A stretch of DNA of 64,000 nt from Streptomyces erythrochromogenes (lineage in GTDB: Bacteria; Actinomycetota; Actinomycetes; Streptomycetales; Streptomycetaceae): assembly GCF_036170895.1 (NCBI RefSeq), contig NZ_CP108036.1:3224001-3288000 (forward strand). Reading direction: 5' to 3'. Below, piece after piece: positions 1-64,000 of this stretch. Position 1 is the first letter of the stretch. Every line of letters begins with the position of its first letter. The position numbers were made by a program, and so were the translations under genes. The notes below the pieces were generated by a model, which did no database searches, had not been told where the DNA came from, and was given only the letters and a program-made list of their open reading frames with translations.

Positions 1-717
1 GAGCGTGGACAGCCCGGCGGCGGTCGTGGTGACGTCCGCCCCGGTGGTCCGTCCGGCCTCCCGGCAGATGTCGAGGGCCTGGTCCCGCAGGCAGTGGCCC
101 TCGTCGAGCAACAGCAGCTGGAGGTCGCGCAGCTCGTCGAGCGGGATGTCCCGGCGGCCGGCCAGCGCGTGCTCCCGGGGGGCGAGCAGGACGAAGTCCT
201 CGTCGAAGAGGGGAAGTTCGGTCACGCCGGGCACGCCGAGCGGCACCGCCAGCAGGAGCAGGTCCAGGCGCCCGCCGGCCAGCCCCTCCAGCAGCGAGCC
301 GGTCTGCTCCTCGTGCACCTGGAGGTCCATCCGCGGATAGCGCCGGTGGAACAGCCCGAGCACGGTCGGCAGCAGGTAGGGCGCCACGGTGGGGATCACC
401 CCGAGCCGCAGCATCCCGGTGAAGGGGGCCCGTACCGCCTCGGCCTCCTCCAGCAGCCCGCCGACGGCGTCGAGCACCACCTGCGCCCGGGCGGCGATCC
501 GCTCGCCCGCCGGGGACAGCAGCACCTTGCGGGTGGTGCGCTCCAGCAGCTGCACGCCGAGGGCCTCCTCCAGCGCGGAGACGGCGCCGGAGAGCGCCGG
601 CTGGCTCATCCCGATGGCCGCGGCGGCGTCACGGAAGTGCAGATGCTCGGCGACGGCCGCGAAGGCGCGCAACTGAGCGAGAGTCGGTTGCTTCGCTCCC
701 CTATTACCCACAGCCAC
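1..717 (-). CDS. oxyR: OxyR, hydrogen-peroxide-sensing LysR-type regulator (3' end outside window)
   Basis: LysR-family transcription factor; 239 codons are visible from a GTG start (MAVGNRGAKQPTLAQLRAF) and the C-terminal end runs off the window. The winged helix-turn-helix occupies about residues 12-70 (AAAAIGMSQPALSGAVSALE). The effector domain contains the redox pair in GHCLRDQALDIC, two cysteines spaced exactly as Cys199 and Cys208 of Escherichia coli OxyR, so this is a true peroxide sensor and not a generic LysR protein. It is divergent from ahpCD, and a four-part OxyR-like site begins three bases before its start codon, consistent with autoregulation and activation of ahpC. Identification is firm; only the missing C-terminus is unseen. 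Confidence 0.93.
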   Translation of the reverse strand, partial: MAVGNRGAKQPTLAQLRAFAAVAEHLHFRDAAAAIGMSQPALSGAVSALEEALGVQLLERTTRKVLLSPAGERIAARAQVVLDAVGGLLEEAEAVRAPFTGMLRLGVIPTVAPYLLPTVLGLFHRRYPRMDLQVHEEQTGSLLEGLAGGRLDLLLLAVPLGVPGVTELPLFDEDFVLLAPREHALAGRRDIPLDELRDLQLLLLDEGHCLRDQALDICREAGRTTGADVTTTAAGLSTL

Positions 718-719
718 TG

Positions 720-756
720 ATAGGTACCTCCGATCACCCGCAGCAAGACTAGCTAT
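720..756. promoter_or_regulatory. OxyR operator between oxyR and ahpC
   Basis: Four tetranucleotides with 7-nt spacing: ATAG (720-723), CGAT (731-734), AGCA (742-745), CTAT (753-756). The OxyR consensus is ATAG-N7-CTAT-N7-ATAG-N7-CTAT, so the two outer elements are perfect, the second has one mismatch and the third is poor. Position just upstream of oxyR in the divergent oxyR-ahpC spacer supports it. The exact ahpC promoter is unclear; CATAAT at 760-765 is one possible -10. Confidence 0.72.
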
Positions 757-854
757 TTCCATAATCAATGCAGGTTGTGCCAGCATGTGAGACACGTCCA
801 ACCCCATCGGAAAACCCCCAAAAGGGGTCTTTTCCCATTGAACAAGGAGAGCGC

Positions 855-1409
855 GTGCTCACTGTTGGTGACAAGTTCCCCGCCTTCGACCTGACCGCCT
901 GCGTCTCGCTCGAGGCCGGTGCCGAGTTCGCGCAGATCGACCACAAGACCTACGAGGGCAAGTGGAAGGTCATCTTCGCGTGGCCGCTCGACTTCACCTT
1001 CGTGTGCCCGACGGAGATCGCCGCCTTCGGCAAGCTGAACGACGAGTTCGCCGACCGCGACGCGCAGATCCTCGGTTTCTCGCTCGACTCCGAGTACGTG
1101 CACCACGCCTGGCGCAAGGACCACGCCGACCTGCGTGACCTGCCCTTCCCGATGATGTCGGACATCAAGCGCGAGCTCTCCGCCGAGCTGGGCATCCTGG
1201 GCGAGGACGGCCTGCCGATGCGCGCCGTCTTCGTCGTGGACCCGAACAACGAGATCCAGTTCTCGATGGTGACCGCCGGCTCCGTGGGCCGTAACCCCAA
1301 GGAGGTCCTGCGGGTCCTCGACGCCCTGCAGACCGACGAGCTGTGCCCCTGCAACTGGAACAAGGGCGACGCCACGATCGACGCCGGCGCGCTGCTGGCC
1401 GGTGAGTGA
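855..1409 (+). CDS. ahpC: Alkyl hydroperoxide reductase subunit C (typical 2-Cys peroxiredoxin)
   Basis: Reduces hydrogen peroxide, organic peroxides and peroxynitrite in the cytoplasm. The 184-residue protein carries the peroxidatic cysteine in FTFVCPTEIAAF (Cys51) and C-terminal resolving cysteines in ELCPCNW (Cys164/Cys166), normal for AhpC. The GTG start is chosen because AAGGAG lies 6-11 nt upstream and the product begins MLTVGDKFPAFDL as in the family; an upstream in-frame ATG would add 29 unconserved residues. It is followed after 3 nt by ahpD, which in actinobacteria replaces AhpF as reductant, and is divergent from oxyR, so peroxide induction through OxyR is expected. Confidence 0.97.
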   Translation: MLTVGDKFPAFDLTACVSLEAGAEFAQIDHKTYEGKWKVIFAWPLDFTFVCPTEIAAFGKLNDEFADRDAQILGFSLDSEYVHHAWRKDHADLRDLPFPMMSDIKRELSAELGILGEDGLPMRAVFVVDPNNEIQFSMVTAGSVGRNPKEVLRVLDALQTDELCPCNWNKGDATIDAGALLAGE

Positions 1410-1412
1410 CGG

Positions 1413-1949
1413 ATGTCCCTCGACTCCCTGAAGGCGTCCGTCCCGGACTTCGCCAAGGACCTGAAGCTGAACCTCGGCTCGGTCATAGGCAACAGCGACC
1501 TCCCGCAGCAGCAGCTGTGGGGCACGGTCCTGTCCTGCGCGATCGCCGCCCGCTCCCCGCGCGTCCTGCGTGAGCTGGAGCCCGAGGCGAAGGCGAACCT
1601 CTCGCCGGAGGCGTACACCGCCGCCAAGTCCGCCGCCGCGGTCATGGCGATGAACAACGTCTTCTACCGCACGCGGCACCTGCTCTCCGACCCGGAGTAC
1701 GGCACCCTGCGCGCGGGCCTGCGGATGAACGTCATCGGCAACCCGGGCGTGGAGAAGGTCGACTTCGAGCTGTGGTCGCTCGCGGTCTCCGCGATCAACG
1801 GCTGCGGCCAGTGCCTGGACTCGCACGAGCAGGTCCTGCGCAAGGCGGGCGTCGACCGCGAGACGATCCAGGAGGCCTTCAAGATCGCCTCGGTGATCCA
1901 GGCCGTCGCGGTCACCCTCGACGCCGAGGCCGCCATCGCCGGCGAGTAG
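1413..1949 (+). CDS. ahpD: Alkyl hydroperoxidase AhpD
   Basis: Thiol-disulfide partner of AhpC that recycles the oxidised peroxiredoxin using lipoylated dihydrolipoamide acyltransferase. The 178-residue length and the active-site motif CGQCLDSHE (Cys131, Cys134, His138) coincide with Mycobacterium tuberculosis AhpD (Cys130, Cys133, His137). The 3-nt gap to ahpC indicates one transcript and probably translational coupling. A perfect GC hairpin follows the stop codon. No unusual features. Confidence 0.97.
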
Positions 1950-1968
1950 CAGCACCCCGTACGGCGAC

Positions 1969-2004
1969 GAGGGCCCCGCGACCGATTCCGGTCGCGGGGC
2001 CCTC
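1969..2004. terminator. Bidirectional terminator after ahpD
   Basis: Perfect 16-bp stem (GAGGGCCCCGCGACCG and its complement) with the 4-nt loop ATTC, lying between the convergent ahpD and the next minus-strand gene. Confidence 0.88.
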
Positions 2005-2011
2005 GTCGTCG

Positions 2012-2716
2012 TCAGCCCTTCCGCAGCGCGGCCATCAGCGCCCGCGCGTCCTCGACCGCCGCCGCCGTCAGGGCGTCCTGGTCGGGCGGCGGCGCCTCCT
2101 TCCCCCGGAGGCCGGGTTCCCCCTCGCTCAAGCCGAAGAACATCACCTCGAAGCTGAACACCGCGCCTCCGTCACGGACGCGCAACTGGAGCCCTTCACC
2201 GGCCTCGGAGGAGCGCACCAGGGCCTGCTCCCCCAGGCCGGGCATCTCCTCCCAGGGAACGTCGGCACCGAGGATCCGTTCGTAGTACGAACCCAGCGCG
2301 AACTCGGGGCCCGGATCGGTCTTCTTGTGGAGCTCGACCAGGACCATCAAGGAGAACCCGCCCGAGCCGTCCGGGCTGTCACCGTCGTAGCTGCACGACG
2401 CCCAGTCCATGGCCGGATGTCGGCCGGCCTTGTTCGAGGTGGAGTCCGTGAAGCCGCCCACCGCGCGGCCGAGGGCCGGCGCCTTGAACTGCCCGCACAG
2501 GTCGTCCGTGACCGCGTACCGGACCTCCGGCTCCGCCACCGGCAGCCCCCCGAAGGCGTACAGTCCGCCCGCCCACAGCGCGGAGGTGGCCACGACCGTC
2601 GCCGCCACCCACTGCCACGGCCGTAACGGCCCCCGCGCGGGCACGGCGTCGTCCTGCGCGACCTCGGCCGGGCGCGCCGACTCCCACGCCCCGTCGAGCT
2701 CGGGCTCGCCGATCAC
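2012..2716 (-). CDS. Membrane-anchored protein of unknown function (paralog A)
   Basis: 234 residues. Starts MIGEPELDGAWE, followed by a short proline/acid-rich cytoplasmic segment, one hydrophobic segment at about residues 36-58 (VAATVVATSALWAGGLYAF) and a larger extracytoplasmic domain. The protein is clearly paralogous to the next upstream gene on the same strand: shared N-terminal signature, shared LC..F..PAL region after the membrane segment, shared (V/D)(E/D)LHKKTDP..EF block and shared C-terminal EDARAL(M/L)AAL. One cysteine after the membrane segment and a second in the ASCSYDGD region could form a disulfide. No family recognised; the gap to the paralog is 10 nt, so they are probably co-transcribed. 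Confidence 0.82.
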   Translation of the reverse strand: MIGEPELDGAWESARPAEVAQDDAVPARGPLRPWQWVAATVVATSALWAGGLYAFGGLPVAEPEVRYAVTDDLCGQFKAPALGRAVGGFTDSTSNKAGRHPAMDWASCSYDGDSPDGSGGFSLMVLVELHKKTDPGPEFALGSYYERILGADVPWEEMPGLGEQALVRSSEAGEGLQLRVRDGGAVFSFEVMFFGLSEGEPGLRGKEAPPPDQDALTAAAVEDARALMAALRKG

Positions 2717-2726
2717 CCCACACCCC

Positions 2727-3410
2727 CTACTTCTTCAGCGCGGCCAACAGCGCGCGGGCGTCCTCGACCATCGCCGCCTGGAGCGCGGCGGTGTCGGCCG
2801 GGGTGTTGCCCGTACTGCCGGTGCCGAAGGCCTCGATGGTGAACACCGCGCCGCCGTCCAGCACCTTGAGCTGGACCACCGCGTCCCCGGGGGCCACGAG
2901 GAGCACCGCGCGCTCACCCAGCCCTTGCACCGCCTCCGTGCGCCCAGCGCCGATCTCGGCGGCGAGCCAGAGCGACGGCACGTCGAACTCGGCCGCCGGG
3001 TCGGTCTTCTTGTGCAGGTCGACCTGCGCCCGCACTCTGAGGGTCGACGTGGTCTCACCGTCCTGCAGCACGCAGATCGCCCCGCGCACGGCAGGGTGGT
3101 CGTTCTGCTGGTTCATCGGCCGGTAGCGGTGCAGGTTCCCCCCGATCTTGCTCAGTGCCCGCGCCTCGAAGTCCTGGCACAGGTTCTCCGTGGCCCGGTA
3201 CGAGAGCTCCGGCGCAGCCAGCCGGTCCCCTAAGGCGTACAGCCCGCCCGCCCACACCGCGGAGGCGATCGCGGCCCCGCCCAGCGCCCACAGCCACGGC
3301 CGCCGCGCCCCCGGACCCCCCGCCTCCCGTTCGCGTGGTGCGAGTTCCTCCGCCGGCCGCGCGGCGTGGTCGGTCTCCCACGCCGCGTCGAGCTCCGGTT
3401 CGCCTATCAT
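2727..3410 (-). CDS. Membrane-anchored protein of unknown function (paralog B)
   Basis: 227 residues, tandem paralog of the gene downstream of it. N-terminus MIGEPELDAAWE, then a charged linker, a hydrophobic segment at about residues 42-62 (LWALGGAAIASAVWAGGLYAL) and an extracytoplasmic domain with the shared DLHKKTDPAAEF block and C-terminal EDARALLAALKK. Conserved cysteines follow the membrane segment (NLCQDFEARAL) and lie in GAICVLQDG. Topology suggests a bitopic protein with its C-terminal domain outside. The function is unknown; the pair may be the product of a local duplication. Confidence 0.82.
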   Translation of the reverse strand: MIGEPELDAAWETDHAARPAEELAPREREAGGPGARRPWLWALGGAAIASAVWAGGLYALGDRLAAPELSYRATENLCQDFEARALSKIGGNLHRYRPMNQQNDHPAVRGAICVLQDGETTSTLRVRAQVDLHKKTDPAAEFDVPSLWLAAEIGAGRTEAVQGLGERAVLLVAPGDAVVQLKVLDGGAVFTIEAFGTGSTGNTPADTAALQAAMVEDARALLAALKK

Positions 3411-3443
3411 CTCTGTCCCCCTGTCCGGCCCGGCCCCCCGGGC

Positions 3444-4820
3444 CTAGGGCCTGCTGTGGCCCTCGTCGTCGTCGGGCATGACGCCCAGCGCCGTCGAGCC
3501 GTGCGGGGCCGGGCCGATCATCCCGGTCCCGAGGTGGTGCTGTTCCCGCGAGTACGCCCTCAGGTATCCCACCACCGTGTTCGTGACGGCCACCAGCGGA
3601 ACGGCCACCACCGCTCCGCCGATGCCCGCGATCATCCCGCCGGCGGCCACCGCGAGCACCACCGCGAGCGGGTGGACCCGTACTGCCCGGCCGAGGATGA
3701 AGGGCTGGAGCACGTGCCCCTCGATCTGCTGCACCGCCAGGACCACCAGCAGCGCCATCAGGGCGGTGAACACCCCCTGCGTCACGAGGGCCACGACCAC
3801 CGCGAGGGCGCCCGAGATCACCGCGCCGACCAGCGGGATGAAGGCGAACAGGAAGATGAAGACGGCCAGCGGCACCGCCATCGGCACGTCCAGGAAGTAG
3901 AGCCCGAGGCCGATGAAGATGGCGTCGATGAGCGCGACGATGACCGTGCCGCGCACGTACGCGGTCAGCGTGCGCCAGGCGCGCGGACCGGCGCCGGCGA
4001 CACCGGTGCGGGCCGCCGCCGGGACCAGGCCGAGCGCCCAGTTCCAGATGCGCTTGCCGTCGTAGAGCAGGAAGAGCGTCGAGAACATCGCGAGCAGCAT
4101 GCCCGTGAGGATCTCGACGAGGACCGTCACACCCTGGAGTCCGGCGGTGGTGATCTGCTCGGTGTTGGTGCCGATGGTCTCGCTGAGGTTCTTCGCGATG
4201 TCGTTGATCTGCTTCTCGGTCACGTGGAACGGACTGTCCAGTGCCCAGAGTTTGAGCTCGTTGATGCCGTCGCGGACCCGGTCGGAGAGGTCGTCGAGGT
4301 TCTCCATGACCTGCCAGACCACGAACCAGCCGACGAGCCCGATGACGACGAAGCCGAGGACCGCCGTGACGGCCGTGGCCAGGCCGCGCGGCAGACCGAG
4401 TCTGCGCAGCCGGACGACGAAGGGCTGGAGCATCGCGGTGACGAGCATGGCGGCCGCGAAGGCGAGGACGACCAGGCGGACTTCGCTGATCACCTTCATC
4501 AGCACCCAGAGCATCCCGGCGAGCAGCAGCAGCCGCCAGCTGGCCTCGGCGGCGACGCGCATGCCCCACGGGACCACGCTCGCCGGATCGGGCCGCTCGG
4601 GCCGCTGGTAGCGCTCGGGGGCGGCCGTCCGGACCGCGGACGCCTCCGCCGGGGCGTCCGGCCGCGCGGGAGCCGCCGGGTCCGCCGCGGCCTGCCGTGC
4701 CGGCTCCGGCAGTTCGCCTCCGGTCTCGGCCTCGACCTCGGCGCGCCGCGCGTTGAGCCGCGCCTCCATCTCGGTCAGCCTGTTGCCCAGCCGGCCGAGC
4801 CAGCCTTCCCTCTTCGCCAT
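3444..4820 (-). CDS. AI-2E family transporter (PerM/UPF0118-type permease)
   Basis: 458-residue polytopic membrane protein. After a soluble N-terminal region of about 115 residues rich in Glu, Ala and Pro come hydrophobic segments around residues 110-165, a long amphipathic loop with DDLSDRVRDGINEL-type sequence, and a C-terminal block of further membrane segments including the family-typical GAVISGALAVVVAL and EGHVLQPFILGRAV. The start is set at MAKREGWLGRLGN because GGAAGGAAG lies just upstream; the longer reading frame adds 23 residues without conservation. Family members export small molecules or sodium; the substrate here cannot be told. Confidence 0.88.
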   Translation of the reverse strand: MAKREGWLGRLGNRLTEMEARLNARRAEVEAETGGELPEPARQAAADPAAPARPDAPAEASAVRTAAPERYQRPERPDPASVVPWGMRVAAEASWRLLLLAGMLWVLMKVISEVRLVVLAFAAAMLVTAMLQPFVVRLRRLGLPRGLATAVTAVLGFVVIGLVGWFVVWQVMENLDDLSDRVRDGINELKLWALDSPFHVTEKQINDIAKNLSETIGTNTEQITTAGLQGVTVLVEILTGMLLAMFSTLFLLYDGKRIWNWALGLVPAAARTGVAGAGPRAWRTLTAYVRGTVIVALIDAIFIGLGLYFLDVPMAVPLAVFIFLFAFIPLVGAVISGALAVVVALVTQGVFTALMALLVVLAVQQIEGHVLQPFILGRAVRVHPLAVVLAVAAGGMIAGIGGAVVAVPLVAVTNTVVGYLRAYSREQHHLGTGMIGPAPHGSTALGVMPDDDEGHSRP

Positions 4821-4874
4821 GTCGCTTCCTTCCCCCGCCCCCCGTCTACGGGCACACCCCGACGACCGTACACG

Positions 4875-4913
4875 CGAGGAGCCCCGCACCGTACGACGGT
4901 GCGGGGCTCCTCG
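4875..4913. terminator. Terminator downstream of the transglycosylase gene
   Basis: Perfect 18-bp stem (CGAGGAGCCCCGCACCGT with its complement) and 3-nt loop ACG, located 36 nt beyond the transglycosylase stop codon on the minus strand. Confidence 0.88.
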
Positions 4914-4949
4914 GGGTCGAGCGGTGGCGCCGCGGTGCGGCGGCGGCCG

Positions 4950-5642
4950 TCAGTACCAGCCGTTGGCCTGGTGGAAGGTCCACGCGGCGCAGGGGCTGCC
5001 GTAGCGGTCTTCCATGTAGTTCAGGCCCCACTTGATCTGCGTGGCGGGGTTGGTGCGCCAGTCCGCGCCGGCCGAGGCCATCTTCGAACCGGGCAGCGCC
5101 TGGACCAGGCCGTAGGCCCCGGAGGACTTGTTCACGGCCAGGTAGTTCCAGGTGGATTCCTGGTTGATGATCTTCGAGAAGCACTGGAACTGCCCGGCCG
5201 GGACCATCTGCTGGGCGATGGCCTTGACCTGAGCGACCGTGTAGGAGCTCTGGACTGCGAAGTCACCGGCGTCGCGGGCGGCGGACCGGCTGGCGACCTC
5301 CTTCTCCTCGCGTTCCTTCTTCGCCTTCTCGTCAGCGGCCTTCTGCGCCTCGGCCTTCTTGCTCTTGGCGTCCTCGGCGGCCTGCAGGCGGGCGGCCTCC
5401 TCGGCCGAGCGCTTGGCGTCGGCGTCGGCGGCGTGCGCGATGGTGTCGGCCTGCTGCGTCAGGGACGCGCTCTGGACCTGCGCCTGGTCGCCGACCGGGA
5501 TGTCTGCGAGGAGGGTCGCCCCGGACGCGGTCGTCTCGAGATCGTTCGTGGGGTCGCCGGTGGCAACGCCCACGACTGCGCCGACGGTGGTGACCGCGGT
5601 GGCCGAAGCCACTGCGAACCCCCGGACCGAGATCCGGCTCAC
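4950..5642 (-). CDS. Secreted lytic transglycosylase-like protein
   Basis: 230 residues. GTG start with GGAAGGA upstream gives MSRISVRGFAVASATAVTTVG, a signal-like N-terminus. An Ala/Lys/Glu-rich helical, probably coiled-coil segment spans about residues 65-140. The last about 75 residues are a compact transglycosylase-like domain: catalytic-type Glu in IINQEST, then GAYGLVQALPGSKMASAG and the closing GLNYMEDRYGSPCAAWTFHQANGWY region cut here to its essentials; two cysteines (QCFS, SPCAAW) may be bridged. Proteins of this build act on peptidoglycan during growth or germination. A long leader with an inverted repeat and a Crp-like site lies upstream, suggesting regulated expression. A longer in-frame start exists but lacks a ribosome binding site. 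Confidence 0.86.
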   Translation of the reverse strand: MSRISVRGFAVASATAVTTVGAVVGVATGDPTNDLETTASGATLLADIPVGDQAQVQSASLTQQADTIAHAADADAKRSAEEAARLQAAEDAKSKKAEAQKAADEKAKKEREEKEVASRSAARDAGDFAVQSSYTVAQVKAIAQQMVPAGQFQCFSKIINQESTWNYLAVNKSSGAYGLVQALPGSKMASAGADWRTNPATQIKWGLNYMEDRYGSPCAAWTFHQANGWY

Positions 5643-5783
5643 ACGGTGTCCTTCCAGCAGCGTCCGCAGTGACCGCGCGGGCGCAAAAGTGCCCTCGACT
5701 CTGGCCTCCGTGGTTCGACGGTCACTGGAGGCGCGGGCCCGTGGGCAACTCCCCTGCGGGGGCTGCCGCGTGAAACTCGGGCG

Positions 5784-5853
5784 GCATACGGCCATCGGCT
5801 GTGGAGTTGTGGTGCTGCGCGTACCTCACGGGAGATACAGGTGTGCCGTATGC
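5784..5853 (-). promoter_or_regulatory. Structured 5' leader of the transglycosylase gene
   Basis: The 445-nt space between phoH and the transglycosylase contains a perfect 9-bp inverted repeat (GCATACGGC at 5784-5792, GCCGTATGC at 5845-5853) within the probable untranslated leader, plus the smaller hairpin TGCCGC/GCGGCA next to it. Streptomyces cell-wall hydrolase genes often carry c-di-AMP riboswitches, but I could not recognise the conserved core of that class here, so only a structured leader is claimed. Confidence 0.35.
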
Positions 5854-5913
5854 GGGGCCTGACGGAAACCAGACTCTGCCGGACCTCGACACCGCAAGGC
5901 AATTCCCCCCTGC

Positions 5914-5929
5914 GTGTGAAAGGTCACAC
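5914..5929. promoter_or_regulatory. Possible Crp-type operator upstream of the transglycosylase
   Basis: GTGTGAAAGGTCACAC is a perfect dyad (6-bp arms, 4-nt centre) and matches the reported Streptomyces Crp pattern GTG-N6-G-N-CAC. It lies about 270 nt before the start codon, in the intergenic region. A palindrome of this size occurs by chance several times in 64 kb, so location carries most of the weight. Confidence 0.4.
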
Positions 5930-5971
5930 CTGGCATGTCGTCGTCGATTTCATCAAAGGACTGTGCAGCAC

Positions 5972-6014
5972 GGCGCCGCCCGGCTAGGCTCTCGGGCCTT
6001 TGCCGGGCGGCGCC
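5972..6014. terminator. Terminator downstream of phoH
   Basis: Perfect 13-bp stem (GGCGCCGCCCGGC with its complement) around a 17-nt loop, about 75 nt past the phoH stop codon on the minus strand. Confidence 0.75.
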
Positions 6015-6087
6015 AACTCACCTTCCCACTATGAGGTTTTTGACCGTTTCGGCCTCCGGGTGCGCGGCCTCGCCGGGCTCACCCGTG

Positions 6088-7404
6088 TCAGAGGGTCTCC
6101 AGCATCTCGGTGACCAGAGCGGCGATCGGGGAGCGCTCGGATCGCGTCAACGTGATGTGCGCGAAGAGCGGATGCCCCTTCAGCTTCTCGACCACGGCGA
6201 CCACTCCGTCGTACCGGCCGACCCGCAGGTTGTCCCGCTGGGCGACGTCGTGGGTCAGAACGACCCGCGAATTGGCCCCGATCCGGGACAGAACGGTCAA
6301 CAGGACGTTCCGCTCCAGCGACTGCGCCTCGTCCACGATCACGAAGGCGTCGTGGAGGGAGCGGCCGCGGATGTGCGTGAGCGGCAGGACCTCCAGCATC
6401 CCGCGGTTCAGCACCTCCTCGATGACCTCGCGGCCGGCGACCGACGAGAGCGTGTCGAAGACCGCCTGCGCCCAGGGGCTCATCTTCTCGGAGGCGTCAC
6501 CGGGCAGGTAGCCGAGGTCCTGGCCGCCCACCGCGTACAGCGGCCGGAAGACCATCACCTTCTGGTGCTGCCTGCGCTCCAGCACGGCCTCCAGGCCGGC
6601 ACAGAGCGCCAGCGCCGACTTGCCGGTGCCGGCCCGGCCTCCCATCGAGATGATCCCGATCTCGGGGTCGAGGAGGAGGTCCAGCGCGATGCGCTGCTCG
6701 GCGCTGCGCCCGTGCAGCCCGAAGGCGTCGCGGTCGCCCCGTACGAGCTTGACGTTGCCGTCCGCCGTGACCCGGCCCAGGGCCTTGCCGCGCTCGGACT
6801 GCAGGACCAGCCCGGTGTGCACGGGCATTTCCGCGGCCTCCGGTACGTAGAGCCGCTCCTCCGAGTAGAGGAGGTCGACCTGCTCCCCGGAGAGGCCGAT
6901 CTCGCTCATGCCGGTCCAGCCGCCGTCGGTGATGGCGAGTTCGGCGCGGTACTCCTCCGCGATCAGGCCCACGGAGGAGGCCTTGATGCGCAGGGGGAGG
7001 TCCTTCGAGACGACCGTGACGTCGTAGCCCTCGGCCTGGAGGTTGCGGGCGACGGCGAGGATCCGCGAGTCGTTGTCCCCCAGTCGGAAGCCGGCGGGCA
7101 GGACGCCCGGGTCGGAGTGGTTGAGCTCGACGCGCAGGGTGCCGCCCAGATCGCCCAATGGGATGGGTGCGTCCAGGCGACCGTTGCGAACCCGGAAGTC
7201 GTCGAGCAGGCGCAGGGCCTGGCGCGCGAAGTAGCCGAGTTCGGGATGGTGCCTCTTTGCCTCCAGCTCGGTGATCACCACGATCGGGAGCACGACCTCG
7301 TGCTCGTCGAAGCGGGAGATCGCGTTGGGGTCTGCCAGCAGGACGCTGGTGTCGAGGACGTAGGTCCGCCTGTCGGGCAGGCGGCGCTTTGTGCTGGTCA
7401 CCAC
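6088..7404 (-). CDS. PhoH family protein with N-terminal PIN domain
   Basis: 438 residues from GTG ([18 protein letters not shown]). The N-terminal PIN-type nuclease domain starts with [12 protein letters not shown] and continues with the acidic residues of TELEAKRH and [10 protein letters not shown]; the C-terminal PhoH ATPase domain has Walker [11 protein letters not shown] and Walker [13 protein letters not shown]-PhoH (PhoH2-type) proteins are RNA helicase/ribonucleases in mycobacteria. The two consecutive GTG codons make the start ambiguous by one residue; GAGGGGG lies about 12 nt upstream. The open frame continues upstream into the isoprenyl transferase but that extension is not a gene. 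Confidence 0.92.
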
Positions 7405-7736
7405 GGAAGGACGTACCCCCTCGGAAGAGGTCGGGCCATGAAGACCGGACCGGTCATCGGCACCCATGCCAGGGCCGATTTCCGGCCCTCCACTGCGTCC
7501 GTGCGAACCGCACGTGCGTCCTGGTGCAAAGGGCCTCCCGGGCGGACGACCCCATGCCGTCCGCTGAGACTCGACACCCGTGGATCGGGCATCGACCTGA
7601 AAGGGATATTCCCCGATCAGGCCAGGCCATGCCATGGCATATGACGGACGCTCGGTGAATCCCTGGTGAAGGCTTCGAGGGGAGGGGAGGACGGGGCTGA
7701 GGGGGCACCAGGACGGCCGGAACCCCCTACCCGGCG
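7405..7736. other. Intergenic region between phoH and the isoprenyl transferase
   Basis: 332 nt without a credible gene. It must contain the phoH promoter. The only outstanding elements are the perfect 12-bp palindrome ATGCCATGGCAT at 7629-7640 and the near-palindrome GGGATATTCCC at about 7603-7613, an unusually AT-rich spot; either could be an operator. No good terminator was found for the upstream gene. Confidence 0.5.
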
Positions 7737-8498
7737 TCAGGTGCCGTAGCGCCGGTGGCGGGCCGCGTAGTCGCGCAGGGCGCGGAGGAAGTCGACCTTG
7801 CGGAAGGCCGGCCAGAAGACCTCGCAGAAGTAGTACTCGGAGTGCGCGCTCTGCCACAGCATGAATCCGGACAGCCGCTGCTCGCCGCTGGTGCGGATCA
7901 CGAGGTCCGGGTCGGGCTGGCCGCGCGTGTAGAGGTGCTCGGCGATGTGGTCGATGTCGAGGATCTCGGCGAGCTCCTCGAAGGAGGTGCCCTTCCGCGC
8001 GTGCTCCAGCAGCAGCGAGCGCACGGCGTCGGCGATCTCCTGGCGGCCGCCGTAGCCGACGGCGACGTTGACGAGTATCCCGTCGACGTCGTGGGTGGCC
8101 TGCTCGGCCTCCTTGAGGACCGTCTGCGTCCCCGCGGGCAGGATGTCCAGGTTGCCGACGTGGTGGACGCGCCAGCGGCCGTCCGCGGCGAGGCCCCGCA
8201 CGGTGTTCTCGATGATGTTGAGCAGCGGGCGGAGCTCGACCTCGGGCCGGTCCAGGTTGTCCGTGGAGAGCATCCACAGGGTGACGACCTCGACGTCCGT
8301 CTCCGTGCACCAGCCGAGCATCTCGGAGATCTTGTCGGCTCCGGCCTGGTGGCCCTGCTCCGTCGTACCTCCGGACGCCTTAGCCCAGCGGCGGTTCCCG
8401 TCCAGGATGACGCCGATGTGCTTGGGCGCCGCATCATGGTCGAGGCGGCCTTCCACCCGGCGTGCGTAAAGCCTGTACACCAGGTCGCGCAGCTTCAC
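7737..8498 (-). CDS. uppS: Isoprenyl transferase (cis-prenyltransferase, undecaprenyl diphosphate synthase family)
   Basis: 253 residues. Catalyses cis-condensation of isopentenyl diphosphate onto an allylic diphosphate to make the lipid carrier for cell-wall synthesis. Family motifs are intact: [14 protein letters not shown] with the catalytic Asp, [31 protein letters not shown] (shown in parts) and [14 protein letters not shown] at the C-terminus. GTG start selected because GGAAG precedes it and the product begins [19 protein letters not shown], as in actinobacterial homologs. Streptomyces usually have more than one such enzyme, so chain length and essentiality cannot be deduced from this copy. 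Confidence 0.93.
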
Positions 8499-8627
8499 GA
8501 TCTTCCAGCCCCTCCGTGCCTTGCCCCCGTGCGAAATGCGGTCCCTCCCCCGAGTCCGCCACATTACTGCGCGGTGGGATCGGGTACCCAACTCGGTCTG
8601 TCACAACTCCGTGATAGGGAGGACAAC

Positions 8628-9665
8628 GTGACTGATACCAATCCCTATCGGGCAGAGCCCTCGCGCTACGACTCCATGGAGTACCGGCGCACCGGCCACA
8701 GCGGCCTCAAGCTCCCCGCCATCTCCCTCGGCCTCTGGCACAACTTCGGTGACGACAGGTCTCTGGAGTCCCAGCGGGCGATCCTGCGCCGCGCCTTCGA
8801 CCTCGGCGTCACCCACTTCGACCTCGCGAACAACTACGGACCGCCGCCCGGCTCGGCCGAGCTGAATTTCGGCAAGATCTTTGCGCAGGACTTCGCGTCC
8901 TACCGCGACGAGCTGATCCTCTCGACCAAGGCCGGCTACCTGATGCACCCCGGGCCGTACGGCGAGTGGGGCAGCCGCAAGTACCTGCTCAGCTCGCTCG
9001 ACGCCTCGCTGAAGCGGATGGGCGTGGACTACGTCGACATCTTCTACTCGCACCGCTTCGACCCGCAGACCCCGCTGGAGGAGACCATGGGCGCCCTCGC
9101 GTCCGCGGTCCAGCAGGGCAAGGCGCTCTACGTCGGCGTCTCCTCCTACACGGCCGAGCAGACGGCCGAGGCCGTGCGGATCCTGCGCGGGATGGGCGTG
9201 CGCCCGCTCATCCACCAGCCCTCCTACTCCATGATCAACCGCTGGACGGAGGAGGACGGCCTGCTGGACGCCCTGGAGGACGCCGGCATGGGGTGCATCT
9301 CCTTCGCGCCGCTCGCGCAGGGCCTGCTGACCGACAAGTACCTCAAGGGGATCCCGGCCGACTCCCGCGCCGCCCAGGGCAAGTCGCTCAACCCCGACCT
9401 GCTCTCGGACGACGTGCTGCGCCGACTGGCCGGGCTGAACGAGATCGCCTCCCACCGCGGCCAGTCCCTGGCCCAGCTCGCGCTCACGTGGGTGCTGCGC
9501 GACGAGCGGATGACCTCGGCCCTGATCGGCGCGTCGAGCGTCCGGCAGCTGGAGCAGAACGTGGCCGCCCTGGCCGGCGCGCCGCTCTCCGAGGAGGAGC
9601 TGAAGGAGATCGACTCCTTCGCGGTGTCCACTCCCGGCACGAACATCTGGGCCCAGCGCGGCTGA
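8628..9665 (+). CDS. mgrA: Aldo-keto reductase, L-glyceraldehyde 3-phosphate reductase type (YghZ/Gpr)
   Basis: 345 residues, NADPH-dependent TIM-barrel oxidoreductase. Near-identical block structure to E. coli YghZ: MEYRRTGHSGLKLPAISLGLWHNFGD, catalytic Asp/Tyr region HFDLANNYGPPPGSAE, Lys in LSTKAGYLM, His in FYSHRFDPQTP (segments shortened here) and the cofactor end LIGASSVRQLEQNV. YghZ reduces L-glyceraldehyde 3-phosphate and methylglyoxal, a detoxifying role. The GTG start follows AGGGAGGA by 4 nt. A strong hairpin follows the gene. Confidence 0.93.
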   Translation: MTDTNPYRAEPSRYDSMEYRRTGHSGLKLPAISLGLWHNFGDDRSLESQRAILRRAFDLGVTHFDLANNYGPPPGSAELNFGKIFAQDFASYRDELILSTKAGYLMHPGPYGEWGSRKYLLSSLDASLKRMGVDYVDIFYSHRFDPQTPLEETMGALASAVQQGKALYVGVSSYTAEQTAEAVRILRGMGVRPLIHQPSYSMINRWTEEDGLLDALEDAGMGCISFAPLAQGLLTDKYLKGIPADSRAAQGKSLNPDLLSDDVLRRLAGLNEIASHRGQSLAQLALTWVLRDERMTSALIGASSVRQLEQNVAALAGAPLSEEELKEIDSFAVSTPGTNIWAQRG

Positions 9666-9713
9666 CCTGCATTTTCGCCCCAACACCCGCGCCGGGAACG
9701 GGTGAACAAAAAA

Positions 9714-9748
9714 CGGGCCGGTCCGTGGGGGGGATACGGACCGGCCCG
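9714..9748. terminator. Bidirectional terminator
   Basis: Perfect 13-bp stem (CGGGCCGGTCCGT and complement), 9-nt loop, preceded by six A residues on the plus strand; sits between the convergent reductase and prepilin peptidase genes. Confidence 0.9.
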
Positions 9749-9806
9749 AGGGGGGGTTCCACCATAACCCTTCGTAAAGCATGCTGCGTGCATCGGCGCG
9801 CCACGA

Positions 9807-10556
9807 TTACGCTCCGAAACCACCCAGCAGCACTCCGGTGAGTGCGCCGGCCGCCATGAAGGGGCCGAAGGCGAAGCCCTGGTCACGGGTCGCGGAGCCG
9901 CGCAGGAGCAGCGTCAGGCCGTACAGCGCACCGTAGAGGAGGCCCAGGAAGGCCCCCCACGCCCATACCCCCCACCCGTACCACCCAAGAGCGACCCCCA
10001 GCGAGAGCGCCAGCTTGACGTCGCCGAAGCCCATGCCGGCGGGGTTGATCAGATGGAGCACCAGGTACGCCGCCCCGAGCGCGCCCCCGCCGAGCAGGGC
10101 GAGCCGCCAGGACCCGGCCGAGCCGGGCAGCAGGGCGGCGATCCCGAGCAGCGCGGCCGCCCCCGCCGCGAGCGGCAGGGTCAGTACGTCGGGCAGCCGG
10201 TGCACGGCCCGGTCGACGAGGGCGAGCAGGACGAGGAGCGGGGCCAGCCCCGCGTACGCCGCCGCCTCGGGCCGTACCCCGACGGCCGCCGCGATCAGGG
10301 CGCAGACCGCTCCGGTGAGGACGGCCGGGAGCGGGGTCCGCGGCCCGTACGCGTGCGCCGGCCCCGGCCCGGCGGGTTCCGTCCGGGGCGGGCGGCAGCG
10401 GGCCGGGCCGAGCCAGCCGCGCAGCCGGTGCCCCTGCGGGCAGCTCTCCCGCCAGGGGTCCCCGGGGTCCACGGACAGCCGGTAGGCGGCGCGCGGCAGC
10501 AGCAGCCCGGCGGCCACGCCGTACCCGGCGGCGAGAACGATCACGACCACACCCAT
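9807..10556 (-). CDS. A24-family prepilin peptidase
   Basis: 249-residue polytopic membrane aspartic protease. The diagnostic motif is GMGFGDVKLALSLG (GxGD aspartate) near residue 180; the partner aspartate is in the preceding membrane segment (LVDRAVHRLPD). An N-terminal loop has a cysteine pair in CPQGHRLRGWLGPARC, reminiscent of the zinc loop of bifunctional peptidases. Such enzymes remove the leader of Flp and TadE-type prepilins. No pilin is adjacent; the complete Tad locus lies about 15 kb away and contains no peptidase of its own, so this is the likely partner. Only about 35 nt separate it from the divergent DUF192 gene. Confidence 0.9.
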   Translation of the reverse strand: MGVVVIVLAAGYGVAAGLLLPRAAYRLSVDPGDPWRESCPQGHRLRGWLGPARCRPPRTEPAGPGPAHAYGPRTPLPAVLTGAVCALIAAAVGVRPEAAAYAGLAPLLVLLALVDRAVHRLPDVLTLPLAAGAAALLGIAALLPGSAGSWRLALLGGGALGAAYLVLHLINPAGMGFGDVKLALSLGVALGWYGWGVWAWGAFLGLLYGALYGLTLLLRGSATRDQGFAFGPFMAAGALTGVLLGGFGA

Positions 10557-10578
10557 CCGGTGAAGGTAGGCGGTCCCC

Positions 10579-10591
10579 TAGGGTGGCCGCC
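10579..10591 (+). promoter_or_regulatory. -10 element suggesting a leaderless DUF192 transcript
   Basis: TAGGGT (10579-10584) is followed by 7 nt and then the ATG; no Shine-Dalgarno sequence fits between. This is the geometry of leaderless actinobacterial mRNAs. Confidence 0.5.
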
Positions 10592-10948
10592 ATGGCGCAC
10601 TGGCATGACGGTCCCGCCGCGTTGCGGGTCGGCTCCGACCCCGCACCGATCCCGCTGGAGGTCGCCGCCTCCTACCGGGCGAGGACGCGCGGGCTGCTCG
10701 GCCGGGACGGGATCGACGGGGCGATGCTGCTGACCCCCGCGGCGAGCGTGCACACCTTCCGGATGCGGTTCGCGATCGACGTGGCGTACCTGGACCGGAA
10801 CCTGCGCGTGCTCGACGTGGTCACCATGGCTCCCGGGCGGCTCGGACTGCCCCGGCTGCGCGCCCGGCACGTCCTGGAGGCGTCGGCGGGCGCCATGGCC
10901 GGCTGGGGTCTGGCGGCCGGGACCACGCTGGAAGTGGACACCGCCTAG
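10592..10948 (+). CDS. DUF192 family protein
   Basis: 118 residues from the ATG giving MAHWHDGPAAL. The family signature is clear: ARTRGLLGRDGI, then VHTFRMRFAIDVAYLD with the conserved Met-rich (M)RF.IDV segment, and the closing VLEASAGAMAGWGLAAGTTL. DUF192 proteins are small beta-rich proteins, often secreted in other bacteria; no signal peptide is seen here. In actinobacteria they frequently occur close to Flp/Tad genes, which fits the divergent prepilin peptidase, but the function is unknown. An ATG 9 nt upstream is possible but would overlap the -10-like element. Confidence 0.86.
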   Translation: MAHWHDGPAALRVGSDPAPIPLEVAASYRARTRGLLGRDGIDGAMLLTPAASVHTFRMRFAIDVAYLDRNLRVLDVVTMAPGRLGLPRLRARHVLEASAGAMAGWGLAAGTTLEVDTA

Positions 10949-11007
10949 GAGGAGCTCGCCGCCGGCAGTAGGTTGGGGCGGTTGAGCTGGGGCAACAGGG
11001 GAGCGGC

Positions 11008-11625
11008 ATGACGGAGAACGCGCGGATCAAGGCGCTGGAGCAGATCATGCCGGCGACGCACGGCGCCGACGAGGACGTCGACTGGCCCGCGGCCGAGACG
11101 GCGTGGGGAACCCGTTTCCCGGCGGACTTCATCGCGTTCATGGGCCGGTTCGGCGCCGGCTCCATCAACGGCGAGGCGAGCATCCTGCTGCCGATGCCCA
11201 AGCCCGGGCTGCAGTGGGATCCGGCCGAGATGGCCGAGGAGACGGAGAACGCCCGGCAGATGTGGGTGGCGGAGGGCGGTCGTTCGGCCTTCGACGTGGA
11301 CCCGGAGGCGATCATCGCCTGGGGCGTCACGGGCGGCTCGGACATCCTGTGCTGGCTGACCTCCGACCCCGATCCGGACCGCTGGCCGGTGCTGGTGTGC
11401 GGCCGGCACACCGCCGACTCCTTCGCCGTGTACCCGTACGGCATGGCCGAGTTCCTCTACCTGCTCTGCTCCGACGAGTTCGACGTGAGCCCGGTCAGCA
11501 TCACCTTCTGGGACGGCGGGCACCTGAGCTTCGTGCACTGGCGCAAGGCGCAGCGCCGTTGGCAGGAGGGCCGCAACCCGGAGACGGGCGAGCCCGACCC
11601 GTACGCGGGCGAATTCACCGACTGA
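11008..11625 (+). CDS. SMI1/KNR4 (SUKH) family protein
   Basis: 205 residues, no signal or membrane segment. The SUKH fold is indicated by the N-terminal W..AE..WGTRFPADFIAFMGRFGAGSI-type region and the following hydrophobic/acidic pattern with GVTGGSDILCWLTSDPDPD. SUKH proteins are the commonest immunity proteins of polymorphic toxin and contact-dependent systems, but many are stand-alone in Streptomyces. No toxin gene is next to it. GGGGAG precedes the ATG and a terminator follows. Confidence 0.82.
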   Translation: MTENARIKALEQIMPATHGADEDVDWPAAETAWGTRFPADFIAFMGRFGAGSINGEASILLPMPKPGLQWDPAEMAEETENARQMWVAEGGRSAFDVDPEAIIAWGVTGGSDILCWLTSDPDPDRWPVLVCGRHTADSFAVYPYGMAEFLYLLCSDEFDVSPVSITFWDGGHLSFVHWRKAQRRWQEGRNPETGEPDPYAGEFTD

Positions 11626-11655
11626 CCGACCGGTCCCGCCACCACCCGCCTGCCG

Positions 11656-11684
11656 GCCCGTTTCCCGAGGGGAAACGGGCTTTT
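11656..11684 (+). terminator. Rho-independent-type terminator after the SUKH gene
   Basis: Perfect 11-bp stem GCCCGTTTCCC / GGGAAACGGGC with 3-nt loop and a TTTT tail, unusually canonical for this genome. Confidence 0.9.
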
Positions 11685-11900
11685 CGGCATGTCTACGCGC
11701 GTCTACTTTCCCGATCGCATATCGGAAAACACCAGCCGGAAAAGCGCCGGTTGGAGCATTCACCACAAGTGCGACCCCAATGGAAAAACCACCCCTCACA
11801 CAGGAGAGAATTCCGGCCAACGGGCCATCGAGGGATCACCCGGCTCGGAGCAACCCATAAGTAATAACGAGACGCAAAAGAAATTCAGGGGAATACACCC

Positions 11901-13187
11901 GTGCGACGGAGAATTTTCGGCACGACCACCACCGCGACCGTACTCGGCCTGCTGATACCGCTGGCCGGATGTGGCGGTTCCGGAGACGACGCAGGTGACG
12001 GAGGCACGCTGCAACTGGTCGTCGCCGAATACGGCGACAGTCCGGCCACCAGTTCCAAGCCCTTCTGGGACAAGGTGACGGCTGATTTCACCGAGGAGAA
12101 TCCGGGAATCAAGGTCGAGGTCCAGCTCCTGCCGTGGGCCGACATCGACCGCGAGGTCTCCCGCATGGTCAAGGCCGGCAAGGCGCCGGACATGGCGCTC
12201 ATGGGCTCGTACTCGGACTTCGCCGCCCAGGGGCAGCTCTATCCCGCGGACGAACTCCTCTCGGTCACCGCCGAGGCGAATTTCCTCCAGCCGCTGGCCG
12301 ACGCCGGCTCGGTGGGCAACACCCTCTACGGCCTGCCCTTCGTCGCGAGCAGCCGCCTGCTCTTCTACAACGAGGCCCTGTTCACCAAGGCCGGCGTCAA
12401 GGAGGCCCCCAAGACCTGGTCCGACCTCAAGGCCGCCGCCAAGGCGCTCAAGGACAAGGGCGTGAAGTACCCGTACGCCCTGCCGCTGGGGCCCGAGGAG
12501 GCGCACGCCGAGGCGCTGATCTGGGAACTCAGCAACGGCGGCGGCTACGCCGACAGCAGCGGCAACTACAGCCTGGCCTCCGACCAGAACATCAAGACCT
12601 GGGAATGGGTCAAGGAGAACATGGTCGCGACCGGCTACACGGGCGCCACGGCACCGTCCCGGCTGAACCGCGCCGATGCCTTCTCCGCCTTCACGCGCGG
12701 CGAGGTCGGCATGCTCAACGGCTATCCCTCGCTCGCCCACGAGGCGCGCGCCAAGGGCATCAACGTCGTCACCACCACCATGCCCGTCTCGGACGACCTC
12801 GGCACCGGCGAGACCCCGCCGACCGTCGGCGTGGCCGACTGGATGATGGCCTTCAAGCAGAACGGGAAGCGCGCGGAGATCGGCAAGTTCCTGGACTTCG
12901 TCTACCAGGACAAGAACCTGTCGGACTTCGCCAGCCGCTACCACCTGCTGCCTTCCACCGTGACCGCCTCGCGCACCCCGGCGGGCGGCGGACTCGACAA
13001 GAACGACCAGCAGTTCCTCAACGCGCTGCGCGGCGCCCAGCTCTACCCGGTCAACGACCCGTCCTGGGTGACGGTCAGCGACACCATCAAGCGCAACATC
13101 GGACGCGCCGTGGAACCGACCGGCAGCCCCAAGGGCGTCCTGGAGGACATCGCCGCACAGGCCTCCCAGGCCTCCAAGAAGCACTGA
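11901..13187 (+). CDS. Extracellular solute-binding lipoprotein (ABC sugar-type)
   Basis: 428 residues. N-terminal lipoprotein signal with lipobox PLAGC (Cys24), then a family 1 solute-binding fold: VVAEYGDSPAT, FWDKVTADFTEENPGIKVEVQ, LPFVASSRLLFYNEALF and a C-terminal helical part with GKFLDFVYQDKN. These proteins capture oligosaccharides or polyols for ABC importers. No permease or ATPase gene is adjacent, so it is an orphan that must use a distant importer. GTG start with AGGGGAA upstream. The 275-nt region before it is noticeably AT-richer than its surroundings, probably regulatory; no known operator was recognised in it. Confidence 0.9.
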   Translation: MRRRIFGTTTTATVLGLLIPLAGCGGSGDDAGDGGTLQLVVAEYGDSPATSSKPFWDKVTADFTEENPGIKVEVQLLPWADIDREVSRMVKAGKAPDMALMGSYSDFAAQGQLYPADELLSVTAEANFLQPLADAGSVGNTLYGLPFVASSRLLFYNEALFTKAGVKEAPKTWSDLKAAAKALKDKGVKYPYALPLGPEEAHAEALIWELSNGGGYADSSGNYSLASDQNIKTWEWVKENMVATGYTGATAPSRLNRADAFSAFTRGEVGMLNGYPSLAHEARAKGINVVTTTMPVSDDLGTGETPPTVGVADWMMAFKQNGKRAEIGKFLDFVYQDKNLSDFASRYHLLPSTVTASRTPAGGGLDKNDQQFLNALRGAQLYPVNDPSWVTVSDTIKRNIGRAVEPTGSPKGVLEDIAAQASQASKKH

Positions 13188-13346
13188 AGTTCGCACTGAA
13201 GTCCCCCACGACACGGGACCTTCGACCCGGGCCGCAGACCACCCCGTGCGGCACCATGGCCACTACGGCCCTCGATCCGGGGCCGCGGCCCAGTCGCCCG
13301 CCGAGCACTCACGAGGTGCGCGGGGCGGCCGGCCCCGGCGGAAGCC

Positions 13347-13973
13347 TCAGCGCTGCTTCCCGTGGTCCTGGGAGAACGCCGTCCGGTACTGCTCGCAGCT
13401 GGAGTTCCAGCGCAGGGAGCCGTGGAGCGTCCCGTAGCCCGAGCGCGTGACCGACCATTCCACCGTGTACTCGCCGGTGTCGCAGGCGATCCGCTTGCCG
13501 CCCGCGACCTTCTCGCGCCCCGTCGCCGGCTTCCCGGTCAGCTCCTTGCGCACTTCCGCCACCGCGGACCGGTCCGCGCGGCGCAGGACGGCGTGCACGG
13601 CGATCGGGTGCTCGCCCTCCTTGACCGTCACCGCCTTCTTCACCACGGTCGAGTCCGACACCGACCAGGCGAACTCGTACGAGGGTTCCCACGCCAGCGT
13701 CCTGGGGTCGCCGACCTTGCGCTCGTGGTCCGGCGCGGCCGCGTGGCCGGGGCGGGTGACCGTCTTGTACCGGACGCCGGGGTGGAAGCGGAACTGCCCC
13801 TCCAACTTGTGCATTTCGTCCTCGGTCCACATCGACTTCATCGTCTTCTCTCCGCCCGCCGGGTCCTGGAGGTACATCGCCGCCTCGGCGGCGGTGGCCT
13901 GCTGGACGAGGACGGGGGCGAGGGCCGCGGCGGCCGTGGCGAGGGCGAGAGCGGCGGTGCGGGTGCGCTTCAT
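13347..13973 (-). CDS. Secreted protein of unknown function
   Basis: 208 residues with a classical Sec signal peptide (MKRTRTAALALATAAAALAP, cleavage near AATAAE-A). The mature part is rich in basic and aromatic residues, with two conserved-looking cysteines (RIACDTGEY and NSSCEQYRTAF) near the C-terminus that could be bridged. No family recognised. It is convergent with the solute-binding protein gene and transcribed away from the hydrolase gene next door; no partner is evident. Confidence 0.75.
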   Translation of the reverse strand: MKRTRTAALALATAAAALAPVLVQQATAAEAAMYLQDPAGGEKTMKSMWTEDEMHKLEGQFRFHPGVRYKTVTRPGHAAAPDHERKVGDPRTLAWEPSYEFAWSVSDSTVVKKAVTVKEGEHPIAVHAVLRRADRSAVAEVRKELTGKPATGREKVAGGKRIACDTGEYTVEWSVTRSGYGTLHGSLRWNSSCEQYRTAFSQDHGKQR

Positions 13974-14118
13974 GCCCGGACCAACGGGCCCCGCCGCGGG
14001 CCGGAACCGACGCCGCGCGGCCTTTCACCCGTACGGGAGCCCCCCTGCCACCGGAATATCCGATGATCGACTTCGGTTCGGGAGCAGCGGAACGACGATC
14101 CGATCCGAGGGGGATGCG

Positions 14119-15300
14119 ATGGGCGGGAACCAGAACGCGGGCACGGGCGCGGGAGCGGGAGCGCGTGCGGGCGTCGGCGTGAACGGCACGGTGGCGGCCG
14201 GGTGGGAGCGGGTGAGGGAGGAGTTCGAGGCGTTCGCGGCGGCCGAGCCGCACTCGCCCGAGGCCCAGCTCGCCGTCCACCACCAGGGCCGGCGCGTCGT
14301 CGACCTGTGGGCCGGCGAGGACACCGACGGGGACACGCTGAGCGGGGTCTTCTCGATCACCAAGGGTGCCGCGCACCTGGTGGTGGCGCTGCTCGTGCAG
14401 GACGGCACGCTGGAGCTGGACCGGGCGGTGTCGGCGTACTGGCCGGAGTTCACCGGGGACGGCAAGGAGCGGCTGACGCTGCGCCAGCTGATCAGCCACC
14501 AGTCGGGGCTGATCAACGTGGACGGGGGCTTCGACTACGAGGAGATCGCGGACGACGCGCTGATCGCCGCGCGGCTGGCCGGCCAGAAGCCGTACTGGGA
14601 GCCGGGGACGGCGTACGGCTACCACGCCTTCGTGATCGGCGCGCTGACCGGCGAAGTCGTGCGGCGCGCGACGGGCAGGTCGATACAGGAGCTGTACGAG
14701 GAGCGCGTGCGCGCCCCGTACGGGCTGGACCTCTACATGGGGCTCCCGGCCTCGGAGGAGGGCCGCTGGAAGCCGGTCCTGGAGATGCTGCCGACGCCCG
14801 AGCAGGCCGCGGCGCAGGCGGCGGACGGACCGGTGCCCGAGCTGCTGGCGGTGGCCTTCAACTGGCACCGGGAGCCGCCGATGGACCTGGTCGCCCACGC
14901 CAACCACCCGCGGACGCGGGAGCTCGGTCCTGCCTCGGCGGGCGGCATCGGCTCGGCGCGCGGCGTCGCGGGCCTGTACGCGGCGGCGATCAGCCAGGTG
15001 GGTGCCCGGGCGGCGCTGCTGAAGCCGGAGACGGCGGCCGAGGTCGCGAGGCTGCACACGCCGGGCCAGGAGGTCCTGACCGGGGAGACGGACCACTTCG
15101 GGCTGGGCTTCGAGCGGCAGCCCGCGGTGGGGCCGCAGGCCTTCGGGCACTGCGGTGCGGCGGGCGCGCAGGGCTTCGCCGACCCGGTCACGGGGATCGC
15201 GTACGGGTACACGCGCCGCCGCTACGGCTTCCCGGGCGGGCTGGCCCCGGAGAACGGGCGCCTGACGGCGGCGGTGCTGGAAGTGGCGCGGGGCCTGTAG
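14119..15300 (+). CDS. Serine hydrolase of the beta-lactamase/esterase (class C-like) family
   Basis: 393 residues. The SxxK nucleophile motif is FSITKGAAH, the second motif region is YGYHAFVIGAL (YxN-type Tyr) and the third is the HCGAAGAQGF region near the C-terminus. These enzymes are penicillin-binding-like hydrolases acting as esterases or D-aminopeptidases; lack of a signal peptide argues for an intracellular esterase. The N-terminal about 25 residues are low-complexity Gly/Ala, so the true start may be slightly downstream, but GAGGGGG positions the chosen ATG well. A hairpin follows. Confidence 0.88.
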   Translation: MGGNQNAGTGAGAGARAGVGVNGTVAAGWERVREEFEAFAAAEPHSPEAQLAVHHQGRRVVDLWAGEDTDGDTLSGVFSITKGAAHLVVALLVQDGTLELDRAVSAYWPEFTGDGKERLTLRQLISHQSGLINVDGGFDYEEIADDALIAARLAGQKPYWEPGTAYGYHAFVIGALTGEVVRRATGRSIQELYEERVRAPYGLDLYMGLPASEEGRWKPVLEMLPTPEQAAAQAADGPVPELLAVAFNWHREPPMDLVAHANHPRTRELGPASAGGIGSARGVAGLYAAAISQVGARAALLKPETAAEVARLHTPGQEVLTGETDHFGLGFERQPAVGPQAFGHCGAAGAQGFADPVTGIAYGYTRRRYGFPGGLAPENGRLTAAVLEVARGL

Positions 15301-15326
15301 AGCGGGCGGGCGGACCCGGCCGCTGT

Positions 15327-15350
15327 GGGTCGGGCCCGTGGGCCCGACCC
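15327..15350. terminator. Bidirectional terminator
   Basis: GGGTCGGGCCC and GGGCCCGACCC, 11-bp perfect inverted repeat with minimal loop, between convergent genes. Confidence 0.75.
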
Positions 15351-15357
15351 GTGCGGG

Positions 15358-15687
15358 TCAGGCCTGGCCGGTTTCGAAGCGGCTGATGCGGCCGCCGCCG
15401 GGGGCGATGGTGAAGCGCCAGGCGGTGCGCATCTCGCCCCAGGTGTCGTTGCGGTAGTCGATGACGAGAGCGCGGCCGCCGTCGGACTCGGACAGGACGT
15501 CCATGTGCCCCCTGGAGTCGAAGATCTCCCGGTCGACCCAGTCGTGGAGGTCGCGGTCCGACCCGTCGTCGGACATGGTGGCGTCGGCCGTCAGCAGCTT
15601 CAGGAAGGCGTCCTTGTCGTGCGCGTTGACGGCGGTGACGAGGGCGCCGACCACGGGGTCGGACAGTTTGCCGGGGGCGATGGCCAC
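15358..15687 (-). CDS. SnoaL/NTF2-like fold protein
   Basis: 109 residues. Pattern LVTAVNAHDKDAFLKLLTADATMSDDG followed by DLHDWVDREIF and a C-terminal WRFTIA strand is typical of the SnoaL-like/nuclear transport factor 2 cone fold, a scaffold for small-molecule binding or isomerase activity. GTG start with AGGAGG 5 nt upstream. No pathway partner is evident next to it; the specific role is unknown. Confidence 0.8.
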   Translation of the reverse strand: MAIAPGKLSDPVVGALVTAVNAHDKDAFLKLLTADATMSDDGSDRDLHDWVDREIFDSRGHMDVLSESDGGRALVIDYRNDTWGEMRTAWRFTIAPGGGRISRFETGQA

Positions 15688-15816
15688 AGGAGCCTCCTGG
15701 TCGGGCGTACGTTCGTCCGTGCCCGACCAGGTAACAACGCGGGCGGGTCCGCGTCGTCGACCCTCACCCGTTCGCGCGGCGGACGGCGTGTCAGGGGCGG
15801 CCGGGCGGACGGCGGC

Positions 15817-16653
15817 TCACGGGGTGTCGGGGGCGGTGCGGACCGGGAAGCCGGTCGGCCGGCCCTGGTCCCTGAGCCAGGCCAGCACCCGGTCGAGGGC
15901 CTCGACGGTCTGGGCGCGGTTGCCGCCGCCGTCGTGGAAGAGGACGGTCGGGCCGTTGCCGATCTCGCGCTTGACGGCGTCGACGATGGCGGCCGTGCCG
16001 GGCTTCTGGAAGTCCTTGGTGTCGACGTTCCAGCCGAGCGGGCGCATCCCGTTCGCGGCGGCGATGCGCCGGCTGTCGGGGGTGAACGCGCCGCCGGGGG
16101 CCCGGTAGTACTCGACCTTCGCGCCGCCCCCCGCGGCCTCTTCTATGAGCTTCTTCGCGTCCAGGATCTGCCGCTCCTGGTAGTCGACGGGCTTCTTGTC
16201 CATGGCCGTGTCGTGGGCCATGGTGTGGTCGCAGAGCCGGTGGCCGGCCGCGACCACCTTCTTGACGAGGTCGGGGTGGGCCTTGGCGTGGGGTCCGACC
16301 ATGCAGAAGGTCGCCTTGACGTCGTACTTGTGCAGTACGTCGAGCACTTGGGGGGTCCAGCGGGGGTCGGGGCCGTCGTCGATGGTGATGTTGACGGCGT
16401 TGCCGCCGCTCTCGGAGGAGTGGGCTATGCCCTCGGGTATCCCCTGCTGCGCCCCCGGCCGACCCGCCGGGCCGTGGCCGGACTTGTCGGTTCCGTTCGG
16501 CTGGGCCGCGTTCTGCCGGGAGGCCGCACCGGCGCTTCCCGGTTCCACGAGGGTCGCCACCCCCCAGACCGTCGCCGCCACGGCGACGGCCGACGCGACG
16601 ACGGCCGCACCGGCCCGGACGCCCTTCTTGTTCGTGTACGCCGAGAAACCCAT
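15817..16653 (-). CDS. Secreted polysaccharide deacetylase (NodB domain)
   Basis: 278 residues from MGFSAYTNKKG; a 6-residue longer start is possible. An N-terminal hydrophobic segment (residues about 10-35) anchors or exports the protein. The NodB domain is complete: motif 1 ITIDDGPD with catalytic and metal Asp, motif 2 HTMAHD zinc histidines, motif 3 YRAPGGAF, motif 4 VDTKDF and motif 5 VLFHDGGG. Such carbohydrate esterase 4 enzymes remove N-acetyl groups from peptidoglycan or chitin oligomers, the latter plausible given the chitinase elsewhere in the window. Confidence 0.92.
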   Translation of the reverse strand: MGFSAYTNKKGVRAGAAVVASAVAVAATVWGVATLVEPGSAGAASRQNAAQPNGTDKSGHGPAGRPGAQQGIPEGIAHSSESGGNAVNITIDDGPDPRWTPQVLDVLHKYDVKATFCMVGPHAKAHPDLVKKVVAAGHRLCDHTMAHDTAMDKKPVDYQERQILDAKKLIEEAAGGGAKVEYYRAPGGAFTPDSRRIAAANGMRPLGWNVDTKDFQKPGTAAIVDAVKREIGNGPTVLFHDGGGNRAQTVEALDRVLAWLRDQGRPTGFPVRTAPDTP

Positions 16654-16855
16654 GAACCGTCCACTCCCCATCCGCTGTGCGAGCGTTCCGCTGTGCGAGC
16701 GTTCCGTGGATCAGGACGTCCGTCGCCGCAGTGGAGTTCCAGTCAAATCACCCATAAATTCCCCGTAATGGGACTGACAGGACCGATGGGGCTCATGGGA
16801 CTTTGGTCCTTGATCGCCCACCTCTCCTTCCCGGACGGGCGTGGCTGAAAACGAC

Positions 16856-16892
16856 CCCGGCCCCGGTGGACGCGTGCGTCCCCGGGGCCGGG
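16856..16892. terminator. Terminator of the efflux pump gene
   Basis: Nested perfect hairpin: outer 11-bp stem CCCGGCCCCGG/CCGGGGCCGGG, inner 6-bp stem GGACGC/GCGTCC. On the minus strand it is followed by GTTTTC. Confidence 0.85.
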
Positions 16893-16918
16893 ATCGTGTG
16901 CGGTGGGGTCCGCGCGGG

Positions 16919-18703
<1,785 letters not shown>

Positions 18704-18705
18704 TC

Positions 18706-19287
18706 ATGTCCAGCAGCAGTCCGCAGCGCCGTCGTGGCGACACGCGCCAGCGCATCCAGGACATCGCACTGGAGCTCTTCGTCGAGCAGGGGTACGAGAA
18801 GACGTCGCTGCGCGAGATCGCGGAGCGGCTGGAGGTCACGAAGGCGGCGCTGTACTACCACTTCAAGACCAAGGAAGACATCATCATCAGCCTCTTCGAG
18901 GACGTCACGCGTCCCATCGACGAGCTGATCAAGTGGGCGGAGCAGCAGCCGCGCACCCTGGAGACCAAGCGTGAGGTGCTGCGCCGCTACAGCGAGGCGA
19001 TGGCGGCGGGCGCCGCCCTGTACCGCTTCATGCAGGAGAACCAGGCCACGACGCGCGAGCTGAGCATCGGCGAGACCGTGAAGAAGCGGCTGTACCGCCT
19101 GGTGGAGCTGCTGCGCACGGAGGACGGCCCGCTGACGGACCAGGTGCGCTGCGTCAGCGCCCTGTTCACGCTGCACGCCGGAATGATGTTCCTCCAGCAC
19201 GTCGAGGGCGACCCGGAGGAAACCCGCCTGGCCGCCCTGGAGGTCGCCACGGACCTCATCACGCAGGCGCATCACGAGGAGTCGTAG
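18706..19287 (+). CDS. TetR family repressor of the adjacent efflux pump
   Basis: 193 residues. N-terminal helix-turn-helix at about residues 14-60: RIQDIALELFVEQGYEKTS, LREIAERLEVTKAALYYHF, followed by KTKEDI. The C-terminal ligand domain is hydrophobic and helical with no recognised subfamily. Divergent orientation and the paired operators in the 125-nt spacer indicate that it controls itself and the DHA2 exporter. A possible -10 for this gene is TACACT at 18646-18651. Confidence 0.92.
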   Translation: MSSSSPQRRRGDTRQRIQDIALELFVEQGYEKTSLREIAERLEVTKAALYYHFKTKEDIIISLFEDVTRPIDELIKWAEQQPRTLETKREVLRRYSEAMAAGAALYRFMQENQATTRELSIGETVKKRLYRLVELLRTEDGPLTDQVRCVSALFTLHAGMMFLQHVEGDPEETRLAALEVATDLITQAHHEES

Positions 19288-19495
19288 CGGCGCCGGCCCC
19301 ACCCTCAGAGCGACTCCCACCCCTGACCAACGAATAGGCGAACGCCCGGGCGCAGAGGAACCGGGGTCTAGGACCGGCTGCAGCAAGGCGGAGGTCAACT
19401 CCGCCTGGCGAGCGGCTTGGCACCCTGTTCACCAGCCGGCCTGCCCACGGAGCCGGTTCGCGCCGACCGCGCAGCTCGGCCGGCGCACGATCCGG

Positions 19496-20248
19496 CTAAC
19501 GGGACGCCCGGTCCACCGCGTCACCGATGAGCTCGGCCGCCGCGATCTCGTCCAGCGGGACCAGGCCTGCACCCTTGATCGCCTCTTCCGTCTCCGGGAG
19601 GCGGTCCGTCGGCTCCCAGCGCAGGTCCGGGCCGAACAGCTCGTCGTGGCGCTCGCCCCGCACCACGCGGCGCCGCACGAGGAGGGCCTGGGGCCCGTCG
19701 ACGGCGTAGTACGAGACACGGCCTCTGGCATCCAGAGCATCGAGCACCGTCTCGTTGAGCGCCCGGAAGGGCGGAGTGCTCAGGTTTCCCTGCGGGGTTC
19801 CCGGACGGAAGGACACCCCGGTCAGGTCCAGGCCGCCCGCGTTGTCCCGTACGAACTCCCCGCCCCGCTCGTAGAACAGGACCAGCGGTTCATAGAGGTC
19901 CGGCAGGTCGGGCAGCGCGGCCGGGTTCTGCTCGCGCATTTCTGCCAGGCGTACGGCGCCCGCACACGTCTCCCGGATCTCCGAACCCGGCACACGGCCC
20001 AGGTACGCGTCGAGTTCCGCTGCCGTTTCGGGTGAAAGACGGAACCCGGGGTCCACGTATTCCGAGACATCGAAGAAGGGCCAGGCGCTTTCGGCCGAAT
20101 ACTCCTGCGCCCACAGGGCGGCGCGCCTCAGGTACTCGCGCATGAGAACGCGCCGGGACATGACGCGTGCGAGCACGTGGTCCCAGTCACCGACCCACTC
20201 CACCGCACGGAGCCGATTCAACATGACGGATGCGGTCCGGTCGGTCAC
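19496..20248 (-). CDS. Unknown protein B of a possible accessory cassette
   Basis: 250 residues from a GTG (VTDRTASVMLNRLRAVEW); an ATG eight codons later is equally plausible because neither has a strong ribosome binding site. Soluble, no signal or membrane segment, rich in Glu, Arg and aromatic residues (EYLRRAALWAQEYSAESAWPF; LYEPLVLFYERGGEFVRD). No family recognised. It follows unknown gene A with a 61-nt gap on the same strand and shares with it less extreme G/C bias at third positions than neighbours. Possibly an immunity or toxin-associated protein; that is inference from context only. Confidence 0.7.
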   Translation of the reverse strand: MTDRTASVMLNRLRAVEWVGDWDHVLARVMSRRVLMREYLRRAALWAQEYSAESAWPFFDVSEYVDPGFRLSPETAAELDAYLGRVPGSEIRETCAGAVRLAEMREQNPAALPDLPDLYEPLVLFYERGGEFVRDNAGGLDLTGVSFRPGTPQGNLSTPPFRALNETVLDALDARGRVSYYAVDGPQALLVRRRVVRGERHDELFGPDLRWEPTDRLPETEEAIKGAGLVPLDEIAAAELIGDAVDRASR

Positions 20249-20309
20249 TTGAGCTCGATTCCCGCCGGGCTCCGGAGGCGTTCGGGCCGGCCGGGGGACA
20301 GTCGAGGAA

Positions 20310-21224
20310 TCAGGTCTGCTCCCACGGTACGGGGGCCGGGCGGCGGTGCCACCACCAACCGGTCGGCGCCTGGTCGAGTGAAGTGTCCACGGACAGCTCT
20401 TTGCGCAGGAGGCCCATTTCATCGTCCTCTGTGGCCGCGGCAAAACGTCCGTCCAACCGTTCCAAGGTCTCGTCAAGCAGAACAGACACCTCACTGGGCA
20501 AGAGGCTCCCGATGTCCGCGAGCACATCGCGCGCCTGGAGGCGCTCACGATAGAGCTCGGCCGGATACCAACCCGAGGGCGCCCAACCGGACTCCATCTG
20601 CACGATGACCCTCTCCCATGCAACCAGACTGTCCCTCGCAGCCCACAGGGGGCTGCGCGTGCTGTCGTCGAAGGCGGACCGCGCCGGTTCGGAAGCCGAC
20701 TCCCTCATCCGCTCCACCGAGGCCCCGAAGGAATCGACCAGCGGAGTGGGCGGCCGCTGCTCTCGCACGATCTCGGCGAAGCGCGTGACAGTCGCTCGCG
20801 GGAGCTGCGCCACGGGTGCTTCGACAGCGGTCACCGCATAGCGGTGAGGTTCGCCGTCTGAGAGCTCCAGCCGGGCACGGGTGAGCAAACCCTCCTGCGT
20901 CGCCACCCAGAAGGCGCTGGGAGGCGCCTCCGAGGCGGGAAACAGGACGGTCGTCCCTGCGGCTCTCGCGAACCTCACGGCAAGATCGGACTCCGGCGTC
21001 CGTCGGGCGACCCGCTCGTCGGCGTAGATGTCCAGCGACCACGAGACATCACCGAAAACTGCCCGGTGTTCGCACGAAACGAGTGCATCCCAATTCCGGA
21101 CGTCGGGGTCGCCGTCGGGGTCGGCCACATCCACATCGCCGACCGCGATGCCGAGGCATCCTGCGAGCGCGGGAGCCATGGCCTTGGGGCTGATTAAGTC
21201 GACAGTAAGGAGGGTGTACGTCAC
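20310..21224 (-). CDS. Unknown protein A, translationally coupled to an upstream gene remnant; contains a TTA codon
   Basis: 304 residues. The GTG start overlaps the stop of the preceding reading frame in GTGA, a standard coupling signal, with AAGGAGGG absent but the upstream frame intact at its end. Codon 10 is TTA, the rare leucine codon read by the bldA tRNA in Streptomyces, so synthesis may be tied to development. The protein is soluble: an N-terminal acidic region (VGDVDVADPDGDPDVRNWD), a central beta-rich region and a C-terminal helical part ending in PTGWWWHRRPAP. No family recognised. Codon bias is weaker than in neighbours, which together with the remnant suggests an acquired cassette. 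Confidence 0.75.
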   Translation of the reverse strand: MTYTLLTVDLISPKAMAPALAGCLGIAVGDVDVADPDGDPDVRNWDALVSCEHRAVFGDVSWSLDIYADERVARRTPESDLAVRFARAAGTTVLFPASEAPPSAFWVATQEGLLTRARLELSDGEPHRYAVTAVEAPVAQLPRATVTRFAEIVREQRPPTPLVDSFGASVERMRESASEPARSAFDDSTRSPLWAARDSLVAWERVIVQMESGWAPSGWYPAELYRERLQARDVLADIGSLLPSEVSVLLDETLERLDGRFAAATEDDEMGLLRKELSVDTSLDQAPTGWWWHRRPAPVPWEQT

Positions 21225-21507
21225 GGATAGGTCCCGTTGTAGATGGCCAGGGCCTTCTCTGCCCGCAGCTGACCCCGTTGTCCAGGGCGTGGAAGGGGTC
21301 GGAGATGTCGGAGCCGGGGCGGATGGCGTCGCCGCCGCCGCGACCGCCGACTCCGGCCGATTCGCGCTCCGGGACCCTGTTGGTGGCCGGGGGGCGACCT
21401 TCGGTGCCTCCGTTCGCGGCACGTCCGCGCCCGCGTCCGGCTTCGACCTTGCCGATGCCCCTCAGGCCGGGCCACACGCCTCCGGCCGACCCCGCTCCGG
21501 GTCCGGC
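21221..21507 (-). pseudogene. Frameshifted C-terminal remnant of a larger gene
   Basis: Reading on the minus strand, one frame gives a Gly/Arg/Pro-rich stretch (GRAANGGTEGRPPATNRV) leading to DISDPFHALDNG; the frame then has to change by one base within GGGGTCAGCTG to give QLRAEKALAIYNGTYP and a stop. That last segment ends in GTGA overlapping the next gene's start, which argues that both segments were once one coding sequence. The 5' part is missing: a stop lies upstream and the alpha/beta hydrolase gene follows. The parent protein is unrecognised; Gly/Pro-rich linkers of this kind are common in large secreted or type VII-exported proteins. Confidence 0.5.
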
Positions 21508-21571
21508 TCACCCCGGGTGCGGGCGTCGCCGCAGGGCTCGCGGGACGCTCCGAGCCGACCCCGCCAGGCGG

Positions 21572-22399
21572 TCAGGGACTGGGGGCGGAGCTCGTCGAGG
21601 CGAGGAAGGCGAGGAGGTTGTCGGCGTAGCGCTGCGGGGCGGTGAGGTGGGGGACGTGTCCCTCGCCGCGCAGGGTCCGCGCCTGCGCCCCGGGGATCAC
21701 CCGCGCGAGCCGGTCGACGATCGCGCCGAACCACTGCGGGCTGTCGGTGCCCTTGCTCAGCATCGCCGGGCCGGCGTAACCGGCCAGCCGGGCGAGGTCC
21801 ACGGTGTTCCAGTCCGGGTCCCCCTGTTCGTCCGCGGCGGTGGGGGCGTTGGTCACGAACGTCCGCCGGGCCGGGTCGGGCATGCCGTCCCACGCGCCCG
21901 GCCCGAACACGACCTCCTCGACGAACCGGCGCGCACCGGCCTCGGAGTCGCCCGCACGCACCTGCGCCATGACGGCGTCGATGGGGGCCTGCGCCTGGCG
22001 CATCAGCCGGTCGAGCTCCGGATCGCCGGCCACGACGGCGGTCAGGGGCGGCTCGTGGACGGCGAGGCTGCGCAGCAGTTCGGGCCGCCGGGCGGCGAGG
22101 CCGAGCGCGACCGACCCGCCGAAGGAACTCGCGGCCACGTGGACCGGGGCGCCGAGCATCTCGACGAGCGCGGCCAGGTCGTCCTCGTCCTGGGCCCGCG
22201 TGCCCTGGCCCGGCGGGCGCTCGCTGCGGCTGTGGCCGCGGCGGTCGTAGACGAGCACGCGGTGGGCGCGGGTGAGGTGCGGCAGGACGGCGTGCCAGCT
22301 GTGGTGGTCGGTCCAGGAGCCGTGGACGAGCACGAGCGGTTCGCCTTCGCCCTTGATCTCGTAGAAGAGGTCGACGCCGTTCACACGAGTCCGAGCCAT
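21572..22399 (-). CDS. Alpha/beta hydrolase
   Basis: 275 residues. Canonical fold: LVLVHGSWTDHHSW oxyanion region, DRRGHSRSERP, nucleophile elbow ASSFGGS (the usual GxSxG has Ala at the first position) and catalytic His in GEGHVPHLTAP; the acid is probably in the KGTDSPQW region. Typical of esterases, epoxide-hydrolase-like or haloalkane-type enzymes; substrate unknown. Cytoplasmic, no signal. Confidence 0.9.
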   Translation of the reverse strand: MARTRVNGVDLFYEIKGEGEPLVLVHGSWTDHHSWHAVLPHLTRAHRVLVYDRRGHSRSERPPGQGTRAQDEDDLAALVEMLGAPVHVAASSFGGSVALGLAARRPELLRSLAVHEPPLTAVVAGDPELDRLMRQAQAPIDAVMAQVRAGDSEAGARRFVEEVVFGPGAWDGMPDPARRTFVTNAPTAADEQGDPDWNTVDLARLAGYAGPAMLSKGTDSPQWFGAIVDRLARVIPGAQARTLRGEGHVPHLTAPQRYADNLLAFLASTSSAPSP

Positions 22400-22574
22400 G
22401 CCTGGTCCCCCTGTCCGATGCCCTGCCGGCCTCCCCGCGGAGCTCTGATCATCTTGTCAGACGGGCCGGCTACGGAACCGGGGTCGCGGCGGACCAGAAC
22501 GGCGTCGGGCTCGTCGGGGCCCGGGCGTACTCGGACCCCGACCCGCGCCCGAGTGCCCGCACCCAGCCGTCCGT

Positions 22575-22985
22575 TCAGAGGATCCGGCGGTCCTCGGCGG
22601 TGATCGGGACGTCGTTGATGCTGGCCTCACGGCGGCGCATCAGGCCGTCGTCGTCGAACTCCCACTGCTCGTTGCCGTGGCTGCGCCACCACTGGCCGGA
22701 GGCGTCGTGCCACTCGTACTCGAAGCGGACGGAGATGCGGTTGCCGGTGTGGGCCCACAGCTCCTTGCGCAGCCGGTAGTCGAGCTCGCGCTCCCACTTG
22801 TCGGCGAGGAACGCGCGGATCTCGTCCCGGCCGGCCAGGAAGCGGTCGCGGTTCCGCCAGACGGAGTCCTCGGTGTAGGCGAGGGCGACGCGCTCGGGGT
22901 CGCGGCTGTTCCAGGCGTCCTCGGCGGCCTGGACCTTGGCGCGGGCGGATTCCTCGGTGAAGGGGGGCAGGGGCGGACGGGACAT
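22575..22985 (-). CDS. DUF1348 (NTF2-like) protein
   Basis: 136 residues. Recognisable from [52 protein letters not shown] and [16 protein letters not shown], the DUF1348 pattern. The fold is a cone-shaped NTF2-like barrel, often a small-molecule binding enzyme; function not established. The start has GGAAGGA 5-12 nt upstream. It is divergent from a TetR regulator, with two excellent palindromic operators in the 110-nt spacer, so it is the probable target of that regulator. Confidence 0.9.
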
Positions 22986-23012
22986 GGTGCATCCTTCCGG
23001 GTCGGAGGGTGT

Positions 23013-23030
23013 GGAGAACGATCGTTCTCC
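23013..23030. promoter_or_regulatory. TetR-type operator 1, perfect palindrome
   Basis: GGAGAACGATCGTTCTCC, an 18-bp perfect palindrome between the divergent DUF1348 and TetR genes, just downstream of the expected start site of the DUF1348 promoter. Confidence 0.85.
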
Positions 23031-23041
23031 ACGTGGCGCCC

Positions 23042-23071
23042 ACCCTAGGAGAACGACCGTTCTCGCCGCAA
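23042..23071 (-). promoter_or_regulatory. Promoter of the DUF1348 gene
   Basis: Minus strand: -35 TTGCGG (23066-23071), 18-nt spacer, -10 TAGGGT (23042-23047). Operator 2 coincides exactly with the spacer. Confidence 0.65.
23048..23065. promoter_or_regulatory. TetR-type operator 2
   Basis: GGAGAACGACCGTTCTCG contains the same core as operator 1, GAGAACG-N2-CGTTCTC with perfect 7-bp arms; centre-to-centre distance 35 bp. Confidence 0.85.
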
Positions 23072-23083
23072 GGGAAATCGGGC

Positions 23084-23095
23084 TACGCTGCCCTC
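23084..23095 (+). promoter_or_regulatory. -10 element suggesting a leaderless tetR transcript
   Basis: TACGCT (23084-23089) ends 6 nt before the ATG and no ribosome binding site is present; the -35 would fall at the edge of operator 2, allowing autoregulation. Confidence 0.5.
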
Positions 23096-23623
23096 ATGGA
23101 CGACGAAGAGGCACGGACCCGGCTGCTGGACGCGGCGGAGGAGCTGTTCTACCGCCACGGCATCCAGGCGGTGGGCATGGACCGCATCCGCACCACGTCC
23201 GGAGTGCCCCTCAAGCGCCTCTACCGGCTCTACCCGGCGAAGGAATCCCTGGTCACGGCATACCTCGAACGCCGCGACCGGCGCTGGACGGCCGGCCTGC
23301 GCGAGGCGGTGGCGGGCGCGGCGGAGCCGGTCCCCGCCGTCTTCGACTGGCTGGCGCGGTGGTTCTCGGAGCCGGATTTCCGGGGCTGCGCGTTCCTGAA
23401 CGCGTACGGAGAGCTCGGCGAGGCCGCGCCCGAGGTCGTACGCGTCCACAAGGCCGAGCTCCGCGCCCTGCTGGCCGAACTGGTCCCGGCCGGGGCCCCG
23501 CCCACGCTCGCCGACCAGCTGCTGATCCTCGTCGAGGGCGCGACGACCGTGGCGGCCCTGAGCCCCGGCCCGGAACCGGCCCTCAGGGCGCGCGAGGTCG
23601 CGGAGACCCTCCTGCGACAGTGA
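23096..23623 (+). CDS. TetR family regulator
   Basis: 175 residues. N-terminal helix-turn-helix ARTRLLDAAEELFYRHGIQ then GMDRIRTTSGVPLKRLYRLYPAKESL; the ligand domain has the FSEPDFRGCAFLNAYGEL motif found in the TetR group with FxGCxF-type sequences (related to AcrR/YxaF-like regulators). The ATG at MDDEEART is chosen; the open frame extends 29 codons further through the operators and is not plausible. Controls the divergent DUF1348 gene and itself through two GAGAACG-N2-CGTTCTC sites. Confidence 0.92.
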   Translation: MDDEEARTRLLDAAEELFYRHGIQAVGMDRIRTTSGVPLKRLYRLYPAKESLVTAYLERRDRRWTAGLREAVAGAAEPVPAVFDWLARWFSEPDFRGCAFLNAYGELGEAAPEVVRVHKAELRALLAELVPAGAPPTLADQLLILVEGATTVAALSPGPEPALRAREVAETLLRQ

Positions 23624-23724
23624 CGCAGGTCACTTCCGCATGCCACCGTGGGCCGTCACATCCGCCCGATGGCATCCGTCAGAGCTGCGTAACCGTCGAC
23701 ACGGCAGCAGACCAGGAGACCAGC

Positions 23725-24198
23725 ATGGACGCCCGACTCCACCTCTACGGAAACGCCGTCGCCACCAAGTTCGCGAGGTACATCAACTCCGCGGGCAAGG
23801 TCGTCTCGGACTCGACCCTCCCGCCCGCCACCCAGGAGCTGGTGAAGATCCGGGCCAGCCAGATCAACGGCTGCGGCTTCTGCACCGACATGCACACCAA
23901 GGACGCCGCACACGCCGGGGAGAGCGCGCAGCGCCTCCACCTGGTCGCGGCCTGGCGCGAGGCGAAGGTGTTCACCGACGCCGAGCGGGCGGCCCTGGAG
24001 CTGACCGAACAGGGCACGCGCATCGCCGACGCGGCCGGCGGGGTCACGGACGAGGCGTGGGCGAACGCCGCCAAGTACCACGACGAGGACCAGCTGGCCG
24101 CGCTGGTGTCCCTCATCGCGCTGATCAACGCCTACAACCGGATGAACGTGATCATCCAGCAGCCGGCCGGCGACTACCAGCCGGGACAGTTCGGCTGA
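23725..24198 (+). CDS. Carboxymuconolactone decarboxylase-family (AhpD-like) protein
   Basis: 157 residues, single CMD domain. The peroxidase-type active site INGCGFCTDMHTKDA has both cysteines and the histidine of AhpD-like enzymes, followed by ALELTEQGTRIAD and EDQLAALVSLIALINAYNRMN. Such proteins are thiol peroxidases or alkylhydroperoxidase helpers. AGGAGACC precedes the ATG. It lies downstream of the TetR gene on the same strand and could belong to its regulon, although 100 nt separate them. Confidence 0.92.
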   Translation: MDARLHLYGNAVATKFARYINSAGKVVSDSTLPPATQELVKIRASQINGCGFCTDMHTKDAAHAGESAQRLHLVAAWREAKVFTDAERAALELTEQGTRIADAAGGVTDEAWANAAKYHDEDQLAALVSLIALINAYNRMNVIIQQPAGDYQPGQFG

Positions 24199-24229
24199 CC
24201 CCTCCCCCGGGTCGGCGCCGTACGGCGCG

Positions 24230-24268
24230 GTACGCGTACCCCGGCCTCGCCGGTCTGGGTACGCGTAC
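24230..24268. terminator. Hairpin formed by two GTACGCGTAC palindromes
   Basis: GTACGCGTACCC (24230-24241) and GGGTACGCGTAC (24257-24268) form a perfect 12-bp stem with 15-nt loop. Each arm is also a 10-bp palindrome, so the site could instead be a double operator. Confidence 0.55.
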
Positions 24269-24329
24269 TCAGGACAGGCCCCCGGGTCTTGCGGACCATG
24301 GAGGGAGTCCACACCACCTGGGGAAACCG

Positions 24330-24662
24330 ATGACCGCTCGCACGCTCGCCCGCCTGACCTTCGCGAACCCCGCCTCGGCGATCTACCTGGGCCTCGTCGG
24401 TGTCGCCGTCGCCGTCGCGACGGCCGTCACGCTGTTCGCCCAGGATCCCGGGTTCGTGTGGGTGCTGCCCGCGCTGTGCGCGTTCCCGCTGTTCATGCTC
24501 ATGGCGCTGATCCACGGGGACGGCCAGCCTGCGGCGTGGCTCTTCATCACCGAACTCGTCCTGTGCGTGCTGGTCCAGTCCCTCGTACTCGGAACGATCG
24601 TGGAGGCCTCCCGCGGCCGCCTCCGGCAGCGGCCGCGGCCCGCCGGACCGCGGCCGAGCTGA
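24330..24662 (+). CDS. SCO4225-type small membrane protein
   Basis: 110 residues with three hydrophobic segments (about residues 17-37, 43-62 and 68-90). The N-terminus MTARTLARLTFANPASAIYL is characteristic of the Streptomyces SCO4225 family. Function unknown. Its stop codon lies 1 nt from the stop codon of the convergent OmpA-domain gene, leaving no room for a terminator. Confidence 0.82.
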   Translation: MTARTLARLTFANPASAIYLGLVGVAVAVATAVTLFAQDPGFVWVLPALCAFPLFMLMALIHGDGQPAAWLFITELVLCVLVQSLVLGTIVEASRGRLRQRPRPAGPRPS

Positions 24663-24663
24663 C

Positions 24664-25299
24664 TCAGCCGGCGCCGCGCGGGAAGGTGATCTCCACCCGG
24701 CGGTTCTTCTTGCGGCCTTCCTCTGTGCCGTTGTCGGCGATCGGGTAGTCCTCGCTGTAGCCGCGGACGTCGAAGACGACGCTCGGGTTCGTCACGGTCT
24801 TGGCCAGCTCGCCGTGCACGGCGTCGGCCCGCCGCTTGGACAACTCCTTGCCGTGCTCGTAGCTGCCCTGGTCGTCGGTGAAGCCGAAGACCCGGATGCG
24901 GGTCGCCTTGGACTGGTTGATCTCGTTCCCGATGGCCTGGATCCGGGCGGCCGCCTGCGCGTTGAACACGGCACTGTCCTCGGGGAACAGCACCTCGGAC
25001 TGCAGCGCCATCATGACGGTCTCGTTCGTCTCCTGCCGCCGCTGCTCACCGCCGAGGTCCTCGACGACCTCGACCAGATCGAGCACCTTGGGCGGCGCGA
25101 GCGTACCGCCCTGCGGGAGCTTGAGGCGGGGGGAGTCGGCCTTGACGGGTACGGGCGCGGATGCGGATGCCTCCGTCCCGGGGGGTACGGACGGACTGAC
25201 GTCGTCGGCGTGCGCGCTGCTGACGCCGGCGAAATGGACGCCGGCTATGACGAGACCGACAACGGCCGAGGCTGCGGTGGTGCGATGGCGTGTAGTCAT
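24664..25299 (-). CDS. Secreted OmpA-domain protein, last gene of the Tad locus
   Basis: 211 residues. Sec signal peptide (residues 1-32, cleavage near SSAHA-D), Pro/Ser linker, then an OmpA C-terminal peptidoglycan-binding domain: SEVLFPEDSAVFNAQAAARI, RIRVFGFTDDQGSYEHGKEL and the diagnostic LSKRRADAVHGEL plus a C-terminal NRRVEI. In Gram-positive cells such a domain would bind peptidoglycan outside the membrane. It is 4 nt from the preceding lipoprotein gene, so it is co-transcribed with the pilus genes and may attach the pilus or its envelope-spanning parts to the wall (inference). Confidence 0.9.
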   Translation of the reverse strand: MTTRHRTTAASAVVGLVIAGVHFAGVSSAHADDVSPSVPPGTEASASAPVPVKADSPRLKLPQGGTLAPPKVLDLVEVVEDLGGEQRRQETNETVMMALQSEVLFPEDSAVFNAQAAARIQAIGNEINQSKATRIRVFGFTDDQGSYEHGKELSKRRADAVHGELAKTVTNPSVVFDVRGYSEDYPIADNGTEEGRKKNRRVEITFPRGAG

Positions 25300-25303
25300 G
25301 GCG

Positions 25304-25888
25304 TCACCCGGAGATTTTGATGGGGGTCGCGGCGAACGTGGGCAGCCCGAAAACGACCTCGGTCGTGGTGGTCGGCGGTGCGGGGAACTGTGCGAAGAAG
25401 GGGATGGACTCTCCAGCCTTGATCACCATGAGCCCGGTGGTGCATGCGCACCGTCCCTCAGTGTCCCGCAGAACGTAGTACCGCTTCTTGCCTGCGTTGT
25501 CGACGATGGTGGCTCCTGCGACCGAGGCCGGGCTGGCAGTCTTCTCGTCGCCCCGCCAAGCAGCTGTCTGCGCGAAGGGCGTGGAACCGGTGTTCTTGAT
25601 GCGACCGTTGACGGTGAGGTAGCCGTCCTGGTCGCGTTCCGCAGAGTTGATCTCTAGGACGATGCCGGACTGGCCTTGCGTCGTAGCGATCACCTCGACC
25701 GGGGCAGGGCTCCCGTCCCCCGTCGGCGCAGACTTCTGAGGTGTGCTCCCCTGGTTCTGACCGGGGGAGGGCTTCTGCTGCTCCTTCGGCTTCTCGTTTC
25801 CTCCGCATCCGGCCAACGCGAGGGCCAAGAGCGCCGCAACCGCTACGGCCGCTCCCCCACGGACCTTCACCTTCTGCCGAATGCTCAT
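25304..25888 (-). CDS. Lipoprotein of the Tad locus, unknown function
   Basis: 194 residues. Lipoprotein signal with lipobox LALAGC, a Gln/Pro/Ser-rich linker, and a beta-sandwich-like domain (VEVIATTQGQSGIVLEINSAE, LTVNGRIKNTGSTPF) that resembles DUF4352-type immunoglobulin-like domains but is not a firm match. A close Cys pair (RCACTT) occurs mid-domain. Start at MSIRQKVKVRGG; the 11-residue longer start is possible. It sits 29 nt after the TadG-like gene and 4 nt before the OmpA-domain gene. Confidence 0.82.
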   Translation of the reverse strand: MSIRQKVKVRGGAAVAVAALLALALAGCGGNEKPKEQQKPSPGQNQGSTPQKSAPTGDGSPAPVEVIATTQGQSGIVLEINSAERDQDGYLTVNGRIKNTGSTPFAQTAAWRGDEKTASPASVAGATIVDNAGKKRYYVLRDTEGRCACTTGLMVIKAGESIPFFAQFPAPPTTTTEVVFGLPTFAATPIKISG

Positions 25889-25917
25889 GTACGCCGCTTC
25901 CTTGTCTCTAGAACGCT

Positions 25918-26568
25918 TCAATCGGTCAGTCGCACGCTGAAGAGCTTCCTCGCCAGCTGGGTCAACGAACCGGGTTTCGCCGGGTCGACCGTGAGTGCCA
26001 CACCACCCTTGCAGCGAAAGCCGACGGACGGAGGTGTTCCGGCACCGCCGCCTCCAGGGTCAGGAGAGGACGTCGGGGTCGGCGTAGGCGCAGGCGTCGG
26101 AGTCGGAACCGGTTTCAGAGAACACTGCGGTTCGATCACGGCCTTGGCCTCAGCTCGGCCGTGCATCCCCTCAGTGCCGGGAATCACCGAACGTCCGACC
26201 GTGCCATTGGTCGTCACCGAAACCAGAAACTCCGGGATGTTCGCTTGGCACGTCGCGGTGGCGTCGTTCATGGCCGCGAAAGAGTAGGCCTTCGCGCATG
26301 CCCCTGCCCCACCCAGGCGGTCGCCATCGAGGATCGCCTCCCAGTCGCTCTGCTGGAGGGCGAGCAGGTCCACACCCGTGAATGCCCGATCCCGCGCTTC
26401 CCGGGCAGCCGCGAGCGCTGCCGCGTCCGCAGCCCCCTGCGCCTCGCTGCGGGTGGCTCCGGCCATTCCGACGACGACGAAGGCGAACGCGGCGAACAGG
26501 AGGCCCGTGATCACCACGACGTAGACGGGGAAGGCCTGCCCTCGTTCGCGCGCCGACCCCGCGAGCAT
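25918..26568 (-). CDS. TadG-like / Rv3660c-type pilus assembly protein with N-terminal pseudopilin segment
   Basis: 216 residues. N-terminus RERGQAFPVYVVVITGLLFAAF is the TadE/TadG-type membrane segment preceded by Gly-Gln, followed by the ADAAALAAAREARD helix typical of actinobacterial TadG/helicase-secretion-neighbourhood proteins. The C-terminal half is extracytoplasmic with a threonine/proline spacer (PTPTPAPTPTPTSS) and paired cysteines. Its ATG overlaps the stop of the Flp pilin gene (TAATG), so the two are translationally coupled. Probably a minor pilin or envelope component of the Flp pilus. Confidence 0.85.
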   Translation of the reverse strand: MLAGSARERGQAFPVYVVVITGLLFAAFAFVVVGMAGATRSEAQGAADAAALAAAREARDRAFTGVDLLALQQSDWEAILDGDRLGGAGACAKAYSFAAMNDATATCQANIPEFLVSVTTNGTVGRSVIPGTEGMHGRAEAKAVIEPQCSLKPVPTPTPAPTPTPTSSPDPGGGGAGTPPSVGFRCKGGVALTVDPAKPGSLTQLARKLFSVRLTD

Positions 26569-26777
26569 TAGTTGGCCGTAATGTCCGCCAGGGCCTGCGT
26601 GATGGCGTTGGCGATGGCAGCGGCAAGGCCGGAGCCCACAATCGCCCCGATGATCAGCACGATGATCACGATGATCCCCAGGTACTCGAAGACCGTCTGG
26701 CCCTCGTCTCCTCCTCGCCCCGCCCGCAGTCGGTTCTGCCGTTCGACGATCGACTTGAGCAGCTTGAAATTCTGCAT
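26568..26777 (-). CDS. flp: Flp-type pilin
   Basis: 69 residues, the major subunit of the Flp/Tad pilus. Basic leader, then the processing site DEGQTVFEYLGI: cleavage after Gly leaves Glu at position +5, and the hydrophobic helix IIVIIVLIIGAIVGSGLAAAI follows (shown in part). GGAGGGG is ideally placed before the ATG MQNFKLLKS. The gene has its own -35/-10 promoter and is preceded by a hairpin, as expected for a subunit needed in excess over the machinery. Confidence 0.93.
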   Translation of the reverse strand: MQNFKLLKSIVERQNRLRAGRGGDEGQTVFEYLGIIVIIVLIIGAIVGSGLAAAIANAITQALADITAN

Positions 26778-26817
26778 CTGGGTCCCCTCCAGGGCCGGCG
26801 CCGTTGTCGATTCGCGG

Positions 26818-26846
26818 ACGGTACGGCGAGGTACCAGCAGGTGCAA
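26818..26846 (-). promoter_or_regulatory. Internal promoter for the flp pilin gene
   Basis: Minus strand: -35 TTGCAC (26841-26846), 17-nt spacer, -10 TACCGT (26818-26823), giving a leader of about 35 nt before the pilin ATG. Confidence 0.6.
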
Positions 26847-26847
26847 A

Positions 26848-26861
26848 GGGCCCCGGGGCCC
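26848..26861. terminator. Hairpin between the response regulator and flp
   Basis: GGGCCCCGGGGCCC, a perfect 14-bp palindrome followed on the minus strand by TTTG, 27 nt after the response-regulator stop. May partially terminate the upstream transcript before the internal flp promoter. Confidence 0.5.
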
Positions 26862-26887
26862 AAATACGGACCCACTGCGCACTCCGT

Positions 26888-27601
26888 CTACCCATGTCCC
26901 GTCACCCCTGGACGGGCGGTTCCCAGCCAACGCGCTATCGCCTCGCTGCGCGTCGCGCTCCGGAGCTTCGCGAAGATGCGGTTGATGTGGTTCTTGACCG
27001 TCTTCTCGCTGATGAAGCAGGTGGCCGCGATCTGCTGGTTGCTCATCCCGGACGCGATGAGATCCATGACCTCCTCCTCACGCGAACTCAGCCCGAATTC
27101 AATGCGGTTGAGACGGTGGTGCTCCGACGACTGTGCCACAGTTCGTTGCGCGTGCGAAGAGGCCCGTAGCTCGGCGAGGACCGCGCTCGCCGCCGTCGGG
27201 CTGAAGTGCGCCCGGCCAGCGCGAACGTCCCTTACTGCCGCGACCAGCTGGTCCGGCGTGAATTCGCCGTGTACCAGGTAGCCACCCGCACCGAGGAGCA
27301 GGGTCTCCCTGACGATTTCGGATTCCTGGCTGTACGTCAGCATCAGTACCGGAGCGAGCTGCACGAGGTGCGGCAGGGCCGAGATGCCGTCCACGCCGGG
27401 CATGCGCACGTCCAGGAGAACCACATCCGGGGTATGCAGGCGCGTCATGTGAAGAGCCGCGCGCCCGTCGGATGCGGCTGCCGCCACCTCGATGTCGGGG
27501 ATGGCATTCAGCAGCGCCGCCAGGCCGGCCCGGACGACCGGGTTGGCATCGGCGACCAGGACGCGGATCGGGGTCGGCACCGGAGCAGGCACCACTTGCA
27601 T
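26888..27601 (-). CDS. Orphan NarL/LuxR-type response regulator inside the Tad locus
   Basis: 237 residues. Receiver domain: VLVADANPVVRAGLAALLN, phosphoacceptor Asp in DVVLLDVRMPGVDG, Thr in LMLTYSQES and GYLVHGEFTPD in place of the usual Lys-containing loop (GGYLVHGE: His where a Lys is typical), so phosphorylation may be atypical. C-terminal LuxR helix-turn-helix: LSSREEEVMDLIASGMSNQQ, IAATCFISEKTVKNHINRIF. Start overlaps the stop of the preceding TadC gene (TGATG). No histidine kinase is present in the window. It presumably controls the pilus genes. Confidence 0.9.
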   Translation of the reverse strand: MQVVPAPVPTPIRVLVADANPVVRAGLAALLNAIPDIEVAAAASDGRAALHMTRLHTPDVVLLDVRMPGVDGISALPHLVQLAPVLMLTYSQESEIVRETLLLGAGGYLVHGEFTPDQLVAAVRDVRAGRAHFSPTAASAVLAELRASSHAQRTVAQSSEHHRLNRIEFGLSSREEEVMDLIASGMSNQQIAATCFISEKTVKNHINRIFAKLRSATRSEAIARWLGTARPGVTGHG

Positions 27602-28494
27602 CAGCCGCCCCCGAGCATCGCGCCGAAGTCGACGTTCGCTCCGTACACGAACCCGCCGATCAGCAGGATCATCGTCCCGGGAAGCATGAACATCGTGACG
27701 GCGAGCGTCGCCCGCGGGACAGCCCGCGCTGCCCGGCGGCGAGCGTTCTGGGCATCCGTGCGGCGCATGTCCTCGGCGATCGCGATCAGTGTCTCGACGA
27801 TGGGTGACCCGAGTTCCTCACCCTGCTGGAGGGCCGTGACGAACTGCGCGACCTGTTCGGAGTCGTTGCGTCGGCGCAGCTCGTCGAACGCCTGCCGACG
27901 GCTGACTCCCATGGCCATCTGCTGGAGGGTGATCCGGATCTCGTCGGACCACGGGCCCTTGTACTTGTCCGCCACCCGCTCGAGCGCGGGACGGAATCCC
28001 AGACCAGCGCTCACCACAACGGCGAGGACGTCGAGGAAGTCCGGGAGGGTCCGCTCGATGTGGTCGCGGCGGATCCGGATGGCCGACCAGAGACCCACCT
28101 CGATCCAGAAGAAGCCGAAGGCGACCATGAGCAGCGACAGGATCAGCTGGCCGTTGAGAAGCATCGAGAAGGCGCCGATCGCGCCGAGGAAAGCGTAGAC
28201 GGCTCGGCGGGCCGCATAGCGGTCGATGGTGAGGCCGGACGGGTTCCCGGCACTGTCGATCTGTCGCCGCTTACGGGCCACCCGTTCGGGGCCCATGAGG
28301 CGCAGTATCAGCGGGGCGTAGCGGATGCCGGCCCTGTCGACGAGGGAGCCGACCACGGTGGTACGGGTCGCGCCGACCTCCAGGGCGAGCGCCAGATCCG
28401 TCGGTAGTTTCACGTCGGCGCGGTAGAGCCGGATGCCGTGGAAGGCACCGAGGACCGACAGGGCAACGGCCAATGCCAGAAGCAGAGCGATCAT
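27601..28494 (-). CDS. tadC: TadC-type inner-membrane platform protein (type II secretion F family)
   Basis: 297 residues. Membrane segments at the N-terminus (MIALLLALAVALSVLGAF), mid-protein and C-terminus (MLPGTMILLIGGFVYGANVDFG, in part), with the cytoplasmic F-domain between: DFLDVLAVVVSAGLGFRPALE and QQGEELGSPIVETLIAIAEDMR. Together with TadB it forms the platform on which the CpaF ATPase acts. GGAGG precedes the ATG. Located 10 nt downstream of tadB. Confidence 0.9.
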   Translation of the reverse strand: MIALLLALAVALSVLGAFHGIRLYRADVKLPTDLALALEVGATRTTVVGSLVDRAGIRYAPLILRLMGPERVARKRRQIDSAGNPSGLTIDRYAARRAVYAFLGAIGAFSMLLNGQLILSLLMVAFGFFWIEVGLWSAIRIRRDHIERTLPDFLDVLAVVVSAGLGFRPALERVADKYKGPWSDEIRITLQQMAMGVSRRQAFDELRRRNDSEQVAQFVTALQQGEELGSPIVETLIAIAEDMRRTDAQNARRRAARAVPRATLAVTMFMLPGTMILLIGGFVYGANVDFGAMLGGG

Positions 28495-28504
28495 CCCGGC
28501 CTCC

Positions 28505-29443
28505 TCATACGTCGATCTTGGACAGGCGGCGGATGAGGACGAAGCCGAGCGCAAAGAGGCCGATGGCCACCAGGACCGCGGTCTGACCGATAACGGAACC
28601 AGTCATGCGGTCCAGGGCGCCCGGCATCATCGTGTCCACCAGCAGCAGCGAGCCGACGCCCATCACCGGTACCAGATAGGCCGTCACCGTGACTTGGGAC
28701 AGCTGGGTGCGGATCTCGCGACGGGTCTCCTTGCGCTGCTCCAGCGTCACCGTCAGGTTGCGCAGGCTGTCCACGATCGCGCCGCCGGCCCGGGCCGAGA
28801 GGACGAGAGTGGAGACGAGGACGACCAGCTCGCGCGACGGAAGGCGTTCGGCGATCTCGCCCAGGGACTCCTCGATGGAGTGGCCCACGGCGAGCCGGTC
28901 GGCGACTCGTGCCAGTTCCTCGCCCGCAGGGGCGTCGAGCTCCTCGGCGGCTATCCCGATGGCCGTGCGCAGGGCCAACCCGGCCTGGGTGGCGTTGGCG
29001 AGGATACGGGCGAGGTCGGGAAGCTGGTTGACGAACCGTTCGGTGCGCCTGGTGCGCTGCCAGTTGAGGAAGGCGTTGGCCGCCCACAGGCCGATCAGCC
29101 CGGCCACCGGTCCGAAGAAGGGAGCCAGGAAGGAGGCCGAAACCATCCAGAGTCCGGCGACGGCCGCGCACATGTAGACGAAGAACTCGCCCACCGTCAG
29201 GTCCAGGCCGGTCACGGCGAGCTTGATCTCGATGCGGCGCCCCAGCGCGGTCCGCCGCAGCCGGCGGTCGATCTTCCGGAAGCGGCGCACCCGGCCGAGC
29301 GGTTCGGGCAGGCCGCTCGCCGAGAGGCGTTCGACGAGGGCGGCGTGCTGGGCGCGGCCGGCCGCGTACGCCTGGAGGCCCACGACCGCGAGTACGCAGG
29401 CCAGCAGCGTGACGCCGAGGGTGAGGAGGATCAGTGGGTTCAC
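28505..29443 (-). CDS. tadB: TadB-type inner-membrane platform protein (type II secretion F family)
   Basis: 312 residues. N-terminal membrane segment, a pair at about residues 88-125, the F-domain with LPDLARILANATQAGLALRTA and GHSIEESLGEIAERLPSREL, and C-terminal membrane segments. Overlaps the CpaF ATPase gene by 4 nt (ATGA), showing translational coupling. Partner of TadC in the pilus platform. Confidence 0.9.
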   Translation of the reverse strand: MNPLILLTLGVTLLACVLAVVGLQAYAAGRAQHAALVERLSASGLPEPLGRVRRFRKIDRRLRRTALGRRIEIKLAVTGLDLTVGEFFVYMCAAVAGLWMVSASFLAPFFGPVAGLIGLWAANAFLNWQRTRRTERFVNQLPDLARILANATQAGLALRTAIGIAAEELDAPAGEELARVADRLAVGHSIEESLGEIAERLPSRELVVLVSTLVLSARAGGAIVDSLRNLTVTLEQRKETRREIRTQLSQVTVTAYLVPVMGVGSLLLVDTMMPGALDRMTGSVIGQTAVLVAIGLFALGFVLIRRLSKIDV

Positions 29444-30789
29444 AGGGCGGTCCGTGTGATGTGCGGGGTGGTGAGGGGGTCGTCGGGCAGCGCGACGCCG
29501 AAGGCCTGCGGGATGGGCTGGTTGTTCATGTAGAGGCGTTCGGCGATGCGGCGGGGCAGCGGGTAGTACTCGAAGTAGCCGTGGACGCGGCCGTCCGGGC
29601 CCATGGGCTGGGCGGCGAACCGGCAGACCGTGGTGATCCGGAAGGGTTCGCGGCCGTGTGATTCGAGGATGGAGATCTCCGTGATGCGGCGCGAGCCGTC
29701 GCCGAAGCGCGTCAGCTGCACGATGACGTTGACGGCGCTGTTGATCTGGTCCTGGAGGGCTTCGAAGGGGATCTCGACCTCCGACATGGAGGCCAGGGTC
29801 TGCAGGCGCGTGAGGGCGTCGGAGGAGCTGTTGGCGTGGACGGTGGCCAGCGAGCCGTCGTGGCCGGTGGACATGGCCTGCAGCATGTCGAGGGTTTCGC
29901 CGCCGCGGACCTCGCCGACGATGATGCGGTCGGGGCGCATGCGCAGGGAGTTGCGTACGAGGTCGCGGATGGTGATCTGGCCCTTGCCCTCCACGTTCGC
30001 CGGGCGTGATTCCAGGCGGATGACGTGGGCCTGCTGGAGCTGGAGTTCGGCGGAGTCCTCGATGGTGATGATGCGCTCGCCCTCCGGGATCAGACCGGAG
30101 AGGGCGTTGAGGAGGGTGGTCTTGCCGGTGCCGGTGGCCCCGGAGACGATCACGTTCATCTTCGACTGGACCAGCCCCGAGAGCAGCAGGAGCATCTGCT
30201 CGTCGAGGGAGCCGAGGGCGATCATCTCGTGCAGGGTGAAGGCGCGCGGGAAGCGGCGGATGGTGAGGGTGGCGCCGGTCAGGGAGAGCGGCGGGATGAT
30301 GACGTTGACGCGCTCGCCGCTGGGCAGGCGGGCGTCGACCATGGGATTGGCTTCGTCGACGCGGCGGTTGACGGTCGAGACGATGCGCTCGATGGTCTGC
30401 ATGAGCTGCTCGTGCGAGGCGAACCGGATGGGAAGCTGCTCGACGCGGCCGGCCCGCTCGACGAAGATCTGGTCGGGGCCGTTGACCATGATCTCGGAGA
30501 TGGAGGCGTCTTCGAGGAGCGGTTCGAGCACGCCGAGTCCGAGGGCCTCGTCGACGACGCGGCGGATGAGCTGCGCGCGCTCGACGGTGGAGAGGACGGG
30601 GCCCTCGCGGCTGATGATGTGCCCGAGTACGCGTTCCAGGCGCGCCCGGCGCTCGGCGGGTGCGAGCGCCGACATCTCGGCGAGGTCGATCTCCTCCAGC
30701 AGCTTGGCGCGGTAGGAGGAGACCAGCCGGCCGTCCTCGCGCGGGCCGTGGCGGTCGTCGGGGGTACTGACCCGGGAACGCAGGCTCAT
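29440..30789 (-). CDS. cpaF: CpaF/TadA-family pilus assembly ATPase
   Basis: 449 residues. Hexameric secretion ATPase driving pilus polymerisation and possibly retraction. N-terminal helical region, then ISEIMVNGPDQIFVERAG, Walker A SGATGTGKTTLLNAL, Asp box ERIITIEDSAEL, Walker B RMRPDRIIVGEVRGGE and His box TGHDGSLATVHANS: all catalytic elements present. Starts 4 nt before the stop of the upstream TadE-like gene and overlaps tadB at its end. Firm assignment. Confidence 0.96.
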   Translation of the reverse strand: MSLRSRVSTPDDRHGPREDGRLVSSYRAKLLEEIDLAEMSALAPAERRARLERVLGHIISREGPVLSTVERAQLIRRVVDEALGLGVLEPLLEDASISEIMVNGPDQIFVERAGRVEQLPIRFASHEQLMQTIERIVSTVNRRVDEANPMVDARLPSGERVNVIIPPLSLTGATLTIRRFPRAFTLHEMIALGSLDEQMLLLLSGLVQSKMNVIVSGATGTGKTTLLNALSGLIPEGERIITIEDSAELQLQQAHVIRLESRPANVEGKGQITIRDLVRNSLRMRPDRIIVGEVRGGETLDMLQAMSTGHDGSLATVHANSSSDALTRLQTLASMSEVEIPFEALQDQINSAVNVIVQLTRFGDGSRRITEISILESHGREPFRITTVCRFAAQPMGPDGRVHGYFEYYPLPRRIAERLYMNNQPIPQAFGVALPDDPLTTPHITRTAL

Positions 30790-31181
30790 GGTCCGGTCAC
30801 CTCGGGGTCGTCGTTGGGCATGACGGCGGTACGTGTCACCGACGAGCCGCCCACGCCGGGCACGATGGACTTGATCGGGATGGTGACCGTGACCGTGACC
30901 GCGTCGGGCGACTTCGCGATGTCGATGAGTGTGCTCGCACCACGCAGTCCCTCCCTGATCGCCGCACGGCCGGCGGCCCCTCCGGCACCGGGCTCGCGGG
31001 CCTCGACGCGCGCCGCCGTACGGGCGGCGGTCTGCGCCTGCTGCACGACGTAAGCGGCCCAGCCCAGCTGGATCCCGCAGAGCGCGACCAGGAGCAGGAA
31101 CGGAAGGAAGCCGACGTACTCAAGGGCCGCCTGGCCCCGGTCCTTCGTCCCGGTGGAGTTCCTTCTCCGCAACCGGTCCAT
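30786..31181 (-). CDS. TadE-like pseudopilin 2
   Basis: 131 residues. Short basic N-terminus, DRGQAALEYVGFLPFLLLVAL with a Gly-Gln-x-x-x-Glu processing-type site and a single membrane helix, then a Gln/Ala-rich helix and an extracytoplasmic domain. Characteristic of TadE-family minor pilins. Placed 1 nt after the first TadE-like gene and overlapping cpaF by 4 nt. Confidence 0.87.
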   Translation of the reverse strand: MDRLRRRNSTGTKDRGQAALEYVGFLPFLLLVALCGIQLGWAAYVVQQAQTAARTAARVEAREPGAGGAAGRAAIREGLRGASTLIDIAKSPDAVTVTVTIPIKSIVPGVGGSSVTRTAVMPNDDPEVTGP

Positions 31182-31182
31182 C

Positions 31183-31566
31183 TCAGTCCTCCCTCTCCTT
31201 CGGGGAGCCGGCCTCGCCCTCGATGGGGACGCCGATGTCGATACCCGGGTGGAGGAGCGGGAGGTTGAGGCGGACCGTGGCCCTGACGATGTCGCCCGAC
31301 TCGGTGCACTGGGCGGACATCCTCCAGGCGTCGCCGATGTGTTCCTTCGCCGCCGCCACACACGCAGCGTCCCCGTGCACCGCCCCCGCCCGGGCCGCCT
31401 CGTCCGCCGCGTTGCCCGCCAGGGAGAAGGCGTAGCCGATCAGTACGCACTCCCACACCGCCGCCACCAGGAGCAGGATCAGCGGCACCGTGCCGACGAA
31501 CTCGATCGCCACCTGGCCCCGGTCGCCCCGGTCGCCCCGGGTCCCTCTCCGGGCGGGCTTGCGCAT
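31183..31566 (-). CDS. TadE-like pseudopilin 1
   Basis: 127 residues. N-terminus RGDRGQVAIEFVGTVPLILLL contains a Gly-Gln-Val-Ala-Ile-Glu pseudopilin site and a single membrane helix, followed by AGNAADEAARAGAVHGDAAC and an acidic C-terminal domain with three cysteines. TadE family. It is separated from the ATPase gene upstream by 3 nt and from the second TadE gene by 1 nt. Confidence 0.87.
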   Translation of the reverse strand: MRKPARRGTRGDRGDRGQVAIEFVGTVPLILLLVAAVWECVLIGYAFSLAGNAADEAARAGAVHGDAACVAAAKEHIGDAWRMSAQCTESGDIVRATVRLNLPLLHPGIDIGVPIEGEAGSPKERED

Positions 31567-31569
31567 CCG

Positions 31570-32847
31570 TCAGCCCTCCCGGCCGCGGCGCAGGCGGGAC
31601 ACCGTGCCCGCGGCGCGCAGGGTCAGGGCGCCGCCCGGCGGGGCGGGGGCCGCCGCGGGGGTGTCCGGGGCGGCCAGGAGGCCGAGTTCGCCGGCCAGGG
31701 TCCACAGGGCCTGCTTGACCGTCGAGCGGTTGTCGAGGTCCTGGACGCGGCCCGCGTCGACCACGGCCTGGAGTTCCTTGAAGGCGGCGGGGACGGGGGT
31801 GCGGGTGGCGCGGGTCTTGGTGATCTTCTCGATCAGGGCGGGCTGGATCTCGGTGTGCTTGCTCCAGCGGTTGACGACCATCGCGGTGTCCTCGGCCTTG
31901 CGGACCTGGAGCCGCTCCCACAGCCGGACCATGCGCTTGGCGGCCCGTACCGCGATCACGTCGGGCGTGGTGACCAGGACCGCGACGTCCGCCATCTCCA
32001 CCGCTGCGGCGTTGGCTCCGGTCACCTGGGTCCCGCAGTCGACGACGACGAGCTCGTAGCGGCCGCGCAGGGCGCCGACGATGTGGCGGGCGGCCCGGTC
32101 GTCGACCTCCTCGCCGCGTTCGCCGTCGGCCGGGGCCAGCAGCAGCGCGAGCCCGGTGCGGTCCTCGTAGACGGCGTCCTGGAGGACCCGCGGCGAGACG
32201 TCCTGGATGCCGGCGAGGTCGGCGATGGACCGCCGGAACTGCACGTCGAGGTACGAGCCTACGTCGCCGGCCTGGAGGTCCATGTCGACCAGTGCGGTGC
32301 GCCGGCCCGAGGCGGCGGCGGCCAGGGCGAACTGGACGGCGGTGAAGGTGGTGCCCACGCCGCCCTTGGCCCCGGTGACCGTGACGACCCGCCCGCCCGG
32401 CCCGGTGAGGGCGTCGGCGTCGGCGGCGCCCCGGCCCAGGTGCCGGCGGACGCCCACGGACCACTGGGCGGCGGCCTGGACGCGGGCGGCCAGCTCGTCG
32501 TAGGACAGCGGCAGGCCGACGAGGCCGCGGGCGCCGGAGTCCATGGCGGCGGAGAAGAGCGCCGGTCCGGCGTCCGAGGACACCAGGACGACCCCCACCG
32601 CCGGGAAGCGGAGGGCGACTTCCCGGATGAGCTCCAGTGCGGGCACCGGGCCGATCCGCTCGTGGACGAGGACCACCTCGGGGAGTTCGTCGAGGGAGTC
32701 GACGGCGAGCCGGGCGAGGGTGTCGAGCAGCGTGGTCGAGTCGGGAACGGACGGGGAGGGCTCCGCCGACGGGAGCTGGCTCAGCAGGGTGGAGAAGATG
32801 CGCGCGGCGTCCGGGTCGCCGACCGCGGGAAGGATTCGCGTGGTCAT
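31570..32847 (-). CDS. CpaE/TadZ-like MinD-family ATPase
   Basis: 425 residues. N-terminal receiver-like domain without an obvious phosphoacceptor (VVLVHERIGPVPALELIREV, GVVLVSSDAGPALFSAAMDSG) followed by a ParA/MinD domain with the deviant Walker A GAKGGVGTTFTAVQFALAA and RRTALVDMDLQAGDVGSYLD. In Tad systems this protein places the pilus machine at its cellular site. Upstream neighbour is CpaB (7-nt gap), downstream the TadE genes (3-nt gap). Confidence 0.9.
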   Translation of the reverse strand: MTTRILPAVGDPDAARIFSTLLSQLPSAEPSPSVPDSTTLLDTLARLAVDSLDELPEVVLVHERIGPVPALELIREVALRFPAVGVVLVSSDAGPALFSAAMDSGARGLVGLPLSYDELAARVQAAAQWSVGVRRHLGRGAADADALTGPGGRVVTVTGAKGGVGTTFTAVQFALAAAASGRRTALVDMDLQAGDVGSYLDVQFRRSIADLAGIQDVSPRVLQDAVYEDRTGLALLLAPADGERGEEVDDRAARHIVGALRGRYELVVVDCGTQVTGANAAAVEMADVAVLVTTPDVIAVRAAKRMVRLWERLQVRKAEDTAMVVNRWSKHTEIQPALIEKITKTRATRTPVPAAFKELQAVVDAGRVQDLDNRSTVKQALWTLAGELGLLAAPDTPAAAPAPPGGALTLRAAGTVSRLRRGREG

Positions 32848-32854
32848 CCGGGCC

Positions 32855-33556
32855 TCACCTGTCCCCGTCGAGGGTGTACGTACGGTCGCCGGCGGCGGGC
32901 GCGGAGTCGGTGCCGGGGGCGACCAGGGCCAGGCGCACGTGCTCGGCGAAGGACTCGGCGTACGCGACGCGCTGGGTGTCCTTGGTGCTGAGGGCGAAGG
33001 TGATGGGGACGGCCTCGGCGGGGCCCTTGCGGTCGCTGTCCTTCTCCAGGGCGGTGAGCCTGCCGACGTTCAGGACGCGGGCGTTGGCGACGATGATCAC
33101 CGAACGGGAGGGTTCGGTGTCCTTGGCGCCCTTGAAGGTGGCGATGATGTTGACCTTGGCGCCCGAGGTGATCTTCCCGGCCACACCCGTCGCCGCGTCG
33201 ATCATGATGGCGATCTCCTGCTCACCGGGCTGGAGCTGCGGCCGGTCGACGAACATGTCCGTCTGGAGCAGGGAGCCCTTCTTCAGGGTGGTGAGCGCGA
33301 TCTTGTCCTTGAGCGCGCCGAGGTCGGTGACGGCCGTGTCGGACAGCCACCGCTCGGGGATCCTGATCTCCTCGAACTGGCCGGCCCCCAGCGGGCTGTA
33401 CGGGGCTATGTCGGCCTTGGCGCGGTAGGCGACGACCTCGGACCCGACCTTGGAATTGACGTCGCCGATCACCACGAGGACTCCGGCGAAGGCCCCCAGG
33501 GCGCACAGGACCGACAGGAGCAGCAGAATGACGCCGCGGCGCTGGCGTGAGTTCAT
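32855..33556 (-). CDS. CpaB/RcpC-like SAF-domain protein
   Basis: 233 residues. One N-terminal membrane segment (RRGVILLLLSVLCALGAFAG) and an extracytoplasmic SAF domain with DIAPYSPLGAGQFEEIRIPE and LTTLKKGSLLQTDMF. CpaB proteins line the pilus channel at the outer membrane in Gram-negatives; in actinobacteria the homolog is a membrane-anchored wall-zone component. It is 7 nt upstream of the CpaE gene. An AGGTAG-type site precedes the ATG. Confidence 0.88.
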   Translation of the reverse strand: MNSRQRRGVILLLLSVLCALGAFAGVLVVIGDVNSKVGSEVVAYRAKADIAPYSPLGAGQFEEIRIPERWLSDTAVTDLGALKDKIALTTLKKGSLLQTDMFVDRPQLQPGEQEIAIMIDAATGVAGKITSGAKVNIIATFKGAKDTEPSRSVIIVANARVLNVGRLTALEKDSDRKGPAEAVPITFALSTKDTQRVAYAESFAEHVRLALVAPGTDSAPAAGDRTYTLDGDR

Positions 33557-33606
33557 AGGCCGTACTACCTCGCCGTTCTTTCTTCATTCGTACGTTCGGT
33601 CGTCGG

Positions 33607-34593
33607 TCAGGGTCTGGAGCGGCCGGTGTTCGCCGGCGTCGCCGCGGACGGCGGTGGGGCGGTGAGCGGCGCGGCGCAGAAGCCGCATCGGTCGCCGATG
33701 AGTTCGAGGCCGCACCAGCGGCACTGCTCGCGGCGGACCGAGGCGACCAGTTGGTAGAGCACGGACAGGTCGGGGATGCCGGCGGCGAACTCGACGAGCT
33801 TGGGGGTGCCCCACCAGGCGGGTGAGGCAGCCGGCAGCGGGTTCTCCATGACGCCCTGCACCTGCCAGGCGGGGCCGAGTTCGGCGGCGACCCAGTCGGA
33901 GGCGAGCTGCCCGCGCGCGAAGGTGAGGTGGGTGGCGAAGTCGGGCCCGGCGGGCAGGACCGGCGCCGCACCGTAAGAGCTGCCCCGGGATCCGCCGGGA
34001 GAGCCGCTGCGGGAGCCCCCGTGCTGCGACCCGGCGCGCTGCGACCCGCCGTGGGCCCCGCCGCGTCCGCCGCCGGAGGCGCCCAGCTTGGCGAGGTGCG
34101 GGGTCGGGTGGGCGAGTACGGCGAACTGCGCGCTCGGCGACCAGGACCGGGCGTGCGACCCGAGCCCGACGGGCACGCGGACCCGGTCGAGCTTTGCGAC
34201 CGAGCCGAGCAGGGCGCCCGCGTAGATGTAGTGGGACAGCAGCCGGGCAGCGGAGGCGATGATTCCGGGGCTGAAGTCGCAGACGCTGAGCTGGCGCAGC
34301 TGACGGGCCAGCAGAGCCGTGCCCAGCGGCGGCAGATCGATGTCGAGCAGCGCGATCCGGTCGGTTTCCAGGATGGCCCGGACGGTGTGCAGCCGCTGGA
34401 CGGTGGAGCGCGGGAGCCAGGGCGGTACGAGGGCCACGAGGTGGCCGTGCCGCTCCAGCAGGGCACTGGTTCCGGCGAGTGCGGACTCCAGGTCGTGCTG
34501 TTCGGGCGGGTGCATTAGGGCCGCCCCCGGCGTGTGCCGGTCAGGGGCCGGAAGCACCAGATCGTCGCTGGTGACTGCGATGGCGGTCGGCAC
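33607..34593 (-). CDS. Unknown protein with C-terminal zinc ribbon, first gene of the Tad locus
   Basis: 328 residues from GTG with GGGGGAA upstream. Soluble; an N-terminal alpha/beta region, a low-complexity Gly/Ser/His/Arg linker at about residues 172-205 and a C-terminal zinc ribbon formed by CRWCGLELIGDRCGFC. It is 50 nt from the CpaB gene and is conserved in the same place in Streptomyces Tad loci as far as I recall, but no function is known to me. The divergent chitinase gene shares its upstream region. Confidence 0.82.
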   Translation of the reverse strand: MPTAIAVTSDDLVLPAPDRHTPGAALMHPPEQHDLESALAGTSALLERHGHLVALVPPWLPRSTVQRLHTVRAILETDRIALLDIDLPPLGTALLARQLRQLSVCDFSPGIIASAARLLSHYIYAGALLGSVAKLDRVRVPVGLGSHARSWSPSAQFAVLAHPTPHLAKLGASGGGRGGAHGGSQRAGSQHGGSRSGSPGGSRGSSYGAAPVLPAGPDFATHLTFARGQLASDWVAAELGPAWQVQGVMENPLPAASPAWWGTPKLVEFAAGIPDLSVLYQLVASVRREQCRWCGLELIGDRCGFCAAPLTAPPPSAATPANTGRSRP

Positions 34594-34865
34594 GCGAATT
34601 CCCCCGTTCCCCCACGTTCTCCCCGTACGCCCGGACGTTCGCGCGCTCGACGGGGACGCGTCGCAGCCGCGTCGCGCTCACGCACCACTGCGCGACCGCG
34701 GACGGCCTTCGCCCATCCCCCCTTGCCCCAGCACCATAACCGCGTCACCCCTGGCAGGTCAGGGGCTTGGTGATTCCCGTGCGTAAGGCACCGGTCACAG
34801 GTGACGGGAAACCCGGACAACAGGGATCGCACATTCAGCCATTTCAAGCCACTTTGCGAAGACTC

Positions 34866-34894
34866 TTGACACGGGGATTGGTCTGGACCAACTT
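34866..34894 (+). promoter_or_regulatory. Chitinase promoter
   Basis: Perfect consensus -35 TTGACA (34866-34871), 17-nt spacer, weak -10 CAACTT (34889-34894). The DasR-type operator covers the spacer and -10. The 382-nt divergent region contains nothing else recognisable. Confidence 0.6.
34878..34891. promoter_or_regulatory. DasR-responsive element (dre) in the chitinase promoter
   Basis: TTGGTCTGGACCAA: perfect 6-bp arms with a 2-nt centre, matching the core TGGTCTAGACCA of known Streptomyces dre sites and the TGGTCCAGACCT direct repeats described in Streptomyces chitinase promoters. Lies 85 nt before the start codon, inside the promoter. Confidence 0.85.
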
Positions 34895-34975
34895 GGCAGC
34901 GCACGCCGTGAGTCGGCCCCACCCCCCACGGCCCGGCTCTCCCCTCCCCACCACACCTCCCCCCACGGAGCCCAC

Positions 34976-36667
34976 GTGAACCGCATACGCTCCCTCTCCC
35001 TGCCGCTCGCCGTCACCGTCGCCGCCGGGGCGCTGACGGCCCTCGCCGCCGGCGCCGCACAGGCCGCGGACATCAACGTCGCCCGCAACGGCGGCTTCGA
35101 GTCGGGTCTCGCCAACTGGTCCTGTTCCGGCGGGAGCGGCACCGCCGTCTCCTCGCCCGTCCACTCCGGGGCGGGCGCCCTGAAGGCCACCCCGGCCGGT
35201 TCCGACAACGCCCGCTGCAGCCAGACCGTCACGGTCAAGCCGAACTCGACGTACACGCTGAGCACGCAGGTGCAGGGCAGCTACGTCTACCTCGGCGCGA
35301 CGGGGACGGGCACCCAGGACGTCTCGACCTGGACCCCCGGCTCGGGCGGCGGCTGGCAGAAGCTCTCCACCACCTTCACCACCGGCCCCTCCACCACCCA
35401 GGTCACCGTCTACACCCACGGCTGGTACGGCCAGCCGGCCTACGTCGTCGACGACTTCAGCGTCTTCGGCCCGGACGGCGGCGGGGGCACCGACCCCGGC
35501 CCGGGCATCCCGGGCGCACCGGCCGGGACCGCTGTTTCCGGCCAGAGCGCGAACGGACTCACCCTTTCGTGGAACGCCGTCGGCGGCGCGAGCGGCTACC
35601 ACGTCTACCAGGACGGCGCCCGCGTCCAGACCGTGTCCGGGACCTCCACCCCGGTCACCGGCCTCGCGCCCTCCACCTCGTACTCCTTCCAGGTGAGCGC
35701 GTACAACACGGCGGGCGAGGGCCCGAAGTCCGCACCCGTCACCGGGACCACGACCGGCGGCGGGAACCCGGGCAACCCGGCCGTCCCCAAGCACGCCCTG
35801 ACCGGCTACTGGCAGAACTTCAACAACGGCGCGACCGTCCAGAAGATCTCCGACGTCTCCGCGCAGTACGACATCATCGCCGTCTCCTTCGCCGACGCCA
35901 CCTCCACGCCCGGCGCCATCACCTTCAACCTCGACTCGGCCGGCCTCGGCGGTTACACGGTCGACCGGTTCAAGGCCGACATCGCCGCGAAGAAGGCGGC
36001 CGGGAAGTCGGTCATCCTCTCCATCGGCGGCGAGAAGGGGACCATCACGGTCAACGACTCGGCCTCCGCGACCAACCTGGCGAACTCGGCCCACGCCCTG
36101 ATGCAGGAGTACGGCTTCACCGGCATCGACATCGACCTGGAGAACGGCCTCAACCCCACCTACATGACGCAGGCGCTACGCGCCCTGTCCGCGAAGGCGG
36201 GGCCCTCGCTCGTCATCACCATGGCCCCGCAGACGATCGACATGCAGTCCACGCAGGGCGGCTACTTCAAGACGGCGCTGAACATCAAGGACATCCTCAC
36301 CGTCGTCAACATGCAGTACTACAACAGCGGCTCGATGAACGGCTGCGACGGCAAGGTCTACTCCCAGGGCTCGGTCGACTTCCTCACCGCGCTGGCCTGC
36401 ATCCAGCTGGAGGGCGGCCTCGACGCCTCCCAGGTGGGCATCGGCGTGCCGGCCTCCCCCAGCGGCGCGGGCAGCGGCTACGTCTCCCCGACCGTCGTCA
36501 ACAACGCCCTGGACTGCCTGACCCGCGGCACGAACTGCGGATCCTTCAAGCCGTCGAAGACCTACCCGGGGCTGCGCGGCGCGATGACCTGGTCGACCAA
36601 CTGGGACGCCAAGGCGGGTAGTGCTTGGTCGAACTCGGTGGGTCCCAAGGTCCACGGGCTCCCGTAG
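34976..36667 (+). CDS. Secreted family 18 chitinase with carbohydrate-binding and FnIII domains
   Basis: 563 residues. Sec signal peptide (residues 1-33, AAGAAQA-A), an N-terminal beta-sandwich carbohydrate-binding module (about 34-165, NGGFESGLANWSCSGG), a Gly/Pro linker, a fibronectin III domain (about 180-262, GLTLSWNAVGGASGYHVYQDG) and a GH18 barrel from about 272. The catalytic motif is FTGIDIDLENGL near residue 385, with Glu as acid/base; the first Asp of the usual DGxDxDxE is replaced by Thr-Gly, which is seen in ChiC/ChiD-type enzymes. Substrate chitin, products feed the GlcNAc regulon; the dre site upstream agrees. GTG start, weak GGAG upstream. Confidence 0.93.
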   Translation: MNRIRSLSLPLAVTVAAGALTALAAGAAQAADINVARNGGFESGLANWSCSGGSGTAVSSPVHSGAGALKATPAGSDNARCSQTVTVKPNSTYTLSTQVQGSYVYLGATGTGTQDVSTWTPGSGGGWQKLSTTFTTGPSTTQVTVYTHGWYGQPAYVVDDFSVFGPDGGGGTDPGPGIPGAPAGTAVSGQSANGLTLSWNAVGGASGYHVYQDGARVQTVSGTSTPVTGLAPSTSYSFQVSAYNTAGEGPKSAPVTGTTTGGGNPGNPAVPKHALTGYWQNFNNGATVQKISDVSAQYDIIAVSFADATSTPGAITFNLDSAGLGGYTVDRFKADIAAKKAAGKSVILSIGGEKGTITVNDSASATNLANSAHALMQEYGFTGIDIDLENGLNPTYMTQALRALSAKAGPSLVITMAPQTIDMQSTQGGYFKTALNIKDILTVVNMQYYNSGSMNGCDGKVYSQGSVDFLTALACIQLEGGLDASQVGIGVPASPSGAGSGYVSPTVVNNALDCLTRGTNCGSFKPSKTYPGLRGAMTWSTNWDAKAGSAWSNSVGPKVHGLP

Positions 36668-36792
36668 GCGGTACGTGTGGGGGTGGCCGGATCGGTTCGG
36701 CCGGCACCTGAGGTCCTTGACCGGGACATGCCACGAGAGGACGCTGAGCGCGTCCGCACGGCTACCCCCACACTCCCCACCCAGGAGAACGC

Positions 36793-38124
36793 ATGCGGCT
36801 CCATACCCGCCGGAGGGCCGGCCTGACGGCGGCCCTGCTGGCGATCGCGCTCGGCGCACCCGTCTACGGCATGAGTGCGACAGCGGCGCCACCGCCCAGC
36901 CCGTCGACCGCCACCCAGGACGAGGCCATCGTCCAGTACCGGATCCACGGCCCCTCCACCGTCGCCGACCGCACCGCCCTGCTCGGTACGGGCGTCTCCA
37001 TCGACGAGGTGGACGACCACACCGTCGTGGTCAGCGCCGACACCATGCAGGCCAAGAAGCTGAAGGCGCTCGGCTACAAGCTGACCGCCCTGCCCGGGCC
37101 CCCGGACCGCTCGCTGCCCGGTGTCGCGGCGAGCCCGATGGACTTCCCCTCGGCGGACTCCAAGTACCACAACTACGCCGAGGCGACCGCCGAGATCAAC
37201 CAGCTCGTCGCGCAGTACCCGGCGATCGCCTCCAAGCGGGTGATCGGCAAGTCGTACCAGGGCCGCGACCTCCTCGCCATCAAGATCAGCGACAACGTCG
37301 CCACGGACGAGTCCGAGCCCGAGGTGCTGTTCACCGCGCACCAGCACGCCCGCGAGCACCTGACCGTCGAGATGGCGCTGTACCTGCTCAAGGAGTTCAC
37401 CTCCAAGTACGGCACCGACTCCCGGGTCGCGAACGCCGTCAACGGCCGCGAGATCTGGATCGTCCCGGACCTCAACCCCGACGGCGGCGAATACGACATC
37501 GCCACCGGCTCCTACCGCTCCTGGCGCAAGAACCGGCAGCCGAACTCCGGATCCTCCTACGTCGGCACCGACGAGAACCGGAACTGGAACTACAAGTGGG
37601 GCTGCTGCGGCGGCTCCAGCAGCAGCAAGAGCTCCGAGACCTACCGGGGCGCGGCCGCCGAGTCGGCACCCGAGGTGAAGGTCGTCTCGGACTTCGTGCG
37701 CAGCCGGGTGGTCGGCGGCAAGCAGCAGATCAAGGCCGCGATCGACTTCCACACCTACAGCGAGCTCGTGCTGTGGCCCTTCGGCTACACCTACAACGAC
37801 ACCGCCCCGGGCCTGACCGCCGACGACCTCGCCGTCTACAAGAAGATCGGCACCAGCATGGCCGCCAGCAACGGCTACACGCCGGAGCAGTCGAGCGACC
37901 TGTACATCACCGACGGCACGATCGACGACTGGCTGTGGGGCAACCAGAAGATCTTCTCCTACACCTTCGAGATGTACCCGGAGAGCGGCGGCGGCGGCTT
38001 CTACCCGCCGGACGAGGTGATCGACCGCGAGACCGCCCGCAACAAGGACGCGGTGCTCCAGCTGCTGGAGAACGCGGACTGCATGTACCGCTCGATCGGC
38101 AAGGAAGCCCAGTACTGCTCGTAG
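36793..38124 (+). CDS. Secreted M14 zinc carboxypeptidase
   Basis: 443 residues. Signal peptide (about 1-32), propeptide (33-110) and an M14 catalytic domain. Zinc ligands: HQHARE (His185, Glu188) and the His of AIDFHTYSE; substrate-binding Asn-Arg in [11 protein letters not shown]; catalytic Glu in YTFEMYPE near the C-terminus. Similar to carboxypeptidase T/SG-type Streptomyces enzymes that digest extracellular proteins. AGGAGAA precedes the ATG. Follows the chitinase by 125 nt; both are nutrient-scavenging secreted enzymes. Confidence 0.94.
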
Positions 38125-38144
38125 CCGTCACCTGAACCGGGGGG

Positions 38145-38186
38145 CGCCCCGCCGCCAGGGGGGCGTCCCCCTCGCGCGGCGGGGCG
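38145..38186. terminator. Possible terminator after the carboxypeptidase
   Basis: CGCCCCGCCG (38145-38154) and CGGCGGGGCG (38177-38186), 10-bp perfect inverted repeat with a 22-nt loop, between convergent genes. Confidence 0.5.
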
Positions 38187-38208
38187 TCCGCTCGCGCGCG
38201 GCGGGGCC

Positions 38209-38619
38209 TCAGCCCAGGACGGCGAGGGCGTCGATCTCGACGAGCAGCCCGTCCGGCAGGCCCACGTACACGGTGGTGCGGGCGGCCGGGGCCTCCTTCA
38301 GGCCCTGCTCCTCGAAGTAGGCGTTGTAGATGCCGTTCATCTCCGCGAAGTGCGCCGTGTCCGTGAGGTAGACGCGGATCATCATCACGTCGTCCCAACC
38401 CGCGCCACCGGCCTCCAGGACGGAGCGGACGTTCTCCAGCGTCTGGAGGGTCTGCTCGCGCAGCGTCGGACCCGCGGGGGTCGGCGGCCGGCCGTCCACG
38501 TGCGGGAGGAAACCGACCTGGCCGGCGACCTGCAGGATGTTCCCCTTGCGTACGCCGTGCGAGAACTTCGCGGGCGCCGCGGTGTGGGTGGCGGGGGTGA
38601 TGGCGGTCTTCTCGGTCAC
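38209..38619 (-). CDS. RidA family deaminase
   Basis: 136 residues. RidA proteins hydrolyse reactive 2-aminoacrylate and other enamines/imines released by PLP enzymes. Motifs: VRKGNILQVAGQVGF, ENVRSVLEAGGAGWDDVMMIRVY (in part) and RTTVYVGLPDGLLVEIDALA, including the active-site Arg. The GTG start overlaps the stop of the IclR gene (GTGA) and has AGGAGA upstream, so translation is coupled. Its place next to a dehydratase-type PLP enzyme gives it a clear role. Confidence 0.92.
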   Translation of the reverse strand: MTEKTAITPATHTAAPAKFSHGVRKGNILQVAGQVGFLPHVDGRPPTPAGPTLREQTLQTLENVRSVLEAGGAGWDDVMMIRVYLTDTAHFAEMNGIYNAYFEEQGLKEAPAARTTVYVGLPDGLLVEIDALAVLG

Positions 38620-39368
38620 GCTGTCTCCTGTACTCCTGAATAGTCCTGGCTGATGGCACCGGCGGTGCGCAGCACCTGCGGCAGCAGTTCGAGCAGCCCC
38701 TCCGCCGGGACGACCACCCCGGGCGCGGAGACGGACAGCGCGGCGACGACCCGCCCGTCGGGACCGCGCACGGGCGCGCCCAGGCAGTTGATCGACTCCT
38801 CGTGGCCGCCGAGGTCGGCGGCCCAGCCCTGTTCCCGTACGAGGTCCAGTTCGCGCAGGAAGGCCTCGGCGTCCGGGGTGGAGCGGACGGTGTAGCGGGG
38901 GTACTCGATGCGGTGGGCGAGGGCCCGGCGTTCGGCCTCGGGGAGGTCGGCGAGGAGCAGCTTGGCGACGGCGGCGACGGTGAGGGGCACGGGCCGGCCG
39001 ATACGGGAGTACATGCGCACCGGGTAGCGGCTGTCGACCTTGTCGACGTACACGACCTCGTCGTCCTGGTGCAGGGCGAGGTGAACGGTGTGCCCGGTGG
39101 CCTGGTTCAGCTCGGCCAGATGGGGGCGGGCGACCTCGCGGACGTCGAGGTTCTCGATGGCCTCGGCGGCGAGCGCGAAGAGGCGCGCGCCGAGGCGGTA
39201 GCGGCCGTCGGGGCAGCGGTAGACGAACCCGCCCTCGTTCAGGGTGCGCAGCAGGCGCAGCGCGGTGCTCTTGTGCACGCCGAGCGCGCCGGCCACGTCG
39301 CCGAGTCCGGCGGGCCCCCGCGCGAGCAGCGGCAGGATGCCGAGCGCCTTCTCGACCGACTGGCTCAT
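38616..39368 (-). CDS. IclR family regulator of the D-amino-acid module
   Basis: 250 residues. N-terminal winged helix (VEKALGILPLLARGPAGLGD, VAGALGVHKSTALRLLRTL) and C-terminal IclR effector domain (VHLALHQDDEVVYVDKVDSR; CLGAPVRGPDGRVVAALSVS). The ATG at MSQSVEKALG is the standard IclR start; a much longer open frame upstream is a shadow of the divergent gene. Divergent from the PLP-enzyme gene and coupled to ridA, so it probably controls both through the operator in between. Confidence 0.93.
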   Translation of the reverse strand: MSQSVEKALGILPLLARGPAGLGDVAGALGVHKSTALRLLRTLNEGGFVYRCPDGRYRLGARLFALAAEAIENLDVREVARPHLAELNQATGHTVHLALHQDDEVVYVDKVDSRYPVRMYSRIGRPVPLTVAAVAKLLLADLPEAERRALAHRIEYPRYTVRSTPDAEAFLRELDLVREQGWAADLGGHEESINCLGAPVRGPDGRVVAALSVSAPGVVVPAEGLLELLPQVLRTAGAISQDYSGVQETA

Positions 39369-39470
39369 CGCTTGCCCTTTCCCACGGTCGCCGCACCACC
39401 GGCCCTCCGGCGCACCGAGCAGCGTTGACCCGCCGTCACCCGGGATGTTAGACAGCATGCAGTGGTACAC

Positions 39471-39492
39471 GCAACGACCGTTGCAGCCAACG
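39471..39492. promoter_or_regulatory. Probable IclR operator
   Basis: Overlapping palindromes: GCAACGACCGTTGC (39471-39484, perfect 6-bp arms) and CGTTGCAGCCAACG (39479-39492, 5-bp arms). Placed between the divergent IclR and PLP-enzyme genes, 24 nt before the latter's ATG. Confidence 0.6.
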
Positions 39493-39515
39493 CAACACAC
39501 CCGGGAGGCATCCGC

Positions 39516-40802
39516 ATGGCCAGCGCCAGCGACCCCGTCAAGGACCTCGCCGACGAGCCGGTGGACCACCGGTTCAAGGGACTCCCCCCGGACGCCCAGG
39601 CGGACGGCCTGACCGTCGGGCAGCTCGCGGCCCAGCGCCGGGACCTGCACGCCGGCGGGTTCACCACTCCCGTCCTGACACTCGACGCGGACGCGCTGGA
39701 GCACAACCTCGCCGCCCTCGGCACCTACGCCGCCCGCCACGACCTCGCCTTCGCGCCGCACGGCAAGACCTGCATGTCCCCGCAGCTCTTCCGCCGCCAG
39801 CTGGACCACGGCGCGTGGGGGATCACCGCCGCCGTCCCCCACCAGGCCCGCGTCTACCGCGCCTTCGGCATCCAGCGGATCTTCCTCGCCAACGAGCTCG
39901 TCGATCCGGCCGCGCTGCGCTGGGTGGCCGGTGAGCTCGCCGCCGACCCCGGCTTCCGCTTCGTCTGCTACGTCGACTCCGTGCGCGGGGTACAGCTCAT
40001 GGACCGGGCCCTGCAGGGCGCCCCCGCCCGCGTCGACGTCGTCGTCGAGCTCGGTGCCGGCGAGGGCGCCCGTACCGGTGCCCGCACCGACGAGGACTGC
40101 CGCGCCGTCGCCGACGCGGTCGCCGCGACCACCACCCTGCGCCTGGTCGGCATGGCCGGCTACGAGGCCGAGGTCCCCGAAGCCGACCCCGCGCGCGTCC
40201 ACGCGTACCTGCGCCGGCTGACCGCCCTCGCCGTCGAGTTCGACAAGGCCGGCCGGTTCGCGGCCGACCTCGAAGAGATCGTCGTCAGCGCCGGCGGCTC
40301 CGCCTGGTTCGACGCCGTCGCCGACGTCTTCGCCGAGCTCCCCGAGCTCTCCCGGCCCGTCCTGAAGCTGCTCCGCTCGGGCGCGTACGTCTCCCACGAC
40401 CACGGCTGGTACACCCGCCTGACCCCCTTCAACCGCCACCCCGAGGAGGGCGGCCTGCGCCCGGCGTTCCGCCTGTGGACCCAGGTCGTCTCCCGCCCCT
40501 CCCCCACCCAGGCCTTCGTCAACGCGGGCAAGCGCGACATCGCCTACGACCTGGGCCTGCCCGAGGCCGAACTGGTCCGCGACCCGCTCACCGGCGAGGA
40601 GCGGCCCGCCACCGGCATCCGCGTGGTCAAGCTGTCCGACCAGCACGCCTGGCTGGAGACCGGATCGGCCGACGACGTCCAGGTCGGCGACTGGGTGGCG
40701 CTCGGCATGTCCCACCCCTGCACGATCTTCGAGAAGTGGCCGCTGATCCCGGTGGTGGAGGCCGACGGCACCGTCACCGACTACGTCCGCACCTTCTTCT
40801 AG
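39516..40802 (+). CDS. Fold-type III PLP enzyme, D-serine/D-amino-acid deaminase type
   Basis: 428 residues. Alanine racemase-like N-terminal barrel with PLP-Lys region LAFAPHGKTCMSPQLFRRQL and a C-terminal beta domain of the D-serine dehydratase-like family (metal site probably in the HDHGWYTR and MSHPCTIFEKW motifs; His and Cys of the latter typical of zinc-dependent D-serine dehydratase). It would convert D-amino acids such as D-serine to 2-oxo acids plus ammonia via 2-aminoacrylate, which RidA removes. GGGAGG precedes the chosen ATG (MASASDPVKDL). It is 10 nt upstream of the deacylase gene. Confidence 0.9.
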   Translation: MASASDPVKDLADEPVDHRFKGLPPDAQADGLTVGQLAAQRRDLHAGGFTTPVLTLDADALEHNLAALGTYAARHDLAFAPHGKTCMSPQLFRRQLDHGAWGITAAVPHQARVYRAFGIQRIFLANELVDPAALRWVAGELAADPGFRFVCYVDSVRGVQLMDRALQGAPARVDVVVELGAGEGARTGARTDEDCRAVADAVAATTTLRLVGMAGYEAEVPEADPARVHAYLRRLTALAVEFDKAGRFAADLEEIVVSAGGSAWFDAVADVFAELPELSRPVLKLLRSGAYVSHDHGWYTRLTPFNRHPEEGGLRPAFRLWTQVVSRPSPTQAFVNAGKRDIAYDLGLPEAELVRDPLTGEERPATGIRVVKLSDQHAWLETGSADDVQVGDWVALGMSHPCTIFEKWPLIPVVEADGTVTDYVRTFF

Positions 40803-40812
40803 GCACCGGCCG

Positions 40813-42393
40813 GTGGACCTGGTCATCCGGGGCGCCCGTGTCGTCGACGGCACGGGCGGCCCCTCGTACACCGCCGACGTCGGCGTCCACGAGGGCCGGA
40901 TCGCCGCCGTCGGCAGGCTGTCCGGCGGCCGCGAGACCGTCGACGCGCACGGTCTCGCCCTGGCCCCCGGCTTCGTGGACATGCACGCCCACAGCGACCT
41001 CGCCCTGCTCCGCGACCCGGACCACAGCGCGAAGGCCGCCCAGGGCGTGACCCTCGAAGTCCTGGGCCAGGACGGCCTGTCGTACGCGCCCGTCGACGAC
41101 CGGACCCTCGCCGGGGTGCGGGCCGCGATCACCGGCTGGAACGGCCCCGGCGACGACGTCGACTTCGACTGGCGCACGGTCGGCGAGTACCTCGACCGGC
41201 TGGACCGCGGCTTCGGCGGCGAGGGCATCGCCGTCAACGCCGCCTACCTCGTCCCCCAGGGCACCGTCCGCGCCCACGTCGTCGGCTGGGACGACCGCCC
41301 GGCGACCGCGGCCGAGCTGGACCGGATGCGCGCCCTCGTCGCCGACGGCCTCGCCCAGGGCGCCGTCGGCATGTCCTCCGGTCTCACCTACACCCCCGGC
41401 ATGTACGCCTCCGGGGCCGAACTGACCGAACTGTGCCGGGTGGTGGCCCGGTACGGCGGCTACTACTGCCCCCACCACCGCAGCTACGGCCGGGGCGCCC
41501 TCGCCGCCTACGCCGAGATGGTCGACCTGACCCGGGAGGCGGGCTGCGCCCTGCACCTCGCGCACGCCACCATGAACTTCGGCGAGAACGAGGGCCGGGC
41601 GGGCGCACTGCTCGCCCTCCTCGACGCGGCCCTGGACGCGGGCGCCGACATCACCCTGGACAGCTACCCGTACACCCCCGGCTGCACCACCCTCGTGGCG
41701 CTGCTGCCCGGTTGGGCGAACGCGGGCGGTCCGGAGGCGGTCCTGGCCCGGCTGCGCGACGACGCCCTGGCGGAGCGGATCCGCCACGCCCTGGAGCACG
41801 AGGGCGCCGACGGCTGCCACGGCGTCCCCGTCGACTGGTCGACGATCGAGGTCTCGGGCGTCGCCGATCCCGCGTACGCCGCCCACGTCGGCACCCGCGT
41901 GGACGGCTGGGACACCGCCCGCCGGCTCCTGATCGGCGACCGGCTCGCACCGACGGTCCTCCAGCACGTCGGCCACGAGGAGAACGTCCGGGCGATCATG
42001 CGCCACCGCGCCCACACCGGCGGCTCCGACGGCATCCTCCAGGGCGCGAAGCCGCACCCGCGGGCCTACGGCACCTTTCCGCACTACCTCGGCCACTACG
42101 TCCGCGAACTCGGCCTGCTCTCCCTGGAGGAGTGCGTCGCGCACCTGTCCGGCCGGCCCGCGGCGCGGCTGCGCCTGCCCGACCGGGGCCTGGTCCGCGT
42201 GGGACACCGCGCCGACCTCGTCCTCTTCGACCCCGACACGGTCGCGGCCGGCTCCACGTACGAGCGGCCCCGCACCCTGCCCGCGGGCATCCCGCACGTC
42301 CTGATCTCGGGACGGTTCGTCATGCGCGACGGGCACCGGACCCAGGTGCTGGCAGGCCGGTCGGTGCGCAGAACCGGCCACGTTTCCCGGTAG
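40813..42393 (+). CDS. N-acyl-D-amino-acid deacylase (amidohydrolase superfamily)
   Basis: 526 residues. Zinc amidohydrolase with metal motif GFVDMHAHSDLALL, then EVLGQDGLSY, HHRSYGRGALAAY, CALHLAHATMNFG and the carboxyl end ADLVLFDPDTVAAGSTYE. D-aminoacylases hydrolyse N-acyl-D-amino acids to free D-amino acids, which the preceding PLP enzyme can deaminate. The GTG start lies 10 nt after the upstream stop; expression as one operon under the IclR regulator is expected. Confidence 0.93.
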   Translation: MDLVIRGARVVDGTGGPSYTADVGVHEGRIAAVGRLSGGRETVDAHGLALAPGFVDMHAHSDLALLRDPDHSAKAAQGVTLEVLGQDGLSYAPVDDRTLAGVRAAITGWNGPGDDVDFDWRTVGEYLDRLDRGFGGEGIAVNAAYLVPQGTVRAHVVGWDDRPATAAELDRMRALVADGLAQGAVGMSSGLTYTPGMYASGAELTELCRVVARYGGYYCPHHRSYGRGALAAYAEMVDLTREAGCALHLAHATMNFGENEGRAGALLALLDAALDAGADITLDSYPYTPGCTTLVALLPGWANAGGPEAVLARLRDDALAERIRHALEHEGADGCHGVPVDWSTIEVSGVADPAYAAHVGTRVDGWDTARRLLIGDRLAPTVLQHVGHEENVRAIMRHRAHTGGSDGILQGAKPHPRAYGTFPHYLGHYVRELGLLSLEECVAHLSGRPAARLRLPDRGLVRVGHRADLVLFDPDTVAAGSTYERPRTLPAGIPHVLISGRFVMRDGHRTQVLAGRSVRRTGHVSR

Positions 42394-42403
42394 ATCCGCC
42401 GCC

Positions 42404-42416
42404 TACGATGGGCGCC
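42404..42416 (+). promoter_or_regulatory. -10 element suggesting a leaderless ydcF-like transcript
   Basis: TACGAT (42404-42409) followed by 7 nt and ATG, without a ribosome binding site. An ATG overlapping the hexamer is a less likely start. Confidence 0.45.
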
Positions 42417-43433
42417 ATGGTCGCCTTCGCCCTCGCCGCCCTGCTCTTCCTCGCGTTCTGCATAAGCGTCAGACAGGACCGGCGCCGCTTCAGCAACGCC
42501 GTGCTCCTGGGGCTGACCTTCCTGACCGCCTTCTCCGCCCTCTTCCTCCAGGTGGCCAAACTTCCCTTCTGGGCGGCCGTCACGGTCGTCGTGCTCACCT
42601 TCGCCGCACCGGCGTTCGGCATCCTGGCCCTGGGCGTCCTCCTCGTCCGCAACGGCATGACGATGGTCCGCAAGGAGGGCTTCCGCCCGGCCAACCTGCT
42701 GTCGCTGCTGGCCGGCCTCGCGATCTTCGCTCTGATCGGGCTGCTGGTCCTCGTCGGCGTCGTCGGCTCCCCCGTACTGGGCGGCATCGCCGGGACCCTC
42801 ACCGTCGTCGCCGGCTACATCTCCTTCGTCTTCTTCTGCTTCCTCGGCTACGCCTACCTCTACGGCCGGATCAAGGTGCGCGGCGACGTCGACCACGTGG
42901 TCATGCTGGGCTCGGGCCTGATCGGCGGGGACCGCGTGCCGCCGCTGCTGGCCTCGCGCCTGCGCAAGGGGCAGCAGATCTACGAGGTCCAACTGGCCCG
43001 CGGCGGCCGGCCGCCGGTGCTGCTGGTCTCGGGCGGCAAGGGCTCGGACGAGAAGGTCGCGGAGGCCCGGGCGATGGCGGACTGGCTGATCGCGGAGGGC
43101 GTGCCGGCGGAGCACATCGTGCTGGAGGACCGGTCCACCACGACCGAGGAGAACATGCTCTTCAGCCGGCAGATCATGGAGGCCCACGATCCGGGCTACC
43201 GGTGCGTGGTGGTCACCAACAACTTCCACGCCTTCCGGGCCGCGATGCTGGCGCGCAAGACCGGCGTGAACGGGCAGGTCCTGGGCTCTCCCACCGCGAA
43301 GTACTACTGGCCGAGCGCCACCATCCGCGAGTTCGTCGCGGTCTTCTGGGAGCACCGGACGGTCAACCTGTCGATCTGCGGCCTGCTGGCCGTCTTCGGT
43401 GCGCTCGGCACGCTGGCCGCGGTCCTCGTCTGA
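42417..43433 (+). CDS. YdcF/DUF218 family membrane protein
   Basis: 338 residues. Five to six N-terminal membrane segments (to about residue 150), then the DUF218 domain: VDHVVMLGSGLIGGDRVPPL, LLVSGGKGSDEKVAEARAM, VLEDRSTTTEENMLFS and CVVVTNNFHAFRAAMLARKTG, ending with a last membrane segment. DUF218 (ElyC/SanA-like) proteins act on envelope polysaccharide or lipid-carrier metabolism; the precise role is unknown. A strong terminator follows. Confidence 0.9.
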   Translation: MVAFALAALLFLAFCISVRQDRRRFSNAVLLGLTFLTAFSALFLQVAKLPFWAAVTVVVLTFAAPAFGILALGVLLVRNGMTMVRKEGFRPANLLSLLAGLAIFALIGLLVLVGVVGSPVLGGIAGTLTVVAGYISFVFFCFLGYAYLYGRIKVRGDVDHVVMLGSGLIGGDRVPPLLASRLRKGQQIYEVQLARGGRPPVLLVSGGKGSDEKVAEARAMADWLIAEGVPAEHIVLEDRSTTTEENMLFSRQIMEAHDPGYRCVVVTNNFHAFRAAMLARKTGVNGQVLGSPTAKYYWPSATIREFVAVFWEHRTVNLSICGLLAVFGALGTLAAVLV

Positions 43434-43461
43434 CCGGCGGCCGCCCCGCGCGAACGGGGAA

Positions 43462-43496
43462 GGTGCCGTGACTCCCCCCTTGGCAGTCACGGCACC
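43462..43496. terminator. Bidirectional terminator
   Basis: GGTGCCGTGACT and AGTCACGGCACC, 12-bp perfect stem with 11-nt loop, flanked by a further GAACG/CGTTC pair; between convergent genes. Confidence 0.88.
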
Positions 43497-43519
43497 GTTC
43501 CCGGCTTCGAGCGGGTCCG

Positions 43520-44866
43520 TCAGACCCGCTGCCAGAGCGCCGGGACGTTCGGCGGCTCCCAGCCCGTCTGGGCCTGGTGCCCCTGGATGCAGCGGTAGGT
43601 CGAGCCGCCGTGGGTGACGGTGGCGCCGGCCGCGTAGACGGTGCCGGCCTTCCAGGTGCCGCCCGGCTCCGGCTCGGGGCCGGGCCCGGGGCCCGGGTCG
43701 CTTCCGCTGACCTTGAGGGTCAGCCCGTACGCCGACAGGATCGGGTTCAGCGGCTGGAAGAAGGTGGTCCCGCCGCTGGAGCAGTTGCCGGAGCCGCCCG
43801 AGGTCACGCCCTGGGCCTGGCTCCCGGAGATGTAGGAGCCGCCGGAGTCGCCCGGCTCGGCGCAGACCGTCGTACGGGTCACGCCGGAGATGGTGCCCTC
43901 GGGGTAGGTGACGCTGGTGTTGTGCTGCTGGATCGTGCCGCAGTGCCATCCGGTGGTCGAGCCGGACCGGCACACCGACGCCCCGACCGGCTGCAGCACC
44001 GAGCCGGCGACCTGCACGTTCGCGCCGCCGCTGCCCTTCACGTACGGGGTCGAGGACCAGTTGGCGTTCGCCGCGACCCAGGCCATGTCGTTGCCCGGGA
44101 AGACCGACGCCTGGAAGGAGCCCTGGGCGACCTGGTTGAACCCGGTGGTGGTGGTCCCGGCACGCCCGCAGTGCCCGGCGGTGGCGAAGCCGTTCACGGT
44201 CCCCTTGGTCACGGGGAACCCGACGGAGCAGCGGCCGCTGCCGTTCATGTAGTAGGCGTCCCCGCCGCGCAGGTCGTGGAGCGGACGCGGGGCCTCGGCC
44301 GTACGGACCACCGTGACCAGGGCCGCGTCGGTACCGGTGGCGGCGAGCAGCCGGGCGGCGGCCCCCGCCTCGGCCTCCTCCACGACGAGCGTGTTGGAGC
44401 GCGGGTCGACGTAGCGGACGGGGGTCGCGGGGCCCGCGGCCCGGTCCAGGGCGGCCTTGGCTCCGTCGAGGTCGGCCAGGGCTCGGGTGACGAGCTGCGC
44501 CCGGGCCCCGGTGGCCCGTATCGCGGCGGTGTCGGCGGCCCGGGTCGTCGCCACGGTGAGTACGGCGGAGTCGGCACCGTCCACCCAGGCCCCGGCGAAG
44601 GCGGCGCCGAGCCGGTCCCGGAGGCGGGCGGCGGTGGCCCCGGCCTCGGCTTCGTGTGCGAGACGGGCCTTGGCCTGCGTGGGGGTCAGGCCGAGGTCGC
44701 GCTGCATGGCGGCGAGCAGCTCGGGGGCGGCGTCGGCGGTGCGCAGGGTGGCGGCTGCCGAGGGCACTGCGGGGGCGGGGTCGGCGGTGGCGCCGCCCGT
44801 CCCGGCCAGCAGCAGCCCGGCGGCGGCCAGGGCGGTACACGCCGCGCGGGCGTGTCGCTTGAGCAT
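43520..44866 (-). CDS. Secreted S1 serine protease with chitin-binding domain (streptogrisin C-like)
   Basis: 448 residues. Signal peptide (1-28), alpha-lytic-protease-type propeptide (about 45-190), chymotrypsin-fold mature domain (about 203-380) with catalytic His in FATAGHCGRAG, Asp in GNDMAWVAA and Ser in PGDSGGSYISG, and a C-terminal CBM5/12 chitin-binding domain (TWKAGTVYAAGATVTHGGST) after a Gly/Pro/Glu linker. This is the layout of Streptomyces griseus streptogrisin C, so the protease likely docks on chitin and digests proteins in chitinous material. The propeptide must be removed for activity. Confidence 0.95.
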   Translation of the reverse strand: MLKRHARAACTALAAAGLLLAGTGGATADPAPAVPSAAATLRTADAAPELLAAMQRDLGLTPTQAKARLAHEAEAGATAARLRDRLGAAFAGAWVDGADSAVLTVATTRAADTAAIRATGARAQLVTRALADLDGAKAALDRAAGPATPVRYVDPRSNTLVVEEAEAGAAARLLAATGTDAALVTVVRTAEAPRPLHDLRGGDAYYMNGSGRCSVGFPVTKGTVNGFATAGHCGRAGTTTTGFNQVAQGSFQASVFPGNDMAWVAANANWSSTPYVKGSGGANVQVAGSVLQPVGASVCRSGSTTGWHCGTIQQHNTSVTYPEGTISGVTRTTVCAEPGDSGGSYISGSQAQGVTSGGSGNCSSGGTTFFQPLNPILSAYGLTLKVSGSDPGPGPGPEPEPGGTWKAGTVYAAGATVTHGGSTYRCIQGHQAQTGWEPPNVPALWQRV

Positions 44867-45045
44867 GGGGGATCTCCTCGGTTTCCGGTGGGGGTCTGCG
44901 GAAACCGTAGAAATCCGAACCTGCCCGCGGGAGCTGCCGGTTGGCCCCTCCCCCGGTGTTATGCCCGCGGCCCCGCGGCGGCCGACGTGCGTTCATGGGG
45001 CGGCGGCCGGAGTATGGGGCCAGGGGAATACGTAGGAGGTACGCG

Positions 45046-45231
45046 ATGGTCAGTGAACCCGACGAGCAGCCCACGCGGTCGGACCGGCTCTTCACGGGCG
45101 GGGAACGGCCGTACGACCCCGAGGACCTCGTGATGGCGACAGGCCACGACCCGACTCCGGAGCGGGTCGAGAAGGCCCGCAAGTTGATCGAGAAGGAGGG
45201 CCCGCAGGTCATCGAGCGCTACCTGCCGTAG
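45046..45231 (+). CDS. Small conserved acidic protein
   Basis: 61 residues, Glu/Asp/Pro-rich, no signal or membrane segment. An ideal AGGAGGT lies 5 nt before the ATG (MVSEPDEQPTRSD). The C-terminal part (TPERVEKARKLIEKEGPQVI) is helical. No function recognised; too short for a domain assignment. It stands alone between the protease and a LysR gene. Confidence 0.72.
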   Translation: MVSEPDEQPTRSDRLFTGGERPYDPEDLVMATGHDPTPERVEKARKLIEKEGPQVIERYLP

Positions 45232-45337
45232 CCGCCCGAAGGCTGCCCCACCCGCCCCGGCCCCGCCCTCCAGCCTCGCCGGCGATCGAGGCGCGGGTCC
45301 GGGGCGGAGCCGTTCGTCCAGCCCCGCCGCAGCCCGG

Positions 45338-46297
45338 CTAGGCGGCAGGCGACGGCGCGGCCGCCCGCAGGCCCGACCCCCCGGCCGCCCTCGCCAGAGC
45401 CTCCGCATGCGCGGCCCTCGCATGGCCCAGCACATCGGCAGCCCGCGCAGCGACCCGCGCGGCGGGATGCCACCCGAGCACGTGCCGCCACACCAGCGGC
45501 GTCCCGGCGAGCGGCCGCGTGACCACCCCCGGGGTCACCGGGAAGGTGGCCCGGCACAGGCCGACGGCCCGCCCCACCTGCACCAGGTGCACACAGGAGG
45601 CGGTGTCGGTCTCGTAGACGCAGGCGGGCGTGAATCCCGCCCGCACGCAGGCCGCGGCGAAGCAGTCGCCGAAGCACCCGTCGCCGGGGACGTCCGTCCA
45701 CGCCTCGGCGGCCAGCTCGGCCAGCTCCACCGACTCCCGCGGGGCCCGGGCCAGGGCCAGCGGGTGGTCCTCGGCCAGCATCACGTGCACCGGGTCGCGC
45801 GCCACCTCCATCCAGGCGAGCCGTCCCGGCTCGGGCGGCGCGCTCTCCCCGCAGACGCCGACCAGCGCGAAGTCCAGCCGCCCGTCGGCGACGCTCCCGG
45901 CGACCTCCTTCTCCGACCAGGAGGTGTACGTCGTCACCGGCACACCGGGCTCCCCGCGCGCGAGCCGGTCCACGAGTGCGCCGAGGAGCGGTCCGTGCGT
46001 CCCGCCGAGGCGGTAGCCCGGCGCCCCCTGCCGGGCGAACCGCTGGGCCTCCTCCTGGAGCTCGCACACCGCGGGCAGCAGCACTCGCGCCCGCTCCAGT
46101 ACCAGCTCCCCGAGCGCGGTGGGCCGTACGCCCTCCCGCCCGCGCACGAACAGCATGCCGCCCAGCGCCCGCTCGATCCGCTTCAGCTGCGTACTGAGCG
46201 CGGGCTGCGCCAGGCCGAGCGCGGTGGCGGCCCGGGTCAGGCTGCCGGCGTCGGCGACGGCCCTGACGATCTTGAGGTGCCTCAGCTCCAGATCCAT
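45338..46297 (-). CDS. LysR family regulator
   Basis: 319 residues. HTH: MDLELRHLKIVRAVADAGSL, TRAATALGLAQPALSTQLKRI; effector domain beginning around residue 90 with unusual richness in cysteines (GVCGES, DGCFGDCFAAACVRAG), which could serve redox sensing. Divergent from the reductase-like gene; a large dyad lies between. Its target is presumably that neighbour, and the effector is unknown. Confidence 0.9.
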   Translation of the reverse strand: MDLELRHLKIVRAVADAGSLTRAATALGLAQPALSTQLKRIERALGGMLFVRGREGVRPTALGELVLERARVLLPAVCELQEEAQRFARQGAPGYRLGGTHGPLLGALVDRLARGEPGVPVTTYTSWSEKEVAGSVADGRLDFALVGVCGESAPPEPGRLAWMEVARDPVHVMLAEDHPLALARAPRESVELAELAAEAWTDVPGDGCFGDCFAAACVRAGFTPACVYETDTASCVHLVQVGRAVGLCRATFPVTPGVVTRPLAGTPLVWRHVLGWHPAARVAARAADVLGHARAAHAEALARAAGGSGLRAAAPSPAA

Positions 46298-46315
46298 ACG
46301 AGGAGCTTGGTTCAG

Positions 46316-46338
46316 ACCTATAGACGTGCGCTATGGGT
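46316..46338. promoter_or_regulatory. LysR-type operator
   Basis: ACCTATAG-N7-CTATGGGT, a 23-bp dyad symmetric at 7 of 8 positions per arm, in the 106-nt spacer between the LysR gene and the reductase-like gene. ATAG-N7-CTAT is a classic LysR-type box. Confidence 0.75.
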
Positions 46339-46403
46339 CGTACGCATCCAGAATCGTTAATGCTCGTTAGCCGCCAGGGGGCCACAACCCTAAGGACAGG
46401 TAA

Positions 46404-46862
46404 ATGCACACACTCGAAGTCGACTGGGACCACCCCACGGACCCGCGACCCGGTCCGCAGCTCGACCATGTCCGCGCCTACGTCAGCACCGCCGGCGCCG
46501 ACGGGCACCTCTGGCACGGAGTCCCCACCCTGCTGCTCACCACGCTCGACCGCGCCACGGACACCACGGTACGCACCCCGCTGATCTACGGCGAGGACGA
46601 GGGCCGCTTCCTCGTCGTGGCCTCCGCCGACGGCGCCCCGGACCACCCCCGCTGGTACCGCAACCTCACCGCCCACCCGGAGGTCCGCCTCCAGGTCGGC
46701 GCCGCCGTCATCGAGGCGACGGCGCACACCGCCACCGCGACGGAACGGGAGGTGTACTGGGAGATGATGACCGCCCTCTGGCCCCCCTTCGAGGACGACC
46801 AGGCCGCCGCCCGCCCCCGCGAGATCCCCCTGGTGATCCTGGAACGCCTCCCCGGCCGCTAG
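46404..46862 (+). CDS. Nitroreductase/deazaflavin-dependent-reductase-like protein
   Basis: 152 residues. Split-barrel fold pattern of F420/FMN-dependent nitro- or quinone reductases: GVPTLLLTTLDRATDTTVRTPLIYGEDEGRFLVVAS (in part), HPRWYRNLTAHPEVRLQVG and EREVYWEMMTALWPPFEDDQ, the hallmark closing motif. Probable cofactor is F420. Regulated by the divergent LysR protein. Function in detail unknown. Confidence 0.87.
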   Translation: MHTLEVDWDHPTDPRPGPQLDHVRAYVSTAGADGHLWHGVPTLLLTTLDRATDTTVRTPLIYGEDEGRFLVVASADGAPDHPRWYRNLTAHPEVRLQVGAAVIEATAHTATATEREVYWEMMTALWPPFEDDQAAARPREIPLVILERLPGR

Positions 46863-46868
46863 GCCGCC

Positions 46869-46915
46869 TCTTCCGGATCCTGCCGGGCGGCGCGGGCCCG
46901 GCAGGATCCGAAAGA
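46869..46915. terminator. Bidirectional terminator
   Basis: Perfect 15-bp stem CGGATCCTGCCGGGC / GCCCGGCAGGATCCG (46874-46888 and 46896-46910), extended outward by CTCTT/AAGAG with one mismatch; loop 7 nt. Confidence 0.9.
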
Positions 46916-46921
46916 GACGAC

Positions 46922-47296
46922 CTAGCGGGTGCCCTTGCGGGGCTCGTCCCGGACCTCGAACCGCACCGAGCGCACCCTGAGGTGGTCGGTCGCGGGCCGG
47001 CCCATGGGGCGCAGCCGCCACTCGGAGCCCGCGCAGTCGGCGTCGGCGTAGACGGTCGCCCAGGAGTCGGTCTGGTTCTGCGGTGCGTAGCCGGATTCCA
47101 CGTCGTCGGAGCCGACGGCGTAGAGGTTGATGCACTCGCCGCTGTCCGGATCGTCCAGGATCACGCGCTGCTCCTGGCCGAAGTCGTCCGTGTACTTGTA
47201 GTGGAACTGGCCTTCGGCGGCCAGGGCCGAACCGGGCAGGGAGAGGACCAGCGCGCAGGCTGCGACCGCGGCGGCCGCGGCATTGCGGAGCTTCAT
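46922..47296 (-). CDS. Small secreted protein of unknown function
   Basis: 124 residues. Clear Sec signal peptide (MKLRNAAAAAVAACALVLSL, cleavage near ALA-AEGQF). The mature domain of about 97 residues has two cysteines (SGECINLY, ADCAGSEW) probably bridged, and resembles beta-gamma-crystallin or peptidase-inhibitor-like small extracellular domains only in general shape. No family assigned. Confidence 0.75.
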   Translation of the reverse strand: MKLRNAAAAAVAACALVLSLPGSALAAEGQFHYKYTDDFGQEQRVILDDPDSGECINLYAVGSDDVESGYAPQNQTDSWATVYADADCAGSEWRLRPMGRPATDHLRVRSVRFEVRDEPRKGTR

Positions 47297-47395
47297 CGGG
47301 GAAACCCTTCGGAGGGGACCGGGAGGTCTGCGGGCACGACCCTAGGAGGGCCGCCCGCGGAGAATCGATCCTCCGAAAGCCGTCGGCGTGGCGGA

Positions 47396-47872
47396 TCAGC
47401 CGTGGTCGTAGACGGTCACCGCCACGCCGCGCTCGCACAGCGCCCCGGTGATCAGCGGCTCGACCCGCGACCAGCTGCCGCCCGCGAGCCCACAGCCGAT
47501 CCTCGGCATGTGCACGCCCGCGCCCAGCTCCACGGCATGCCCGGCCAGCGCGGCCAGACAGCGCTCCAGGGCGTCGTAGCGGATCGGCGGGCCGCCGCTC
47601 CCGATGCGCATCCCGCGCTGTCCGACCATGTTGGCCACCCACACGTCGGGCTTCACCCGCACCACCTGCACGGCGCCCAGCCCGAAGTCGTTGCCACTGC
47701 GCCCCCGGTGCCAGGCCCGGTACGCGGCCTCCGGCTCGGGCCACCGCTTCGAGACGGCCAGCACGAAGCCCTTCCCCCACCCGCCGAGGTCGTTGCAAAC
47801 GTGGGCGATGATCTTGGGCCCCTTGGCCTGGGGACTCGTAGCGTCCCCCGCGATGATCCTCAACGGCTTCAT
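47396..47872 (-). CDS. Macro-domain protein
   Basis: 158 residues, single macro domain: IIAGDATSPQAKGPKIIAHVCNDLGGWGKGFV contains the nucleotide-binding beginning (shown in part as motifs GDAT and CNDLGGWGKG) and HMPRIGCGLAGGSW the glycine-rich ADP-ribose-binding loop. Macro domains bind or hydrolyse ADP-ribose derivatives, including ADP-ribosyl esters. It is a stand-alone gene; no ADP-ribosyltransferase is adjacent. It borders the large inverted repeat. Confidence 0.9.
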   Translation of the reverse strand: MKPLRIIAGDATSPQAKGPKIIAHVCNDLGGWGKGFVLAVSKRWPEPEAAYRAWHRGRSGNDFGLGAVQVVRVKPDVWVANMVGQRGMRIGSGGPPIRYDALERCLAALAGHAVELGAGVHMPRIGCGLAGGSWSRVEPLITGALCERGVAVTVYDHG

Positions 47873-48000
47873 GACCCGAAGGTAAGCCGCCCCGCCGACA
47901 ACGCCGAAGGCAATAAGGGCCGAGCGCGACCAAGGCAGGCCGATCGGGCGGTCCAGCCCGATCGGGCCGATCGGGCCGGACCGGCACCCGAGGTGTGCGG

Positions 48001-48283
48001 GGTGGTGTGGGGGCGGTGTTTCGGCGGGGCGGGATCAGGGATGTGCTGGGGGTTTCCCGTCAGTCCCATCGTCTCTCCGGTTCGTGCCGGTCCCTCAAGG
48101 GCGCTCCTTCGTCGCGTCGCTTCGCGATGTCGCTGCGCTCCACCCTTGACCGCCCGTCCCGCCCCGGAAATCCGAAAGACTGCCGGGAAGCCCCCAAAGG
48201 GACGGGCCGGGGGATCAAGACACCATCGGGGCGGCGCCCTGCCCGGGCGGAGCCCGGTGCGCCCCAGATCGCTACGCGCTCCT
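48001..48283 (+). repeat. Left arm of 1.07-kb inverted repeat
   Basis: 283 bp that match the reverse complement of 48791-49074 with only about a dozen differences (roughly 96% identical by eye). Begins GGTGGTGTGGGG and ends ATCGCTACGCGCTCCT, the start of the repeat array. Confidence 0.92.
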
Positions 48284-48809
48284 CACGGCTCGGCGTCTGC
48301 CAGCCTCTGCGGCTGGACATAGGCCGCCATCGATCGCTACGCGCTCCTCGATCACGCGACTGCAGACCGTCTGGGGCTGGTAATAGGCCGCAGGGGCCCG
48401 ATTCGCTCCTCATAGACGGCGTTCGAGGGCGGTCTGGGGGAGGAAAAGCGCCAGATGACGGCTGAGGCGATGCCAATCCAGGTGTAGGTGGATGCGCGCC
48501 CCAAAGAGCCGACAGATTGCCCCAGTTGCCCCCATATGGGCGGGCAAGTGGGATGCCACCTCGCCCTTGATGGGGGTTGGCATCGACTCAGCCGATGGAT
48601 CACCCTCCCACCCCTCCAATCCACCCCTCCCAGCCCCGAACAAGGGCCGGACGCAGTCTCGGAGAAGCGCGTAGCGATCGATGGCGGCCTATGTCCAGCC
48701 CAAGAGGCTCGCAGACGCCTTCCGACAGGAGCGCGTAGCGATTTGGGGCGGCCTATGTCCAGCCCAAGGGGCCCGCGGACGCCGTCGGGCAGGAGCGCGT
48801 AGCGATTGG
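48268..48809. repeat. Array of about 64-bp repeats in opposite orientations around a central dyad
   Basis: The 16-mer ATCGCTACGCGCTCCT occurs at 48268 and 48332 and, inverted, starting at about 48727 and 48791, with degenerate copies near 48400 and 48664. Units also share GGCTGGACATAGGCCGCC and GGCGTCTGC. The centre is a dyad: GGCTGAGGCGATGCCAATCC (48460-48479) against 48574-48593, 18 of 20 complementary. Confidence 0.85.
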
Positions 48810-49074
48810 AGGCGCACCGGGCTCCGCCCGGGCAGGGCACCGCCCCGATGGTGTCTTGATCCCCCGGCCCGTCCCTCTGGGGGCTTCCCGGCAGTCTTTC
48901 GGATTTCCGGGGCGGGACGGTCGGTCAAGGGTGGAGCGCAGCGACATCGCGAAGCGACGCGACCGAAGGGAGCGCCCTTGACGGGCCGGCACGAACCGGA
49001 GAGACGATGGGACTGACGGGAAACCCCCAGCACATCCCTGATCCCGCCCCGCCGAAACACCGCCCCACACCACC
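48791..49074 (-). repeat. Right arm of 1.07-kb inverted repeat
   Basis: Reverse complement of the left arm; ends in CCACACCACC. The point of symmetry of the arms is near 48537. Confidence 0.92.
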
Positions 49075-49213
49075 GCAGCGCCCTCCCTGTCCCGCCCCAC
49101 CGGCTTCCGCCGCACTCCCACGCCGCCGCACCCTGGGGGCGGGTGGGCAACCACCGCCCCGGGGCGCGGGGGCCGCGGGGGTGAAGGCCCCGCCCGCGGG
49201 GAGCCCGTACCCC

Positions 49214-49483
49214 TCAGAGGTACTCGCGGGCGAACTCCACCGCCCACTCGACCGCGGCCACCGGGACGCTGCCCGCCGCGGGGTCGATGGTCAGGCGGGC
49301 GTCCTCCCAGCCGCGGCCGTGCTCGCGGAAGATCGCGAAGTGCCCCTCCTCCGGGGTTCCCTCCGGCCTGACCAGGAACTCGATCGCCCGGTCGTCGCCA
49401 TCCGTGCCGATCGTGGTGATCGCCATGTCACCGACTAGGAACTCCACTGCCCCGCGCCCCTCACTCGCCGCCGCTTCAGGCAT
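49214..49483 (-). CDS. Small protein of unknown function
   Basis: Up to 89 residues; the start is uncertain. ATG at the first codon has no ribosome binding site, a GTG within AVEFLVGDM or the ATG beginning MAITTIGTDGDD are alternatives. The conserved-looking core is IEFLVRPEGTPEEGHFAIFR then EDARLTIDPAAGSVPVAAVE, an acidic alpha/beta pattern reminiscent of small immunity-like proteins but not assignable. Coding potential (codon bias) is good from about residue 15 onward. Confidence 0.5.
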   Translation of the reverse strand: MPEAAASEGRGAVEFLVGDMAITTIGTDGDDRAIEFLVRPEGTPEEGHFAIFREHGRGWEDARLTIDPAAGSVPVAAVEWAVEFAREYL

Positions 49484-49562
49484 CGCTCGCTCGCTCGCAT
49501 CGCTCGCCCTGGTTCAGGACTCCACCCTCCCCCGCGGGCCCGGCGGCCGCATGAGTGCGCGT

Positions 49563-49627
49563 ACTCAGCCCGCATACTCAGCCCGCGCACTCAACCCGGG
49601 CACTCGACCCGGACACTCAGTCACCCC
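49563..49627. repeat. 13-bp tandem repeat, five copies
   Basis: ACTCAGCCCGCAT, ACTCAGCCCGCGC, ACTCAACCCGGGC, ACTCGACCCGGAC and a decayed fifth copy, head to tail. Confidence 0.82.
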
Positions 49628-49832
49628 GCGCCCGCCCCGATCCCCCAAGGTGACGAGGGCAACACGCATCGCTTCCCCGGAGTTCGCCTCACCCATTCCG
49701 CAGGCCGGAGTGCGGCCGCGGCCCCGGATTCCAAGGGAGGAGCGCACGGTCACCCACCCATCGCGCCAATCAGGACAAAACAACCTTCGAGTCTCCGGGC
49801 GAAAAGGCAGGTCGAGCCCGCACCCGGGCCCG

Positions 49833-49844
49833 TAAGCTCCCGTC
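49833..49844 (+). promoter_or_regulatory. -10 element suggesting a leaderless aminotransferase transcript
   Basis: TAAGCT (49833-49838) ends 6 nt before the ATG; no ribosome binding site is present. Confidence 0.5.
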
Positions 49845-51056
49845 ATGCAGGTGATCCAGTCAACCAAACTCGCCAATGTCTGCTACGAGATCCGCGGCCC
49901 CGTGCTCGAAGAGGCCATGCGGCTCGAAGCAGCAGGTCATCGCATCCTCAAGCTCAACACCGGCAACCCCGCGGCCTTCGGCTTCGAGTGCCCGCCGGAG
50001 ATCCTCGAGGACATGCTCCGCAACCTGGGCACCGCCCACGGCTACGGCGACGCGAAGGGCCTGCTGTCCGCGCGCCGCGCGGTCATGCAGCACTACCAGA
50101 CCAAGGGCATCGAGCTGGACGTCGAGGACATCTACCTCGGCAACGGCGTCTCCGAGCTGATCACGATGTCGATGCAGGCGCTGCTCGACGACGGCGACGA
50201 GGTACTGGTCCCGGCACCGGACTACCCGCTGTGGACGGCTTCCGTCTCCCTGGCCGGCGGCACGGCCGTGCACTACCGCTGCGACGAGCAGTCCGACTGG
50301 ATGCCGGATCTCGCCGACATCGAGCGCAAGGTCACCGACCGCACCAAGGCGATCGTGATCATCAACCCGAACAACCCGACCGGCGCCGTCTACGACGAGG
50401 AGATGCTGCGCGGGCTGACGGACATCGCGCGCCGCCACAACCTGATCGTCTGCTCGGACGAGATCTACGACCGGATCCTGTACGACGGCGCCCAGCACTT
50501 CAACACGGCCGCCATCGCCCCGGACGTCCTGACGCTGACCTTCAACGGCCTGTCCAAGAACTACCGGGTCGCGGGCTACCGGGCCGGCTGGATGGCGGTG
50601 TGCGGCCCGAAGAAGCACGCCACCGACTACATCGAGGGCCTCACGATCCTCGCGAACATGCGCCTGTGCGCGAACATGCCCTCGCAGCACGCGGTGGCCA
50701 CCGCACTCGGCGGCCGGCAGTCCATCGAGGACCTGGTCCTGCCCGGCGGGCGGATCCTGGAGCAGCGCAACGTCGCGCACGACCTGCTCACCCGGATCCC
50801 GGGCGTCTCCTGCGTGAAGCCGAAGGGCGCGCTGTACGCCTTCCCGAAGCTGGACCCGACGGTCTACAAGATCAAGGACGACCGGCAGATGGTCCTGGAC
50901 CTGCTGAGGGCCGAGAAGATCATGGTCGTGCACGGTACGGGCTTCAACTGGCCCGAGCCCGACCACTTCCGGATCGTGACCCTGCCCAACGCCAAGGACC
51001 TGGCCGACGCCGTGACCCGGATCGGGAACTTCCTGGACGGCTACAGCCAGGCCTGA
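49845..51056 (+). CDS. alaA: PLP-dependent aminotransferase, AlaA type
   Basis: 403 residues, fold-type I class I aminotransferase resembling E. coli AlaA (glutamate-pyruvate transaminase). Motifs: LKLNTGNPAAFGFECP, YGDAKGLLSARRAV, INPNNPTGAVYDEE, SDEIYDRILYDG, PLP lysine in FNGLSKNYRVAGYRAGW and substrate Arg in DHFRIVTLPN. Forms alanine from pyruvate and glutamate; in Streptomyces homologs this is a housekeeping gene. ATG has no ribosome binding site, consistent with a leaderless mRNA. Confidence 0.92.
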   Translation: MQVIQSTKLANVCYEIRGPVLEEAMRLEAAGHRILKLNTGNPAAFGFECPPEILEDMLRNLGTAHGYGDAKGLLSARRAVMQHYQTKGIELDVEDIYLGNGVSELITMSMQALLDDGDEVLVPAPDYPLWTASVSLAGGTAVHYRCDEQSDWMPDLADIERKVTDRTKAIVIINPNNPTGAVYDEEMLRGLTDIARRHNLIVCSDEIYDRILYDGAQHFNTAAIAPDVLTLTFNGLSKNYRVAGYRAGWMAVCGPKKHATDYIEGLTILANMRLCANMPSQHAVATALGGRQSIEDLVLPGGRILEQRNVAHDLLTRIPGVSCVKPKGALYAFPKLDPTVYKIKDDRQMVLDLLRAEKIMVVHGTGFNWPEPDHFRIVTLPNAKDLADAVTRIGNFLDGYSQA

Positions 51057-51111
51057 CCGGCTGCCCGACCGGCCGACCGGCCGACCGACCGGCCACCGGG
51101 CCGGCAGCCGG
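51057..51111 (+). terminator. Terminator hairpin with internal GACCGGCC repeats
   Basis: CCGGCTGCC (51057-51065) and GGCAGCCGG (51103-51111) form a perfect 9-bp stem starting right after the aminotransferase stop; the loop consists of repeated CCGACCGG units. Confidence 0.65.
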
Positions 51112-51215
51112 ATCAAGCCGCCGGACCGCGCATCCTCGGACAACAACAGGATTCAGCTCAACTTTAGAACCAATCCAATGTAGGATGGTCTCCTGACCAG
51201 GCAGGAGGCCTCCGC

Positions 51216-51608
51216 ATGTACGAGCCGATCCGCACGAAGCCGGTCGTCCAGCGCATGGGCGGCACCACGGTCGACTACCCCCACAGCAGCCGCGGCGAAG
51301 CGCTGGGCATCCAGCTCGCCGGCCACCTCGCGGCCCTCCTCGCCGTCACCGACGAGCTCGGGCTCGACGAGGCCGCCGCCGAGATCGCCGCCCAGGTGAC
51401 CCGGCTGCGCGGGGACCAGCCGGCCCGGGCACCCCAGGGCCCCGCGGGGGACGCCGCCGCGCTGCACCAGCGCGCCCATGACCTCGCCGCCCGCGCACTC
51501 CTCGTCGCCGCGTCCCGCGCCGACACCACCGTCGCGATCCTCGCCGCCGAGCGCATGGACGCGCACGCCGCCGCCCTGGAGTCCCTGGACCTGGCCGGCG
51601 CCCTCTAG
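51216..51608 (+). CDS. SCO4402-type protein of unknown function
   Basis: 130 residues, soluble, alanine-rich helical. AGGAGG lies 7 nt before the ATG (MYEPIRTKPVVQRMGG). The N-terminal TVDYPHSSRGEALGIQLAGH and the Ala/Leu-rich C-terminal helices match the Streptomyces SCO4402 family as I remember it; no function is known. A -10-like TAGGAT occurs at 51182-51187. A hairpin follows. Confidence 0.78.
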   Translation: MYEPIRTKPVVQRMGGTTVDYPHSSRGEALGIQLAGHLAALLAVTDELGLDEAAAEIAAQVTRLRGDQPARAPQGPAGDAAALHQRAHDLAARALLVAASRADTTVAILAAERMDAHAAALESLDLAGAL

Positions 51609-51613
51609 ACGGC

Positions 51614-51646
51614 CCCGGTCCGGGGCCGCGGAGGCTCCGGACCGGG
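51614..51646 (+). terminator. Terminator hairpin
   Basis: CCCGGTCCGG (51614-51623) and CCGGACCGGG (51637-51646), perfect 10-bp stem, 13-nt loop. Confidence 0.75.
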
Positions 51647-51839
51647 CGCCATGACCCCTCGGGCAGGCCCTTTCCGGGCCCGCCCGCCGCCCGTCGCGCG
51701 GGCAATGAATTGGACAGATCCCGACCTGCCGAACACGATGTTGGCTGAAACATCGCGGCAGCACGGGGGAGGCCGCTCATATGAACCATCTCCTCCACTC
51801 CGCTTCGTCCCCGATCGAGCACCCTGGAGAGATGCGCCA

Positions 51840-52484
51840 ATGAGCTTCGGCGATCCGAACAACCCGTACGGCCAGCAGCCCCCGCAGGGCCAGCCCGGCT
51901 ACGGCCAGCAGGCCCCGCAGGGCGTCCCCCCGCAGTACGGCTACCCGCAGCAGCCGGCGCCGGGCGCGGCCCCCCAGTACGGCTACCCGCAGCAGACCCC
52001 GCCGCCGCCGGCCTACGGCGCGTACCCGCCTCCGGGCATGCCCGGCATGCCCGTCGGGATGCCGCCGCTGGCCCACTGGGGCCTGCGCTTCGGCGCGTAC
52101 CTGCTCGACGCCCTGATCATCGTCGCCCCGATGTACGCGCTCACCGGCATCGGCGTCGCCATCGACGGCGGCGAGAGCGGCGTCGGCGCGGTGCTCGGCC
52201 TCGTCGGCTTCCTGTACACGATCGGCATGGGCCTCTTCCAGGTCTACAAGGAAGGCACCACCGGCCAGACGATCGGCAAGAAGGTCGTCGGCATCAGCCT
52301 GCACCGCGAGGCCGACGGCGCCACGCTCGGCTTCGGCATGGCCTTCGTCCGCAAGCTGGCGCACTTCCTGGACAGCATCTCCTGCTACCTCGGCTGGCTG
52401 TGGCCGCTGTGGGACGAGAAGAAGCAGACCTTCGCCGACAAGGTGTGCAGCACCGTCGTCGTCAAGGTGAACAAGAACGGCTGA
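51840..52484 (+). CDS. RDD family membrane protein with Pro/Gln/Tyr-rich N-terminus
   Basis: 214 residues. Residues 1-75 are a low-complexity tail of PQYGYPQQ-type repeats, common in actinobacterial envelope proteins. The RDD domain follows: HWGLRFGAYLLDALIIVAP with the Arg and Asp of the name, two to three membrane segments, and KEGTTGQTIGKKVVGISL. RDD proteins are small transport-like membrane proteins of uncertain function. GGAGAG precedes the ATG. Confidence 0.88.
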   Translation: MSFGDPNNPYGQQPPQGQPGYGQQAPQGVPPQYGYPQQPAPGAAPQYGYPQQTPPPPAYGAYPPPGMPGMPVGMPPLAHWGLRFGAYLLDALIIVAPMYALTGIGVAIDGGESGVGAVLGLVGFLYTIGMGLFQVYKEGTTGQTIGKKVVGISLHREADGATLGFGMAFVRKLAHFLDSISCYLGWLWPLWDEKKQTFADKVCSTVVVKVNKNG

Positions 52485-52504
52485 CCGGGCACCCGACCCA
52501 CCGG

Positions 52505-52951
52505 CTACGGAAGCCCCGGTGTCGGGGTCGCCCGCGTGAACTCCGCGCCGGCGACACCGCACCAGGGCACCGTCGCCACCGGCCACACCGGGCCGACCGC
52601 CTCCCCGTACTCGGTCGCGCCCGGGGCCACCCCCGGGATCCGCACCAGCGCCTGGGCGGCCCGCCGCCCCGGATCCGCCTCGGCCCGGTCACGGAACTCC
52701 ACCGTCACGACGTACGCGCCGGCGCCCTCGGCCCGCCCGGTCGCCTCCACCGCGGCCGCCACCCGCCGGCTGGCCGGATCGACACGGCAGCCGGTGACCC
52801 GTACGTCCTGGACCGCCGCCCGCGGCGGCGTCTCCTGCGGTTCACCGCCGCTCGCCCACACGTACAGGCCCAGCGGGGCGAACACCAGCAGCCCGGCGAT
52901 CGTCACCAGGCCGACCAGCCAGCCCTGCCACTTCAACGCGCTCACGCCCAT
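52505..52951 (-). CDS. Membrane-anchored protein of unknown function
   Basis: 148 residues from the ATG giving MGVSALKWQGW, with GGGAGGA upstream. One N-terminal membrane segment (LVGLVTIAGLLVFAPLGLYV) and an extracytoplasmic beta-sandwich-like domain (VTGCRVDPASRRVAAAVEAT, AYVVTVEFRDRAEADPG) with two cysteines. It resembles other actinobacterial small membrane-anchored Ig-like proteins; no function assigned. A longer open frame adds 31 unlikely residues. Confidence 0.8.
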   Translation of the reverse strand: MGVSALKWQGWLVGLVTIAGLLVFAPLGLYVWASGGEPQETPPRAAVQDVRVTGCRVDPASRRVAAAVEATGRAEGAGAYVVTVEFRDRAEADPGRRAAQALVRIPGVAPGATEYGEAVGPVWPVATVPWCGVAGAEFTRATPTPGLP

Positions 52952-53088
52952 GCCCCGATCCTCCCGGGCGGCCGCCCCGCCCACCAGCACCCGCGAACTC
53001 ACACAGCATTTCGAAGTGGGACCGCCTGGACACCTGACGTTCACTCAAGACGGCGCGGAATGTGGGTTTCCGTGAGCACGCTGCACCC

Positions 53089-54165
53089 GTGAGACGCATC
53101 CTAGGAATCCTCCTGGGCCTCCTCCTGATCGGCGGCGCGCTCTACGTCGCACTGCAGGGGCAGGAACACCCAGAATCCACGGCAACGAAGACCGTGCGTG
53201 GCGTCATCGGTTCGGAGAAGTCCGATTTCTTCCGCGACCCCGACGTCGTCAAGGCCCTTGCCGCCAAGGGCTACATCGTGAAGACGGAGACCTCGGGCTC
53301 CTGGGCGATGGACCAACTCGCCCTCAAGGACTTCGACTTCGCCTTCCCCGGCAGCAGTGAACCCGCCAAGGAGGTCGCGGCGGCCGCCGGGCTCAAGGGA
53401 GCCCAGGAGACCAAGCCCTTCTACTCCCCGCTCGTCGTGATCGCCAGGCCGGGCGCGGCCGAGGTGCTGGCCGCAGGCGGTCTCGCCGCCATGACCGGCA
53501 AGAACTCCGGGACCCTGCTGATGGGCCCCTTCCTCAAGGCCGCCGCCGAGGACCGCACCTGGCAGCAGCTGCCCGGCTCCTCCGCCCACGCCGAGCTGAC
53601 CGGCACGGTGTTCGTCAAGACCACCGACCCGGCCTCCTCCAACTCCGGCGCGCTCTTCCTCGCCGCCGCCTCCAACGTCGCGAACGGCAACAGCGTCGTC
53701 GCGGACGACGCCGGGATCGAGCGGACCGCGCCGCTGATGCGCAAGCTGATCTCCGTCCAGGGCGCCCTGGAGACCAGCAGCGACGACCCCTTCCGGGCCT
53801 TCATCAGCGGCAGCGGCGAGCCGCTGATCCTGGTGTACGAGTCCCAGGTCGCCTCGCTGCTGCTGCAGAAGCAGGACCCGGGCGAGATGGTGGTGCTCTA
53901 CCCGGACACCACCGTGAACACGGCGCACACCTTCGTACCGCTCAGCGACGACGCGAAGGAGCTGGGCTCGGTCCTGGCCACCGATCCGCGACTGCGCGAG
54001 CTGGCCGTGCTCCGCGGGTTCCGCCCGCAGGACGGCGTGGCCGAGTTCACCGCCGCCACCGCCCCGCACGCCGACCACCTCAACCCGGGACTCACCGGGA
54101 TCCGCCAGGTCGGCACACCCACCGTCAAGATCCTCATGGCGCTCGCCCAGCGCGCCAAGGGCTAG
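53089..54165 (+). CDS. Membrane-anchored substrate-binding-protein-like component of the vWA-TelA operon
   Basis: 358 residues from GTG (VRRILGILLGLLLIGGALYV): an uncleaved N-terminal membrane helix followed by a periplasmic-binding-protein-like domain outside the cell. Pattern: TVRGVIGSEKSDFFRDPDVV, GYIVKTETSGSWAMDQLALK, then FAFPGSSEPAKEVAAAAGLKG and a second lobe with ADDAGIERTAPLMRKLIS. No ABC transporter is present. It starts a run of four genes on the same strand; TelA follows after 15 nt. Probably binds or senses a small molecule or wall component rather than feeding an importer (inference). Confidence 0.85.
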   Translation: MRRILGILLGLLLIGGALYVALQGQEHPESTATKTVRGVIGSEKSDFFRDPDVVKALAAKGYIVKTETSGSWAMDQLALKDFDFAFPGSSEPAKEVAAAAGLKGAQETKPFYSPLVVIARPGAAEVLAAGGLAAMTGKNSGTLLMGPFLKAAAEDRTWQQLPGSSAHAELTGTVFVKTTDPASSNSGALFLAAASNVANGNSVVADDAGIERTAPLMRKLISVQGALETSSDDPFRAFISGSGEPLILVYESQVASLLLQKQDPGEMVVLYPDTTVNTAHTFVPLSDDAKELGSVLATDPRLRELAVLRGFRPQDGVAEFTAATAPHADHLNPGLTGIRQVGTPTVKILMALAQRAKG

Positions 54166-54180
54166 GGGGACTTCAGACAC

Positions 54181-55368
54181 ATGACCTTGACACCTCCCGA
54201 GGACACCCCGCTCGTCCTCAGCGCCCCCGAGCCCGTCGCCCCCGTCCGCAAGGAGCAGGCCGCCGGACTCGTACCGCTCCAGGACGGCGTCCACGACGAG
54301 ATGGCCCGCAGGGCCGGAGAGTACGTCGGCTCGCTCGCCGGGACCGACGCCCGCTCCCCCGAGTTCGCGCAGCGCATCGGCGAGATCACCGCACTCGGCT
54401 CGGCCGACATCCGCACCGCCGCCCAGCAGTCCAACCGGATGCTGGAGCGGGCCGTGCGCTCCCTCGGCTCCGACGGCGGCGGCGACGCCCAGGCGCGCGT
54501 CGCCGGCTCCCTGGTCGAGCTGCGGCGCACGGTCGAGGACCTCGACCCGCGGGACACGCCCGTCAAGGGCGCCCGCAAGCTGCTGGCGAAGCTGCCGGGC
54601 GGCAACAGGTTCCGCGACCACGTGGCGAAGTACGCCTCCTCGCAGGCCACCCTGAACCGGATCGTGGGGGCGCTGCGCAGCGGCCAGGACGAGCTGCGCC
54701 GCGACAACGCGGCCCTGCACACCGAGCGCTCCCGACTGTGGGAGACGATGGGCAAGCTCCAGGAGTACGCGGTCCTCACCGAGGCCCTGGACGGCGCCGT
54801 CGCCCAGCGGGTCGCCGAGACCGAGCACACGGACCCGCAAGGAGCCGACGCGCTGCGCGCGGACGTGCTCTTCCCGCTCCGGCAGAAGCACCAGGACCTG
54901 CTGACGCAGCTGGCCGTCTGCGCCCAGGGCTACCTGGCGATGGACGTGGTCCGGCGCAACAACGACGAGCTGATCAAGGGCGTCGACCGGGCGGCCACGA
55001 CCACCGTCTCGGCGCTGCGCATCGCGGTGATGCTGGCCTCGGCGCTGGAGAGCCAGCGCACGGTGATCGAGCAGGTCAACGCCCTGAAGGGAACCACGGA
55101 GGGCCTGATCCGGGGCAACGCGGACATGCTGTCCGCGCAGAGCGGCGAGATCCAGCGGATCGCGGCCGATCCGGCGGTGGGCGCGGAGACCCTGCGGACG
55201 GCCTTCGCGCAGATCTACAAGACGCTGGACGCGATCGACACCTTCAAGGTGCAGGCCACCGAGAACATGGCGGCGACGGTGGAGTCCCTGGCCGGTGAGC
55301 TGCAGAACGCGTCGGCGTACCTGGCGCGGACGCGGACCGCCGGTGCCCTTGAGGGCGGTGCCCTGTGA
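54181..55368 (+). CDS. telA: TelA-family toxic anion resistance protein
   Basis: 395 residues. Soluble, almost entirely alpha-helical protein of the TelA/KlaA family: RRTVEDLDPRDTPVKGARKL, KYASSQATLNRIVGALRSGQ, ELRRDNAALHTERSRLWETM and the C-terminal ESQRTVIEQVNALKGTTEGL. Members are linked to tellurite resistance, phage inhibition and the Ter stress system. The gene overlaps the next one by 4 nt (GTGA), so translation is coupled. No terB, terC or terD gene is in the window. Confidence 0.92.
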   Translation: MTLTPPEDTPLVLSAPEPVAPVRKEQAAGLVPLQDGVHDEMARRAGEYVGSLAGTDARSPEFAQRIGEITALGSADIRTAAQQSNRMLERAVRSLGSDGGGDAQARVAGSLVELRRTVEDLDPRDTPVKGARKLLAKLPGGNRFRDHVAKYASSQATLNRIVGALRSGQDELRRDNAALHTERSRLWETMGKLQEYAVLTEALDGAVAQRVAETEHTDPQGADALRADVLFPLRQKHQDLLTQLAVCAQGYLAMDVVRRNNDELIKGVDRAATTTVSALRIAVMLASALESQRTVIEQVNALKGTTEGLIRGNADMLSAQSGEIQRIAADPAVGAETLRTAFAQIYKTLDAIDTFKVQATENMAATVESLAGELQNASAYLARTRTAGALEGGAL

Positions 55369-56978
55369 GGGGGCGTACGGGCCGCGCCTGGATCGCCGGT
55401 CTGGTCCTCGCCTCGCTCGTCGGCGCGAGCGGCTGCACCTCCGACGGGCCCGCGGGGCCGGCGGAGACGGCCCACCGGGAGGGAACCCTGCGGGTGCTGG
55501 CCTCCAGCGAGCTCGCGGACATGGAGCCGGTGCTGGAGCAGGCCCGAAAGACGACCGGCGTCACCGTGAAGCTCACGTGGTCCGGGACGCTGGACGCCGC
55601 CGAGCAGGTCGCCTCCGGGCAGGCCGACGGCAAGTACGACGCGATCTGGCTCTCCTCCAACGACTACCTGCGGCTGCGGCCCGAGGCCGTCGGAAAGCTC
55701 TCCAGCGAGACCCCGGTGATGTCCTCGCCCGTCGCCCTCGGGGTGAAGCCGGAGGCGCTGGCCCGGCTCGGCTGGCAGCCCGGGGAGGTGACCTGGCCGG
55801 CGGTGCACGAGGCCGTCGCCGCCGGGAAGCTGACGTACGGGATGACCGACCCGGTGCGCTCCAACTCCGGTTTCTCCGCGCTGGTCTCGGTGGCCTCGGG
55901 GCTGTCGGGGGCGCAGGCGGCGCTGAGCGACGCGGACGTGAAGGCGGCGACGCCCCGGCTGAAGGAGTTCTTCGCCGGGCAGAAGCTGACGTCGGGCTCC
56001 TCGGGCTGGCTCGTGGCCGCGTACGGCAAGCGCGGGGACGTGGACGCGCTGGTGAACTACGAGTCGGTGCTGCTGTCCATGAACCGTGACGCGAAGGGCT
56101 CCGGCGCCCCGCTGACGGTGGTCCGGCCGCGCGACGGTGTGGTCACGGCCCACTACCCGCTGACCCTGCTGACCTCGGCCCCGGCCGGGGCCCGTGATGC
56201 GGGGCGGGCGCTGACGGACTACCTGCGCGGCCCGCAGGCGCAGCAGGCGATCACCGGGCAGACCTTCCGCCGGCCGGTCGCGGCCGGGGTGGCGCCGGCC
56301 GCCGGGCTGGACCAGGAGAAGCGGCGCGAGCTGCCGTTCCCCGGCTCGCGCGTCGTCGCAGACGGGCTGCTGGCCAGTTACGAGAACGAGCTGCGCAGGC
56401 CGTCGCGGACGGTGTACGTGCTGGACACCTCGGGTTCGATGAGCGAGGAGGACCGCATCGGGCGGCTGAGGTCGGCGCTCACCGACCTGACGGGCACGGG
56501 CGCTTCGGGTACGGGTCGGCGCTTCCGGGACCGCGAGGAGGTCACGCTGCTGCCCTTCGGGTCGAAGGTGAAGGAGGTGAACACGCACGTGGTGGAGCCG
56601 GGCAATCCGGGGCCGGCCCTGGACGCGATCCGCCGGGACGTGAAGTCGCTGGAGCCGGACGGCGGGACGGCGGTCTACGGCAGCCTGGAGGCGGCGTACG
56701 AGCAGCTCGGCAAGGGCGGCACCGACGCCTTCACCTCGATCGTGCTGATGACGGACGGCGAGAACACCGAGGGCGTCGGGGCCGAGCACTTCGACTCCTT
56801 CTACGCCAAGCTGCCCCAGGCGCAGAAGCGGACGCCGGTCTTCGCCGTGCTGTTCGGCGACTCGGACCGCAAGGAGCTCACCCACATCACCGAACTGACC
56901 GGCGGGAGGCTCTTCGACGCCACCGGCGGGAAGGGTTCGCTGGCCGGAGCCTTCGAGGAGATCCGTGGCTACCAGTAG
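55365..56978 (+). CDS. Lipoprotein fusing a substrate-binding domain to a von Willebrand A domain
   Basis: 537 residues. Lipoprotein signal with lipobox GASGC (Cys at about 23), an ABC-type substrate-binding fold at about residues 40-325 (TLRVLASSELADMEPVLEQA, AEQVASGQADGKYDAIWLSS) and a vWA domain at about residues 345-535 with an intact metal site: VYVLDTSGSMSEEDRIG, the Thr/Ser of GGTAVYGSLEA and LMTDGENTEG. The whole protein is outside the membrane. GTG overlaps the TelA stop, and the last gene overlaps its end by 14 nt, so all three are translated together. Confidence 0.9.
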   Translation: MRGRTGRAWIAGLVLASLVGASGCTSDGPAGPAETAHREGTLRVLASSELADMEPVLEQARKTTGVTVKLTWSGTLDAAEQVASGQADGKYDAIWLSSNDYLRLRPEAVGKLSSETPVMSSPVALGVKPEALARLGWQPGEVTWPAVHEAVAAGKLTYGMTDPVRSNSGFSALVSVASGLSGAQAALSDADVKAATPRLKEFFAGQKLTSGSSGWLVAAYGKRGDVDALVNYESVLLSMNRDAKGSGAPLTVVRPRDGVVTAHYPLTLLTSAPAGARDAGRALTDYLRGPQAQQAITGQTFRRPVAAGVAPAAGLDQEKRRELPFPGSRVVADGLLASYENELRRPSRTVYVLDTSGSMSEEDRIGRLRSALTDLTGTGASGTGRRFRDREEVTLLPFGSKVKEVNTHVVEPGNPGPALDAIRRDVKSLEPDGGTAVYGSLEAAYEQLGKGGTDAFTSIVLMTDGENTEGVGAEHFDSFYAKLPQAQKRTPVFAVLFGDSDRKELTHITELTGGRLFDATGGKGSLAGAFEEIRGYQ

Positions 56979-57576
56979 GGCGACCGGGGTCCTGACGTAC
57001 CTGGAGTCGAGGAAGAACCTGGCCGGCTCGGCCTGCGGGGTGGCCGGGCTGGCCCTCACCCTGGCCGGGGTGGCCGGTGCGTACTGGCCGCTGGTGGTCG
57101 CCGGGCTGTACGGGGCGGGCGCGCTGATCGCCCCGCCGGAGCGGACGGCGCCGCCGCCCTTCGATCCGCGTGAGGAGCTCGGGGTCCTGCGCGAGGACTT
57201 CGGGCGGCTGCGCGGGTACGTCGCCGGGGTGGAGCTGCCGTCGGGGCCCGGGGAGGCGCTCGCGGAGCTGCTGGAGCTGTACGGGGCGCTGCTGGAGCCG
57301 GGGTGGGTGGCGGATGTGCTGGCGGCCGACCCGGAGGCGGTGCACACGGTGTCGCGGGCGGTCCGGCAGGACGTGCCGGAGAGCGTGGACGCGTACAACC
57401 GGACCCGCTGGTGGAGCCGGATGGCGCCGGGCGGCGAGTCGCCGGAGCGGCATCTGGAGCGGCAGCTGGGGCTCCTGCGCGAGGAGGCGCAACGCGTAAC
57501 GGCGGGCCTCCACGAGGTGGAGGCCCGCCGTCAGCAGACGCACACGACCTACCTGGAGGAGCGCGGACGCTCCTGA
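56965..57576 (+). CDS. Membrane protein closing the vWA-TelA operon
   Basis: 203 residues from a GTG within the end of the vWA gene. Two membrane segments in the first 65 residues (ACGVAGLALTLAGVAGAYWPL and VVAGLYGAGALIAPP), then a cytoplasmic, mostly helical domain of about 140 residues with acidic and basic heptads (REELGVLREDFGRLRGYVAG; HLERQLGLLREEAQRVTAGL). No family recognised; it could couple the external modules to the helical TelA protein. Confidence 0.82.
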   Translation: MATSRATGVLTYLESRKNLAGSACGVAGLALTLAGVAGAYWPLVVAGLYGAGALIAPPERTAPPPFDPREELGVLREDFGRLRGYVAGVELPSGPGEALAELLELYGALLEPGWVADVLAADPEAVHTVSRAVRQDVPESVDAYNRTRWWSRMAPGGESPERHLERQLGLLREEAQRVTAGLHEVEARRQQTHTTYLEERGRS

Positions 57577-57593
57577 CGGGACGGGTCGGTGCT

Positions 57594-57660
57594 GCGGTGG
57601 GCGCCGCTTGGTCGGGGGCTCCCACAGCGGTGGGACGCCGCTTGGTCGGGGGCTCCCACG
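57594..57660. repeat. 33/34-bp tandem repeat, two copies
   Basis: GCGGTGGG(A)CGCCGCTTGG continued by TCGGGGGCTCCCAC occurs twice head to tail; the second copy carries one extra base. Located just after the operon, before the PEP carboxykinase 3' end. Confidence 0.85.
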
Positions 57661-57710
57661 TTCATCGGCCCTTGTTTCAGGGCGTGCCCTTCCTCAGGGC
57701 GTGTCCCGGC

Positions 57711-59546
57711 TCAGCCCAGGCGCTCCACGAGTGCGTGGTACTGCTCCCACAGCTCCTTGGGAGTGTGGTCGCCGTAGGTGTTGAGGTGCTCGGGGACCAG
57801 GGCGGCCTCCTCGCGCCAGACCTCCTTGTCGACGGTGAGGAGGAAGTCGAGGTCCTCGGCCGGGAGGTCCAGGCCGTCGAGGTCGAGGGAGTCCTTGGTC
57901 GGCAGGATGCCGATGGGGGTCTCGACGCCTTCGGCGGTGCCGTCGAGGCGGCCGACGATCCACTTCAGGACGCGGCTGTTCTCGCCGAAGCCGGGCCACA
58001 CGAACTTGCCCGCGTCGTTCTTGCGGAACCAGTTCACGTAGTAGATCTTCGGGAGCTTGGCGGCGTCCGCGGAGGCGCCGACCTTGACCCAGTGGGCCAT
58101 GTAGTCGCCCATGTTGTAGCCGCAGAACGGCAGCATGGCGAAGGGGTCGCGGCGCAGCTCGCCGACCTTGCCCTCGGCGGCGGCGGTCTTCTCGGAGGCG
58201 ATGTTCGAGCCGATGAAGACGCCGTGGTTCCAGTCGAAGGACTCGGTGACCAGCGGCACCGCGGAGGCGCGGCGGCCGCCGAAGAGGATCGCGGAGATCG
58301 GGACGCCCTTGGGGTCCTCCCACTCGGCGGCGATCGTCGGGCACTGGGAGGCCGGGACGGCGAAGCGGGCGTTGGGGTGGGCGGCCGGGGTCGCGGACTC
58401 CGGGGTCCAGTCGTTGCCCTTCCAGTCGATCAGGTGGGCGGGCGCCTCTTCGGTCATGCCCTCCCACCAGACGTCGCCGTCGTCGGTGAGCGCGACGTTG
58501 GTGAAGACGGTGTTGGCGTACATGGTCTTCATGGCGTTGGCGTTGGTGTGCTCGCCGGTGCCGGGGGCGACGCCGAAGAAGCCGGCCTCGGGGTTGATCG
58601 CGTAGAGGCGGCCGTCCTCGCCGAAGCGCATCCAGGCGATGTCGTCGCCGATGGTCTCGACCGTCCAGCCGGGGATCGTGGGCTCCAGCATGGCGAGGTT
58701 GGTCTTGCCACAGGCGGACGGGAAGGCGGCGGCAAGGTACGTCGGCTCAACGGCCTCGCCCTCGCCGGCCGGCGGGGTGAGCTTGAGGATGAGCATGTGC
58801 TCGGCGAGCCAGCCCTCGTCGCGGGCCATGACGGACGCGATGCGCAGGGCGTAGCACTTCTTGCCGAGCAGGGCGTTGCCGCCGTAGCCGGATCCGTAGG
58901 ACCAGATCTCACGGGACTCGGGGAAGTGCGAGATGTACTTGGTGGTGTTGCACGGCCACGGCACGTCGGCCTCGCCCTCGGCCAGCGGAGCACCGAGGGT
59001 GTGGACGGCCTTGACGAAGAAGCCGTCGGTGCCGAGCTCGTCGAGGACGGGCTTGCCCATGCGGGTCATGGTGCGCATGGCGACGGCGACGTAGGCGGAG
59101 TCGGTGATCTCGACGCCGATCGCGGAGAGCTCGGAGCCGAGGGGGCCCATGCAGAACGGGACGACGTACATCGTCCGGCCCTTCATGGAGCCGCGGAAGA
59201 TGCCCTTCTCTCCCGCGAAGATCTCCTTCATCTCCGCCGGGGCCTTCCAGTGGTTGGTCGGGCCCGCGTCCTCCTCCTTCTCGGAGCAGATGTAGGTCCG
59301 GTCCTCGACGCGCGCGACGTCGGAGGGGTCGGAGGCGGCGTAGTAGGAGTTCGGGCGCTTCGTCTCGTCGAGCTTCTTGAACGTTCCCTTGGCGACGAGC
59401 TCCTCGCACAGGCGCTCGTACTCGCCCTCGGAGCCGTCGCACCAGACGACGCGGTCCGGCTGGGTGAGGGCTGCGATCTCGTCCACCCAGGAGATCAGCT
59501 CCTGGTGAGTCGTCGGGATGGTGGGAGCCGCGTTGTCGCGCGCCAC
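57711..59546 (-). CDS. pckG: Phosphoenolpyruvate carboxykinase (GTP)
   Basis: 611 residues, normal length for the GTP-dependent class. Converts oxaloacetate to phosphoenolpyruvate, the entry step of gluconeogenesis. Motifs: [19 protein letters not shown] region with the reactive Cys of the GTP type, P-loop [12 protein letters not shown], metal motif GDDIAWM and [19 protein letters not shown] (in part). GTG start selected on AAGGAGC upstream and the N-terminus [20 protein letters not shown]. Monocistronic by context. Confidence 0.97.
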
Positions 59547-59753
59547 GATTGCTCCTTGTTGAGGGGTTTGTTTGGTGTAGGCCCCGTGGGGGCTGCGACC
59601 CGGACGCTTCGCGCTCCGCTCATCCGGTGTCGACCGCACTCATCTGATCATCCGGTGGATGTGCGCATATGTCCAGAGGGCCTCTCACGTGAGCATTGCC
59701 ACGTCCGTCAATCTTCCGTAAAGAGGATGAGCGGAAACCTACGGACCCGTAGG

Positions 59754-59766
59754 TAGCATGGCGCGC
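59754..59766 (+). promoter_or_regulatory. -10 element suggesting a leaderless TrhA transcript
   Basis: TAGCAT (59754-59759) followed by 7 nt and the ATG; no ribosome binding site. Confidence 0.45.
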
Positions 59767-60498
59767 ATGACTTCTGACGCCGCCGCCGTCCCCGCCCCCG
59801 AGGCCCCCGAGGCCGCCGCGGCCTCCCCGGTCATCGAGGCCGCGGAAGCCGTCGAGTCCGCAATCGAGGCCAAGCCGCTGCTGCGCGGCTGGCTCCATCT
59901 CGGCATGTTCCCCGCCGTCGTCGTCGCCGGCCTCGCGCTGATGGCCTTCACCGACTCGACCCGGGCCCGCGTCGCCTGCGGCGTCTACATCCTCACCGCC
60001 TGCCTGCTCTTCGGCGTGAGCGCGGTCTACCACCGCGGGACCTGGGGCCCGCGCGGCGAAGCCATCCTGCGACGGCTCGACCACGCCAACATCTTCCTGA
60101 TCATCGCGGGCACCTACACCCCGCTGACCGTCCTGCTGCTCCCGCCCTCCACCGGCCGGACCCTGCTGTGGGCGGTGTGGATCGCGGCCGCCGCCGGCAT
60201 CGCCTTCCGCGTCTTCTGGGTCGGCGCCCCGCGCTGGCTCTACACCCCCTGCTACATCGCCATGGGCTGGGCCGCCGTCTTCTTCCTGCCCGACTTCATG
60301 CGCACCGGCGGCATCGCCGTCCTCGTCCTGGTGATCGTCGGCGGCCTCCTCTACAGCGTCGGCGGGGTCATCTACGGCATGAAGCGGCCCAACCCCTCCC
60401 CCCGCTTCTTCGGCTTCCACGAGGTCTTCCACTCGCTGACCCTCGCGGCCTTCGTCGCCCACTACGTCGGCATCTCGCTCGCCGCCTACCAGCACTGA
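59767..60498 (+). CDS. trhA: Hemolysin III / TrhA family (PAQR) membrane protein
   Basis: 243 residues, seven membrane segments. PAQR signature residues: FGVSAVYHRGTWG (Ser and His), LDHANIFLIIAGTYTPL (Asp-His) and GFHEVFHSLTLAAFVAHYVG (His cluster), a probable zinc site for a hydrolase-like activity; bacterial TrhA adjusts membrane fluidity. The N-terminal 35 residues are an Ala/Glu-rich tail. An ATG three codons upstream overlaps the -10-like element and is less likely. A perfect terminator follows. Confidence 0.93.
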   Translation: MTSDAAAVPAPEAPEAAAASPVIEAAEAVESAIEAKPLLRGWLHLGMFPAVVVAGLALMAFTDSTRARVACGVYILTACLLFGVSAVYHRGTWGPRGEAILRRLDHANIFLIIAGTYTPLTVLLLPPSTGRTLLWAVWIAAAAGIAFRVFWVGAPRWLYTPCYIAMGWAAVFFLPDFMRTGGIAVLVLVIVGGLLYSVGGVIYGMKRPNPSPRFFGFHEVFHSLTLAAFVAHYVGISLAAYQH

Positions 60499-60506
60499 GC
60501 CCGCCG

Positions 60507-60544
60507 GGAGGGGCCCGGCCGCACCCTCGCGGCCGGGCCCCTCC
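60507..60544. terminator. Bidirectional terminator
   Basis: Perfect 16-bp stem GGAGGGGCCCGGCCGC with complement, 6-nt loop ACCCTC, between the convergent trhA and galactose-oxidase-like genes. Confidence 0.92.
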
Positions 60545-60553
60545 TCCGTGCGT

Positions 60554-62998
60554 TCAGCAGGCGTAGCCGTCGCCGTCAGGGTCCAGCCGCAGCGGATCGC
60601 TGCCGTTGACCTTCAGGCGCTTCGGGTACGCGTGGGAGGCCAGCCACTCGCAGCGGGCCTTCGTCGTCGCCTTCACCTCGGCCGGGAACCGGGTCGGCAC
60701 GCACACGTTGGCCGTGCCGTAGTGCCGGTCGCAGCCCGCCACGCTCGGCGGGACCGGGACGGAGTCCCGCTGGGCCGGGTTCTGCTTGGCCGGCCCCAGC
60801 CTGTCCGCGAAGGTGTGCTCGTGCGCGGACGGCTGCTCCTGGGCGGCCGCCAGCGCGGACGGACCGCCCAGGTGCACCCACGTCGCGATCGACGGGACGC
60901 CGTTGGCGTCGACCGCGAAGAGCATGTACCAGCCGGGCGGCGCCAGGTTGGGGTTGCTCGTGACGTTCAGGTCGATGTTGTTGCCGTCCACCGTCATCGG
61001 CAGGTCCACGAACCGCTGGTTCGGGTCCGAGGAGTGCGTCACCGCCGCCGGGCGGATCAGCTCCGCCTTGGCGATCGGCCGGTTCACGGTGATCCGCTGC
61101 GTGTCCCCGTACACCCACTGCGTGTCGATCACCGAGGTGATCTGCGGGCGGGCGCCCTTGAACAGGTACGGCGGCGTGTAGATCGACACGTTGTGGTTGT
61201 AGGTGCCGTTGCCCGGGTTGTCGCCCACCGACATGACCCGCCCGTCGGGCATCAGGAACGACGCCGAGTGATAGGTCCTCGGGATCGGATCGGTCGCCAG
61301 GCCCGCCTGGTAGCTGTTGGTGGCCGGGTCGAAGAACGAGGCCTCGAAGACCGGGTCGGCCCGGTCGTGCAGCCCGCCGCCCGTCTCCAGCACCTTGCCG
61401 TCCGGCAGCAGCACCGCCGAGACGTACATCTTGCCCTCGGCGCCGGTCTGCGGCCGCTTCCCGGTGCCCGTGTCGACCAGGCCCTGGGGCAGGTCCGGGC
61501 CGGCCGTGTAGGCGGGGCTCGGCTTCTTCAGGTCGATGATGTCGGTGATCCGGTTCGCCGCCGGGTTGCGTTCGTTGTTGCCGCCGCCGATCGTCAGGAC
61601 CCGCTGGTCCTGGGCCGGGGGCAGCAGCACGCTCGCCGACTCGTCCCGCTCGTCCTTGTTGCGCAGGCCCGGCACGTCGGTGATGGTGTTGGCGTCGTAG
61701 TCGTAGATCGAGGCACCCGTCCCCGGGGTGCCGTTGCCGAAGGTGTGGCTGCCCGAGTAGAAGAGCCGCCCGTCCTGCATCAGGATCATCGACGGGTACA
61801 GGCCCCAGTACGACCAGGTCTGGTTGACCTCGTTCATCGGCAGCCACTTGTTCTGCGCCGCCGAGAACTTCTCCGCGGTCACGTTGCCCGTGGAGTCCTC
61901 CTTCAGCCCGCCGAAGGAGATCACGTCACCGTTGCCGAGGACCGTCGCCGACGGATACCAGTGCCCGCCGTTCATGTCGTTCGTCCTCGTGTACGTCTCG
62001 GTGACCGGGTCGAAGGTGTACGAGTCCTTCAGCCCCTGGTAGCCGATCGAACCGTCGGCCGACGGATAGCCCTTGTTCCCGCTCATCACCAGCACCCGGC
62101 CGTCCGACAGCTGCACGTGCCCCGCGCAGAACATGTCGACCGGCGTCGGGATGGTCTTGAACGACCCGTTCGCAGGGTCGTAGACGGCGGACGTGAAGGT
62201 GCCCGCGTTGAACTGCGCGATGTCGTTGCCCGAGCCCGCGATCAGCAGCACCTTGCCGCCCCCAGAGCCTCCGGCCTGGGAGGTGCCCCCGTTCAGCACG
62301 ACCGCGTGCATGGAGCGCACCGGGTTCTGCGCCGGGATCACCTGCCACTTGCCCTTCGCGCACTCCTCCGCCGTACCCGAACAGGCCGGCTGCGGAGGGA
62401 CCGCCCCCACCTCCTCCAGCGCGTAGTCGTCGGAGGTGAGCGTGCCCACGCCGTACACCGACAGACCCCAGGCGATCTTGTCCGTGTTCGGCGGGACGAC
62501 CGGCGTACGGACCTCCGTACGCGCCCACCCGGCACTGACGGGCGGATTCTGCAGGTCGGTCCAGTACTGCCAGCCCGACGTCGTGTCACGGCGGAACACC
62601 GTCACCGACACGTCCGGGGTGTTCGACTTGTACCAGGCGGACAGGTCGTACTGCCTGCCCGGCGTCACCGTCGGCGCACACGTGGTGTTCTCGGTGACCA
62701 GCGCCTTGCGGTCGCCGTCCACCCGACGGGTCAGGGACACCTTCATCGCCTTGGTGCCGCTGTGCGCGTCGGCGACGGTCGAGAAGGTGAAGTCGTTGTC
62801 GCCCCAGCCGGACTTGGACCAGCAGGACGGCATGTCGGAGCCGGCGGCGCCGGCGGTCTCGAAACCGGGATTGGAGAGCAGATTGGGCGGACCGGCCGTG
62901 GCCTGCTGCGGTGCGGTGAGCAGCAGACCCGCGGTCATCGCCCCGACGGCGAGCAGTGCGGCACGCCGCCCCGCCCTCCGCCGGAAGATCGGACGCAT
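60554..62998 (-). CDS. Secreted galactose-oxidase-like copper-radical enzyme (AA5/DUF1929) with excalibur C-terminus
   Basis: 814 residues. Sec signal (1-36), a carbohydrate-binding-like N-terminal module (about 38-200), kelch propeller, DUF1929 domain and a C-terminal cysteine-rich tail ending DPDGDGYAC, an excalibur calcium motif. The copper-radical site appears complete: Cys in DMFCAGH (about residue 290) to cross-link Tyr in GGHWYPSAT (about 347), second Tyr-His in RTYHSASF (about 575) and His in VTHSSDPNQR (about 653). Such enzymes oxidise alcohols or aldehydes and release peroxide; Streptomyces GlxA works in glycan deposition at hyphal tips. AAAGGAAC precedes the ATG. The preceding gene is 23 nt upstream. 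Confidence 0.9.
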   Translation of the reverse strand: MRPIFRRRAGRRAALLAVGAMTAGLLLTAPQQATAGPPNLLSNPGFETAGAAGSDMPSCWSKSGWGDNDFTFSTVADAHSGTKAMKVSLTRRVDGDRKALVTENTTCAPTVTPGRQYDLSAWYKSNTPDVSVTVFRRDTTSGWQYWTDLQNPPVSAGWARTEVRTPVVPPNTDKIAWGLSVYGVGTLTSDDYALEEVGAVPPQPACSGTAEECAKGKWQVIPAQNPVRSMHAVVLNGGTSQAGGSGGGKVLLIAGSGNDIAQFNAGTFTSAVYDPANGSFKTIPTPVDMFCAGHVQLSDGRVLVMSGNKGYPSADGSIGYQGLKDSYTFDPVTETYTRTNDMNGGHWYPSATVLGNGDVISFGGLKEDSTGNVTAEKFSAAQNKWLPMNEVNQTWSYWGLYPSMILMQDGRLFYSGSHTFGNGTPGTGASIYDYDANTITDVPGLRNKDERDESASVLLPPAQDQRVLTIGGGNNERNPAANRITDIIDLKKPSPAYTAGPDLPQGLVDTGTGKRPQTGAEGKMYVSAVLLPDGKVLETGGGLHDRADPVFEASFFDPATNSYQAGLATDPIPRTYHSASFLMPDGRVMSVGDNPGNGTYNHNVSIYTPPYLFKGARPQITSVIDTQWVYGDTQRITVNRPIAKAELIRPAAVTHSSDPNQRFVDLPMTVDGNNIDLNVTSNPNLAPPGWYMLFAVDANGVPSIATWVHLGGPSALAAAQEQPSAHEHTFADRLGPAKQNPAQRDSVPVPPSVAGCDRHYGTANVCVPTRFPAEVKATTKARCEWLASHAYPKRLKVNGSDPLRLDPDGDGYAC

Positions 62999-63021
62999 GG
63001 AAAGGTTCCTTTCTGTGCGGC

Positions 63022-64000
63022 TCAACTCCTGGTGTGACGCCCCGAATCGGACGGGGAAGCATCGACCCGGGACGCATCGACCCGGGACCCGTCGACCGGG
63101 GACGTACGGCGCGGCAGATAGACCAGGGCCTCGGTCGCCGCGAACCGCAGGACGAAGGTGGTCACCAGCGCCAGCGCCGTGGCGGGCAGCACCCCCATCC
63201 CGAGCTGGGCGACGAACACCGCGATCAGCGGGATGCGCAGCAGCAGATCGGCGTTGGCGAGCAGCGCGAACCGGCCCACCCGGTCCGCCCAGTGACGGTG
63301 CCGGCGCCGCTCCCGGAAGAGCAGGACCTCGATGAGGACGAAGTTCCACAGCACCCCGGCCTGGTTCGCGACGATCTCCGCCGGGAGGTAGTGCATCCCC
63401 GCGCCCGTCAGCAGCCACAGCGCCGCCAGGTTCGGCACGAAACCCGTCAGCCCGATCAGCCCGAAGCCGATCATCCGCGCCAGCGGGGCCGCCGAACGCA
63501 ACGACGCCAGGTGCGCCAGGAAGCGCATGCCCTCACGCGCCGTCGACTTCGACTCCCCCGCGAAGCGCTCCTGGAAGACGAAGGGCACCTCCGCCACCGC
63601 GGCCGGACGGCAGCGCACCGCCAGCTCCAACAAGATCTTGTAGCCGAGCGGTTCGAGGGCTCCGGCGGTCACCGCCGAGCGGCGCATCGCGAAGAACCCG
63701 CTCATCGGATCGCTGATCCCGCGCAGCGCCCGCGGGAAGAGCCCCTTCGTCAGCCACGTCGCACCGCGGGACACCGCGACGCGGTAGCTCCCGGCGAGCC
63801 CGGCCCGGCTGCCGCCGCTGATGTAGCGGGAGGCGACCACGAGGTCGGCGCCGGTGCGCTCGCCCTCGCCGACGAGTTCCGGGACCAGGTGGGGCGGGTG
63901 CTGCAGGTCGGCGTCCATGACGACGATCCAGTCGGTGTCCGCCCGCCCGATCCCCTCCACGACCGCCCCGCCCAGGCCGCCCTCGGCCACCTCCCGGTGC
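63022..64000 (-). CDS. GT2 glycosyltransferase fused to a GtrA-like membrane domain (5' end outside window)
   Basis: At least 325 residues visible. Dolichol-phosphate-mannose-synthase-type GT2: IVVMDADLQHPPHLVPELV with the metal-binding DAD, then RYISGGSRAGLAG, SDPMSGFFAMRRS and GYKILLELAVR; from about residue 190 a GtrA-like four-helix membrane domain (FGLIGLTGFVPNLAALWLL; VANQAGVLWNFVLIEVLLF). It transfers a sugar from a nucleotide to a polyprenyl phosphate. The C-terminal tail contains VDASR repeats encoded by short DNA repeats at about 63060-63105. Operon with the galactose-oxidase-like gene is likely (23-nt gap). Confidence 0.92.
   Translation of the reverse strand, partial: HREVAEGGLGGAVVEGIGRADTDWIVVMDADLQHPPHLVPELVGEGERTGADLVVASRYISGGSRAGLAGSYRVAVSRGATWLTKGLFPRALRGISDPMSGFFAMRRSAVTAGALEPLGYKILLELAVRCRPAAVAEVPFVFQERFAGESKSTAREGMRFLAHLASLRSAAPLARMIGFGLIGLTGFVPNLAALWLLTGAGMHYLPAEIVANQAGVLWNFVLIEVLLFRERRRHRHWADRVGRFALLANADLLLRIPLIAVFVAQLGMGVLPATALALVTTFVLRFAATEALVYLPRRTSPVDGSRVDASRVDASPSDSGRHTRS

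Follow-up and report, generated by a model that had tools for sequence, protein, structure and literature searches.

Why should a gene for TelA be packed into one operon with genes for two extracellular binding proteins? The question is raised by four genes on the forward strand of a 64,000-nt stretch of the chromosome of the soil bacterium Streptomyces erythrochromogenes (the window). Gene 1 (53089-54165, with a GTG start) encodes a putative membrane-anchored solute-binding-type protein of 358 aa, gene 2 (54181-55368) encodes TelA (395 aa), gene 3 (55365-56978) a putative lipoprotein of 537 aa in which a binding domain is fused to a vWA domain, and gene 4 (56965-57576) a 203-aa protein with a predicted N-terminal membrane hairpin and a helical part. 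The tight packing described in the initial annotation, with a gap of 15 nt and overlaps of 4 and 14 nt, is exact to the base in the ORF coordinates. Gene 1 has an alternative in-frame GTG start at 53062, but its relatives agree better with a start at 53089.

The two outer proteins are related to each other. The binding domain of gene 3 (residues 42-300, 55488-56264 on the plus strand, Pfam bounds) matches SBP_bac_11 with 68.6 bits, and gene 1 scores 23.5 bits against the same family, slightly under the cut-off of 25. Profile comparison nevertheless shows gene 1 and this domain of gene 3 to be homologs (probability 99.4, E = 1.4e-21), and the two domains have conserved stretches in common. The vWA domain of gene 3 (residues about 346-533, 56400-56963 on the plus strand, Pfam and NCBIfam bounds) matches VWA_2 with 34.4 bits, and its metal-site residues (DxSGS, T and D) are unchanged in all 35 aligned relatives. 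According to hydropathy, gene 1 has a single N-terminal hydrophobic stretch, and gene 3 has a signal-like stretch followed by ..ASGC, which we judged by eye to be a weak lipobox. Thus, both the anchored binding-protein-like domain and the second binding domain joined to a vWA domain with an intact metal site, as originally proposed, are borne out. Compared with solved structures, the gene 3 profile matches vWA structures, with weak further hits to solute- and iron-binding proteins; the only match of the gene 1 profile was a repetitive viral protein, which we judged to be noise.

The identity of the remaining two genes connects the operon to envelope stress. Gene 2 matches TelA (PF05816) with 279 bits (cut-off 30) and is the sole TelA match in the genome. 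A single-sequence search returned no solved relatives of TelA, and the profile searches with TelA and XpaC returned nothing beyond short proteins that are helical or designed (best E 0.0031 for TelA and 0.001 for XpaC), which we rejected. Gene 4, which has a hydrophobic N-terminal region of about two spans, matches no Pfam family at E = 1, and hence not PF10112 directly. However, its profile ranks the positional XpaC genes of other lineages above the first unrelated one of 5412 ORFs and reaches lone XpaC genes at 3.4e-5 and 1.4e-4; PF10112 is above its cut-off in seven of the 10 gene 4 counterparts scanned, and the direct comparison of the gene 4 and XpaC profiles gives a moderate match (probability 64, E = 6.7e-5). 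Linked through intermediates by this chain of profile matches, gene 4 is a diverged XpaC. The predicted two-pass protein that the initial annotation called a membrane helper thus acquires a name.

By homology, then, the operon adds a predicted extracellular half to the XpaC-TelA pair already known from envelope stress. In the literature on the Bacillus subtilis sigma-W regulon, xpaC-yaaN (yaaN being telA) is listed as a core operon, and in Listeria, Enterococcus and Lactococcus, xpaC/telA genes are described as responding within envelope-stress regulons. Because xpaC and telA belong to such regulons in Bacillota, the envelope role proposed in the initial annotation fits. As in the B. subtilis pair and in Listeria lmo1966-1967, whose reported setting is envelope stress, TelA and a two-pass XpaC-type protein are encoded together; unlike in these pairs, two extracellular binding proteins are added, one of them fused to a vWA domain, XpaC is strongly diverged, and a PHO-box-like operator is present. 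The Ter stress network, to which the initial annotation referred, shares TelA with the operon and is also reported to include vWA proteins, but the vWA domain of the operon is predicted to lie outside the cell and shares its protein with a binding domain. We saw no Ter gene nearby, and none of the nine window proteins scanned with Pfam matched TerB, TerC or TerD, or was an ABC component, as the initial annotation had stated; XpaC-TelA, rather than Ter, is the nearest known system, with PspA as an alternative neighbour.

To what extent do the four genes belong together? It should be noted that every count was obtained by way of gene 3 and is therefore biased towards loci carrying this gene: the 80 named loci are the best 80 of at least 95 confirmed ones, fetched through gene 3 and ranked relative to a non-Streptomyces gene 3, and are a skewed sample rather than a census. 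All four genes lie within 6 kb in 60 of these best 80 of at least 95 loci, of which 40 are from Actinomycetota, 18 from Bacillota and two from other groups. Since the set occurs in four different orders, it is gene content rather than order that is kept. Of the 81 genomes of the genus, 30 have a TelA above the cut-off, and exactly these 30 also carry a close ortholog of gene 3, adjacent to TelA; gene 1 precedes the two in 29 of them, and gene 4 follows in all 30. Similarly, the 15 genomes with gene 3 among the 197 of the G077 class all have TelA, next to gene 3 in 14 of them, the two genes lying at contig ends in the fifteenth. Mirror-tree correlations of 0.92-0.97 were not controlled for species relatedness and are not counted as proof. 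Judged from these gene neighbourhoods, the association is more than chance and the four-gene set is conserved across distant bacteria, well outside the close relatives to which a remnant would be confined according to the initial annotation.

The association is not obligatory in either direction. Of the best 80 of at least 95 loci, 20 have no TelA; 15 of these 20 were checked genome-wide, and in seven the whole genome lacks it. The outer pair can thus exist without TelA, and in a paralogous Streptomyces operon the third gene alongside genes 1 and 3 is a different one. Many lone proteins annotated as substrate-binding and VWA domain-containing have the domain order of gene 3 (A4 versus A2 profiles, probability 100) but, unlike gene 3, lack TelA or XpaC nearby (e.g. 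L023 and L119-L121). Conversely, TelA occurs without a gene 3 match in five of the 13 TelA genomes of the phylum sample and in 27 of 42 in the G077 class. The TelA tree also speaks against a fixed module, as the four-gene state requires four changes on it.

The 14-nt overlap of genes 3 and 4 (56965-56978, plus strand) is a conserved feature: 34 of the 40 actinobacterial named loci, but none of the 34 other loci, have an in-frame gene 4 start 14 nt ahead of the gene 3 end. This layout suggests translational coupling, which falls short of the stoichiometric synthesis proposed in the initial annotation.

The DNA upstream of gene 1 offers a hint as to when the operon may be expressed. The PHO box consists of direct 11-nt repeats with the core GTTCACC (as described in PMC4415409), and a PHO-box-like two-unit repeat (GTTCACC-N4-GTTCACC, 11 of 14 positions) is present at 53028-53045 on the plus strand, 61 nt 5' of the gene 1 start. 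Upstream DNA was compared for 26 of the 30 genus loci, leaving out G349 (no visible gene 1), L057 (incomplete), L061 (other upstream layout) and G128. The repeat is at -61/-62 in 25 of these 26 loci and at -67 in the last, whose start is set differently, and it scores on average 11.2 of 14, versus 8.0 in shuffled sequences. Among the best 80 of at least 95 loci, we scored the 42 from Actinomycetota in which gene 1 could be placed, excluding Bifidobacterium, L157, L179, L199 and L201: 13 of the 42 score at least 12, versus 0.36% of 2520 control windows. The repeat is found upstream in Streptomyces, some Lentzea, Kibdelosporangium and Kitasatospora, and scores are at background in about 20 of the 42 loci, including Streptosporangiales and several others; in Lentzea L188 and L197, gene 1 frames are over-long, which places the true upstream DNA outside the scored stretch. 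PHO-like repeats were also seen at six Bifidobacterium loci (scores 10-13) and four f19 loci (7-10), but these scores are uncontrolled and no claim is based on them. A term search of the Pho literature returned no mention of TelA. The repeat suggests that the operon is controlled by PhoP, which would bind upstream of gene 1.

A second promoter- or operator-like element, the -32 block (53057-53082, plus strand; GGAAT-N18-GCT), contains the dyad GGAA-N7-TTCC. The pattern GGAAY-N17-19-KCT is present in 25 and the dyad in 24 of the 26 Streptomyces loci. The genome itself contains one perfect and seven one-mismatch sites, close to the six found with a reversed-pattern control, and because of this control count no regulon is inferred for the block.

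Based on these observations, we consider it an even call that the four products form a trans-envelope module, with XpaC-TelA as its base, that senses a small ligand, perhaps one carrying phosphate, and deploys TelA beneath the membrane. In the topology predicted from hydropathy, two homologous binding domains would face the outside, that of gene 1 on a transmembrane anchor and that of gene 3 on a lipid anchor, and both may bind the same kind of small ligand. The leading candidate would be phosphate itself or a fragment of wall or lipid that bears phosphate, because the operon carries the PHO-box-like operator. The vWA domain could make a metal-dependent contact set by the ligand state, most likely with gene 1, and the XpaC hairpin with its helical cytoplasmic part may link the outer assembly to TelA by docking onto it. 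TelA would then collect as a sub-membrane scaffold and protect or remodel the membrane of a starved or damaged envelope. The direction of signalling, from the ligand through the membrane protein to TelA, is pure inference. Most of the sequence evidence bears on co-occurrence rather than on mechanism.

The solute-binding folds of both domains and the PHO-box-like operator would also fit a scavenging role, in which the products of genes 1 and 3 are induced by starvation and keep a phosphate-bearing nutrient close to the membrane and pass it to an ABC transporter encoded elsewhere, with TelA and XpaC supporting the membrane. ABC ATPase-like ORFs occur within 6 kb in 13 of the best 80 of at least 95 loci, and in G077 the set has an NMT1-type ABC transporter as its neighbour. 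However, according to a motif test, ABC genes are absent from the other 67 loci, and the vWA fusion and the steady association with TelA and XpaC are untypical of a transporter. Although both outer modules share the SBP_bac_11 family with ABC-transporter solute-binding proteins, the operon differs from these in having no permease or ATPase, two related copies and the vWA fusion. We regard scavenging as unlikely. The initial annotation had named consistent linkage to an ABC permease and ATPase as the sign of a transport remnant, and we discarded this idea, the linkage being inconsistent across loci. Phosphate control would likewise be consistent with the outer proteins being metal-dependent assembly or adhesion factors for phosphate-responsive wall polymers such as teichoic acid, placed by TelA-XpaC. 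The extracellular vWA domain with its intact metal site and the reported ties of TelA and XpaC to cell-wall-active drugs in Bacillota favour this explanation, but the loci that we inspected by eye showed no recurring wall-synthesis gene, and we give it a slightly smaller chance than scavenging.

The name of TelA may recall protection against toxic oxyanions, in which the binding domains would trap tellurite- or arsenate-like anions outside while TelA limits the damage inside. The SBP_bac_11 family takes in oxyanion-binding proteins, but no metal or oxyanion resistance genes were seen near the operon. A two-fold effect on tellurite has been reported for a Listeria telA disruption, but in the same report this mutant is hit harder by nisin (four-fold), and we hold this role to be improbable. 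Still far less credible is the anti-phage device raised in the initial annotation, for which we found no support. TelA/TerF sub-membrane structures are said in a review on jumbo phages (PMC7824862) to stop phage entry, and presence in 30 of 81 genomes of the genus is patchy; but PADLOC matches none of the four proteins, a PEP carboxykinase gene downstream within 1.5 kb in 19 of the 30 genus loci marks a stable chromosomal place, and a Streptomyces query found no gene 3 relatives in viral contigs.

The sensing module may have a variant built on another scaffold. In Nitriliruptoria-type genomes, homologs of genes 1 and 3 have PspA in their neighbourhood, together with an AAA+ ATPase and a two-pass coiled-coil protein, which recalls the PSP system; unlike in that system, Pfam finds no PspA among the four genes described here. 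The two-pass protein of the PspA-type operon did not match XpaC, and we also rejected TelA as a hidden PspA relative, the profiles giving no convincing match (probability 13, E = 0.0021 over 58 columns). Paired binding domains with an extracellular vWA domain could conceivably be a new class of trans-envelope sensor that reads a surface phosphate-bearing ligand and switches a sub-membrane scaffold via the XpaC hairpin. In most lineages TelA would serve as this scaffold, with PspA taking its place in Nitriliruptoria, and in many Actinomycetes the sensor would be controlled by PhoP; we consider this wider view doubtful, with perhaps a one-in-four chance.

TelA and XpaC, whose names come from tellurite and a dye-phosphate phenotype, are widespread proteins whose role has long been obscure. 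Their recurrent link to the same two extracellular binding proteins provides them with an input side and with a testable question about the ligand. The PHO-box-like operator would connect the module to phosphate starvation, which is described as a trigger of antibiotic production in Streptomyces (PMC7244524), and the PspA variant connects it to the best-known bacterial membrane-protection protein. If the wider view is true, TelA and PspA would be interchangeable effectors of one outer sensor.

The four genes follow one another on the plus strand of the window (G000:C1:3224001-3288000 of the 8.6-Mb host genome). Gene 1 (53089-54165) encodes an anchored binding protein that scores just below the Pfam cut-off for SBP_bac_11; gene 2 (54181-55368) is TelA (Pfam TelA, 279 bits), the single TelA match in the whole host genome; gene 3 (55365-56978) encodes a putative lipoprotein matching Pfam SBP_bac_11 plus vWA; and gene 4 (56965-57576) encodes a two-pass protein without a Pfam family, whose best matches bearing names, among the matches listed, are Streptomyces proteins. 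The spacing claimed in the initial annotation, a 15-nt gap between genes 1 and 2 followed by overlaps of 4 nt (genes 2-3) and 14 nt (genes 3-4), is exact on the ORF coordinates. None of the four genes scored above an NCBIfam cut-off or matched PADLOC. By Pfam, the operon is flanked upstream by an RDD-family gene together with an unnamed minus-strand ORF, and downstream by PEP carboxykinase. At 52505-53044 (minus strand) a 179-aa ORF runs divergently; it has a membrane stretch and belongs to no Pfam or NCBIfam family. Its listed start runs into the upstream elements of the operon, and a later start seems likelier. A 158-aa ORF at 47396-47872 (minus strand) resembles, by eye, a macro-domain protein.

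Profile comparison shows that gene 1 is homologous to the front part of gene 3 (probability 99.4, E 1.4e-21). A DP..SNSG stretch and a YE stretch recur in both, and in each family these columns rank with the best conserved. The vWA metal site of gene 3, described earlier as intact, is indeed invariant in 35 of 35 aligned relatives. Among solved structures, the gene 3 profile recovers vWA domains from a wide range of proteins, and gives weak matches to solute- and iron-binding proteins. Because two similar binding domains share one operon without a transporter, ligand sensing or holding would fit them better than import.

The identity of gene 4 emerged from its counterparts in other lineages. 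Of ten covered by a Pfam scan, seven matched PF10112 (XpaC; Pfam description '5-bromo-4-chloroindolyl phosphate hydrolysis protein') with E values of 1.9e-21 to 7.8e-31, that of Bifidobacterium reached 29.4 bits against a cut-off of 29.8, and two, from an Atopobiaceae locus (L157) and from genome G139 (L107), had no match to this family; the counterpart in f40, another-lineage carrier of the gene set, reached 22.5 bits. When a profile built from 15 actinobacterial gene 4 sequences was run against 5412 ORFs, the only ORFs beyond its own kind to precede the first unrelated one (0.18) were those of other lineages that sit at the expected position: a Gulosibacter ORF that is over-long (6e-7), locus L144 (3.5e-5), carriers f19 (2e-4) and f40 (6e-4), Atopobiaceae (8e-4) and others up to 4e-3. 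The same profile matches two XpaC genes of TelA loci lacking genes 1 and 3 (3.4e-5 and 1.4e-4) and a TelA-linked gene in G139 (7.7e-45). With a Bacillota XpaC profile, L144 scores 2.6e-18 and f40 about 1e-30, and actinobacterial gene 4 proteins are reached at 0.6 at best; direct comparison of the two profiles gives a moderate match (probability 64, E 6.7e-5). On these profile relationships, gene 4 is taken as a diverged XpaC.

Within the genus, TelA exceeded the Pfam cut-off in 30 of 81 genomes, and in the same 30 a close ortholog of gene 3 (E at or below 1.3e-190) adjoins TelA by coordinates; at E 1e-10, gene 3 matches occur in 37 of the 81, a count raised by weaker paralogs. In 29 of the 30 loci gene 1 precedes TelA, the exception (G349) having no visible gene 1 and a partial TelA match; in all 30 gene 4 lies downstream of gene 3, and in 19 PEP carboxykinase is no more than 1.5 kb further on. 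A paralogous second Streptomyces operon, found at L113, L114, L115, L116, L123 and L022, combines relatives of genes 1 and 3 (27-40% identity) with a different third gene (about 257 aa, N-terminal membrane stretch) and has neither TelA nor XpaC; some of its hosts, namely G320, G324 and G361, have no TelA anywhere in the genome.

Among 296 genomes sampled from the phylum, TelA was above the cut-off in 13. Gene 3 (E 4.5e-40 or better) was found in eight of these, with no match in the remaining five, and adjoins TelA in all eight but G228, in which TelA sits at the end of one contig, gene 3 at the end of another, and gene 1 is divided between them. In the class of genome G077, probably Coriobacteriia judging by the placement of its TelA with an Atopobiaceae record, 15 of 197 genomes have gene 3 and 42 have TelA; all 15 also have TelA (adjacent in 14, split in G228), and 27 of the 42 have TelA without gene 3.

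Named genomes were scanned with the gene 3 alignment, and the best 80 of at least 95 loci, a set favouring loci with gene 3, were scored with profiles built in this analysis. All four genes occur within 6 kb on one strand in 60 of these 80 loci, and genes 1, 3 and XpaC occur together in 72. The check for co-occurrence outside close relatives that had been proposed earlier thus gave a positive answer, with the 60 loci reaching across Actinomycetota and Bacillota. The order gene 1-TelA-gene 3-XpaC was found at 32 loci (Streptomyces, Lentzea, Amycolatopsis, Kibdelosporangium, Nonomuraea, Kutzneria and others), and its circular permutation, gene 3-XpaC-gene 1-TelA, at 25: six Bifidobacterium, 18 Bacillota (including Oceanobacillus arenosus) and one MAG labelled Geobacteraceae. 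Gene 1-gene 3-XpaC-TelA was found at two loci (Gulosibacter and an Atopobiaceae MAG) and TelA-gene 3-XpaC-gene 1 at one (Methylobacterium); isolated anomalies, among them the Geobacteraceae MAG, may reflect misbinning. The 20 incomplete loci among these best 80 all lack TelA, and eight of them lie at contig ends; in 15 of the 20 the genome was searched, and TelA was elsewhere in eight and absent in seven. Near the gene 3 relatives of three TelA-less loci are ORFs resembling Ser/Thr protein kinases by eye (L169:5693-6802, L201:3496-5367 and L024:10191-11891).

In a TelA tree of 50 rows, TelAs of four-gene loci fall into two main parts, one actinobacterial and the other comprising Bacillota, Bifidobacterium and f40 and also including TelAs lacking genes 1 and 3. 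The four-gene label requires four changes on the tree, at least three of them forced by well-supported branches. The four-gene state is either old with occasional loss of the outer half, or was assembled more than once.

A variant of the extracellular half occurs with PspA. In Euzebya/Egibacteraceae-type genomes (loci L025, L026, L027, L117 and L118), an operon-like neighbourhood contains an AAA+ ATPase, an anchored gene-1-like protein, a gene-3-like SBP-vWA protein, a two-pass coiled-coil protein and PspA. The gene 3 relative is present in five phylum-sample genomes (profile probability 100, E 4.3e-45), with the coiled-coil protein and PspA nearby in all five; BLAST finds the gene-1-like protein (probability 95.5, E 1.6e-8) in four of five, and a CbbX-like AAA+ ATPase is likewise present in four. 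One PspA protein out of the five was checked with PF04012 and matched at E 1e-32. Four of the genomes are named in protein records as Euzebya tangerina, a member of Nitriliruptorales and two Egibacteraceae, from a class we take to be Nitriliruptoria. TelA itself is unrelated to PspA in profile comparison. G139 has two TelA genes (within L106:7549-10583 and L107:7296-9268), neither accompanied by genes 1 and 3. One overlaps by 4 nt a CbbX-like AAA+ ATPase with 49% identity to the PspA-type ATPase, and the other is followed by a gene-4-type XpaC. A CbbX-like ATPase also lies downstream of TelA at L150 and L152, two of the best 80 named loci of at least 95. The main text of two PSP surveys, as available, mentions neither TelA nor von Willebrand (PMC11237479, PMC9239133).

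Upstream of gene 1, 26 scored Streptomyces loci carry a two-unit repeat resembling GTTCACC-N4-GTTCACC. In S. coelicolor the unit GTTCACC is reported, in the available text, to be the PHO-box motif with the highest conservation (PMC4415409). The repeat lies at -61/-62, one at -67 owing to a differently set gene start, and scores on average 11.2 of 14; sequence shuffled by dinucleotides gives 8.0 and the reversed pattern 8.3. Because related species share upstream DNA, these 26 loci are not independent, and other genera provide the stronger test. Among 42 actinobacterial named loci, 13 score at least 12 (5 of 16 Streptomyces, 8 of 26 from other genera); of 2520 control windows taken from these loci, 0.36% do. 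Kibdelosporangium and Kitasatospora score 14/14, three Lentzea 13, and one Lentzea, Amycolatopsis and Saccharothrix 12; Streptosporangiales loci (8-10) and several others (8-9) are at background level. The motif suggests that the module is probably PhoP-controlled in several Actinomycetes, with PhoP the likeliest candidate regulator, though not the sole one, because AfsR sites resemble PHO boxes. A second block at about -32 (53057-53082) contains GGAAY-N18-KCT in 25 and a GGAA-N7-TTCC dyad in 24 of the 26 Streptomyces loci, and is a candidate ECF-sigma promoter or operator. Since no ribosome site is visible by eye, the gene 1 start may be leaderless. In Bifidobacterium saguinibicoloris (L129), gene 3 is preceded by a candidate PHO-box-like match with an uncontrolled raw score of 13/14; in the five remaining Bifidobacterium loci this score is 10-11. 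TelA is not named in the available portions of three Pho papers (PMC4415409, PMC7244524, PMC7866108).

According to the available parts of the cited sources, the listed core sigma-W operons of B. subtilis include xpaC-yaaN, and pspA of this species is also sigma-W-dependent (PMC3498285); Listeria lmo1966-1967 (XpaC, TelA) go up with bacteriocin, and the reported effect of disrupting lmo1967 is a four-fold gain in nisin susceptibility and a two-fold gain in tellurite susceptibility (PMC12791056); xpaC shows a 7-fold rise in a liaR mutant of E. faecium and is named with the CesSR genes of L. lactis (PMC10269926); and TelA is said to form sub-membrane structures in a jumbo-phage review (PMC7824862). 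No paper on the four-gene set was among the matches listed, in a search covering mainly openly available literature, and part of the association may already have been noted in the 2012 survey of Ter/TelA neighbourhoods. In summary, the four genes are a real, widely conserved module. It is an XpaC-TelA pair with a dedicated extracellular half whose ligand binding is putative.
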